From the NCBI RefSeq assembly GCF_963576615.1, contig NC_088711.1, forward strand, positions 9,604,869-9,668,868: a stretch of 64,000 nt of DNA, written 5' to 3'. Positions 1-64,000 of the stretch are shown here, piece after piece (within the stretch, counting starts at the first letter, position 1; each line of letters begins with the position of its first letter). The translations under genes were made by a program, and so were the position numbers. The notes beneath the pieces are model-generated. The model saw only the letters and a list, made by a program, of their open reading frames with translations, was not told the origin of the DNA and searched no databases. Origin of the DNA: Watersipora subatra. Lineage: Eukaryota > Bryozoa > Gymnolaemata > Cheilostomatida > Watersiporidae.

Positions 1-38
1 GAGTGTTATAACGATAACGCTAGGAGAGGAATCTCACT

Positions 39-327
39 GGGTCGGAGTATGCGAGAGAGAGAGGGTCGGAGTATGCGAGAGAGAGAGGGTCGGAGTATGC
101 GAGAGAGAGAGGGTCGGAGTATGCGAGAGAGAGAGGGTCGGAGTATGCGAGAGAGAGAGGGTCGGAGTATGCGAGAGAGAGAGGGTCGGAGTATGCGAGA
201 GAGAGAGGGTCGGAGTATGCGAGAGAGAGAGGGTCGGAGTATGCGAGAGAGAGAGGGTCGGAGTATGCGAGAGAGAGAGGGTCGGAGTATGCGAGAGAGA
301 GAGGGTCGGAGTATGCGAGAGAGAGAT
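39..327. repeat. 24-bp minisatellite, about 12 copies
   Basis: Near-perfect tandem units GGGTCGGAGTATGCGAGAGA plus GAGA. Open in one frame only because the period is divisible by three. It lies upstream of the first SLC38A10 exon seen, probably in an intron. Confidence 0.97.
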
Positions 328-1243
328 TTATATATTTGATGTAGTTTGGTTTTTTATTTTCATTACTTTTCTCAATTTGGGAATTTTTTACCCCCGGAAT
401 ACTGAAGTCACAAAAGGTAAACCATGAAGCAGCGAAGAATTATTGTATCTACCATAACCATACTCTTGTAGAGCTCATTGTCAATATCATAGCATGGCTT
501 AAGCAGTGTTACAGTAGATGGGATACCTACTAATATATATATAACCTGTCTAATGTATGAATTGCTGTACTACATCAGTAACTAATGTTATCCCGTTGTA
601 TCTGTCAGTTCACACCAGAAACTGATAACTTGATTCCATTAAACCGATATCAGCGTTCTCCGACAAGCTCAAAGGTACTCCAGCTTTCACCATTGCTCTC
701 CTAACCGCTCAGGCTTTGGCTCGATTTAATTTTTCTCTAGTCAAAAATAAATGTAGTTAAGCAAGCCAGTTAACCTTCGGTTAACCTTCAGTGCGTCTTT
801 TTCTAATTTGATCTACGCGCCTATAGCTTGCAGCACCGAGTGATGAGCTAATCCGTATATTAGAGCTATATACTAACATCTTTTGAAAACTTGTTATTTC
901 GCTTAGTTGAAATAATGCTAAGTTGTTACGCTCACATGAATTTTGTAGCACGACTTGACTTGTCAGTGAACTGTCGACTGCTGAGAGTCGCATTAGTATC
1001 GAAAAACTTCGATACCATCTAGTCATTGATTGACCCTTTTTCAACCTTGAAGAAGTGTACCCATGTGTTCATATTTTTCTCGTTGCAGTTTAGATAGTAG
1101 GGTGGTCAGCAGGCTCTAGCTCAACTAGTCAGTTTACATGCATTCTAAGTACATGCTTTTGTTAACTTTTGTATTTCCTTCTGTGTGTCATCTTCTTATT
1201 TTCTATTGTTCTGGTGCAACTCTGCGGAGCTCATTGCATGTAG
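328..1243. other. Probable SLC38A10 intron, no exon recognised
   Basis: The transporter exon before 1244 should end near the FPC/PC motif of the preceding helix, but I could not find a convincing exon here. The 87-codon minus-strand frame at 781-1044 has no recognisable motif. Nothing else is seen. Confidence 0.5.
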
Positions 1244-4200
1244 AATTCTTCGTACTCTGAACTCTTGCATCTTGTTTAAACAACCAACTATGCTGGTTTG
1301 AAGAGCATTTCATGGGGCTTAAAGAAACCTGTCTCACATTAAGTGTGTCATAATGCAGTGTTATTGCTGGGGTTGTCTATCTGGAAATTTGGGGCATTCA
1401 CCACCATTTACCACTTTCAGGAACACGTCAGCTCATCGGTAAGCATTTATGGATAGTTAATGAGTTAAACAGATGTTTACTTGCAGAATGAGTCATTGCA
1501 GAGGCATGCTGGGTTCACTGGTCAGGCTCCCATGTCTTCAAACAAGTTCAATAGTCTCACAGCTCTGATTATATTGGGTACTCTCTGCATTGGCATTAAT
1601 TTCCCTAATGGTGAGTCTGTGTTGGTAATCCATTAACCTCTTCTCCATGATGGAAGCTTTTGATCAATCTTTCTGCAAGGAAATATATGCTGAAAGCAGG
1701 TACCTGATCCTTTTGGCCTACAGGAACTGATAACAGTGGGAGGGAACTCATGAATACTTTCGTTTTAATTAATATCTTGTCTACTCTGATGACAAGTTTG
1801 ATTAAATTTGTTAATTTTTCTCTTATTAAATTTATATATTATATATAATATTGGTTTATATATTTTTTATATATTTTGTATATTATAAAATATGTAATAT
1901 ATTGTCTAACATGTAAAATAGGTATATTATACATGTATATATGATATATATATAATATATTTTACATATTATATATAATATGGTAATTAATATATCATAT
2001 AAAAATATATAATATATTTTATATATTATATATTAAGTATATATAAAATATATTAGATGTATTGTATTTAAAATACATGTATAATATGAATATTATATAT
2101 AATATATAGGTATAATAAGAGAAAAATGCTCTATATATTATGTATATTATATATATCTAGGTATAATATATTATATCTCTTACATATTTAAAAACTATTT
2201 CCAACTACTATCTCAACCGTCTGTTACAGTTGAGTTCGTTATCGGCCTGAATGGATCTACTGTCGGCTGTCTCATCAGTTTCATATTTCCAGCTGTCATG
2301 TTTCTTAAAATTGTCGATTTTAAAGGAGAAGGAGCATTTAAAGCAAAGGTGAGCCTCGCTTAGTAGATATAGTAGATATAGTAGATATCATGTACCAATT
2401 ACTTTTCATACTATCATATGTAGATGTCATAAAATGCTAGAGAGCTTGGCTTCCAATTAACCTAGCGATGTTAAAGTCACAAAGGGGTAGGGGTGTTGAG
2501 GAAGGGCAGCTGACCTTAAATACCTGCATTTCTCCCCATTACTGAGAGGAAGGATCCTTTTTTCCTTTTGAGATTATTGTGAGCTGGAAACGATGAGTTG
2601 TACAGTTCTGTTACATTGCTATTAACCCAAACCATGAACTATGATGGAGGGGAAGGGGTGGCATGGGAAAAGGTGGCATGGAAAGAGGTGGCATGGGAAG
2701 TGGTGGCATGGGAAGGGATTGCATGGGAAGAGGTGGCATTGGAAGGGGTGGCATGGGAAGGGGTGGCATGGGAAGGGGTGGCATGGGAAGGGGTGGCATG
2801 GGAAGGGGTGGCATGGGAAGAGGTGGCATGGGAAGGGGTGGCATGGGAAGGGATGGCATGGGAAGGGGTGGCATGGGAAGGGGTGGCATGGGAAGGAGTG
2901 GCATGGGAAGGAGTGGCATGGGAAGGAGTGGCATGGGAAGGAGTGGCATGGGAAGGAGTGGCATGGGAAGGAGTGGCATGGGAAGGAGTGGCATGGGAGG
3001 GAGATAAAGCTACTTGGTTAAGCAGATTGGCTGCTCATGTTTGTTTTTTTTGCCTATTGCATGTTTGCATCAGTATCCAACATATATCGCTTGCAAACTA
3101 GTTGAAGTACGTGGACCTGTATCGATACATATTAGTACATGTCACTGCATGTCATTACATATCAGTTGGTATTAATTAGTGTATGTCAGTGTTCATCAGT
3201 ACATATCAGTGTCTATCGGTGTATGGCAGTGCATGGCAAATTTTCCATCAGTGTATGGCAATGTACACCAGTATTTGTTAGTGTCTATCATTACAGATCA
3301 GTGCATATCTGTACATATCAGTATATGGCAGTACGTATCTGTAGATATCAGTATGTATCACTGCTGTGTACCGTGCGCATCACTGCCTAGCAGTGTGTAT
3401 CAGTCTGTAAAGTGCACATCATTACATCTAGGTTGCATCATCATATCTCAATTTCCTTGGTTTGTGTAGGTAGTAGCGGTGCCAAGATATACACTAAACA
3501 GTTTATAGTCAAGACAAATTAACTTAAATTCTACCAAAAAGAACTGAACATGCTAAGGTTTATCACTGCCAATCATAATAGTCGTTACAGATGTGTAAAC
3601 CTACCTCTACTTTGGTGTCACTAATGCTGCAGCGACTTGTTATTTCCTTTACACTACAAATATTTCTGTGAGTTGTCTTCTCCCAGTCTCTAATAATAAG
3701 ATACTGTTAGAAAAATAAGAAGGCACTCCATCTAAATTGTATGTATTATTGACAGGTGGTCTTGTTGGTGGGGATATTAACCCTGTGTCTCAGTACCTAC
3801 TCTACTATACAAAATGCAGAGAGAGCAACAGAATTCCATCCCGCTCAGCCTGATCACACTGTTGGTCTGGCTACACTAATTCCAATCCGAGAACTTGGTG
3901 AGTTCACAACAGCAATTAGCAGCGGTTCCAATCACCTGGCTGCTTTCTTTATAATTTGTATTTAAAAACTTGCATTCAACCTCCACGATTAGGATATTAA
4001 AGGCTGTGTGTCTTCTTCTACAGCTTTTGAGATTTGCCCACATTAGCAACTTATGAATCAAAGAAAGTATCGCCTGTCCATTCTACATTTTTTAATTCCC
4101 AAGAAGTATATGTGCGGAAGATCATGAATCTGAATTCAAAATATTTGGTGTGCTTTTAGTTTTCAACATTATTGCATTAGCTAAAAACCCAGCTATTGAA

Positions 4201-7200
4201 TGTTGGAGGCTGTCTTTGTTTGAAGCGCCAACTACTACATCAAATCTAGATGTATCTCCTATGGCCAACCGGAATTGGAAGTTGTTAGTTGTATAGAAAT
4301 ACTATAACGTTGCATCTATTGCTGCACCTAAAACAAATTTTATTTACCCACTTGGATGGAAACCAAGTTGAAAAGAGAGCTGTCGTCGCTAGAGGGTTTG
4401 TAGCTCTGGAATAGCATATATAATAATTACCTAACTTTTATTTTACTCAGAAAGTTTTCTAGGTGGCTCGGTCATATGGTCATGGCTTTCTGTCCTGTTC
4501 ATCAAAATATGGTTTTTAATCATGGTATGCAGGCTCCACATTGTTGAGTGTGAACATATCAGCACAGTCGAATATCCTTTGCTAGGGATTCTGCTTGTTT
4601 TACCCTCATGATTATTTAACAAAATAAAGTTAATTTTAAAACCAATAAACAGTTTTGTAATTGGCAGAACAAAACCAAATTAATTCGTAGCATACTTAAT
4701 CATTGTGTACGATGATTGGTTGGTGTGAGCTATGAGTAAGTTGAATTTTACATAGTTTTATGCACCTCATGGTCAGACAATTCTATAGTTACACGCTAGT
4801 AAAGTGTTTGGCTATTGTAGTTTCATCTTATATTCGCTGTGTATACTAGTATATATAAAGCTATGCGGATATACTAGTTAGTTGGGCTACCTACCAGTGC
4901 TTAGATCGCTATTGCAGAGGTCGAACCAAAGAAGCCTGAGGAAAAGCATCTCGCTAATGATCTACAACCCGAACAGCAGGAAGCTCCCGGTATGTAGCTG
5001 TAATGTATATACCTCTACATGCTAAGTTAGTCCATTCTGAACGTTCCTTTGTATGTTAAGCTGTCTTTAAGCAGGATTATTCCTATAAGAATACACTGTA
5101 ATCGTAGTAACTCATGGTGTATGGCCCGGAAACCAATGATGACGTTTTAATAAATACTTTAAGTAGTTGCACCTAGATTTAAAACAAAAACAATACATGA
5201 AACTATGTAAAAACTTGATTTAAGTGATATTCGGTGAGATGAGTTTGTCTTGCTACTTTTACTTTAGGACACGCGAGCAGAAGTTTAGGTTTGGCAACAT
5301 GTAGGTTCGGAAATAGCTTGGTATAACTGTATATAACTGTATATAACTGTATATGTATATAACTGTTCATGTATATAACTGTATGTGTATATAACTGTAT
5401 AGTTTAGTCTTGCTTAGACCAGGTAAAGTATAAATTCTATTAGCTTATATTGGTTCCTTTATATTTCACTTTTTGGTTTTATTTGTAGTGTTCACCGGTC
5501 TCTTAATTTTTATATGAAACTCATGTTGTGGAAAACTTTGGAAACCGTCTATCTATTAAGTATAGTGTCAGATTTTTTATTAAATTTTACATCGTATGTT
5601 GAAGTGATCCTAAGGAGTGGTTTGACTGTACCCATGTCTTGTTTGGTGGTTGACTGTACTCATGTCTTGTTTGGTGGTTTACTGTACTCATGTCTTGTTT
5701 GGTGGTTTACTGTACTCATGTCTTGTTTGGTGGTTTATTGTACTCATGTCTCGTTTGGTGGTTTACTGTACTAACTTAAAAACTTTTCTTGATCAAAGCT
5801 ATTAGCTGGTCAATCTTACATGTGATTCATAGCAACCATGTGAAAAGAAACACAAGAGGAAATTTTAGAAAAGGTGACCACAACACTTTAGTTGTTTTCT
5901 GTTTAGTCATACTTAATGACCCATGAGCTCATCCTACGTACTGTTCGGATACTGCGATAGATATTATTCATCTATGCTGCAAACATTGCTATTTCAAGTT
6001 CATGTTCTTGAGACCGGAACTGTCAGCTCTCAATAAGTTTTATTGGACCACATCTTAATTTTCATCTTGTTTTACTTTAAACTTATTTGTCACGCTGCCA
6101 TGTAAGATCTAGTAAAGTTGCGCTAAATTACAGACACTTTGTGCAACAAAATAGTTGTTGAAGCTATAGTTATAGCTATTCAGAGCTGATATTGAAAAGC
6201 ATTGAGTTGTTGCGCATATTATTACAATATGGATATGAAATTACTACACATCAAACTAGTCTAAAACCTTCAGAACCCTCATTGGGATTTAGCTTCTCTT
6301 TGCTGCTTACTCTGCTCTCAACAGAAAAACTCAAGAAAATTTATCCACTAGTCATTGTCATTCATAACTTGCCTAGTTACATTAAGGATTCTGTGTGCAG
6401 AGGCTAATCAAAGACCGGTATATTTGGTGAAAAGACAGCGAGTGAAAAGCAAGTGTTATTGCAAAACCTATCCAAGGATTTTCACTATGTTGTAGAGGCG
6501 GCTATCAATAATATCACGTCAACATTGTATTATGAGTATTTGTCTGCTCTTGCCAACATGTAAGCCATTGTCCTCCGGCTCTCATTTGTTGACAAACCTT
6601 TTAACACTGAAAGATTACATAATTACTGCTCTTACATGAAGGTTTTGTTCAAATATTCAGATACAAGAAGGTAGGTTTATCGCAATGCTTTTAAAAATAC
6701 AATTGATTATTTCTAGTATTTTTCATTGATATAAGTATGTCACTATGAACTGTGGTTTACAAGGCCACATGTTTATCAATACCTTGTTCATTTGTGTTCA
6801 TCTTAATTTTCAGTTTGTTATGTACTGCTGTTGCAGAAGAAGCTGCAGAAGCAAAGGAGGCAGCGAAAGAGGCAGCAAAAGAAGAAGGAATGACACGCAA
6901 GGAACCACCGAACCCGCAACCTCCTAATAGTGATGACGATGAACAAGAAGAGGAGAGTAAAAAGGAGCCTCCAAACCGAGATGATAAGGTATTGTTGCAG
7001 AACACCATTTCTCAATGGATATTACATTTCTTAATCGAGCTCAGCTGGTAATCTTTGCTGTAAACTTCTTGTACGCTTGTCCAGGTTTGCTTTTTAAAAT
7101 GTTGAAACTTTATTTGTGATGAAAATGAATGTTTTACATTTGAACTTATGATGTCTCAGGGTTTTGTGGTAGCAACTTAGCCTCTGAGATGTGCTAATTT

Positions 7201-10200
7201 GTGTAGGAGGGTATGATTCCTCATTTGAATCATCTCTCATGGTTGACCATTATAGTGATATGCTAATTGTGAGCAAGTAGTTAGCCAGGTCACCTCGTCT
7301 CCATACTCTTACTATCGTTCATCATATTTCATTGTAACAAGTGTATTAGAGATTTATAACCAATTCATTTCAACTTCAATGTATTGCGTGATAAGCAATG
7401 CTGGACCAGGAAATATTAATGCCCTGTTGCCATGGTGATGATGGTAGCCATCAATGAGTCTACTACTTTGTGTCATTTCTTTTAAGTAGTTATATTTGCA
7501 CTGAAGATGTAATTGAATATTGTTATATTTAGTGAGTTATACAAGAAAGCGTCGAAGGAAATGTTTTTGTACCAGATACTGTTATCGAGAGCATTAGATG
7601 TTGTAAGTCATCGCCCTTTGTCCTTAGCCGGAAAACTTTGTCCATAAACTGTCAAGGGTCTATGAAACTAATTGTGATATATTGTGCAGCGGCTATAAGA
7701 ATAAATGAGATAAATATATCTATAATAGCAGTATCTATCTCTCATTACTTGCCACTTTTATATGTCTTCTCATCTTCCTTCTCCTCTCCGCTCTTCTGTT
7801 TGATCTTTTCATCTAGCAAAAATGTTTCGTCAGTCAATCTTACTGCAGACCATACTGCATTGTTACTTTTCTATTGGATGTCTGCACTGAAACTTGAAAA
7901 GTTATTGTTTTAGGCTGCATTTTATTAGCTGAAATTCCATAGTTAAAGCGTCAGTCGGTTGATCTTGGAACTATCGTAATGCACTTAGCAAGCGGAATCA
8001 GCAATTTCAAACAGGATTCGTCTTTAAATTTGTCTTTTTATAACAAAAGTTTTTTGTACTACATTTATTTCCTGTTCCATCACAATTGTCTCCGTATTAA
8101 CATATAACCGGGAGATGTTCCTTTTGTTTTGTTTACATCCTATAGCTTGTTCAGGATCAGCCTACTCACATATTCTGGGTTTGTTTGAATGATGTTTATT
8201 GTCAGATAACACGCAAGTTGGCCTGTTGATTCTATTGCCAGAATGATAGTGCAGAGAAAATGGTTGTTGAAAAAAGCAAACATTCGAAGAAAGGAGAAGG
8301 ACACCATAAAAAGACTCACAAAGGTGATGTTGATCACACTGCGCAACCAAAGGATGGTGTTGTTAAGATCGAAGACGAACCATTGAATAATGCTGATAAC
8401 AAAACAGATGAGAAATCCAAGAGAGATGCAGACAATGAGGTAAACATCTGCTATTTATTCTTTAGCATAGGATAAATTGACCGTATGAATATTCCAATAT
8501 ATCTTCATGCCTGTGACATGTATTCTGGCTTCAACCAAATTGATTGGATTGTTTTAGGAGACAAATAAATCTATAAAAAAGCTAATCAAAAGATTGGATA
8601 CGCAAGCAGAAATGAATAAAGATCTCCTGCAACAAAACCAAGCACTCCTTGAAGGCTTCAAGGAAATTAAGAAGGAGAAAGTATGCATGCCTCTATTTTC
8701 ATATCTTGTTTATCTCTGGTTGCAAGAGTGCTTTTATATATATAATTATATTATTTATGTTTTGTTATTTCATCTACCAGGCAACGGGGAAAACAAGCAT
8801 AAGATTATCAGTGTGCTAATGTTTTGATGATATTACAGTCAGTGCCTTCACATAGCATTTATTGGTTCAGAGTTTTTAGATGTTGTCTGCAGTTGTGTTG
8901 ACAGATAAAGCGAATAGACATAGAAATACTTTTTGCCGTGAAGTGTCAAGAGTATTCTGAGTCTAACTTTTTCTGTTTGTACATCAGATCATAACATCTA
9001 ATATGCAGGCTTAATTGGGGAGCTATTAGTTAAGGAATTGCCCATCAACGATAAACTGGTGAAAAACAGAGGGACTAAGCATAATGTGATCTAATTTGGG
9101 ATAAATAACGAATTGTCAGGATGCTGTTCAGAATTTGTGCTAGTTTAAGATGGCTGTTTTTTTTTTGTAACACATGTGTTGACAAGCAATGATGTTCATC
9201 CCATAAATAGGTTTGAAAAAATATTGTGCAAGGTTAGTTTGCCTGAAAAAGCTAGTACAAACTAGTTTCCATTCGTTAAAATATTGATTTTGAAGAATTG
9301 TCCGCTCATGTTTTTGACAAAATTTTGTAAATCGTTCTATTTTGTTGCCATCTCACAACTTTAAAAGGATCAATGTTAGTAGCAGAATTGCAATGAGCCT
9401 AGCTTACCTGACAAACATTCTGGAATGATAAATATCGTTTTGCAATGGTTCACAATGGTGTACCATTCTGCTGTTTCGGGGAGGGCAGCGCCTACCGAAT
9501 GGTTATCTTCTTTGATTCATTTACTTAACACATAATGGTTTGCTATGCTGAAGGATAATGTGATAAGGAAAATGGTGTTTACAAACTTTTTAATTGAACC
9601 CATCAAAGTTAACTACAACAAAATGACTAGAGTTCACTACAATCAAAACAAATGAAAGTGAAACTACCTAAGTAAAACACACTGCCCAAAGATGTTACAA
9701 GTTTTTATGTTTGAGAGCAGCTCCATCAAGTTGGATTTTACTGATTATCATTGACCAACTTTTGAACTGTTTTTTAAATTTGTAAGGAGTTATCACTTTA
9801 GTCAACCTCACTGAGACAAATCCATTCCATTGACCAAACTTACAAGATATTGCTTCAGGCCGATACAAGGAGCCCCCCATAATGCATACATTAAACTAGT
9901 AATGACCATATTTTGTTTTTTAATTATTGTACAGGAATCTTTGGAGGGAGAAGTTGGCATCAATAAAGTGCAGATACCAGTATTACCTGGTGGCCAAGCA
10001 CCATTAGTGGCACAGCAAGGACAACAACCAGCACAGGCACCAGTTCATTTACCTGTGCAACAGCAAACACAATTACCAGTACAGCAACAAGCTCAGCTAC
10101 CAGCACAACAACAAGCTCAGTTACCTGTACAACAACAAGGACAGTTACCAGCACAACAACAAGCCCAGTTACCGGCACAACAACAAGTGCAGTTACCAGC

Positions 10201-11660
10201 ACAACAACAAGTGCAGTTACCAGCACAACAACAAGCGCAGTTACCAATACAACAACAAGCGCAGTTACCAGTACAACAACAAGGACAATTACCAGCACAA
10301 CAACAAGCCCAGTTACCGGCACAACAACAAGCTCAGTTACCAGCACAACAACAAGTGCAGTTACCAGCTCAACAGCAAGCGCAGTTACCAGCACAACAAC
10401 AAGCGCAGTTACCGGTACAACAACAAGCGCAGTTACCAGTACAACAACAAGCGCAGTTACCAGTACAGCAACAAGGACAGTTACCGGTACAACAACAAGC
10501 GCAGTTACCGGTACAACAACAAGCGCAGTTACCAGTACAACAACAAGGACAGTTACCAGCACAACAACAAGCCCAGTTACCGGCACAACAACAAGCTCAG
10601 TTACCAGCACAACAACAAGGGCAGTTACCAGCTCAACAGCAAGCGCAGTTACTAGCACAACAACAAGCGCAGTTACCGGTACAACAACAAGCGCAGTTAC
10701 CAGTACAACAACAAGCGCAGTTACCAGTACAACAACAAGGACAGTTACCGGTACAACAAAAAGCGCAGTTACCGGTACAACAACAAGCGCAGTTACCAGT
10801 ACAACAACAAGCGCAGTTACCAGTACAACAACAAGGACAGTTACCGGTACAACAACAAGCGCAGTTACCGGCACAACAACAAGCGCAGTTACCAGTACAA
10901 CAACAAGGACAGCTACCAGTACAACAACAAGCACAGTTACCGGCACAACAACAAGCACAGTTACCAGTGCAACAAGTACAGTTACCAGTACAACAACAAG
11001 CACAGTTAGCAGTACAACAACAAGCGCAGCAGCCTGTTCAAACACAGCACAAGCATCAAACTTTGCCCGAACCGCACGATAAAAGAAAGCAAAAGATGGA
11101 GGAAAAGGTGGTAAATTATGACCAGTTCATTGAAAATTATGAAGTCAAACTTGCTGAGACTGAAGACAAACAACGAGAAGTTGTTGAAGGTGCCTTTATA
11201 ATTACTGTTTCATGCATTTATTCTCTTGGTTGGGTACATGAAATGAGCTGCACGTAATGGAAATCTTGTTGGAAGAATGCAGATATTCTTTGCTATTTGC
11301 TTACTCGTTTACTTTGATGGTTTTAACTGAAAGATTTTTTATCATGGCTGAACCCAAAATAAGCTAGTTTTTCTTTTAGGTAACCAGGAAATAAAAAAGT
11401 CTTTGAAGGAAATAATTGAAAAAGGAGAAAGTGAAAACAATAAAAAAAAGAGAGACATTCCTGATGATATCGCCAATGCTGACAACGCTGACAAGGTTGA
11501 TGGTCATGTAATTGAATCGGATACTCCGAAGAAATCGGATGAAAAAACGCTAGTTGAGAAAAATAATATAGCACAGCACCAGAAGGACAGCATTTTAGAC
11601 AAGGATTTACCTCAGACTACTAAAAAAACTGTTTCTGGCAACGCCAAAGAGGAGGTTTAA
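1244..11660 (+). CDS. SLC38A10: SLC38A10-like amino-acid transporter, 3' part (10 exons)
   Basis: Exons read at 1244-1295 (least sure), 1487-1610, 2230-2348, 3756-3897, 4918-4989, 6837-6988, 8242-8439, 8558-8680, 9935-11189 and 11380-11660 (TAA). All boundaries are AG/GT and all phases agree; about 838 residues result. The first four exons give the last membrane helices, with TALIILGTLCIGINFPN, then VIGLNGSTVGCLISFIFPA, then VVLLVGILTLCLSTYSTI, which align by eye with the last helices of SLC38A10, a sodium-coupled neutral amino-acid transporter of the AAAP family. The remainder is the long hydrophilic tail typical of SLC38A10: an acidic/KEAA exon, a Lys-rich exon, a coiled-coil-like exon (8558-8680) that recalls the QQ-rich coiled coil of vertebrate SLC38A10, a giant Gln/Pro repeat exon, and a charged C-terminus. 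The N-terminal helices are not in the window. A possible AATAAA lies at 11689. Identity rests on membrane-segment similarity and tail architecture. Confidence 0.85.
1795..2190. repeat. AT-rich tract with TATATTA-like repeats
   Basis: About 400 bp almost entirely of A and T, with many short overlapping palindromes (TATATATA, AATATATT) inside the intron between the 1487-1610 and 2230-2348 exons. It is low-complexity sequence, not a gene. Confidence 0.9.
2650..3002. repeat. 15-bp minisatellite, about 23 copies
   Basis: Tandem units GGCATGGGAAGGGGT, G-rich on the plus strand, in an SLC38A10 intron. They create long frames in at least four of the six readings; none is taken as a gene. There is a gradual variant change from AAGGGGT to AAGGAGT along the array. 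Confidence 0.97.
3120..3430. repeat. Degenerate short tandem repeat (CAGT/CATCAGT-based)
   Basis: Irregular repeats of roughly 11-12 bp around the motif TACATATCAGT/TATGGCAGT in the same SLC38A10 intron as the 15-bp array. Two overlapping open frames here are by-products. Confidence 0.75.
5321..5402. repeat. Short tandem repeat TATAACTGTA
   Basis: Several copies of a 10- to 16-bp unit containing TATATAACTGTA in the SLC38A10 intron after exon 4918-4989. Confidence 0.85.
5625..5772. repeat. 28-bp minisatellite, about 5 copies
   Basis: Units begin ACTGTACTCATGTCTTGTTT and are spaced 28 bp apart. The array lies in the SLC38A10 intron between exons 4918-4989 and 6837-6988. The rest of that intron (to 6836) holds nothing I recognise. 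Confidence 0.95.
6989..8241. other. SLC38A10 intron, nothing recognised
   Basis: Phase 0 intron between the acidic exon and the Lys-rich exon of SLC38A10. No exon-like or repeat structure is apparent. Confidence 0.6.
8681..9934. other. SLC38A10 intron, nothing recognised
   Basis: Phase 0 intron just before the giant repeat exon. The plus-strand frame opening at 9830 is the repeat exon read back into intron; the acceptor TTATTGTACAG ends at 9934. Confidence 0.6.
10048..11039 (+). repeat. Coding 24-bp minisatellite (octapeptide repeat)
   Basis: About 40 tandem 24-bp units inside the 9935-11189 exon encode the octapeptide QLPxQQQA, with x = Val, Ala or occasionally Ile, and Ala sometimes replaced by Gly, Val or Thr. 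The unit is a multiple of three, so copy changes keep the frame; one unit near 10965 is short (LPVQQVQ) but also in frame. Low divergence between copies points to recent homogenisation. The opposite strand is open for 361 codons only because the unit happens to lack stops in that frame. Confidence 0.95.
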
Positions 11661-11688
11661 TGTGTACAGCATGTAACAGTATTCTTTT

Positions 11689-11694
11689 AATAAA
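11689..11694 (+). promoter_or_regulatory. Candidate polyadenylation signal AATAAA
   Basis: First AATAAA after the SLC38A10 stop at 11658-11660. If used, the 3' UTR would be unusually short (about 50 nt), so a later signal is also possible. Confidence 0.35.
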
Positions 11695-14600
11695 TAACGT
11701 TCTGTTACCTTATCACTGGCCTTGTTTAATACAAGTTTTAATGATCACATTTAGACTTGGTGCCACTAGTTTCACCGAGGGCAGAATTTCAATCTCTACT
11801 GTTTGCCATTGGTGCTTTTTGTGCGAACAGGCGAGCTTTTTCAGTCCTTTAAAAATCTGTGAATGAAAATGACTAGATTATTCTATTTCTACTGATTTCT
11901 ACACTTGTGAATTTCATCCCATTTTTGACAACAGAGTTTAACTCTGTTGGCTATTCGTTGGTCTTGTTTAACAAAGCCTGAAATGTATGTAATTTTCATA
12001 TATTGTAAAATTATTATTTACTCATGAAAAAGCAAGTTTTTTAAAAGAATACAAATTTGCTTGCGCACAAGTTTGGCTTTTGGCCTGCTTGTAACAAAGT
12101 ATTTTTATAACTATTTAATTTGAGCAGAGCTACTGACAAGTGCTCTATCACTTATTAATAGATTATGTAATGCGGGTATAGACAGATATATCATGCGCTA
12201 TCATTTTGTTTTTACAGACCTGTGGATTTTACATTGATAAGCTTACCATGACTATGCTATCCTAACATCTTTGATTCTGGTTTATCAATGTCTGATGACA
12301 TATCAGGGAGAGAACACCTGGAGATACTTGACTTTGTAAATAATCAATAACTTATTACCAATGATTATGTAACCAATGGTGTGAATAGAACGTTACAGGC
12401 CAAAATAATCTGCAGTTAAATATTTATAATACTTATTCGCAAAGTTCTGCACTCAGCTATTATGCGTAAATTGCCTTACATATATTCGTTATTTTTCCTA
12501 AATGATGTGAAAACCTCCAAAAAATTGGAAGTTTCAAAAGTGGGTATTCTTGTTTTTATTAAGTAAGCTGGCAAAGATTGGCTTGGTGTTTCTCACAATT
12601 TGAAGCGAATACGCTAAATGATAGTCTATTTTGGAGAGCTAGCATAATTCTTACAAAGACATTCATGCAGACAGTTTATCGTTCATATGACGAAATGTTG
12701 GCAAAAACTGTCCACATTAAATTGATTTGCATGATATTTTTAACAGCCATTATAGATATACATATTATTTTATTGGTGTCGAGACCACATCCAGCTTGAA
12801 AATTATTTGGTTGCGAGCATTGCCATTTATATATGTAGCATGTTTACACGCTCGTGTGACAAAAACAAAGAAACGCCATAATTATTATATGAGAACGGTA
12901 AAGAACTCGATTACTAAAGAAGCAATTTTGTTGTTTTTCATATTTTAACCAAAAATGTCCATTTTTATTAATACAAGTCAAGGAAAAGATGACAATGTAC
13001 GGAAAAGTTTTCAAGCAGTTGTGTTTTCTCAGACACATTATTCTAACAGAAATGTCTAATCTGTCTTGATGTGGAGACTGTCCGTGCAAATGAGGTTTTA
13101 TAATAGCAAATTTCCTGAGTTCTGATTAGTAAATGGTTTTATACGTTGTTGAAATTCTGCACTTGGATTAATCTAGCTCGATCTCTTAGTTTACTTATAA
13201 TTGTGCATTTTACACACGTCACATGATCAAAAGCAGTTTATTAGAAATCATGCTTATGTTGAAATAATGTCTATTTATGGTAGTCTTTAGTCGCGGAGGA
13301 AAAGTGATGGTGAATAACATTCAGTAGACCAGCAATTAAAATGTTTATATAACCTTTTCATTATATCTATTGTGTATTTCTATGCATCAATCTAATAGGG
13401 CTTTGAATAAACCATCTTTTTTTCAGTTATTGTATGAAAAGTCATTATTTTTATTTATCAAAAAAAAAGATAGAACTAACCAATCAATTTTTTTTGCAGC
13501 ACTTTTTTGTTTAGGCAAATTCTTCCAGTGTTTAAAAAACCTTCTACGTTTAGCCTGTACTCTTAGATAAAAGGGTTTTTACTCACTCAGTCTAGGTGCC
13601 AACACAGATGCAATCAAGACTCCTACAGTATTGTGCAGATTCTTCTTTAAAAATTATTCTTGCTCATATAATCAATTTGGTTTGCTCTTCATTCATAGAG
13701 AGCTGTATTCGAAGGAGGCATCATTACACATTCATATCTATATATAATTTGTCTTTGTCTCTTTGTATGTTTGCCTTCCATGCATTCTGAAACCAGTGAA
13801 CAAATTTGGACCAAACTTTCAAAGTGCACCCTCTTCGAGTCCAGAAATGAGTTTAGATTATATAGTTCTAGAGAACAAAACAGCATCATTATATATTTTA
13901 TCTCTGTCATATGCCTGAGAGTCAGAAATCTAAATACTCTATTCATTTATGCACCAGAAAAAAAAAACAAAGAATACTGTCAATACTCTCTTAGATCCAC
14001 ATTTTGAAATGCTATCTCTAATAGTGTTATGCCATTAGAATTTATGATTTCACAGTCAGATTAAATTGTTGATTGTATTAGAAATTGTAAAATATAATGT
14101 GATTGATGAATAAAGTTTAAAATGCGAACATATGCGAATTTAATTTCACAGAAGCGACCCGGATATTGCCGAATATTTTTGCAAGTACACATAAAATGAG
14201 CAAACTGCTTTTACCGAAAGTCATTGATTAAAACAGATCAGCCAATTTTTAGGATATTTATGAGTTGGCAACCATTAAGCAATTTAAAAGATATTTCATT
14301 GAACAAATTTTTGTCTTTTGTGAAGTTGTCATGTTATGTCATTTTGCAGACAGAACTGTGACAAGGGAATAAAATTTATGCAATTCTTGTACTTCGTAAT
14401 TAATTATCTTAGCAAGTCTGGATATTATGCAAAAATTCTGTCCACCAGTATCTGCAAGACAACACCTAGGATCTAGCACCACCCAACTGGTTCGTTGGAT
14501 GTTGAGGTGTTGTCTGCACGGTTCTAACCACAGATATTAACGAAGATAAATTGGATGTCCTCATTATACAGAAACAGCAAAGGTCAGCGAATTGCCCTTG

Positions 14601-15170
14601 GTTCCATGTTGGGTGGCATTTTTAATGAACCATAAACACTCTAAAAACCTTACTCGATGTTGACCTGTAGCTTATAGCTTAGTCTCGGCTGCAATTTCTG
14701 AGCTGTTGCTTTTCATAAGCCAAGTTTAGTGAGTAATGCGAAAAGCGTGTGGGGCGTGTGATATTTAGGCTGTCTAAACACTTAGCATAGTGAACCAACT
14801 GGCAGATTAAAGGGTTAATCTGTTTATTTCAGATGAAAGGAATGATGATAAACATAATAGGTTGGGTGTCTTGTCTAATATAACCACTACTAACGACGTT
14901 AATAAATAGTCCATAAACTAACAACGTGTTGAAAGGAGAAGGGTATTGTAGTAATAGAGAAATGATTGCATTGGTCTCAGATTTCTTGCTGGCAGCTTAA
15001 GAATAAACTCATAGTTCATCCAGCTTTCATCAACTCTCTAGAGGCCTTCTGCTGATGCCATTATAGTAGCCTGGTAGAACTGTTTGAGCCCAAACTACCA
15101 TTGATTTCATGTTGCATTTGTTAATAGTTAAATTCCTTTCAATGCCATTATTAAGGGCAAACGAGTCACA
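11695..15170. other. Intergenic, gene-poor
   Basis: Space between the 3' ends of two convergent genes, SLC38A10 (+) and the Hox gene (-). AT-rich. The short open frames at 12.6-13.9 kb carry no recognisable motif. A hairpin at 14453-14518 is described separately. Confidence 0.6.
14453..14518. other. 66-nt hairpin-forming sequence
   Basis: Outer arms TGCAAGACAACACCT and AGGTGTTGTCTGCA pair over 14 bp with one bulge; an inner CCAAC/GTTGG stem closes a TGGTTC loop. The size resembles a microRNA precursor, but I recognise no known mature sequence. Confidence 0.4.
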
Positions 15171-15172
15171 TC

Positions 15173-15530
15173 ATGTTAAAGGCCTGCTTGCAAAAGAACT
15201 ACCAAGTAAATTTTTACTGCAAAGCGTGTTTTAAGCATGTCTACAAGATGATCACAAAACAATATTTTGACCGTGCAGTTTGTTTTAGGCATGTCTACAA
15301 GATGATCCCAAAAGAATATTTTGACAGTGCAGCATGTTTTAGATATGTTTACAAGATGATCACAAAATAATATTTTGACCATACAGTATGTTTTAGGCAT
15401 GTCTACAAGATGATCCCAAAATAGTATTTTGACAATGCAGCATGTTTTAGGGAAGTTTACAAGATAACTACAAATGAAGGTTTTCACAATGTAGTTTGTT
15501 TTAGGCATGTTTATAAAAGAACTAAAAAAT
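15173..15530. repeat. 54-bp minisatellite, about 6 copies
   Basis: Units starting TGTTTTAGGCATGTCTACAA recur every 54 bp (for example at 15227, 15281, 15335, 15389), moderately diverged. The period divisible by three leaves a 110-codon minus-strand frame, taken as an artefact. Confidence 0.92.
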
Positions 15531-15567
15531 TATGTTGTTATAGGAACTGTTACAGGTGTAGAGTTGC

Positions 15568-15615
15568 TGCGGCTCGAATAAGATTAGAGTCTTACCAGCT
15601 GAGCAAGATGACTAA
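15568..15615 (-). mobile_element. tRNA-like SINE head (fragment)
   Basis: On the minus strand a Pol III A-box-like GCTCAGCTGGTAAG is followed after about 15 nt by ATTCGAGCCGC, a B-box-like sequence. The spacing is too short for a tRNA gene, so this looks like the 5' part of a decayed tRNA-derived SINE, directly next to the 54-bp array. Confidence 0.35.
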
Positions 15616-18040
15616 TTGTTGAGTAATGGTCAAGTTTTTGAAGCGCATGAAGTTCGTCCAATCTTGTTCAGAATCCAAACAAAAAAATCTTGGAATAGAT
15701 GTAACATAAGACATAAATATTGTCTTTTGGTCAAACTGTCATCATTAGTGGCCTGGAGGGTGATATATTTCAAAACTGTCAAATAGGCAACAGATTAATA
15801 ATAAATAACAAATCAATATAATAACTGAATGTATAATTTTCTTTGCCAATTGTTTGATTTTCCAATTTTAGTCGAAGTTTTGGTAGGCTTTGTTAGGCTT
15901 AACACAAGCCATTCTTAAAGTTTTGACTTTTCTCATTTTTGAGTCATCAACCGACTTGGACACTTTTTTTATTTCCTCTTTTTTCCCGTAATGAAACCTC
16001 ATGCGTTACAAAAACACCATATAGAAAATTTAAAAGTTTAGCAGTGTCAATATTTTTTTGGTAATTGACATCAAAGCATTGAGCCAGTCAATTGGCAGTA
16101 GATTTGATGGCCTCTGTGAGCCTCACATATTAGGCGGACATGGCTCTTGCCAACATCGCTGAGATGTGCGAAGCAGTTGCAAAGAATTGAATCACCATCA
16201 ATCAGACTTGCGGTCTCTGTCAATTTACTAAAGTCACTTGATAGGAAATTTTTAGCTTTGCGGTTGGCATTCTGATGAGGAATAGTCTGTCATAGGAGAG
16301 AGGCTTACGTAGTTTAAGAAAGATTAATGACACGCCGTATCCATGACAACGGGTATAAATCGCAATGACTAAGTAGTCTGTGAAGGTGGTACAATAAAGT
16401 TCAGCTTGTGGTGGACAATCTCTTGTGTTTGGCACGGCGGAGTATGACGGTTTGTTAATGGTGTTCCACATGCGTGATATTTATAATCTTAACAGCCATC
16501 AGTCAAACACCTCTTCGGGCTCTCTCATTTTAATGCTTATATAATACGTGAACCAAGTTTTTTATACAATGATTCGTACAAAAACCAGTCTTAGATCATA
16601 AGTACCCTATCTCGAAGATTTATTAATTATACCGCCACTAAATCAAGCTTTTTCATGCTAATTGGGCAGCTGCGCAGTTCTATAGATAATCTAACAACAT
16701 CTGTACTATTGTTAAACATTACAATTAATACAATAATCTTAATTGATATATTACAATTGATAAACTATGTCTTTGCTCCCTGACTTTTAAAGTACTTGAG
16801 ATTTACCACATTTTGAGTGCTGGTTCTGTTTGATGGTTTTCCAAACAAGTCAAGTGAGTTTTTGCCAGATCCTCAGCTCCGTTATCTTGTTCATTTGTCA
16901 CTGTATCTGTATCGGATTTAGATTGTCAAATGCAAAGATTCATATGTTATCATTATCACTGTGACTAGAACTGCTACTGTTCAGCAGAAGAGTCAGTCTT
17001 GCCATGCAGTTAGAGTCTATTTGGCTTTGGTATCACCAGAACCAGTGTTATTACTGATAAAGTGTAATTGTTGGTAATGTTTGATCAACACGGCCCTTTG
17101 TGGTTCGTTCATTGTATTGCTTTTGTCCCCCCATCATTTCTATCCTACATTCCATCTTAACCATAGATGAGTTAAATTAATTGAGTATGACTAAACAGAT
17201 TGATGTCATCGCATTAATCTAAAGACTGTCCTTAGAGTTTACATATCCTTCTTGTCATGCTTCAGCTAGATCTATTTAACTCACGGATTCCGTGGAAAAC
17301 CCAAACAATAGAAAGTCGTTAGTTAGCGCTATTCAGGTGCTGAATATCTCTATGACCGAATAGCTGTGAGTCACCAAAGTTTAAGTTATTCACTGATTTT
17401 AAACTTACCACTCTGAAATATTTCAAGTTCATAACCTGTTGTCGAATACATACTGATATGGTAACACACTTCCATACATCTGCACAAAACGATCTCTAAA
17501 AATAAACATGGTTTTAGATTTATAGATGCCAGAAAGCTGTTTAACAACTGAGCTGTGCATGAGAGAATATTTTCTGTTATTACGCAAATATGGTGACTGC
17601 ATATGATTAAATTAGCATTTTAATAACTGACATCCTGTCAAACACAGTCTGATAATCAAAGACCATATTGTACAACCATGCCATGAAAGGGTGAATTGGA
17701 GTGACTAAAATGGAGTGTGGAGACGCAATGATGATTCGACATTGAGTGAAAAACAAAGATGAAATGTGAAATCTTAGTATGTATTGTTGCCACCGTGTCT
17801 GGTCATAAACTTTACTCTTATGTAGAGTTGGGTTTATAGTTTATATCAAGATTATGAGGGTAAGAAGTTACCTTCTGTATTTTCATGCCACTCCATACTG
17901 CATATGGTCCATCAGCTTTTACATAGCGCAATATTCGAGTAGGTATTACCTTTTTAAAACAATGCCAACCTCTTGTCTTTTTAAACATGAAATAAGACTG
18001 TCAGTTGTCTTACTATTACTGTCAAACTTCCCATCACAGT
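15616..18040. other. Intergenic, nothing recognised
   Basis: AT-rich sequence between the SINE-like fragment and the repeats near 18.1 kb. Short frames (for example minus strand 16220-16471) show no known domain. Confidence 0.6.
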
Positions 18041-18044
18041 ATGT

Positions 18045-18225
18045 AGCAGGTTGAGTAGTACTGCTAATAGGTTGAATGGCCCCAGACCATCGCTAAACAC
18101 CTGTAGGTTCAATGTCCTAGGCCATAGCTGAACATTGGTAGGTGACATGGTCCCAGGCCTTGCTAGACACTAAAAGGTTGCAGGGTTCAGGGCCTTGACT
18201 GAACACTAGTAGGTTATATAAATTA
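18045..18225. repeat. Degenerate ~44-bp tandem repeat, about 4 copies
   Basis: Repeats of the pattern AGGTT, a few bases, then GGCCC/CTAGGCC, GCT(A/G)AACACT, diverged from each other by substitutions and small indels. Confidence 0.6.
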
Positions 18226-18380
18226 TTCATGCAGTTCTTTACCGCTAAGCGTCTTCTTCAATAAGCATGCGTTTTTTTAATATCATTGATTTCTACTTCT
18301 ACATTGTCTCAAAAATAATTTTAATAACTGATCTCATGTTTACGCAAACGTCTTTTAAAAAAGATGAGGATCAATAGATT

Positions 18381-18512
18381 GTGGGAGGGCTATAGATATA
18401 TATGTGGGAGGCCTATAGATATATATGTGGGAGGCCTATAGATATATATGTGGGAGGCCTATAGATATATATGTGGGAGGCCTATAGGTATATATGTGGG
18501 AGGCCTATAGCC
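18381..18512. repeat. 23-bp minisatellite, about 6 copies
   Basis: Units GTGGGAGGCCTATAGATATA plus TAT recur every 23 bp with few changes; the core AGGCCT is a StuI-type palindrome. Confidence 0.95.
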
Positions 18513-19687
18513 CATGCAAAGCTTTGTTGTTCTAGAGACATATGTGTCAAATTTTATAAACTATTTGGAAGAGTTCAACCGACTGTCAAGTACAGACAGG
18601 TGTGTAAGGTACTTTAAAGTCTAGGTATAAAGTGTAGCAGGTTTTTGGAGATTGTGTTTGATAAGATAGCAACAGCACATAACTGTTGGCTACACAACAC
18701 GGTTTTAAGGCGTGTACCATTTGAAGCCAGCAGCATCACCTGAATATTGACAGGCGAAATCCTTTCTGTGAAAATAGTTCAAAGGCCTGATTTCGTTGTT
18801 CCAAGCAACTAAACGCTAAAGTGTAGTTGTTATTGCCAAATTTATTCAGTTTCCAAAGCGTGACAAGATTTCTGTTACGAATTTCAATAATTGAATTGAG
18901 ATGAATGGTAGAATGGGGGATGAGTGGGCTGTGTTATTTTTGCTGAATGAAGTCTATGGCAACCTATTCTATTTGAGCGACTAGCGCACATTGGCCATTA
19001 CTATGGTTCCGGTGGGGCTCACAACTCAACTGTTATTTTTAGATCTCTTATCTTGCCTATTTACCACAACTATACATTTTTTATGTTTTGCCATCGGTTT
19101 TGCCCCTAGTGACATGCAGAATGAAATTTCGAAAGGCAAAAGCCTTAATCTTTCTTTATTGTTAAAATATGTTTGAGTATATGAAGACATGATAATGTCA
19201 CATCAAACTTGGTTGATGTCATCAACGACTAGCGCGCCATAAAAATCGTAATAATTATTTACAAAATTGACTTGAATGTGATTCAAAGACTCGTAATGGA
19301 CTCATTGTATTACTGCAGAATTATGATCTCTTTGGCAGAATCAATAGCAATATTTGATGAGCAAGGTTTGATTTTAGAATCAACAATAATTCTACGTTGG
19401 ACCAATGAACTCTTCATTTAAATAAAAAATAAGATAATCCCTGATTTAGGCTGACATACACGCACTTTTGTCATCGCTATCTAACATTAATTGTATTTAC
19501 ATATTCAAGCACTCATCATTTTAATTTGTCAAACAAAACGTCATATAGATTTTTACAAAGGTTTTTGCATCAAACGCGTGACACGATCTCCACCTTCCTT
19601 CTAGTCCTCCCATTGTATCACTTAGAACAGCAGTTTTGCGTCTCTAGTATTCTAGAATGTTCGCACACTTTCTCTACAATCTAAATT
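18513..19687. other. Region 3' of the Hox gene, including its likely 3' UTR
   Basis: No second coding region is apparent. The minus-strand Hox transcript should end here; TTTATT (AATAAA on the minus strand) occurs near 19150, which would give a 3' UTR of about 0.5 kb. Confidence 0.5.
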
Positions 19688-22600
19688 TTATTCTAACGAA
19701 TCCTCAGATTCGTCGTTGTCTATTTCTGTACCAGTCGAGCTTTGGCTTTTAATTTCTGGTAGTCGTCCCTTAGAGCTCGACATTTTATGATCCTTTTTCC
19801 ATTTCATTCGCCGATTTTGGAACCAGATTTTTATTTGTCTCTCGCTAAGGCTGAGTGTGTGAGCTATTTCGATTCGTCGCCGCCTCGTCAAGTATCTGTT
19901 ATAGTGAAACTCTTTCTCTAGTTCTAAGACTTGATGCCTTGTATATGCTGTCCTTGTTCTCTTATTGTCTCCATCAAATCCACTGGCTACAAGCAATCAT
20001 AACGGCATCTATACAATCTTAGTCTGGTCTGTGATCTATTAAAGGCACAAATTTGCATAATCCAACATGGCAAATGCCGGCATTATTCTGAAATAAAAGC
20101 AAATTGTGTCTACTGCGGCAGTAGCTAAAAGGAAATTGATCGGTGTTTTTTCCAAGTATCATAAAAAATTGATACATTCGTTATGGTGATACATACTGAC
20201 ATCAGAATATCTTCTTTCTTCAGCAGCGTTTAATTTGTTTGTTGGTCGTCGAGGTATAATAACATAAAACAATATGAAGTATGAATTTTTTCCTCTTTAA
20301 ACCTTTTGCAATCATGTTTGATTGCTTTAATTTAATGGGTGCATGGAAACCATCTCATAGTACTTAAATTCTAAGGGTATTTTATTTGGAAATATACAGT
20401 TCTCAAAACAATAGCGATATAATTATTCTTTTTCTTGAAGTACTGTGTGTGTAGGATTACACAGTTGTCTGGCTATTAATTTTACAGAATGAAGATTTGG
20501 CTATATAAATCATCCGAGTCTCACAAAGTTTAATTATTCTGGTATAGTCGTTATTATTTGGCATAAATTATTGGAAGCTACAAGAAGTTAAAAGATATCT
20601 GTTAACTCATCGTAATGTTATTTGCAATTTATGTAAATTTTCGTTTGATGTACACTCATTTATCATCAGGTTTGCTGAGTTACATAATTGCGGACCCAAA
20701 AAGTATTTTGCAATGACTGGAAAATATGTCATTATGAATCATTTCGTACATGCCTTTATTGAAACAGATTGACCAATTCTTTATCCGTGTCAAACATATG
20801 TGTAAGCCTAAGGACATTAGTGGCTGCAAATCTGTTCCGCTATATTTAATATAATTCAGTGGGCAATCAGAAACTTGAGTTGCTTTTTCTTAAAAAAGAA
20901 AAAACTAATGGAAAAATAGCAGCCTATTATTTGGTAACAACAACTTTTACCCTCTAGTATTGCTGTGAAATAATAATAATAATTATTATTATTATAATAA
21001 TAATTATTATTATTATTTTAATGTATCAAAAAATATATATTATGAATGAAGACTAATATTCAAGTTTAAAAGCTTTCAGTTTTTTAGGCTTTACTAAAAC
21101 AAACTTTACTAAAAAAAAATCTATTTCCTTGTGAGTAGTTTCTGTAGTGTCTAGTATTCATCTCTACGCTATAAGTTTGTTTACTAGATTATAGTTATTA
21201 TTCTTATCGCTAAGGGTATGACTAACTCAAAATAGAGGCACTCAGTTTTGCCTAAATACCATTTGATCTATATAGCATTGCAAAGTTGCTCATACAAACT
21301 AAGAAAGTTGAATTACCTGGAGCTTGCATTCGCCTCATCCAGGGGTAGATAACTGCTGGTAAATTGCCCGAGTTAGCTGATGTTGGACTAAAGGCTTCAT
21401 TTGTAGGTGTGCTAGGAGTCGCTTCTCTTTGAAGACCTGAACGAGCATGAGAATAAATTATTAACCAACTATCGCGAGACCAGAGGATTAGCATCTATAT
21501 CTGAGAAGATTTCAGTAGTACTGTGACTTACTAAATAACAACTGAATTATTCTGACAATGCCAATGCTCTAGCAGAATGGCAAAACATTTAACATTATTG
21601 ATTGCTGTTTGTTTAAAAAAACGTTATTTTGTTAAAGTTATCGATGATACTGAAAGTTTTACAAATATTATCACTAGTTTATTTTTATTGAAAAACTCAC
21701 AATTTTGGATTTTATGCAAAGCAGCCGTGGTTTGCAGCTGAAAGAATAATAATAATGTTTATTGGATCATTGCCAGTTTTTTCATTAAAATAAAAATTTA
21801 CAGAACATAAACATAAAACTGTAAATTTAAAGAATAGATGGCATTTCTGCATTACCATTATTTTTATAATAATATTTAGACTAGCATGTTTGTGTATCTC
21901 AACACCATCATAAGAAGTACTGAGTGAGGGAGAAATGATTTTAATATTAGGCTGCAGTCTTTTCAAGCAAAACTTATCTCAGCTTTACACTGTTATAGCC
22001 TTTATAATTAAGATGATATTTTGTTTTCAGTGTGACAAAGTCTCAGCAGGATATACAGTTTATATATGAAATTGCACAGAGATTTTCTGATATCTGTTTG
22101 GCATAAATATGTGGTGGCGCAGCTTCAAGCTGTGCCAAGTGTGAGTTATAACATTGGCAAGCGAGTTTGATTTATGGCTTCTGATTGATATAAGTTTGTA
22201 TGGTAGGGTGTGAACGCTGCTAAAACCAGCTGGTAAAATTTGACATCTTGCAACAGAGGTGGTAATTGGCAAAAACCATTTTATTTTTAGAAATCTATCT
22301 AACTCAAGAGAAGTTTTTTACTAAACTTCAAGTTTATTTAGTGACTGAGGCTAACGAGTTTTATATATATAAAATGAAAACACATTTTCCGTTTATCGTT
22401 TACAAGAAACGGAGAATTTGTTATCACAATTGTTAGTGAAGTCAGTTGGTTAGTTGTACTTTTCATGAGTACAATAAAGTTATTTTAAACTGCTGAATAC
22501 ATACAAGCTGCTAATTGGGTGCCTCCCAAAAATCAAAAATTTAATTGCTATACGCAAAGTAGCTGCTACGATAACCGCGGTACCATTTGATGGGAGGTCA

Positions 22601-25600
22601 TGCAAATTAATCTGAACCAAAATAAATATATTCATTTTCAGCCCATTTTAAACCACAAGCAATTATGGGTCACTGTTTCTCAAGACACCCGATGATACTC
22701 AATTGTCAGGAACTTTTAATAGAAAAAGTTTTTGATAAAAAAGTTGTGATTGTTAGTTTAACAGACTGTTGTGTCTATCAATGAGCAGAGTTTGTGCAAA
22801 GGCTCCGTCCAGCCATATGATCATGTATACAGAATGTCATCTATGGTTTGCTGACGTTTTTGCTGAAAATCTATAAAATTTTAAACAATGATAATTTATT
22901 TATAAAATTTGTGATAAAAAGATAAAAGGGGAGCAAAAGGTTAGCTGATGAGATTTGTAAAACTCTAGTAACAAAGACTGTGTAGGTAATTCTTGTTAGA
23001 GAAGTTCACACACCCAGTTAGTAGCTGCTGTGTAGACTTGTGAGTTTTACCAAATCCTAAAATAATTATTTTAAAAGCTGAAAACTTAAGAACAAATATT
23101 CGTAATTCCATTGAAATACTTAAAAGTTTGATTAATGCCCTCACAATTTTTTTTTTCACCCAAAAAGTACAGTTCACAAACATTTTTAAACACTTTTTGA
23201 AAATAGCTTTTCTCAAGAACCCTGTTATAGTTTGAAAATATCACAGATCAGTGTTGGAGGTATTTTCGACGATTAATTGCAAAATGTCACCATTGGCTAC
23301 ATTTGACCGCGCCCTATAAACGACTATAATCAAACTCAAGCGTATACATAGCTACAGACGCTATGAATGTTTACACCGTCTAATTTGCACTTCAAAAATT
23401 TTCAAAGAAAAATCGTAACAGCAGTTTATCTGCATGGAGTATAGCCACTTCACACCAGCTACTTAATCAACGTTGGCTCCCAGAAGAACATTTGACACAA
23501 TCGAATAAAAGAACGCTTTGTGAACAAATATAGCCTAAGCAAATATAACAATGAATTATTGCTTTACTTTACACGCACTTGATACTAATATGAAAGTTAC
23601 AAATATTGACCATTTTGTAAGACTTCGTAATGATATGAGTCATCGAACATGTTGATACTACAACGAGGAGCACCTTAGATGAAATAACTTGTAGGCCTAC
23701 AGGATGTAATACATAATTGTTTATACTTTTTGATTCAAGCAATAAATGTTCAATTTCTTCAATTTACACCGGCTCTCTAGTTCTTGTCCAATTGCCCATA
23801 AGCGAGAGTCATGCATACCGTAGCCAGTGATTGATTAGGAATTAGTTTGGGTACGACATCTCAGCCTACGAACTTCTCCAGATGCATATTGTTTGTGTTA
23901 TGACTTATTCTCACTTTGTGTTGACTTATTCTCATGTGATAGGGAGCGATAAGTTAGCTGACAATTTGTATAACACAAGTAACAACGATGGTGTGAATAA
24001 TGCTTGTTCGTAGCTGTTGTGCAAATCTACGAATATTACGAATTAAAAAAAAAAGCCAAAAATTTAAACCCAAATATTCTTAACTCCTTTTGAATAGTTG
24101 AAAGTTTGATGAAAACTATTACTTTACATTTTTTTAACCAAAAGGTGTAGTTTTACAAAATTTTAAAAAACATTATTTAAACATAGTGCGTTCAAAGGCG
24201 CAAGAGTTCGAGATTACAAGGGCTTACAGAAAAAGCGTGGTTCAGTTCTGACCTCTGCTCTCGTAGATGTCAATCACTAGCTAAACCATAGCGCTAAACC
24301 ATAGAGCTAAGCCATAGAGCTCAGGTACTTAGTCTAAGTGAATTATCTCTCATGATTACCCAATGTTCTATAATGTTTTGACTGGAGTATGCATAAACAA
24401 TAGAGCACTTCTGCTACCTGATATATACTGTTTTAGAGGCATTCATAGAAGTAAGTAGAATTACGTAGATCTTTGGTTCACTACTTTTCATATCAACTAT
24501 GTAATGGCTGTAATATCACAGCTTTATTTGTTTTTCATCACATTTGGCTTTTGACGTTTGCATTGTACATATCTATGGTACATAAGCTCTATCTACTGTA
24601 CATATACCCAAGGCTACTGTACATAGACCTAAGGCTACTTACTGTACATAGATCTCAGCAAGTAGCAACTAGACTAATGTGATGACCATCCTACAATGTT
24701 AAACTATCATATGCCTGTTTGTTGTAAACTTATGTTCAGTAGATTTTTGTATTAAAAGTGTATTTAATATAAAATTAGACAACCTAAAAAGAAATCGGAT
24801 GATAAAGTTGGTCTCTTACAGTTCTCGACTCATCTTGCATTGGCTTGTCAGTTCTATTATAATGGTATCAATGGAAGCATTTACTTTAACTATTCAATAC
24901 GTTTTTATTACCTTAATGGCAATAATTTAAATTAAAACAGAAATTCTTCTGTAAATTATGTCATACAAAAATTATAGAAATGGGCTACAGTTAGTCAATT
25001 TAATCAAATGTTGGGATTTTGTTAACAAATAAAAATACACTAGTGAGTTTTTGGTCACAGTTTAGTTTCCAGTCATTTGATTTAGCAGAGAAGTGCTGGG
25101 TTAAACTCAGGAAGCCTCTCGTACCTTATTAGTTGACATCTGGTGAAATATGGATGCTGGCTATTTTATAATGAAGAATGTGTGATTGTTGGTGATTGTT
25201 CGCTCATCTAAATGAACCAACTGGTCTCATCAACAACTCGCTGCTAGTCCATTTAATCTGACAGTTTTCTAACTTGGCTGAGAACACTCCCTCATACTCA
25301 AATAGCTAACAAAATCTCTCAAGCTAAATTTATCGCATTATCCCCTTGAGTAAGAGCTCATTTCTAAGAAACTGTCATAGAGGTTATTGTTGTAAAACTG
25401 ATAGCTATACATTATGAATTATGGCTGTATTGCAGTGACGTACGCCTGTTAAATGTGCCTCTTGCTCTTGCCAAACTGATTATAAAACTATTGCCTCTGG
25501 CAGGGTTCATTGTGTCACACAGTGATCTGTACAACCCTTTTCTCCGCTGATAAATCTGGTGTATTTACAATGATGAATTGAATTTTTATTACAAAGTTCT

Positions 25601-26839
25601 AATGGCACTTGACAGCATCCATTGTCCACTGAACTAACTCGAATAAAATATTATTTTTTGATTCTGTTGTTTGTTCTTGTCCTTACCGTTGTTGGATGGA
25701 GATACTGTGGAGTGCGCTGAGCTAACACTTGGGTAAGCCATTGGGTAGCTGGAGGGCACTGAGCTAGCAGGAGGGTAGCCACTCGGCAACTCTCCATCGA
25801 ATCTACCACAAACATTGAATTAAAATTTGTATACAATGCCATATACCTGTCAATTTTGTGTACACCATATAGGTCGATGCTTATCATAACTACATGAAAA
25901 GTTTTTTCCGAAATTTGACAAAAAATAGTGATGATGAGCCATCGAAGGCGGTGACATTGAACGTTTTTATGGATTTATCTATGTGCAACACTTCTAAAAA
26001 CAACGAACAAACAGCCTGAGCTTGAGGCACACATCAACATGCTTCTAGTAGAATAAACACATTTATTAAATCTCATGTCTGCTTAAGGACACCAATTATA
26101 TTTCTGGTATAATCTCACTCAGCAATTGATAGGTGGATCCTGAAACCAAAAAATGTTTAATATGCGTTCAACATTTTTTGTGTGAAGTAGGCTATATCGA
26201 TAGTGTTGGTTCCTGGTTTTAGTAGCTCATTATGTTACCGTTTCTTCAACCAAGTAACACGCTAGTCAACAGGGCAATACGTGCATCACCGTATTCAATA
26301 ACTTATTTTCTTTAGCTGACAAAATTAAAAGCAGAAATTCAAAACATGTATGGTAAAAACATAAATTACGCATATAACACTTTTTATAATCTATTAAAAT
26401 ACTGTTCAAGGAATCTTTCATCCAAAACTATCCTCTCACATACTTAAATTCACATTTCAAACTCATCATTTACACAACTTCATCTCTTCATTCTTTAGTA
26501 CTAACAACTTAAGCTCGTGTGTAACTGTTCGTAACTCTTTTATATGTTTGCCTCATCGCGAGCCTTGAAGTCGACATGAAATCAATTCTATTAAAGCTGC
26601 TCATCAGTATGAGTTTGAAAACGTTGAACAGCTAAAAAAAACAGTCAAGAGTTAAGAAGCGAGAAATGAACAGAAAACACGCGAACTAACCTTCTGTCTG
26701 TTTCAGATGTCGCTGCGGAATATACAGTGTAAGGATTTCTGTAATAATCTGTACTTCTTGCTAGGTAAGGGTTGGTGTAATCCACTGCACCATCGGCATT
26801 ACTTCCATAAAAAGGCTGTCCCATAACAAAAGTGCTCAT
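19688..26839 (-). CDS. Hox4: Hox4/Deformed-like homeobox protein, 4 exons
   Basis: Homeotic transcription factor, 227 residues, nuclear. Exons in transcript order: 26691-26839, 25687-25802, 21317-21436 and 19688-19986. All three introns are GT-AG and the phases (2, 1, 1) join without gaps. The start [12 protein letters not shown] recalls the conserved MSSF start of Hox4/5 proteins; an in-frame ATG 8 codons upstream is less likely. Residues 50-118 are Ser/Pro/Tyr-rich; the hexapeptide YPWM (PBC cofactor contact) is at 119-122, but is followed by RRMQ rather than the KKIHV usual in this class. The homeodomain at 136-195 has [16 protein letters not shown] and KWKKDHK, which place it with Hox4/Dfd rather than Hox5/Scr. 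The tail is short and acidic (ESEDSLE). Two extra introns split the N-terminal region, whereas most Hox genes have one intron between hexapeptide and homeobox. Confidence 0.93.
19787..19966 (-). other. Homeobox (60-residue homeodomain)
   Basis: Begins NKRTRTAYT and ends KWKKDHK. Recognition helix contains [12 protein letters not shown], with Gln50 and Asn51, as in Antennapedia-class proteins. No residues expected to be invariant are missing. Confidence 0.98.
19987..21316. other. Hox4 intron 3
   Basis: Intron between hexapeptide and homeobox exons, the ancestral Hox intron position. Contains a palindromic (AAT)n/(ATT)n tract near 20970-21017; nothing else recognised. Confidence 0.85.
20970..21017. 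repeat. Palindromic (TAA)n/(TTA)n microsatellite
   Basis: Alternating blocks of TAA and ATT repeats make a perfect self-complementary tract able to form a long hairpin, inside Hox4 intron 3. Confidence 0.95.
21336..21347 (-). other. Hexapeptide core YPWM
   Basis: Encoded 9 codons before the splice donor that separates it from the homeobox exon; reads [10 protein letters not shown]. This is the contact motif for Extradenticle/Pbx cofactors. Confidence 0.95.
22921..23215 (+). repeat. Diverged direct repeat, copy 1
   Basis: Shares an ordered series of blocks (GTTAGCTGA, CAAATATTC, TTGAAA..TTGAAAGTTTGAT-like, AAAAAGTGTAG-like) with 23937-24200 in the same orientation. Probably two old insertions of one element. 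Confidence 0.6.
23937..24200 (+). repeat. Diverged direct repeat, copy 2
   Basis: Second copy of the Hox4 intron repeat. Many substitutions and indels separate it from copy 1; no clear terminal repeats. Confidence 0.6.
25803..26690. other. Hox4 intron 1
   Basis: Phase 2 intron, 888 bp, between the MSTF exon and the Ser/Pro/Tyr exon. Nothing else recognised. Confidence 0.85.
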
Positions 26840-27063
26840 CTTTATTACCATAAAATGTGTCACTGGAGTAAATAATTAGACAGAGTTTTATATGACCATA
26901 TATATTAGTTATGTGGAGAATAATAATAGCCAACAATCAGCTTACTGGCTCTGAACTCAAACCTAATCTGAAACTAATTCCAATGACAAATCGCTTTTTG
27001 TTGCCAAATCTCGCTCGCAATAGGATTCAGGAGTGAGAGCTCCTCTGTTTAATACTCCATGCG

Positions 27064-27077
27064 GTTGCCGTGGCAAC
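27064..27077. promoter_or_regulatory. RFX-type X-box upstream of Hox4
   Basis: GTTGCC-GT-GGCAAC is a perfect inverted repeat matching the X-box bound by RFX transcription factors. It lies 225 bp upstream of the Hox4 ATG in a region slightly richer in G+C than its surroundings, so it could be in the promoter or 5' UTR. Confidence 0.55.
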
Positions 27078-28185
27078 GACTGCAGACAAAGCTGTCCAGT
27101 ATTTCATACAGTAGTGCCTGATGCTTGATCTACACGGGTAGTTGGCCACTTCTTGGCGAGAGGGCAATCGTATCACTCTGAGCTGGCAATGTTGTTTACA
27201 GCTTCCAAGCATCTCTGAATATTAATGAAATTGTGCACTTATCAAACCAAGTCGTCAAAATATTTCTAATTAATTCATCTGAATTGGTATTGTACTAGCG
27301 TGATTTATGCGTGTCTAGAATGAATGAAGCAGCTATCATAATACTGTAACTCTCTCTGATGGAATGAATTATTAATGTTTGAAGTTGCGAACAGCTCTGA
27401 TTGAGCATAAAACTGCTGCCACCAGCGTGTTAGTCTAACATGCTATGTGGTATATTACTTTATTGCTAAAATATTTATACAAGTATTATTTAAATTAATA
27501 GAATATTGTCAAAAATTTGAAGTGAATTTGGGTGAAGTTGTTCCTACTTGACGAAGAAACAATTTTGATTCCATGTACTAGCCACTAGTACAGGAAGCAG
27601 TCGCTAGTGTGAGTACGCTATGATCTTACTTGTTTTTGTTATAAGTTGTGGTTGGCACATTGCCAATACAAGCAACTGTGTTGCTAATATGGGCAACAGT
27701 GTTGTCTCTCATCAGTAGTGAGTCACAAAGCTATTACTCAGTGAAATGCGTTTTCAACCACACACCAGCCACAGCCATTTTTAAGCATATAAACTGCTAG
27801 ATTCCTCGTGTAATTTTAGCCATTGATTGTATTCTGCTCTTGGTGTTTAGGCTAATATCTCAGTTGATATAATATTATTTACATAAAGTAATTGAATTAT
27901 TTCAAAAACTGAAATTCAAGAAAGCCTACATGTAATTCTCAGAGAATGGTAATTGATCGTGTGTTGTTACTCTAACTAGAAAAGTTGATATCACTTCGTA
28001 CTGGTATACATTGTATGGCTTAACTTCTAGTAAGTGCAGTAATGCAACTGTCGCCTCGCTTGCAACATAAAAGATCTGATTTTAATAGGAATTATGTTGA
28101 ATCGCACTTTCATAAAGCAATAAAAATGCTCTACCAATCGTCATACTGAAACTTTGGCTGTTATCTCGGCAAGATCAATTTTTTA
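27078..28185. other. Hox4 upstream region, no gene recognised
   Basis: AT-rich intergenic sequence. The minus-strand 61-codon frame at 27027-27212 overlaps the X-box region and has no motif. Confidence 0.6.
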
Positions 28186-28189
28186 TTAT

Positions 28190-28515
28190 TACTGTGTCCT
28201 AAATACTTACTGTGTCCTAAATACTTACTGTGTTTTAGATACTTACTGTGCCCTAAATACTTACTGTGTTTTAGATACTTACTGTGCCCTAAATACTTAC
28301 TGTGTCCTAGATACTTACTGTGTCCTAGATACTTACTGTGTCCTAGATACTTACTGTGTCCTAGATACTTATTGTGTACTAAATACTCTCTTTCCTAAAT
28401 ACTTACTTTGTACTGGATGCTTACTGTGACTGAGATACTTATTTTGTCCGAGGTACTTACTGTGTCCTAAATTCTGCGTCCTAGATACCTACTGAGTCCT
28501 AAATACTTACTGCGT
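28190..28515. repeat. 18-bp minisatellite, about 17 copies
   Basis: Units CTAAATACTTACTGTGTC with variants CTAGATAC and TTAGATAC; the end of the array is irregular. Confidence 0.95.
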
Positions 28516-29456
28516 AGAAATACCTAAAATGAAAACCAGGTTAATTAAGAATGTTTGGTTTGTGTGCTGATCACTGATTCACTGATCAAGTCAAAAAAGA
28601 TGAAAGATTGAAGGTTATAAATTTCGACACTTTATTAAACTTATAGTTTCCACCAATTACTCAGCCTATCGTGGAACAGTATTTTTACCAATTAACTAAA
28701 ACATTAAAATCGTTAATGAATGATTTTTATTGACTTCATCTCTGTTAATGGCAATTACAAAAGAAATAGCAAAGATTGATTAACAGGAAATGAGCGTACC
28801 TAATGTTTCTTTCCTAGATATCGTTCTATGGTCTGCAAAAGTTTTATCATAAATCTTTTTATTGCATAGACGATTTGATATAAAATGTGCAGTTTGCCTT
28901 GCACATCAATTACATCGCTGATCTCTCATCGGTTTTGTCTATTTTCAAATCTATATTACTAATTCATAGAATGTACGTGTGACAATTTTATTATGCTGTA
29001 TATCTTTGTAAACCAGCTGTGGGCACATCATGTCACTGATCAATTGAACTGGTTTTACTTGTTTTAGCAATTTGAAACCAGTTTTAACAATTTATTTAGG
29101 AGAAGGCTCAAGTTCATCAGCAGTCTATAAAGTGCTTATTTAATCAAATTTAAACTCAACCTCCCTGGCCAAGCAATCACTATTAGCACCACCAGGCTGT
29201 GTCACCTCTGAACTCTCACTTCCCTTTTGGCTTTATTGCTATTACAGGCATCGTACATGAAACACACTTAGCAATACTCTAACCAAATCGGGTGACTGAC
29301 ATAAAATCCACATTTTTAACTACCTAAACCTAAGTTTTTGAGTTTTAAATACACAATTTTTAAATTGTTTATAACTTTAATGACTCAAAAGAAAAATTAC
29401 AGAATTTTAATTGTAGATTAATTTTAATTCGTAATTACTCATTATGAACCATGACA
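28516..29456. other. Intergenic, nothing recognised
   Basis: Between two minisatellites upstream of Hox4. No motif or long frame. Confidence 0.6.
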
Positions 29457-29636
29457 ACCAGTCACGCATGGCCTTCTATTATACAACCAATCACGCATGG
29501 CCTTCTATTATACAACCAGTCACGCATGGCCTTCTATTATACAACCAATCACGCATGGCCTTCTATTATACAACCAATCACGCATGGCCTTCTATTATAC
29601 AACCAGTCACGCATGGCCTTCTATTATACAAGCGGT
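29457..29636. repeat. 29-bp minisatellite, 6 copies
   Basis: TCACGCATGG recurs at 29462, 29491, 29520, 29549, 29578 and 29607, with almost no divergence. Because 29 is not a multiple of three, the repeat is open in several overlapping frames in turn; none is a gene. Confidence 0.97.
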
Positions 29637-30800
29637 CTAAAATTACATGAATAATTATGTGCCTTTCTGTAGCTTTATAAACTAGGCATATAAACATTAA
29701 GAAGCTGTGAACTGAAAACGATGTGAATGATTCTTTACGAAATATATAGTTAAAAAAATGAAACACTTGAGTAGGGAAATCAGTTGGATGATCATTTTAA
29801 ACCTATTTGTCCTGATTCGATTCAAAAGGGAAATTTTACGATCAATATTAGAAGTTTGGCAACCCCAATGTGAAACAGCCAATTGGAAAAAATCAGTTTG
29901 TTGGGTAAAGAGTGTACACGACACCACACACTTTTGTCATACATTTAAATACAATGTAATTGTAGATGAAATAAAAATAAAAATAACATAGATTTTGCAA
30001 ATTAATACCATGATGGCCAAACTAGTCTTAATGTATTGTTAATAACTGTGGATGTCAATAAAAATTTGAGATTTACTTGACCAACTTAACCACAAGAAGA
30101 CAACTCCTAAAAAGTGATGTTCAGTTCCTATTATATAAGTAATTGTGCTCTTATTTTTTATGCCGTGTAATGTGACATATATGTTTACTTGAAAAAAATG
30201 GCAAACTTGGTTAATAATTTTATTTCTAAATTAAATAAAAATTTAACATATATTATCTCAAAAATGTAAACTTTTGTGTTCTTGGTGGTTAGCACTAAAA
30301 TCATGACTCATACAAAGTGGATAAAACATAAAAACAAATCAAAAAAATTTAATTAGCATAAATCCATAAACAACTTGCACAAGAGCTATTTTATATACTT
30401 CTATATACTGGGTAGTTTATATACATGAAGCTAGTAGAGTGAAACATACGTTATGGCAATCTATTTGGACAGAAAACTCTAAATTAGCACACTCATGTTA
30501 TTTTAAATTTTTACAATGACAATTATGTACATAGTTTGTGATACTCACTTAGTTTTACAATTCTAACCGTTTTACCATACTTTTTATATGAAAAATGTCA
30601 AGTTGTTGATCGACACCGTGTATGTATATGGATCTGACCTGAAATAAGCAAATAAAAATGTATGGGGTGTGTATCTTTACAGATTTTTAGATACAAACAT
30701 TATAATTGGATTGCTATGAATTTCCATTATCATTTGAAAAAATAATTTTAAAGCTGTTTATTTTACATTTTTGAAATCAGGACAAATCGAAAATTAACTT
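29637..30800. other. Intergenic, nothing recognised
   Basis: AT-rich. Small frames on both strands lack any domain. Confidence 0.6.
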
Positions 30801-30802
30801 AT

Positions 30803-31270
30803 CCCACGACCAAACATGTGAAGCGGGTGTTTGGGAGCGTTATAATAAATGCATATGTGCACACAACTCCCGAAAATTATTCTTCAGCGGCTGTACCTAA
30901 ACCCTTGTACCGAAAATTTATCAAAAAATTTAACCATTTTTGTGTGGAGTCGTTTAAGTGTCATAACGATACAAAACACATATAAACCTATTTAAATATG
31001 TTATCAAGCCTTTGAAAAGTGTTGACAATATTCTAAAACTTACCCATCTCATCGGAGTATACATAACTAGAAAGATTAATTTGACCTAAAATCGCCATTA
31101 AAACCTGACAAGCCTTTTTAATTAAAATTAAGACTGGCCAACAAAACGCCTATAAAGTCATGTGACAGATAGTAGAACCATAAAGCCGTGTGCGTTTCAC
31201 GAGAAAAACGTGCACATTTCACCAGTCTATGGCATTGTTCAATTGCCGAAGGTTTCTGTAATAAACGTAG
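30803..31270 (+). repeat. Dispersed ~470-bp repeat, copy A
   Basis: Nearly co-linear with the reverse complement of 41803-42272, at high identity by eye. On its minus strand both copies keep a frame ending ...VLLASLNFN followed by TAA. No terminal inverted repeats found. Confidence 0.9.
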
Positions 31271-31868
31271 AAGTACTGAAAAGTAATCGTTTCTTTTTTG
31301 CCAATTTTGAAGATAACTCTGACATTTTGGACATTTATAATGAGTACTTTGGTATTTCAACTGATGTCCAAAGCAGTGAAAGTAAAGGAAATAACGATGA
31401 TATTTTTTAACGATTCTTATAAGATTATTACAATATTTAATTATAAGAATAATTATTTGATTTTATGAGATTATTATAAGATGTAGTTATAAGAATAATC
31501 ATTCGAATTTACAAGACCGAAATATATAGTGACCGATGGTGTGCAATATGTTACTGTTATTATTTTTCTAAAGATTTTGTTGATGATACTACGGCTGTGT
31601 CCAATATCGCGGTACTGCCAAGCCGTTTTTAATATCTGCAAAATTAAGTACGTAATAGGCATAAATTTTCTTATAGATATACAGCTATTTCTATGACAAC
31701 CAGCTAAAATCTGTTTAGATTTTTAAATTCAGCATAATTTTTTGGATATAAATAAAGAAATCTAGATTAATATCACAATTTTTTGATATTGGTTGCTATG
31801 AAGTAAATTATACTCGACAAGGATAGACAACTCCCAACTCAAGATCGAGCTCACGCAAACTTGATGAG
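31271..31868. other. Intergenic, nothing recognised
   Basis: AT-rich spacer between repeat copy A and the 24-bp minisatellite. Contains repeated TTATAAGA/TAAGAATAAT motifs near 31420-31500. Confidence 0.6.
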
Positions 31869-31869
31869 T

Positions 31870-32252
31870 TGATGAACAGACTCGTGGGTGAGCCAATAAA
31901 CAGACTCGTGGGTGAGCCGATAAACAGACTCGAGAGTGAGCTGATAAACAGACTCGATGGTGAGCGGATAAACAGACTCGATAGTGAGCCGATAAACAGA
32001 CTCGATGGTGAGCCAATAAACAGACTCGTGGGTGAGCCGATAAACAGACTCGAGAGTGAGCTGATAAACAGACTCGATGGTGAGCGGATAAACAGACTCG
32101 ATAGTGAGCCGATAAACAGACTCGATGGTGAGCCGATAAACAGACTCGTGGGTGAGCCGATAAACAGACTCGATAGTGAGCCGATAAACAGACTCGTGGG
32201 TGAGCCTATAAACAGACTCAAGAGTGAGCCGATAAGCAGACTCGATGGTATC
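31870..32252. repeat. 24-bp minisatellite with higher-order structure
   Basis: About 16 units of GATAAACAGACTCGATGGTG plus AGCC. The variants occur in a fixed order of five units (GAGAGTGAGCT, GATGGTGAGCG, GATAGTGAGCC, GATGGTGAGCC, GTGGGTGAGCC) that repeats as a 120-bp block. Long open frames on both strands are by-products. Confidence 0.95.
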
Positions 32253-32827
32253 TTTTCTCAGCTATTACACCCTAGCAAGCCAAGCGCAATAATTCTTGAT
32301 GTTCGGTCAATAGCACTTATAGTGAAAGCAGCTATGATACGCTGGCTAATATCACAATGCTAAAGTCAGAAACAGTGACAAGAGTTTTATAACCTATTTT
32401 CTTTTGAAAATCAAGCAGAGCTTATTGTAAAGAACGCAGTATCTTTATTGGTGTTATATCTCTCAGTACCAAGCAGTAACACACCAGCAATGATAAAACT
32501 GACAGGTTATATAGCAATCCCAGGGAAAAGTTTACAATTGATTGGCTGCACAGTAATTAGGTCAACCAATTCCACAATAACATATTTCGAATACAAAAAC
32601 GATAACATTTGTCATTAACTAATCACGCAATACGAGCATTAATAATTTTTTTAGTGTTTGTATAGTAACATGAAAATCTTAGAACAATATGGTAATAAAT
32701 GGTTAACATAAAAAAAATTGCTAGTATAACACATACATATACACTACATTGGACAAGTGTTAAGCGTGCGCCTTATAAATGGCTATTCAAATTTGTCTGA
32801 ATTGCGACGAACGTAATATAGATCCAT
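32253..32827. other. Intergenic, upstream of the zinc-finger unit
   Basis: No gene recognised. The last part probably belongs to the promoter of the unit starting near 32933. Confidence 0.55.
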
Positions 32828-32936
32828 TGAGTCAGCAATTTGAAGCTGCCGGATTATAGGCTTAGAAAAGACGTCAACTCTCTTACGCATGCTGACTGTC
32901 TATAAATACGGGTACACACTGATTCACAGTTCATTC
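32828..32936 (+). promoter_or_regulatory. Core promoter: AP-1 and CRE-like sites, TATA box, initiator
   Basis: TATAAATA at 32901-32908 is followed by TCATTC at 32931-32936, an initiator match whose A (32933) is 32 nt downstream of the TATA start, the normal spacing. Upstream are TGAGTCA (32828-32834, AP-1-like) and GACGTCA (32870-32876, CRE-like). Together they predict a 5' UTR of only 16 nt before the ATG at 32949. Confidence 0.6.
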
Positions 32937-32948
32937 ACTTTTACAAGC

Positions 32949-33206
32949 ATGAAGCACTCGTGTACTTTTTGCGATTTTTCTTGCAACAAGGAGCGCGACC
33001 TACAGAGGCACGCTCGTGTACACAGACACCGCTGCTCCTCCTGTGATGAGGTGTTCACCACTCAGCCTCTCCTGCAAGCGCACGTCTCTGCTGAGCACCA
33101 AAGAACACAGTCTACCCAGACTGAACCCCAGAGACCGAGGACGCGTTCATCCCGTCGCCAACACCATCACCGAGGGCAATGCTACACAAGGCCACAGCAG
33201 GACTGA
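32949..33206 (+). CDS. Small two-finger C2H2 zinc-finger protein, possibly a decayed gene
   Basis: 85 codons from ATG 32949 to TGA 33204. Two C2H2 fingers: C5, C8, H21, H25 (spacing C-2-C-12-H-3-H) and C29, C32, H45, H50 (C-2-C-12-H-4-H), directly abutting, then a basic Arg/Gln/His-rich tail. C2H2 fingers usually bind nucleic acid. The same frame has a second stop, TAG at 33216, and then stays open for 44 codons, ending in an acidic segment VDFIGDDSDPLGLLDSP and TGA at 33351, which looks like a real C-terminus. So the locus is either a pseudogene of a ~134-codon gene or a truncated gene. It is markedly more GC-rich than the rest of the window, has no intron, starts just after a good TATA/initiator pair and is followed by a histone-type stem-loop. 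Family not recognised. Confidence 0.55.
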   Translation: MKHSCTFCDFSCNKERDLQRHARVHRHRCSSCDEVFTTQPLLQAHVSAEHQRTQSTQTEPQRPRTRSSRRQHHHRGQCYTRPQQD

Positions 33207-33379
33207 CGGCCGTACTAGAGGCCAGCCCGTGATGCTTGCCCTACTCCACGGCATGAAGTGGAGTCCAAGATCGTTCGCCCATCGGTAGACTTCATCGGGG
33301 ACGATAGTGACCCTCTCGGGCTACTGGACTCACCAGTCAAAATCGATTTCTGAGTGCCAATAGTCCCACCAACCACCTC

Positions 33380-33399
33380 GGCCCTTCTCAGGGCCACCA
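33380..33399 (+). promoter_or_regulatory. Histone-type mRNA 3' stem-loop
   Basis: GGCCCT-TCTC-AGGGCC followed by ACCA matches the metazoan replication-dependent histone 3' element: 6-bp stem with GG at its base, 4-nt loop with T at positions 1 and 3, and ACC(A) flank. It lies 27 nt after the last in-frame stop of the zinc-finger unit, the usual distance. I see no purine-rich downstream element (GAAAGA type) and no histone gene nearby. Confidence 0.6.
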
Positions 33400-33718
33400 T
33401 TTCCATTTTAAGGGTTTGTTCTACGTCGACAATGGTGGAAACTCAGTGTCGTACTTATCATCCACTTTTTTATTACAGCTATGACGTTTTGAAATGTAAA
33501 CAAAATTGTGCATTGGTTTTCGTTTCTCAAACTTAACACCAGTCTTCTCAGAACTATGTTTTTGCACTAATGGTAAACATGCATTCAGTTTATTGACCAT
33601 AAAATCTGCTGTAATTAAGCTGGAATGAAACTTTTTTGCAAAATAACTGAGAGTTTTCTCCTTCTGCTAGTGTAGATAACTTTAAATCTCACACACACGA
33701 CTTAACCATGGTTTCTGT
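33400..33718. other. Intergenic, nothing recognised
   Basis: Return to AT-rich sequence after the zinc-finger unit. Confidence 0.6.
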
Positions 33719-34112
33719 GACATGACCCATTTCTTTATTTTGCTCCAGTTTGCAAAAAATTTCAGACACACGTAAATGCTAATGCTTGCTTTCTGCTACA
33801 GATCACTGTCAAAACCATTCTACATTCAACACAGCTTTCAAATTGTGTATATTACACAACAGCTTGCCATTTTACTTCTAATATTGCATTTCTTCTATTG
33901 CAGGAGAGCGATATAAACATATAATCTTTTCCTTTCATTATTGCTGTTTGTTGAACATAATAACACCCAGTACATTACAGCTACCATTGCAGTTCTCCTA
34001 TTGCACTGCAGTGCCATGTGACTGCTAATATTGCATTTCTCAACCAGCAGTACCCTTTCTTTTTTCCATTATCATTTTGGTCGTGGGCTGTATGACAGGG
34101 GACTTTCTAGTT
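33719..34112 (+). repeat. Dispersed ~395-bp repeat, copy A' (uninterrupted)
   Basis: Matches the reverse complement of 40473-41629 with the 745-bp element at 40680-41424 removed. It therefore carries the empty insertion site, at the ATATAA near 33911-33920. Rich in TATTGCATTTCT and CATTGCAG motifs. Confidence 0.9.
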
Positions 34113-35392
34113 AGGCCTATAGAATTTACGGTTATTGAGTAACTTTACAATAAGTAATAATGTTGTAAATGAGAATTTTAATTTTTGAGTTTATTTTGAA
34201 CACCACTGTATATAACATTAATGGTAAATCGCTAATTAAACACTCTAAATGTTTTAAATTAATTATTATTGTATAAATAAAATGGGGCAGAAAACTCCCA
34301 AAATTTAATACATAGCTCAATGTGGGTAATATGCCAAAATATGTATGCATTAAGAAGGCAGGAACTATGATGAGTAACTGACTATCACCAACAGAGAATG
34401 ATTTTGGCTCAAATGTAAATGCTATAGAAGTTTTGATCACTTGATTTCCTTATTCGCTCATTTAGCTACTGTAGCCTTCAATTTGGTCATGCATGCCAAA
34501 GTTCAAGGGCTAGTCTATGGCTAATAGGCCTATCCCTGCCAGGATACAATGATTGTTATCCAAGGCCTATATTTAGCTAGGCCATAGTACTTTCTAGATA
34601 GTGATCGAAGACATTTTTATATTAATTCATAAATAATCGTTCACAATTATGGTTTAACTGTTGACATACATCTAACAGGTACTACAAAAGGCTACTGATA
34701 AACTAAAGGGAACAATCAATATCGGTTGTAATACCATTCCTCTCTTTATAGTGTTCACCAAGTTCTATAGATATTGATATGCGCAGTGTATGTTAGTTGA
34801 TTCATAAATAATGAAATTATGTGCAACTTCCCGTCACGAGCGATGACACACAAAGTGGCACAACCAGCTTTGAGCGACTTATCAACAGCTTGCGAAAGTA
34901 TAAAACTTGCCACATAGTTGCGCCATCACTAAAGATAGGCGTCAACATTAAATAGACGTTCGCATGCACAAATCATTTAGTCAAATAGGTGCAATTTGAT
35001 ATGCCTACGCACGCAACTTACCAGTTGTACATCAAAATGAAGCCTATCATTGGGCTAAATATTTCTCCAAATTATAAGAGTATATAAAGCAGTCTTGGAT
35101 TGTAGTAGGCATTCACGCTCCAAGTATGAGCATCAAACCTTTGATTACTATGAACTGTGTGTTTGAAGATAGATGTGGATACAAGAGAAAGTACACAATA
35201 GACTATTCACTTGTAGTTAGATACAGACCAATAGTGAGCTAGCTCAAACCAGCTCCAGTTTAAATTTAGACTGTAGGGCACAGATAGGCTGAATCAGAAA
35301 TGAGGGCTCACCCATGATCAGGCAGGGTGACACCTCAATAATTCCATTTCAGCATTTTTCATCTACATATTAAATATATAATACAAATGGCT
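34113..35392. other. Intergenic, nothing recognised
   Basis: AT-rich sequence downstream of BRI3. The 102-codon minus-strand frame at 34132-34440 is hydrophobic by composition and carries no recognisable domain. Confidence 0.55.
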
Positions 35393-35398
35393 TTTATT
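35393..35398 (-). promoter_or_regulatory. Candidate BRI3 polyadenylation signal
   Basis: AATAAA on the minus strand, 226 nt past the BRI3 stop codon. Confidence 0.45.
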
Positions 35399-35623
35399 TA
35401 GGAGAATATATAACAATATAGCCTTTGGAAAGTAGGAAACTTCTGTGAAAATTTTGAAGACAATTTGTAACTTCTACCAAAAGAATATGGAACAATAGAA
35501 TATAAACAAAATGATTTATGGTGTATTAACTTAAAACAACATGAGCACAACTCAGACTGAAAACCATGCAGAAATGATGAGGTCCGCAAACTCTAAGTAT
35601 TAGTTTTAATCGTCAGTCTACGG

Positions 35624-38600
35624 TTAACCACTTGTATATCCACAGTTGGTGCACTGTCGCTCTCTCATCGCCAGACAGCAGAGGATTCCAATCGGGAAAA
35701 AGAATATGGCCAAAAATATTGCGCAGCAGCCATAGTGGTCAGTGAAGACACCCATCTGCAAATGTTAAGTAATAAAAGTTGAATTATTTGAAGGAGTGTT
35801 TAAGAAACACAGAGTTCTCATAACCTACCAGGCATAACTAGAATGATAACATGTAACTATGCCATCTGGCAATTAACTCATCTGGCGAGAAATACAGTTA
35901 AAACTCCATGCACAAGAATAATCAAATCCAATATTTGTGCGACGCGTCAAAATCATCATTTGTTAAAGCAAATATTCTTATATGCGTACATTGTTCGATT
36001 CATTCAAACATCAAAAACAATTGTATAATACTGCAAGTGACTATATACAACATTAAAAACAATTGTATAATACTGCAAGTGACTATATACAACATTAAAA
36101 ACAATTGTATAATACTGCAAGTGACTATATACAACATTAAAACAAAAACATGTGAAAACTCAATTAATAAAGCAATACTCAGTAAATAGAGGATTTTACT
36201 GTGGCTTTACTACAGAGACACGAGAATGGAAAAGGCTTTTCAAAGCTCAGGTCCAGTAGTAGGGTGAGTGACAGAAATACTCAATATAACTTACACTGTA
36301 GAAAGTTTAACTTTATTTATATATTTTACAAATACTTTTACAACTTATTTTTAAATTTTACCAGTTTTTTATGTTTACTTATAAAACTTCAATGTTTGGA
36401 TACACTTTAAATGTACATCGTAGTATGTTGAAAAGGGATCTGTATATTGAAGACAAATGTTTGTTCAAATGCTTGCATGTCGACAAACTCGTATGTATAT
36501 GCTTTTATATATAGACGCAATCTCAAATTGAGATTGAACTGTACAAGAAATTCAACACAGTTGATATACCGAAATAATGAAGTATAGCCTGAGATGATAT
36601 AAACCTAATTTATTCATATCTAGGTCAATGCTCTCAACTCAAAACAACCTCTCAAGATCTTTTAGTTTGCATCACATAAAATCGAGTTCACGCAGACTTA
36701 CCCGACAGTTTGGGCATCCCCCAGTCTGAACAACAGTCACTGCTGGAGCGGCTGTTGTAACTTGAACTGCGGGCTGTGCGTATGGCTGTCCTTGTGGGTA
36801 AGCACCCCCCTGTGGGTAAGCACCCGCGGGTGGGTAAGCACCCGGAGGTGGGTAGGCCCCAGCGGGCGGAGGCCCTTGAGGTGGATAGCCTGTTAGTCAA
36901 CAAAAATGTGATAATTGCTAGGCAACAGTTATCCGACAGTTTGACAAGTATGACAGGAACGCTGAACTAATTCAACCAATGGTAACTATGATGCATATAC
37001 GTAAAGCACATTCTCAGATATTGCGAAATGCTGCAAATCATTAGATACGCATCATTCGCCCCCTTACTTACACGGATGTCACTGGATCGGGCTACGGAAA
37101 AATTAGATATCCCCTATAGTCCTGCCATGGCTCATCGATTATTCAAAGCACAACACCTGAAGGATAGGATTAACTAATTTGGCTATGGTAGCCAACATCT
37201 CTGGGATTTTTGCACTTTAATAATATCAATTTACATTAACATTAAAGTTAAGTTTGAAGAAAACTTGATGGCCCTAAGCCTGTAACTTACAGACATATAA
37301 CAACTTGATGGCCCTAAGCCTGTAACTTACACACATATAGCAACTTGATGGCCGTAAGCCTGTAACTTACACGCATATAACAACTTGATGGCCCTAAGCT
37401 TGTAACTTACAGACATATAACAACTTGATGGCCGTAAGCCTGTAACTTACACACATATAACAACTTGATGGCCGTAAGCCTGTAACTTACACACATATAA
37501 CAACTTGATGGTCGTAAGCCTGTAACTTACACACATATAACAACTTGATGGCCGTAAGCCTGTAACTTACACACATATAACAACTTGATGGCCGTAAGCC
37601 TGTAACTTACACACATATAACAACTTGATGGCCGTAAGCCTGTAACTTACACACATATAACAACTTGATGGCCGTAAGCCTGTAACTTACACACATATAA
37701 CAACTTGATGGCCGTAAGCCTGTAACTTACACACATATAATGAAGGTATTCAAGAGAAAACTAGAGAAAACATTAGCTGTATTAACTGCTGCGTGTTTTA
37801 CAGCAGTTAATACAGCTGCAGTGTGGCCAATGTGTCTGTCATTCACTGCTTTTCCATTCATCGCGTTTACCCTTTGATGAATGGATTATAAAAGAATCAT
37901 TCAAATCATAAAATTCAAAGATTTCAATTACAATCAGCCATATGTTTGAATTTAAACATACTTTCTCTAATCACTTAGGTGAACAATTGTATCAGCTGAA
38001 TACAATCAACTTAACACTATTACAAGTTAAAACGTATTCAACTGAATACTAATTATTTCATACGACCAATCCTACAGCCAAGTTGAAAATTCCCTGACGC
38101 ATTGATCATCTTTGGGACTGTGTAGAAGCAATCTGTGATACATCTGCGAAACAACCACTTACCCAGAGAATATTGTTAATGAATGGAAAAGTAGTGAATG
38201 ACAGACAAATTGGCCATTCAAGGCAAGCGTTCAGAAAAGCATATCTGACCAAAACATTCCATGACCTAATAATCAAGAACACCTGAGCTATGAACAGCAG
38301 GTTGGGGTTCAAGTCCCAAAAAGGCCACCAGTGGTGACAGGAATGGCATCCAACCTTAAATCACGATCTGCAATTGGGCATGTCTCTGGTCATCGAGGTT
38401 TCCTTGCCACTGAGCTCACACATGTCCATCCAAGATCATAAAAGAAAACGTTTCCGCAATAATGCTCTTGAAAACACGCACAACCTCTGCTCGCATCAAG
38501 TAAAGCATACGTCGCACTTGATCTGTGAAGAATTGTCCACACGTCATCGCATTATCACCAATTGAACACGCGGTCACATTTAACCAAAGAGAATATCATG

Positions 38601-38948
38601 GTAAAAGAACTCTTTTTAGCTAGTTTTAATAATATATTGAGTCAATGAAGATCAGCGTGAGCCGATGTCACTTTTAGAGTAGAGCTTAAGATTACCAAAC
38701 CAGGTCACCCATATAATCAATCAGTTAGCTCAAATAATCAGTTAAACCATGAGAAAGGCCCTTTGACTAAGCGCGTAGCAACGCTTCAAAGAGCTTGTGT
38801 TAATTTGACCGAAAGCAAAATTAGTCAGAGCTTCCAGTCAATCAACAGCCCACATTAATAATATAAATGGTAAACAGGTTTTTGAAAAGTGGTATTATAA
38901 CTTACCTTGCTTCGAAGGATCTGCACCGTATGGAGGAGGGGCAGCCAT
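35624..38948 (-). CDS. BRI3: Brain protein I3 (BRI3) homologue, 3 exons
   Basis: Small membrane protein of 120 residues. Exons in transcript order: 38906-38948 (ATG), 36702-36889 and 35624-35755 (TAA), with GT-AG introns and matching phases 1 and 0. The N-terminus MAAPPPYGADPSKQ contains a PPxY-like motif and leads into repeats of GAYPPxGAYPQG; such Pro/Tyr-rich segments are typical of BRI3-type lysosomal/endosomal proteins. The C-terminal half is diagnostic: GGCPNCRMG, then a hydrophobic segment CAIFLAIFFFPIGILCCLAM, then RERQCTNCG. This matches the GGCPxCR...FLAI.LFPFG..CC.A...R.C.NCG pattern of vertebrate BRI3 (125 residues). Vertebrate BRI3 is lysosomal and has been linked to TNF-induced cell death; the role here is not known. 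Start chosen because it begins the only open first exon in phase. Confidence 0.93.
35756..36701. other. BRI3 intron 2
   Basis: Contains a 42-bp tandem repeat at 36013-36139; otherwise nothing recognised. Confidence 0.85.
36013..36139. repeat. 42-bp tandem repeat, 3 copies
   Basis: Units begin AAAAACAATTGTATAATACT and are almost identical; inside BRI3 intron 2. Confidence 0.95.
37261..37740. repeat. 40-bp minisatellite, 12 copies
   Basis: Units CAACTTGATGGCCGTAAGCC plus 20 bp, recurring exactly every 40 bp with few substitutions. The first units have CCCTAAGCC and AGACAT variants, later ones CCGTAAGCC and ACACAT. Confidence 0.97.
37775..37817. other. Perfect 17-bp hairpin with 9-nt loop
   Basis: AGCTGTATTAACTGCTG and its exact complement CAGCAGTTAATACAGCT are separated by nine bases, just after the 40-bp minisatellite in BRI3 intron 1. 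Confidence 0.9.
37824..38216. mobile_element. Element with 37-bp inverted repeats
   Basis: Arms 37824-37860 and 38180-38216 are inverted copies of 37 bp with two mismatches (outer ends TGGCCAA and its complement TTGGCCA). They enclose ~320 bp of AT-rich sequence without a frame. MITE-like, but I see no target duplication, so a simple inverted duplication is possible. Confidence 0.55.
38262..38490 (+). mobile_element. tRNA-derived SINE-like copy
   Basis: GGTTCAAGTCCC at 38306-38317 is a Pol III B-box, preceded by an anticodon-arm-like ACCTG...CAGGT. Downstream GGAATGGCATCCAACCTT and about 130 further bases match the minus strand of 53440-53620. The GGCATCC block is a common core in invertebrate tRNA-derived SINEs. 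No A-tail or target duplication found. Confidence 0.55.
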
Positions 38949-40472
38949 GGCTTAAAATCTTAGCGATCAACGAACTGAAGTCGACGAGCAGCGAACTCTT
39001 CCTTGCGGCGAGCGTGAATGAGCGAGATAAAACGTTATTTTATGTTTAACTATTCAACGGGAGGTACTCCGTACCCATACCAAACTAAAAAGCACTAGTC
39101 ACGTGATAAATTAAAGTCCATAGCCAAGCGAAGCATCGGCTCGAAGGCGGTGCCTATTATACAGCGTTCCGGTATGTACCTGCCAACGGCCATGTCAAAT
39201 TTACTGTAACCAATGATATACAGTCCCCCTGTACTGTATATCTGGGGACTGTATACAGACTGGGGACTGTATATCATTGCTGTAACCTAGTTCACGACAT
39301 ACTGCGGCCGAATAAAAAACGGTAATCGTAAGCCAATCAGTCACTGGCTTATCACCGTTATAAGTAGAAAGGGAGCATTTATTCAAGTTTCCTCTAAGGT
39401 GAACTTGTATGGTGCCAAATAAATAACACACTGATGGTCTTAGTTGCAGCGTGTGACATGTTCTAAAGTGCTCCCCTTTTGCATTGGGTTTAAACGCTCA
39501 ATGATGAAAAGTCAGAGCAGAACTGAACACTCACTATGGCTGGTTTAATGTAGTACCTTGGTCATTCGCCTATTATTCTGGAAGAAAAGCATTGGTAAAT
39601 AGTTCTTAGCAAGTTACATTCAGTATATGGTTAAAGTTGCTTGCTTTTAGCTGAAGGAAATATGTAATACATTCCTGTTAAAAAAGAGCAAGTTCACTAA
39701 CCCAATTAGAAGCTAGATAGTGGAATGCTAACGTGGCATGCATGTAACGCGCTTACTTGTCAGGTACTTATCACTCAACCAAGAGTGGCGTATGTCAACT
39801 ACCTGCAATTGAGCTAGTTCCTAAGAAATCCTGGTGCTGCAGGCATTATTAGAATATTCTAATACTTGTACGAGAGTTGTTTCCTCCTAACATGGGTAAT
39901 GCTAAACCCCAGCTACTAGTGTATAAACTGGTAAATGTCATGTGGGCATTTGTCTACTCTGACATTTGTTATTATCATGACAACCTTAGTTGTTCCAAAT
40001 GCTATAATAAACTGTCCAATGAGGTTCAAACAGACCTTAAGTAGGTGGTTCGTAGCCTGGGTGCCATCGAACCACAGGGGTATTCGGTGGGTCAGTCTCA
40101 GGGGTTTGGTATAGGTCTCTCAAAAGCAACAGCAGAGGTCATGCGAATTTGCAAGGTCATGTCTTTATAAAAAGATATGTGTTTATTTGTGTGTTCAGGC
40201 ATTCTATTGGTTTTGTTCATTGAACACAGTAATGTTCATTTTATACACTAGGAAAAGATACAACTAGGTATGTCTCGAATGTGGAAATATAATATATTTA
40301 ATTTTCAATAAATGAGTCAGTGAAGGTGCATTTGAAACTGACTGGGGTTCAGTGTGTCCATCAAGGTTAACTCTAGAATAAAGAGTAAATCCTCTCATGA
40401 ATACTGCAGAGACAATACAAGTAGTAGGATCTAATCTTATAGTTTCTAGATTTAAACCCTTAAGAGTTAAAT
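38949..40472. other. Intergenic, upstream of BRI3
   Basis: Contains an inverted repeat at 39212-39278; no coding region recognised. Confidence 0.6.
39212..39278. repeat. 17-bp perfect inverted repeat upstream of BRI3
   Basis: AATGATATACAGTCCCC at 39212-39228 and its exact complement at 39262-39278 flank 33 bp that include another GGGGACTGTATA copy; about 265 bp upstream of the BRI3 ATG. Confidence 0.9.
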
Positions 40473-40679
40473 CTAACTAGAAATTCCCCTGTTATACAGC
40501 CCACGACTAAAGTGATAATGGAAAAAAGAAAGGGTACTGCTGGTTGAGAAATGCAATATTAGCAGTCAAATAGCACTGCAGTGCAATAGGAGAACTGAAA
40601 TGGTAGCTGCAATGGAAGCTGTAATGTATTGGGTGTTATTATGTACAGCAAACAGCCATAATGAAAGGAGAAGATTATA

Positions 40680-41424
40680 CAGTCAAACATTGATAACTCA
40701 AAATTCACGGGACCAAGTGAAAGTGTTCGAGTTATTAGAACATTCAAGTTATCAGAGCACTGTCATAAGTCCATTTATTTATTAGTAGATACATGTACGT
40801 ATACAAATTGTAATACTGTATAAATCAAAAGGATGAATGGCTTGTTTCAAATTTAATGCTTCAAAAGTAAAGTTTAAAATTTTTTTATCAGAAAGTATAG
40901 AGATTTTCCTATTACTTGAGACTTGTTTGTTGTTTTATGTGATGTGACTGCCAGGACGCTTTCAGATTAAAATTGGCAAAACTTGTTCGCTGTTGAAATG
41001 CTCAGAAGAAAATACATCTTTTTCTTTTGAGTGTTTTAACCAAGATCAATTTTGCCGATTTTTCTTGAAGTTTATGCGAAGATTACCTCGCTTTTCCTTG
41101 CCTTCGAAGGACCATTCTAAAGGTTTGGTGAAATTCAAATTTCACCAAACCTTTAGAAAATTCGTTGACAAAAATATTTTGCTGATGATGGTAATAACGA
41201 AGCCTACGAACTAAAAGTTGAGGTTTACCTCTATGGCTTGGAATAAAGTGATATTCTAAATTGATAACAACCGTCTCGGTAGCCGTTGGGCAAAAAACTG
41301 TTCGAGTTAACGAAGTTGAGGTCGAGTTATCTAAAGCAATTTATCGTGGGAACGGACCAAACCAAACCGTTCGAGTTAACCATATGTTCGAGCTATCCGA
41401 GGGCGAGTTATCCATGTTTGACTG
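40680..41424. mobile_element. 745-bp non-autonomous TA-target transposon (pogo/Tc1-mariner type)
   Basis: Ends CAGTCAAACATTGATAACTC and, inverted on the right, CAGTCAAACATGGATAACTC; the similarity continues inward with GTTCGAGTTA motifs. The target dinucleotide TA is duplicated (40678-40679 and 41425-41426), and the uninterrupted site is seen at 33719-34112. CAGT-type ends with TA duplication fit the pogo/Tigger branch of Tc1/mariner. No transposase frame. A perfect 19-bp hairpin lies at 41117-41156, and 40867-41015 resembles the left arm of the element near 43322. Confidence 0.88.
41117..41156. other. Perfect 19-bp hairpin inside the transposon
   Basis: CTAAAGGTTTGGTGAAATT and its exact complement are separated by CA only, a near-perfect palindrome in the middle of the 745-bp element. 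Confidence 0.95.
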
Positions 41425-41802
41425 TATGTTTATATCTCTCCCCTGCAAAAGGAGAAATGCAATATTAGAAGTAAAATGGCAAGCTGCTGTGTAATATACA
41501 CAGTTTGAAAGCTGGTTGTGTTGAATGTAGAATGGTTTTGACAGCGATCTGTAACAGAAAGCAAGCATTAGCATGTGTGTCTGGAAGTTTTCTGCAAACT
41601 GGAGCAAAATAAAGAAATGTTCTTGTCATAAAGGGGCATTGTAGTTTGGCCCGAGCTTGTAAATAAGATGTCAAGTAATTTGGCTAATGTTCTAGATAAT
41701 TTAATGGAACATTCGGGAATTGGACAAAAAAACATAGGCTGATAAACTGTGTACCACATTTTCGTACCTGTAAATCGGTCTACGGTCTATGCCTCAAACG
41801 GT

Positions 41803-42272
41803 CTACGTTTATTGCAGAAACCTTCAGCATTTGGACAATGCCATAGACTGGTGAAATGTGCACGCTTTTCTCGTGAAATGCGCACGGCTTTATGGTTCTA
41901 CTATTTGTCGCACGGCTTTATGGGCGTTTTGTTGGCCAGTCTTAATTTTAATTAAAAAGGCTTGTCAGGTTATAATGGCGATTTTAGGTCAAATTAATCT
42001 TTCTAGTTATGTATACTCCGATCAGATGAGTAAGTTTTAGAATATTGTCGACACTTTTCAAAGACTTGGTAACATATTTAAATAGGTTTATATGTGTTTT
42101 GTATCATTATTATACTTAAACGACTCCACACAAAAATGATTAAATTTTTTGATGGGATTTCGGTACAAGGGTTTGGTTATGGCCATTGATGAATAATTTT
42201 CGGGAGTTGTGTACACATATGTATTTATCATAAAGCTCCCGAACACTCGCTTTGCTCGTGTTTGGTCATGGG
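41803..42272 (-). repeat. Dispersed ~470-bp repeat, copy B
   Basis: Reverse complement of 30803-31270. Its plus strand carries the frame ...KPSAFGQCHRLVKCARF, ending VLLASLNFN and stop, at 41749-41955; the matching frame in copy A has a few substitutions but no break. Confidence 0.9.
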
Positions 42273-43095
42273 AAAATTATAAGAGAGGCTCTACATTAGC
42301 TAGTACTTTGTACTTGCTGTAATTATCTTACAAGCAGTTATAAGCACCGACATTGATACATTGATATAGTGTAATTCATGATATAACATTGATTTATGCT
42401 CAAATACTAATAAGCAAAAAGGTTAATAAAATTACAGATGAAGCAGATGCATAATTCATAGCAATAGGCAATACACAAACCATAGAATGGTTTGCTATAA
42501 GTTACTGACTAACAGTGCGAGCAACATAACAATCATTATCATCCTGACAGGAGCCGATCTTTATTAGCTCAAAACTTTTTGAAAGTTTCACATCGCTTTC
42601 ACCGTTGTTAAAAATACTTACATAGCCAATTGTAACGGCATGAAAGAAAATGCTTAAAAATGTACATTTAGGAAAAATTGTGCTGCGAGGTGTTATAGTA
42701 ACAAAAATATATTTGAAACATACTACATAACAGCAAACCCTTAACACTTCTGTTACTGTAGATGGTCATGGACATTTATTGATAAGAAACTGGACTTCAT
42801 TGTACGGTTATATATTCAAACAATTAAAAATAATTTGCTGAATGAAAATATGTGAAAGTCTCGGTTCCAGCAGCATAAGTATTGAAAATTGACTAGCATA
42901 AATTTGCTGACCGCTTGTGCAAAATAATAAATTGCAAACTAGCACCTATAAGACTTCATTTGGTACGAACTACACAACGTAAGCCGTGGGAATAATATCT
43001 ACTCTACCGATTTAAGTGTTATAATCACATATGAAAGATTTCAAGAGCCACAATAACTTTTTTAAGCCTAAAAGAGCTAAGCGAATGACACACTA
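42273..43095. other. Intergenic, 3' of AK3
   Basis: Probably contains the AK3 3' UTR; AATAAA on the minus strand at 42775-42780 is a possible signal, 316 nt past the stop. Confidence 0.5.
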
Positions 43096-48473
<5,378 letters not shown>

Positions 48474-51032
48474 CTGCTATGACATATACGGATCAACATT
48501 TTTTATCCCCGCCATGGCAAGAATTCATGGCAAAATAAGTTACTGCTGTCATATGACAGGCTGTTCCATTCCTCTTTCGGCAAATATAATTGATATGCAA
48601 GAGGAGTAAGTTATCACAGAATGTACTATGCTGGCAGTAAGTTATTTTGTTTATTTCTAGGCTAATGTACCGACGAATTCATTAGTTTTACACACACTAC
48701 TACATGTACATTCTTCAGTGAATAATAATTACTATACATACACTATTCTACATGTTGTTCGTAACTGGGCTACTATATGTATTAAGCATACGTAACTAAA
48801 TACTTTGTTTCTAAATAGTAACATTTTAAGTTTGTAATAAGATCATAAACAACATATAAGAACACCAAAACAGCACACTATTAGTCATAATGGCATAAAA
48901 ACAATTGAAAGGAAATACCATTACACATTTCTCATACAGTAATTTTGTTTTAAATGCAATATAAGTGTTTGAATGCAGACACTCACAATGGATGTATACT
49001 TTAACTATATTCCAGTCCATGGCATTCGACTGGTGCATCAGTGTATTTCATTGTTCTTATAGTAAAAAATCGTTCTTCATTAAAAAAATGGTGCATATTT
49101 GTTATGATTTGACGTAATCATATGTCATAAAATATAATTATTTAATTTTAAAGGACTGTACACAAATAGGCGAGCTTGAGAGAATTTCAATACCTTTGGG
49201 ATAGTAATTATCATTTCTAGGTATTATGAAACCAACTTTGAAACAATTTGCAACAATAAGAGAAATTTATTAAAGCCTAAATAAAACATATACTAAACAT
49301 TTCACGCTTGGGTGTTGTCAAGTCATTAAAGGCAGGTTGGGTTGTATATTGGCAATATATTCTCAATAGATTCTGCCGTTGAAATTTATGTTTGTTAACA
49401 CCTGTCTTATTCATAGTAAATGATACAAGTACATTAGGTAGTGAGTGAAACACAGTTTTAGGAAGTAATAAAGATATGCATATAAAGCAGTAATTGAGAC
49501 ACAAGCATTAGGTGCAAAAAACAAACTATATCTATCAGTTATTTTTAAATACACCGGTAGCGTAATTCCGTTTTAAAAGTGCCATAACTGAACATTTTTA
49601 GCATAGCCTTTCATACTTTTTTGTGTGACCCTTATGAGGTTTTGGCAATTTGAGTTTTTGCTCACAGTTACAATTATTTTATTAATATTAAAATCGTATT
49701 AGTAAAAGAGCATAAATGGCATACTATCTTTTACATCTAGTTATCAATTTTGCTGACTATCTGTTCAACCAACATTGTTACTTGCAATGTTCTTACATCT
49801 TTATCATTATACTCTATGCTTATCCAGCAAATACTTTTCATCTGAAGCTCTGTAATAGAAGAATAAGCTAATCCTTAAAAGCTAGATGCTTTCAATTTTG
49901 GCTATCACAAGCTAATAAAGGCTAATAAGTCTAAGAATGTTGTTGTAATATTAGCTGTCCTGCTGCAATACTGGTAAGTGTACACATCAAATATTACAGG
50001 GAAACAGTAAAAAATTTATATAAGTTAGTATATTAAGTATAATCATAGATAGTTTTGTGGACAAAAGAGGAATGTGCTTAGTTAAGAATATAGTCATGGT
50101 AGTTTGCATGATATATATATATGTGCAAAATTAAATAGGAACCCATGCATAATTTGGTACTTGTGAAAAACCTTGTGCACAAATGTTCACATGGTAGAAA
50201 AACTGCTGAGTGTGTAGAGTATTTTATTGTTTTTCTCACTCTCATTTGATGTTGCCGCTTAGATCTCGGCAAAACTAGATGGCTATAACAAAAGCATTGC
50301 TATATTTTAAGCATAACCTAGAAACGGCATCAAAGACCTAATATATACATACAAATAATTATTCGAATGCAGGTTTGTTCCGTCTGCAGATATCAATAAT
50401 GGCTTGCTTGAACCATCATTTCAAACTTGGTTATATAATTGATGACGATTATAAAAAAAATCAAAAGCATGACTTGATATTAAAATAATACAAGTAGAAA
50501 AAAACAAATTTCTCTAATATTAAATAATTAACGTTAAATTTAAATGACGCATTAACAAAATAATCGTTCAGCCTGGTTCATCCTTCAGCTCGTTAAATAA
50601 TCGTTTACACTCTGGGTTCGGCTTCTTGCAACACATCACAAAGCGACTTAATGGGATGGCTGAGTTGAGCGTTGCTGCGTTCATTGTACCGATCTATCCA
50701 TAAAATTAATTGCTTACTAGTTTAAGAGAAAACAACTTGAAGACTAAACGCGTTTAGGGTACATGTGATATACAGTACAGGCAGTACATAACTATTAAAG
50801 CTTTCAAAACCCGATTTTCTACTTGTTTCATGGAGTCATTTTTTAGCACTAATACGTTAAAACTATCAAAACTAGCTTAAAAGTTTTTGCGTACATCTAA
50901 CATTGATATTATAACGCTTACCTAATTGCACAGATAGTAGCGCAGAAGTTGCTTACCATGTTTAGACAACTCCATCAATGACTGTATGTTTTTAGATATG
51001 TCCAACTTACTGATATGTGTTCATAATTCAAA
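48474..51032. other. Intergenic between divergent AK3 and NDUFA4-like 1
   Basis: AK3 promoter side. A possible small minus-strand frame at 50565-50692 is discussed as a finding; otherwise AT-rich and empty. Confidence 0.55.
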
Positions 51033-51432
51033 ATCCAGGGTTGATACTTCCCCAAAAGGCCCATTAGGCTCAGCCCAAAATCACGTTTTAGGGGGGGTTT
51101 AAGACCATGGGGCACTGTCAGTGAATTTGCTACTTTAGGGGGGTTTCCACAGCCAAGCCAGTGAAAGGGCCCATGTTTCTCATCGCTTTCTTCACACTGT
51201 TCAAAGCTGATTTTGAGGTCAAAAACAAGTTAAATTCACTAGCAGAAAATTATTTTTATAGCTTCTGAATCATATTGGATGTTTAGCGGGGCGTGGAACC
51301 TGGGCGCCCCCTCGGGAACTCCCGGTGTTTAGGGGGTATATTTCAAATTTACCAACCAGGTGATTGGGGGTACAATATCCAAATCTGAGCCTAGTCAGAT
51401 GGGTGTTTCTTTCAGAGTATCAACCCCGGGAT
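51033..51432. mobile_element. ~400-bp MITE with ATCC(A/CG)GGGTTGATACT ends
   Basis: The left end ATCCAGGGTTGATACT and the inverted right end ATCCCGGGGTTGATACT share a further CCCAT and GGCTCAG block inside. The interior is unusual for the region: runs of G, and GGCGCCCCCTCGGG near 51305. No coding capacity. Confidence 0.72.
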
Positions 51433-53439
51433 GCCAAACCCTAGCTGACTGAGTTTTAGAGAGTTAAGGTAAAAAAGTTACAGGGATGTTTGTAGGAAAC
51501 GCTGGTGCTAAAACAGTCTTTATTTTAGGCCATTCCTAACCTTATCTTGAATCTGTCATTGCTGACTAACTGATATTGATAGCGGGCTAGAATAGATAAA
51601 ACATTTGGGAGACCAACAGTTCAAAACTCGAAGATTCTCAGTCTATAGGAAAGCATTATATTTAGCTATCAATGGCATTTAATTCTACCTCTCTAGTCAT
51701 CAAGGCGCTCTTATAGTCAGGTTCGGCGACATCTCATTATGTCATGAATAGTTTCCATATAAAACCGTAAGGTCAGAATTATACATAAAAAGCTGATACG
51801 AATGAAAAATATTGAGACACTCATTTTACTACAAATTGTACAAATTGGCAGTTTTGAAGTTAGATTCGTAGTTTTTTTATATCTTAATAACAACCTGCTG
51901 CCTAAAAGGGTTTAATGTGATTAAATTGCTGTACGCTGAATATGATTGTATCTGTGCCAACATATTTGTAGTATGACAAGTCTAGTTGATCCCACCCAAA
52001 ATCCTGTCAACTCTAGAACAATACCGCATTCCATAGAACTGAATCAGTTTATAAGAGTTGATGATATCAAAGCATATTTAGCTAAAGCAGACTTACTTAT
52101 TACAACGGCTATTTATTCTAAACTTGAGTTGCGTATTTCTACTCTTGCATAGTATTTCATAGAATAGAATAATCAATAATGCTTTGCCAGCTTTCCCTTG
52201 GACATGTTTGAGGCAGGTGTTACTACATATTAGTGTTAAGTCAAGTGACATAAGCCTCCAAGTCTATAGAGCCATTACAAAAAACTGTCTGTCCCGATCA
52301 TGTTGTTCATATAAACAAAGGGAGGAAAGCTTCTGCTACTGGCATCGCATACATTAAAATTATTTGGATCAATTACAACTGTTTATATATTATTTGCCAA
52401 GACTAGGACAAGCCAGACGCCGTAGCGCAATAAAATGTGTCACATGATAAACATATTGACATGACCGGATTCAACTTTTCCTCATTCCTTTGTTACTAAT
52501 TTTAGCTATCAATGTGATCGCTGATCTCAAATGACAGAATATCTACATGAGCTTCCATAGAAATAACAAAGGAAAGTTTGATCTTTAAAGATTTATAGCT
52601 ATACAAACCATTTTATGGCGTTGACCAAATTAGTTCTGCTACATGCCTAGCGCGACGTTAAACTCAAATCTAGTTTGTGGCTCGCTTAATAGTCTTGTGC
52701 AGTTTCATTTTAGAGATTGCTCTACGCCGTTTTGTTGATAAACATCATTCTAGAAAACGCTGATGGCGTGTTAAGAATTTATAATCCTAGAGAGAAACTG
52801 TAACCTAACTTACAAAATGAGCAACACCAGATTGCAGGAATGGGTAGTTTTTGTTGCATATTATAAATTGGATTTGTTAAGTCCGGATCAAAACTGACAA
52901 AGAACTTTATTTCAAAATACGACCATTCTATACACCTCGCTTCTTATTCCAGGTTCAAACACAGATGAAACAATGACAAGCTATCGTATTTTACGTTTTC
53001 AGACCCAACAAAGGTTTTTGCTTCCCTTAAAACTTCAGAAAACTTTGTAGTAGTATTAGTACATAAACAGTTTTTCAAATCAGTTCCTAAGATGAAGAGA
53101 TGATGATGGCCACAAACAAGCTTTTTGGGATTTGCCCAACTTATACTAATATCTGCCTCATTTAACACATTAGTGTCTACTCTTAATCTATTCACGATCT
53201 AAATACCTCTAGTATTCAACTTAGCAGACGTGTTAAGCTGCGTCCTTGTTAGTTTGGCTCTTGAGGCACGATTGGCTGACTTCCTCTGTTAGTTTTTTTA
53301 ATATTGAAATAAAAGAGTTATTTTTCCCTGCATAGACGACCTCCTCAATACCACTTTAAACGCACTCTTGAAGCGTAGTCTGTGTGGGTAATTTCTCGAA
53401 GGTCAAGTACGATATCTGCTTTACATACTGTAAGCAGAC
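51433..53439. other. Intergenic, nothing recognised
   Basis: Frames at 51946-52152 (+) and 52944-53195 (-) have no recognisable domain or splice context. Confidence 0.55.
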
Positions 53440-53620
53440 AATGTTCTTGTCTTTAAGTGCATTGTTACACAAACACTGTCTCTATGATCTTCGCTGGACA
53501 TGTTCAAGTCTGGTGGAAGGGGAACCTCAATGACTGGAGTTATGCCTCCTTGTATGGAGCAATGTAAGGTTGGATGCCATTCTTGTCTACACCAAGGGCC
53601 TTTTTCTCCAAATTTAATTC
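53440..53620 (-). mobile_element. SINE-like copy, second member
   Basis: Minus-strand match to 38330-38480 including GAATGGCATCCAACCTT (53566-53582) and GAACATGTCCA...GAAGATCATA. The 96-codon frame that overlaps it (53421-53711) is taken as accidental. Confidence 0.55.
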
Positions 53621-55066
53621 CAAACTCCTGTTGGTAGGTCAAGCGAACTAGCCCACCAGGCAACAACTTCTCCTTTAAAATGTTAGTAAATACAAGCAGT
53701 GTGCTGAACATAAACTACCTCAAGATACAGTGTGACGAGGCAAACTTAACATTAAGGAATGACATTTGGATAGAGCGTGTTGACTGCAGAAGGGCAAGTT
53801 GATTGCTTATCTCTATTGCCTGGCAAACAGTATGAAAGGCTCATAGAGATAGCGCAGCTGTGGCATTTACCAGGGCGCAGCCTATTTTTCTCACCACACA
53901 CCAACTACGAATGGCTACCGGACATTTTGGCTGCTTAGCTAGCCCTATGCATGACTCGACTAGATAACGCAACGCTCCGCTCCGTAAACTTTAGTCCTCC
54001 AGTCACGTACGCACTAAATACCTATTCTGTGATTTATAGACCATTCGCTTGCTCTGCAATAGGAAGAAATCCATGATTATAAATTAAAAACTAAACCAAA
54101 AAATCGTGAAAATTAAACACAAAAGGGATGAAGCAATTCAGTTGTACGTGACTAACAGATTTTCCGGCATGCATGCTCATAGAAAATAAACAATTACTAT
54201 AGAGAAAGCATTAATAATCGACTAAGTATCAGGAAGTAGGACAGAACTAGCAGAAGGATATACAATCCGTTGTAAACAGTGCAGTCAGCGCATGATGCAA
54301 TCAAGGGTTTGTCTATAATCAATATAAGGCTCTCCCATTAACATCGCCGACGCACATATATAGAGATAAAGATATTTCCTGCACAGTTTTAGATAAGGTG
54401 TCTTAGAGACAGGTTGGTACATTCACGTAACCAGGAGCTGAAAAAAATTACAAATATATTTGGAGGTAAGGCGGATACAAGGTTTGTAGATAGAAATAAT
54501 TAGCAATGAACTGATGAGGAAGATGCAATTAGGTCTTGAGTAGGTGTAGTATGTGTGTAGTTAGGATGTTGTATTGTATACATACATCAAATCCAGGCAC
54601 TAACCAGGCCTAGTCACATTAACTGTGCATTTGTGATGTTATTCGCTCAGTATAATTTCAATTGATGATGGCTGTATTTACATATAAATATTTGTGAATT
54701 ATGTTTTCTGTTAAAGAGAGCATTTAACAAAAAAGTTAAATAATTTTGTAAAAAGTTGTAATAATCTGTAATCATTCTAGTAGCGAACATGCAGAATGGT
54801 GCGAGGCCAAATAACGCTTTGTAGAAGAAGTTGTCTTATTTGAATCACCATGACTCAAGTTTTTGGCTCATATGTAGATATTTCAAGCGAGCCGTAGTTT
54901 TGGCAATTTTTTTAATGAACTTATAAAGCAGGAAGACAATTGCTCCTCGCTGCGATGTGATCAATAACAGGACACGATAATTTAGGGAATTTTCCTATCG
55001 TATCTCTTGGTCACCTTTTATCTAACCTGGACGAATTGTTGTAGAACTCTTTCGAGACCAACAAGA
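53621..55066. other. Upstream region of NDUFA4-like 1
   Basis: No TATA box or other element recognised. TTGTTGTAG at about 55036-55044 could be an acceptor for a 5' UTR intron, as in the second copy. Confidence 0.5.
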
Positions 55067-55354
55067 ATGGCGAGTTTCTTTCGAGCGCAATGGAAAGTTT
55101 TTCAGAAGCAACCAGATGCTCTTATTCTTGTGACATTAGTAAGCTGTGCTGCGAGTGGTGGCGTCCTTTTTGGCATACGAACAGCCATGAAGAACCCTGA
55201 TGTCAGCGTGGCCAGAAATCAGAATCCAGAGCCATGGAACAAAATGAAACAAGACCAGCGATATAAATTGATGAAAATCAATCAAGACCTTGCAGGTCAC
55301 AAGTTTCCCGCCGAAAGACCAGTTATGGACAATGAAAACTACAAAGGCATATAA
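55067..55354 (+). CDS. NDUFA4: NDUFA4-family protein, copy 1
   Basis: 95 residues, coding region without introns. NDUFA4 (B12D family) is a small single-span inner mitochondrial membrane protein associated with cytochrome c oxidase. Here residues ~18-42 are the membrane segment after QKQPDALI; then KNPDV at 42-46, NPEPWN at 53-58, and YKLMKINQDL at 66-75, equivalent to NPDV..NPEPWN..YKFYSVN in vertebrate NDUFA4; the C-terminus is ERPVMDNENYKGI, longer than in vertebrates (about 81 residues). ATG chosen because it starts the conserved region; an in-frame ATG 20 codons upstream is less likely. A paralogue follows 3.9 kb downstream on the same strand with the same C-terminal YKGI. Confidence 0.92.
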   Translation: MASFFRAQWKVFQKQPDALILVTLVSCAASGGVLFGIRTAMKNPDVSVARNQNPEPWNKMKQDQRYKLMKINQDLAGHKFPAERPVMDNENYKGI

Positions 55355-58300
55355 TTACGGAATGAAGTATTTAACTATCGTTAGTTGTAAATATGGTCAA
55401 GATTGAGCATTGTTTTCAAGGTGTAACTAGCTGTTCCGTCTGATATTATACCCCGTAAAGCAGTTTGATTACTATTGTAAAACATGTAGTATTGTTTGGT
55501 ATTTTTGGCTAAAAGTCGATATTTTTTACTATGGAAGAGAATAGAAGGCTAAAAGATTAAGGAATTTTTTGTTAGAGCTAGGACAGGATGACAGCTGTGA
55601 ATGTTAAATATTTTTCCTCGACAATGGCTGGCTGTGACTAATTTTATCTTTACGAGCCATAAGTAGCCTGTGCTAGTCCTGTTAACACAGTATACAGGCC
55701 TTGATAAGGACACTTTATTGCTTCGCTTCAATACCTACCTAAGCCCGGTGCACCGGTAAGGTGCATCTGCACCGGGCAGAGGTGAAGGGTTAACATGATC
55801 TTTGCTTATATCATGTTCAACAGAGAACAGCAACTTATAAGGAAAAGTGGTTAATGTGATTGTCTACAAGTTTTGTATTTTGTATAAAGAGAAGATAATT
55901 TCAAAGGTTCATCTGTGATTCATTATTTTTGTGTGAGAATTTATAAAAAGAGCCAAAAATATAACTCCTTGTATAGCTTTAGTTCTTTGACAATGTAAGC
56001 TTTGGAGCCATATTGTGGTTTTCATCATGTACAGTGTGTCTACTTCAGTATTTCTTGCCATCAGCACCTACGAATAGTGCTCTCCATTAGCGTCTGCCAT
56101 CAGCCCCTGCCATCAGCGCCTTTGATCAGCCACTGTCAACTGTTGTCTAGTTTGCAATTAATGCTTGTCATACCTGCTTATATACAGGCTCTCATGAGAG
56201 CATCTCGAAATAACCCTTCAGAAACTCTCTACTCCGTAATGTATGCAGTTTCTTCTCCGGCAGCATTGATCTGCTCTAATTAACAACTGTTCAAAGTTGT
56301 AGCACTCACAAAGAATGGTGAATATCGCTGTGTGGTCAGCTCTAAAATAGGTGTAAATTTTTCTCATCTTTGCTAGATGAGGTATAAAAAGGATATAGAA
56401 ATATGGTACAAAAAGGTGTATTTTTCACCTTTTCATACCACATTGTCTGAAAGGGCACTACTCAGGTTCTGTTAGTCATGTTTTGAATATGACTATTTTA
56501 GCTTTTATCAAATGAATGAGTTGTTATTTAACATTTTTGCTAGCTAAAAAGAAAAGGTTGTCATCTCTAAAAGTGCCAGCGCTGTTGATGTTGGCTGACG
56601 GCAGACATCGGCTCTGGCTATATATAATCATATATCAGAGAGAAAGACTTGAGCTCCCTTGACAATTGAGACGCAATCTAGTTGGAATGCTACTAACGAG
56701 AGACTCAAGGCCATCAGGAGGAAGTAAGAGTCAGTATGTTTGCTTTCTCCCTTGCTCGCAATGCACAGCGATTAAAGAAGGAGAATAAGCAGTACTCATA
56801 TCGTTTCTCCATTATAAACTCTCTATTGTATGGAGGAAAGTTTCTTCCTACTTGTAATAGGGTATTAATGATGAATGCGTAGCCAAAGGCATTCTTCTTT
56901 GAACTGAAAACTATCACAACAGAATGTTATAAGAGTGATTGCAAAAGCAGTAAATTAGTTTTGACAAGCTAATAGTGCTGCCAATGATAGAGGCAGCATG
57001 ATTGCCTAAAAGAGAAGCAGACGAGTTGAAAAAGCAAAAAAGTAAGGGAACATATGCATACATGTTGATAGTAAAGCTGCTATTTTACTATCGACAAAGT
57101 CGTATATGTATGTACGTATGTATGCATAATATGGCATTGGCTTTAGTAATCATCAACAGAGTGATGTTTGTCGTTGCATGCCAAAAACATGAGAAGACAG
57201 AAATGTTGAGGGTTGCCAATAAAAGTGGAGAGGAGAAGTTCAAGTTGTTCAACAATGTTGAGCTTTTATATTCGAAGGATTGTCAGAGTGGTGGGCCAGT
57301 CAGGCTTCATATAAGTTTCTGCAAATCATACAGATAGGTGTCAAAGTCTGCCTTTGTCCATAATGAGCAACGCATGCGAGTATGGATAAAGTCCGGAGTA
57401 AGCCTGAGAGCTGGCATCTCATTATCTACCAGTCGCATTTGCCTACACCAGCACACCTGCGTGAAATGCCACCATAACACTATAATGCTATAACACTCGA
57501 GAAAGCCCAAGGTATCTGGACATAGCACATCACGCTTGGTAGTCTTTTGTTTTCCCCCACAACTTCTACTCTAATAACGTTGTCCTAATTTTAATAGCCA
57601 AATATTTCTGGACTGCAACTTTGGCGTGTCAGCTGTGAAGAGATCACTCTACCGATATCCCCACTTAGATAAACGATGGTACATAATAATAGGCCTATAA
57701 TTTCAAAACTTTTATATTTGAAGAAAAAGCTAAGCTGTCTTGCAATTTACAATGCTCATATCAAAGTGGTCTAACAAACTGATTCACAAATTATTACGCA
57801 TTAACAATTGAAAGCAGGTGAAAAATTAAATTAGACCATTATGTAATTCACGTATGGCTGACTCAATATTGTCTAAAAAGTCAATATTTTACTGTATGCC
57901 AAACAGACAATAAAATTTAGTCACTGCAATTGTCTGCGGAATTGCCTACACAAGGTCGAATAACTTCAAATATTATCAAAAGACTTACCTGTTCTGGTTA
58001 CTTACATGTATGCGTGGATAGTAGCATCAATCTTCTTAAAAGGAATGTATTGCACAAAATTAAAACTCAGAAATTATTTGTCATACTATCATTTTTATTA
58101 TTGTTTGCAAAGTAAAAAATGTTGTTAGACCCTATTTGTTGTTTTCTTGTTACAGTTTCTTTTATCATAAAATAAAACACTTGCAAATATTTGAATTGAA
58201 TAACTCATAAGGAGCAAAAACTTGAACATTTCTCGTGTACCATGTATTCGCTGTACTCTCACATTTCTTGCAGCTACCGCTGTTTAAGGTACATACTCTA

Positions 58301-58829
58301 AGACCATAGATGTGTGCATGCATGGGCATGTGGTGATAACGCCCTTTAAATTTGTTGTTCAAATGTTTTTAAAGGCTACAGTTATGCTCACATCAGTTCA
58401 GATAAATTTTATTTCAAAAATATGCTTACGTTACGCTATGCCTGACGATCATACGCATAGCTCCAACACCCTCTTCATGAGACAAGTTTTCTAACAGGAA
58501 CATCTGGAGCCTAGTCCTTCCTATCTGCACGCCCGTACTGCATCAGAAATTACGTGAAGTAAGTAGCCAGCCGCATTAATTGGTAGTTACAAGAAAGCAT
58601 TATAATTTGGATTTCAACCTTGAATGATGTAACTAGCTAGATACAACACAGCGAAACCTGAATTCTAGATTTCTTTGGCATTATAGGCTGCTTTGAATTT
58701 GAGAAGGGTGAGAAAAATCAGCCATCATTTCGAAGTCATAAGAAGTACTTCATAACTAACATCTCTGAATATAGCAACTGCTATTCTTTAGTTAGGAATG
58801 AGTACAACTGACTGCTATAGGTAGACTTG
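55355..58829. other. Spacer between the two NDUFA4-family genes
   Basis: Contains a GC-rich hairpin at 55743-55777. The 111-codon frame at 57002-57337 and its neighbours have no recognisable domain. A non-coding first exon of the second NDUFA4-like gene probably lies here. Confidence 0.55.
55743..55777. other. GC-rich hairpin (10-bp stem)
   Basis: GCCCGGTGCA pairs exactly with TGCACCGGGC across a 15-nt loop that itself contains GGTGCA; about 390 bp downstream of NDUFA4-like 1. Confidence 0.9.
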
Positions 58830-58830
58830 C

Positions 58831-59190
58831 TTGAGTGGGCTTGTTATGGGTGAACTGGTTATGGGTGAGCTGGTTATGGGTGGGCTGGTTATTGGAGGAT
58901 TGGTTATGGATGGGATGGTTATGGGTGGGCTGGTTATGGGTGGGCTGGTTATGGGTGGGCTGGTTATGGGTGGACTGGTTATGGGTTGGCTGGTTGTGGG
59001 TGAACTGGCTATGGTTGGACTGGCTATGGATGAACTGGCTGTGGGTGGGCGGTTATGAGTAGACTGGCTGTGGATGGACTGGCTGTAGGTGGACTGGTTG
59101 TGGGTGAATTTGCTCTGAGTGGGCTAGATGTTGATGGACAGGCTATGAGATGACTAGCTATTGGTGAGGTGGCTATGGGTGGGCTAGCTT
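58831..59190. repeat. 15-bp minisatellite, about 24 diverged copies
   Basis: Units GGGCTGGTTATGGGT, most regular at 58850-59000 and increasingly diverged towards 59190. It lies in the presumed 5' UTR intron of the second NDUFA4-like gene, ending about 115 bp before its acceptor. Confidence 0.95.
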
Positions 59191-59304
59191 TGCTATTTTT
59201 TAATGTCTGCCCTTGAATTAAAATGACTTACTATTATTGTTAAAACCTTTTCATTATTTTTGGTAATAGTGAGTAATTTAACCAATTTAGTTTTGCTGTT
59301 GCAG

Positions 59305-59595
59305 ATGTCCAAATTCATCAGAGAGCAAATACAAGCATTGTCTAAAAGGCAGCCAGATGTTGTCATTATTGGCACCGCTGTATGTGTTGTTTTAACTGGC
59401 GCCGTCTTCTCTCTTTCGCGGGCTGCCTTGAAGAGTCCTGATGTGACTTGGAACAGAGATAAAAATCCGGAGCCTTGGAACGAGGTCAAGCAGCATGAGC
59501 GTTATAAGCTGCTGAAAATAAACCAAGATCTCAAAGGTCGTACATTTCCAGAAGAAAGGCCCAGTATGGATACTGATAGGTACAAAGGAATATAA
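59305..59595 (+). CDS. NDUFA4: NDUFA4-family protein, copy 2
   Basis: 96 residues. Membrane segment about 19-42 after KRQPDVVI, then KSPDVTWNRDKNPEPWN at 43-59 and RYKLLKINQDLKGRTFPEER, ending MDTDRYKGI. Its VTWNRDKNPEPWN is closer to the vertebrate NDUFA4 pattern (DVCWDRxNPEPWN) than copy 1, so copy 2 may be the conserved one. The ATG follows directly after TTTTGCTGTTGCAG, a good splice acceptor, so a non-coding first exon lies upstream. About half the residues are shared with copy 1, mostly in the C-terminal half: a fairly old tandem duplication. ATTAAA at 59705-59710 is a possible polyadenylation signal. Confidence 0.92.
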   Translation: MSKFIREQIQALSKRQPDVVIIGTAVCVVLTGAVFSLSRAALKSPDVTWNRDKNPEPWNEVKQHERYKLLKINQDLKGRTFPEERPSMDTDRYKGI

Positions 59596-62500
59596 AGACA
59601 TATCTGTTTTGCTAGTTCATTTTATCAGACTAGGTTTATATAAGATTGTCTCATCGCATCTTTCCAGCAATAACAACAATATCAAACCTCATACATAATT
59701 TATGATTAAAGTTTAATGTATATATGCAATCATGTATTTTAGTGCTTGTACAATGCTATAATACACCCTTATCCCCATTAATCTCTCTCGTTGTAATATC
59801 CACCCCTGGTTTCATGCAAACATTTGTAATACTGATGATCACTATGCATACACTAAGGCTATATACTATCTATGTTAAAATAACTATAGAGTCATGGTGA
59901 TGATAGCTTTGAATAACTCTATGGTAAAGCCGATGACTAATTGTGTACAAAACTGACTGTGAGCAAGCACTTGTCAGTTGTTTTAGTAATCCGCTAGTAG
60001 ACCTTATCATCTCATAAAGTTGTAACATGATAAGGGAACACCATTAGCTTACAGTGTTACCAATCGATGGTGTCTAAAAGCTATCATCAACATAAAAAGG
60101 AACGTGCGCTCCAGCCCCCCCCCTCGTCAAACAGCTTTGAATTAAAGCCTTTGATAGCAAAAAGTTGCATGTAACTAGCTTACCAAACTTCCACCTATCA
60201 GATCACAAAATCTTTGAACATTATCTCAAACTTGCTCAGTTTCCCATTTTCGTTGAAGGTTTCAAAATCTTGCACCAACTATGCCAAGAATATTTGTATT
60301 TATCTTTCCACACATATGATAAACATCGTTTTCGATTTCGTGACACCAACATACTACATCCACCATCTTATGCTTCAGCTTACAAACTTTGTGTTATTTC
60401 CACCTTCAGTTCACTATCCTGACTCTTCTACAATACTATTAGATTACCAACTTGTTCAACTCACTTAATAATTCCTGATTTCTGTCTTTTCAGTTTTTTC
60501 TCTTTTTTTATCACATGTAATGAAAAACATCATTTTGTTGATGATGACCAAAGCCAATAGAAAGTTATACGTACATATACATGCATAAACTTATCCACTT
60601 GTTTGGCAACTGTGTAATGCAATTACACAGTTGCTGATCAGTTCAACTGATGGAGATAAATTAGTTGAAGATGAACAAAGTTTTTGACAGCCACCAGAGT
60701 GTATAAAACTGCAGAGTATAACTTAACTGTGTACCTACTGAATGCTATTGGGTAAAAGGGTGAGCCAACAATGGCATCTTGTACACGCATCGCATCGTAT
60801 GTTTTACCTTTTGCCTTGGTTGCATGCCATTATCGAATGATGGTAGAGTACTTTCATATGCCTAAATGATATCAAGGGGCCTAAGAGCACCGTCTCAGTC
60901 TTCCTTGATAAATACTCCCTTGTAAGTGGTCAGGCATGATAGCGTATAGGGCAGCAGTGCACTGCTCAACTATGTTATGTACTTCAAAGAGTTGCACCTT
61001 TTGAATTACATACATGCTCTTCTCTACCCAGAAAGACATTGCTCTTCTCTACCCAGAAAGGCACACAGGAAGTGCTGTTGATGAGTCTGCCAGCAAAGCC
61101 AAAGTAGATTCACTCATGCTAGTATATTTTAGATATTGTATACATGCAGGGTAAAGGTAAAGATGTTTATTGCTTATCATCGATTTATCATAGCACACCA
61201 CAATGATTCCCAAAAGATAATAAACACACATGCTGCCCTTGGCAGTTTTAGTTGACCAGCATTGTAAGTTTTTAGGAGAGTGAATAACTCCTTCAGTGGA
61301 TACAAGGTACTATAAAACCTTTATTCGAATGCCATAGCGCTGTATTTTTTGACCCTTCTTCTATAGCGGCATTTTATTAAAGGTGGCGTTCAAATAGAGG
61401 GTGGCACTGTATTGTTCAACAAGCTCGTCAGAATTTTAGGAAGATAAATTTAACCCTTTTATGAGAGAAAGGATGTTAATGTCCCTATATTTTGCATTCC
61501 CATTCAGGCAGAGCAATATTAATGCCGTTGGCTTCAGCATTTCTGCTAAATCGTTTTTTCTATACGTCGAAGTATCAGACTGAGTTCAACAAGGAACCAC
61601 TTTGAGTGAAACATATTAGCCGGATACAGTTATTAATTATTTCGATGTTGTCGCTTTAAAAGTTAAAAAAAAACCATAAAGCTTTTGGAATAAAAAAATA
61701 CACTCTGATACGCCATAACAATGGCTGTTATGCCATCTGGTGTTTTTGAAGATTATTCTTAACGCTCATCAAAATGCTTTCAAGTCTTCGGGTCAGATTG
61801 TAAACCACATTATGGATAAATATAAAAACAAAGTATCGGATTTAGACCTTAGTAACTTTGAATCAGAGTGTAGTTCTGATGATTGTGTCAATCGATTTTC
61901 TCAGGTACACCATTACAAAAACCATGGCAACCTCTACAGCAACAACAAAAGAATTAATTGTTATTGATGTAAACGATTAATTATTAGTACTATGTTGTGG
62001 ACACTTTTCTACTGATCACTTTTTATTATGAGTTTGTGAAAGTCAATGAATGTCAAAATAGCGGTCAAATAAAGTTGGCATTAAAATAAAAGTTTTACGG
62101 TATATAAGCTCTTTGTAAGAGCTGTAAAAGATATTACATAGATACTTAGCACAATCTCTAGCAATCAGAATTGCCTGCCTATGCTGCTTAAGATGAACAC
62201 GACCGCTACACTATGTCTAAGATACTGGCTTATCTTGCCTGCTTGTGGCATGCGAAAAGCTCCTCAACTCGGTGACTTCTTCACATTGCAAATTGCAGCT
62301 TAGCTGCAATACTGGAGTTGTCTCTCTCTCTCACTCTTCCTCTCTCTCAGACAGCACCAATAAATCTGGCAGTTCCATCCAAATATGAAAGAGTTTTGCT
62401 AGTAATTTAATGCATTTGTGAGGTGGGTACTCATCATAAAGCAGGATCTATCCCGATAGTCTAGATCCCGGCTTACAACTTAACAAGTGCTATGAGGCTT

Positions 62501-63161
62501 GTAATTCATTAACATAATTAGTTGATAAAACCAGCCTAAAAGAAAAATGCTCTTTGAATCAGATATACATGTAGGCTATAATAGCCGACTACTTATCATG
62601 TCGAATTGTTAGATAACAAGTGATTTTGGACTTTTGGTACTGCGAACAGACTCCATTCTGTTTATAATCACGGAATCGTACACGGCTATGAGAGAAAAAC
62701 TTGAAGTTGTCTTTTCTTAAACCCTGGTAACTCCGCCTCTTTTAGCACCCGCGCTTTTTTGTTAATGCGTGAGCTTCCATCGCGACTTCATACATACTGG
62801 CCATTCATTCGTACTGGTTATACAATCGACGGGAGGCAAAGCGAATATTTACAAATTAGTTTTAAAAACTAAAAAATGCCAAATTCTCCAAAAGTGCCGA
62901 AAACAAAGGTAATTGTTTAAATAATAAGTAATTGTTTTGTTAGTGTTTACTAACTAAACTCAGGTTAATTTTTGGTACCTGTTTGTTTGTATATACATGT
63001 AATATTTATTGAGGTTAGCATGAGTATATAAAATTCTGTCGACCTCACCACTACTAGAAAAAAATTAAATAGAACTTAAGTATATGATATGAGTAGTGAA
63101 TAGGGTATGCTATGTATGTAAAGCAACCAATTAGGGATGGAGTAGAATAGGTTCAATTGTA
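59596..63161. other. Intergenic, no complete gene recognised
   Basis: Holds a perfect palindrome at 60606-60634 and, near 62877, a possible first coding exon (see findings). Frames at 60165-60468 and 61740-61967 have no known domain. Confidence 0.5.
60606..60634. other. Perfect 13-bp hairpin, 3-nt loop
   Basis: GCAACTGTGTAAT and its exact complement separated by GCA. Confidence 0.92.
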
Positions 63162-63814
63162 GGGGAGGGTTGGGGCACGTTTCAACAAAAAAATGATTTT
63201 TGGGTGTTTTCCTAAAATATTGGAATATAATGTAGATAATCACAAAGGATGCAGAAATATGTTTTACATATGTATGCCAAATTTCAATTCTGCTGGTTGT
63301 ATACTTTGGAAAATATCACAAAAGTACTAATTGCATAATTGGTGTGTCAACGTGCCCTGGTAGAGGGTACGTTGTTGAAACACCCTATAGGGCATGTTGA
63401 AACGTCCTTGATTTTCACAGTACATTTTAGTTTTAGAATTGTTTTCTTGAATTTATTTTCAGCCAAACAATGCAAATTTGAAATTTCCACTGATTATCTG
63501 AGCAAGAAAAATTTGGAAAGAGTTTGCTATGAACTTCAAAACACTGTGTACAACAGTCAAGACAAACAAACTTCCTCAGTAAAACAAAACATATATACAT
63601 GTTGATATAAATATCAAACTTTTCTTTTTATATATATTAGCATTTGCAGTCATGATATCAATATTGTTCAGAAATTTAGGGGTTCATCGTGGGGATTAAA
63701 TTCTAGCTACGTCATTGAGGTTTGTTTTAAACAGCAGTTTCAATGCTACTCGAGCTGTTCCCTCTATATGAATAGAGGGGCAAGTTGCAACTTGCAATGT
63801 GCCCCACATTCCCC
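63162..63814. mobile_element. 653-bp MITE-like element, TA-flanked
   Basis: Left end GGGGAGGGTTGGGGCACGTT and inverted right end GGGGAATGTGGGGCACATT, each bordered by TA. Internal copies of GGCA(C/T)GTTGAAAC-like motif occur near 63350-63405. The interior frame at 63339-63605 has no recognisable transposase domain. Confidence 0.65.
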
Positions 63815-64000
63815 TATATATATACACGAGCTGTGGTTACACAAGCTCATTCGAATGAGCTGTAAATATTTTGAAGACTTAGACAATCATGAGCAGGTTT
63901 ACAATGTGTTGTGTATATAATGTAAGATCTGGGTTTTTAACCAAGGCAAATCATTTTGGGAATCCAATAGTAGTTGTACGATTGCATGATTCCTATAAAT
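63815..64000. other. End of window, nothing recognised
   Basis: AT-rich sequence beginning with a TATATATA stretch; no frame or repeat of note. Confidence 0.6.

Follow-up and report, generated by a model that had tools for sequence, protein, structure and literature searches.

Histone-type 3' end signals on antisense zinc-finger genes in Ty3/gypsy LTRs and on Tc1/mariner transposase genes of Watersipora subatra

Can a zinc-finger (ZF) gene of the bryozoan Watersipora subatra end like a histone mRNA, and if so, what kind of genetic element does it belong to? PMC6303110 describes the histone stem-loop as a signal confined to the replication-dependent histone genes. A first-pass annotation of 64,000 nucleotides of W. 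subatra DNA (called the window here) placed such a stem-loop directly behind a small, decayed ZF reading frame, together with a promoter, and predicted that intact relatives exist elsewhere in the genome.

The individual motifs of this unit were found in the window sequence as claimed. An AP-1-like TGAGTCA at 32828-32834 and a CRE-like GACGTCA at 32870-32876 (+) are followed by the TATA box TATAAATA of the ZF gene at 32901-32908 (+); the transcription start site is placed by inference. In intact copies of the window's family, designated F1, the CRE-like motif reads GACGTCATC, and in a second family, F2, it reads TACGTCAC at a similar place. A TATA-like box about 40-50 nt upstream of the ATG recurs in F1, F2 and a third family, F3. 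With both strands of the window counted, TGAGTCA occurs 13 times, TATAAATA 11 times and GACGTCA once, so that the promoter motifs carry less weight than the stem-loop. The ZF frame (32949-33206, +) starts with the ATG at 32949 and encodes 85 aa, with two C2H2 fingers at about residues 5-25 and 29-50 (placed by Pfam matches to the relative L010) and a basic tail, before it is truncated by a TGA at 33204-33206. Remains of the C-terminus continue on the same strand at 33207-33353; they contain a TAG at 33216-33218 and the family end DSDPLGLLDSPVKIDF, and close with the stop TGA at 33351-33353. The two premature stops mark this copy as decayed, as had been proposed. The histone-type stem-loop of 16 nt, GGCCCTTCTCAGGGCC, occupies 33380-33395 (+), and the ACCA flank 3' of the stem, read from the sequence, occupies 33396-33399 (+). 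The gap between the last in-frame stop and the stem-loop, given as 27 nt, measures 26 nt. On both strands of the window, only two sequences combine an unbroken 6-bp stem and a UYUC loop; of these, only the one behind the ZF frame is followed by ACCA.

The Rfam model Histone3 (RF00032) matches positions 33375-33419 with 29.4 bits (E 4.9e-6; 1,201 nt searched against 4,227 families). The gathering score of this model is 34, and a scan of the whole window at that score gave no Rfam match. The first-pass annotation had named a score below threshold as a reason to abandon the idea, and taken literally 29.4 is such a score; however, eight host histone loci give 18 matches to Histone3 (17 distinct stem-loops, one being counted twice), with a range of 27.6-36.7, and 9 of these fall under 34 as well. 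The gathering score is therefore strict for the W. subatra genome, and the score of the window copy is comparable to those of the animal's ordinary histone genes. The 20 distinct host histone ends read GGCCCTTTTCAGGGCC, then ACCA, then a core AAGAGTTGTTC; host histone stem-loops lie 19-37 nt past the stop. A similar downstream element, AAGGGTTTGTTC, is found in the window at 33410-33421 (+). Downstream elements of 24 sequences were scored with a matrix made from the 20 host histone ends, with 20,000 stretches drawn at random from the window as background; the window copy reached p 3e-4. Its scored stretch started five bases too early, which displaces the position, but the element recovered is the same.

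The unit lies inside a solo LTR of 1,679 nt (31799-33477), whose boundaries are common to other copies and whose element sense is the - strand. The LTR ends in TG...CA and reads TGAAGTAA...TTACA in the orientation of the ZF gene. It is flanked by the target-site duplication GCTA at 31795-31798 and 33478-33481; duplications of 4-5 bp were also recognised by eye at other copies (L002 GTAG, L003 AGTC, L004 ACTT, L006 CTATG, L009 GGAG). A 24-nt minisatellite within the LTR (31865-32293, approximate limits; array 31793-32317) is shared by other LTR copies as well. Further minisatellite arrays occur in the window at 37142-37820 (40 nt), 28153-28511 (18 nt) and 29425-29656 (29 nt), and a 480-aa open frame at 9815-11257 (+) consists mostly of AQLPVQQQ-type repeats. 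Also on the + strand, B12D domains (NADH-ubiquinone reductase MLRQ subunit) are encoded by exons or frames at 54986-55354 (2.5e-15) and 59227-59595 (2.3e-16), which are probably duplicated NDUFA4-like genes.

When the 572-nt unit was searched against the 783.7-Mb genome (320 first-look candidates), at least 40 matches were scored, a lower bound that includes the unit itself; the other 39 are 93-95% identical to it. Some of them form direct pairs 6.4-6.6 kb apart, and L009, L010 and L011 are full-length copies with two LTRs. L010, on which the pol domain order was read (the window holds the LTR alone), encodes a zinc-knuckle gag and a pol that comprises protease, RT, RNase H and integrase, all on the strand opposite the ZF gene. 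Over 1,661 aligned columns its two LTRs agree to 99.94%, and the element is therefore young. Its pol frame (3215-7345) extends into the 3' LTR, so that it overlaps with both the antisense tail of the ZF gene and the stem-loop; remains of this pol tail are present in the window at 33215-33406 (-), opposite the ZF C-terminus and the stem-loop and overlapping both. TGGTGGCAGCAGTGGGA, which we take to be a tRNA-Leu-like primer-binding site, adjoins the sense end of the LTR. The TG...CA ends, the 4-5-bp duplications, the zinc-knuckle gag and the order protease-RT-RNase H-integrase are all as in Ty3/gypsy elements. By these features, the LTR in the window is a decayed solo copy from a Ty3/gypsy retrotransposon, with the ZF unit inside it and antisense to gag-pol. 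We also considered that the ZF unit and stem-loop might be a sense R region that ends the genomic RNA, which was rejected, as gag-pol is on the other strand.

The relatives foreseen by the first-pass annotation do exist: four ZF families carry the stem-loop, and these bear out that it belongs to the ZF unit. Intact F1 frames, of 134 aa, are those of L002, L004-L008 and L010. F2 (142 aa, intact in L076-L080) was reached through a search for the ZF protein with 150 scored matches, and F3 (143 aa) through paired stem-loop sites. A further search listed at least 16 stop-free F3 places with identities of 90% or higher and also led to F4 (135 aa; L116 and L117), which was chosen by its protein and whose stem-loop was seen only afterwards. 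Pairwise protein identity among the four families is 31-45%. All of them have two C2H2 fingers followed by a QT motif and a basic tail, DPLGL near the C-terminus is common to F1, F2 and F4, and the stem-loop lies 19-26 nt past the ZF stop in each. The Pfam finger matches of F1-F3 are weak and mostly under the cut-off (F3 zf-C2H2_4: 27.3 versus 27), and a profile made from seven F1-F3 proteins matches the CTCF fingers in solved structures with 3.1e-11. A frame that starts in the LTR and runs antisense to gag-pol was found in F1, F2 and F3; pol pieces on the strand opposite the ZF frame are 78% (F3) and 72% (F2) identical to the pol of L010. The element context of F4 is known from a same-strand pair separated by 6.6 kb. 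A further locus, L096, may represent a fifth, decayed ZF family. As the sequences of these copies show, the LTR of F1 and its kin carries a complete antisense gene, with a TATA-type promoter, a 134-143-aa protein and a histone-type 3' end; the protein itself consists of two C2H2 fingers, a basic tail and a short C-terminal motif.

A conserved protein with its own promoter might also be expected if the ZF unit were a family of host genes or pseudogenes that have histone-type ends and simply happen to overlap repeats. The unit, however, is situated wholly within an LTR with target duplications, and its pairs flank gag-pol and are spread over many chromosomes, so we give a host gene hardly any credence.

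The finger codons are under purifying selection. Calculated from intact copies only, which biases the values downwards, their pN/pS is 0.33 in F1 (7 copies, 21 pairs; L007 and L008 form the LTR pair of a single element), 0.10 in F2 (5 copies, 10 pairs), 0.15 in F3 (7 copies, 21 pairs) and 0.08 in F4 (2 copies, five changes). The corresponding values for the tail are 0.63, 0.74, 0.88 and 0.10 (nine changes in F4), so that constraint is weak in F1-F3. Synonymous finger sites are saturated between F1, F2 and F3, with the stem unchanged. In copies chosen by similarity of the unit or the protein, the stem-loop could be aligned in 15 of 15 F1 copies and 10 of 10 F2 copies; the exact 16 nt, allowing C or T at one loop base, are present in 13 and 8 of these, respectively, and the inexact copies differ by one or two changes. 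The same exact 16 nt occur in 3 of 5 F3 copies (one change in each of the other two) and in both F4 copies. Within F2, variation is 1.3% in the stem-loop versus 4.0% in the 5' flank; within F1 it is 4.2% versus 5.6%, about seven of the ten differences being at one loop base. Similarity to the host histone downstream core was found in most families. The p values were 0.027 for the F1 copies L002, L007 and L010, 0.012 for L087, 0.035 for L102, 1.5e-4 for three F2 copies, 3e-4 for F3 L088 and L091, and 0.029 for F3 L094; the downstream element is thus weak in most F1 copies and in F3 L094.

The signal is also found without the protein. Six F3-type loci were chosen by their stem-loop, and two of them (L091, L094) have an intact frame. 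The other four LTRs (L088, L089, L090, L092) are devoid of most of the ZF frame, some 350-430 nt being missing, and yet their stem-loop and downstream region are 89-94% like L091. F3-type stem-loop sites are paired about 5.9 kb apart, which indicates that elements without the ZF frame have moved. Either the ZF protein is therefore not needed from each copy, or it acts in trans, and these four loci possibly rely on the ZF protein of other elements. In any case, the stem-loop can be retained where the protein is lost, which weighs slightly against the explanation favoured below.

How often the signal occurs in the genome was determined with the exact consensus GGYYCTTYTCARRRCCACC, which gave 449 sites, versus 0 for the reversed control. 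With the strict downstream sequence GAGTTGTTC added, there were 77 sites versus 0 for the control; by coordinates, 7 of the 77 are at histone clusters, and the genome has 25 histone-fold matches. The first 100 of the 449 sites comprise 16 at ZF matches, 21 at places of Rfam matches and 63 remaining ones, a single histone gene (C1:55961792, L062) included. Fifteen of the remaining sites were fetched: six were F3-type, one F2-like (L095), one a decayed ZF locus (L096) and five Tc1, and two (L093, L098) received no class assignment. A further fetched locus, L102, is a ZF match. Conversely, an exact stem-loop is found within 800 nt of 16 of the 23 ZF matches on C1 and the first 59.58 Mb of C2; for the other 7 of these 23, no exact stem-loop was found within that distance. 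Downstream elements at some of these and other loci gave p 5e-5 (L093), 1.5e-4 (L026) and 0.012 (L030), and were not significant at L096 (p 0.22) and L098 (p 0.078). L093, together with L106 and L109, belongs to a dispersed repeat without a recognised long frame, in which the stem-loop is accompanied by a perfect host-type downstream element. In viral contigs, a lone exact stem-loop with ACCA was seen at L111:499-518 (IMGVR_UViG_3300027759_000077), and a search of these contigs for relatives of the ZF protein found none.

These counts bear on the simplest alternative, a GC-rich hairpin that stands beside a decayed ZF frame by chance and fits the histone consensus by accident. It would be in keeping with a single short motif that stays under the Rfam gathering score (as do the representatives of all four families: F1 L007 33.1, F2 29.6, F3 29.2 and F4 33.8 bits), and with the sense pol frame of F1 reading through the stem-loop. 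But chance does not account for 449 exact sites against 0 for the control, for its preservation, 19-26 nt past the stop, across four ZF families that have diverged from one another, or for a downstream element of the host type. The genome-wide counts and the four families led us to reject an accidental hairpin, which we regard as extremely improbable.

The Rfam matches elsewhere in the genome led to a second group of carriers. None of the 30 examined loci coincides with a histone-fold match, and we rejected the interpretation that they are histone genes. A Tc1 transposase frame is listed for 15 of the 30 loci; judged from their 3' sequences, 9 loci belong to type A, 19 to type B and 2 to neither. 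Domains and inverted repeats were tested on the type A locus L014, and types B, C and D were recognised by eye from their frames. Like Tc1/mariner elements, L014 encodes a transposase with HTH_Tnp_Tc3_2 (8.4e-22) and DDE_3 (1.7e-15) domains, between inverted repeats at 6-35 and 1799-1828 that begin with TACA; unlike Tc1/mariner elements, it carries a histone stem-loop with downstream element past the transposase stop. Its Histone3 match, at 1501-1546, is clear of the terminal repeats. At Tc1/mariner loci the stem-loop lies 20-53 nt past the stop (type A 24 nt, measured on L014; B 53, C 20, D 22), and the Rfam scores are 35.3 (C), 40.3 (D), 40.6 (B) and 42.9 bits (A). Downstream-element p values are 0.008 for two type A sequences, 3e-4 for two of type B, 0.026 for two of type C, where the element is weak, and 5e-5 for type D.

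Since it occurs in mobile elements, the stem-loop might instead serve in DNA or in another RNA role, for instance as a transposase or integrase site, in packaging or in translation, and resemble the histone element by convergence; the LTRs that keep the stem-loop without the ZF frame would suit such a role. In L014, however, the stem-loop is about 250 nt inward of the terminal repeat and at one end only. Wherever a gene is recognisable, the stem-loop is past its stop codon and in gene orientation, and stem, loop, ACCA and downstream core all match the histone element. We therefore consider another role very unlikely.

Somewhat less remote, though still unlikely, is a genuine but relic signal, which ancestral elements would have acquired from a histone gene in a single copying event and carried without use ever since, while transcripts are polyadenylated elsewhere or not made. 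Many copies are dead, and the ZF-less F3 LTRs retain the signal, both of which a relic would explain. A relic is harder to reconcile with the persistence of stem-loop and downstream core across families whose synonymous finger sites are saturated, with the presence of the signal in two unrelated transposon groups, and with young intact copies such as L010. Moreover, neither AATAAA nor ATTAAA was found in a stretch that begins 45 nt ahead of the stem-loop start and reaches at most 110 nt beyond it, in 19 of 20 loci (all but L118, which the search pattern did not cover; the sequence of several loci ends sooner than 110 nt).

The explanation that accounts best for the observations as a whole is that of a solo LTR with an antisense ZF gene, 3' processing by SLBP and U7, and capture of this pathway by two groups of transposons, and we hold it to be very probable. 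On this explanation, host SLBP would bind the loop and the U7 particle would pair with the downstream element, whereupon the antisense transcript would be cut just past the ACCA to give a compact mRNA without poly(A). The ZF mRNA would be made mainly while the histone machinery is active, that is, in S phase, eggs and early embryos, and its protein may bind DNA, most simply its own LTR, and so regulate the element. The signal of about 45 nt would fit between the ZF stop and the edge of the LTR and spare pol from antisense read-through. As the signal is about 80 nt from the LTR edge, the antisense gene would end within the LTR; therefore it would have no need to be transcribed into pol (3' LTR) or host DNA (5' LTR), and it would still be complete in a solo LTR.

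As to the host factors, SLBP gave four exon matches at two host places. The exons of its RNA-binding domain are at G000:C4:7381366-7383869 and C1:5038680-5043683 (L042-L045), perhaps representing two SLBP genes. For U7, Rfam RF00066 gave one match over the cut-off in the genome, without visible complement to the downstream element. A sequence pattern gave 0 matches in the genome, and a wider pattern 21 versus 16 for the control. There is thus no convincing U7 gene, which is the main gap on the computational side.

The 3' ends described here resemble those of replication-dependent histone mRNAs (RF00032 plus downstream element) in their 6-bp stem, 4-nt loop and ACCA, and those of host histone genes in the short distance from stop to stem-loop and the similar downstream core. 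They differ from them in being located on transposon genes. Antisense genes as such are known from HBZ of HTLV-1, a bZIP protein that reads past the LTR and is made from polyadenylated RNA, and from antisense frames in plant Grande elements. The ZF gene is similar to these in that a regulatory-looking protein is read antisense from an LTR. Unlike HBZ, it encodes C2H2 fingers (Pfam found these only and no bZIP domain in the ZF proteins), lies wholly in the LTR and has a histone-type 3' end, and the combination of an antisense ZF gene in the LTR, its own promoter and such an end also sets the elements apart from Ty3/gypsy. In the titles and abstract openings of open-access literature, no report that joins histone stem-loops with transposons was found. 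What would be new is the use of the histone 3' end pathway by transposons; the elements themselves belong to known superfamilies.

Tc1/mariner elements carry the same 3' signal as the Ty3/gypsy LTRs, and therefore at least two unrelated transposon groups would have captured the host pathway. The broader proposition, which we find rather more plausible than its opposite, is that mobile DNA took over the histone 3' end pathway in the lineage of W. subatra: several Tc1/mariner types and a Ty3/gypsy clade with an antisense LTR regulator would make replication-linked mRNAs without poly(A), use the signal in greater numbers than the histone genes do, and escape poly(A)-selected sequencing. In W. subatra the signal sits on selfish elements from no fewer than two unrelated groups, and its copies far outnumber the histone genes. 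Should transcripts indeed end at this signal, production of the element proteins would be tied to S phase or to the histone programme of the egg, poly(A) signals would be dispensable inside the LTR, and such elements would be missed by poly(A)-selected RNA-seq. They would also supply natural non-histone substrates of SLBP and U7.
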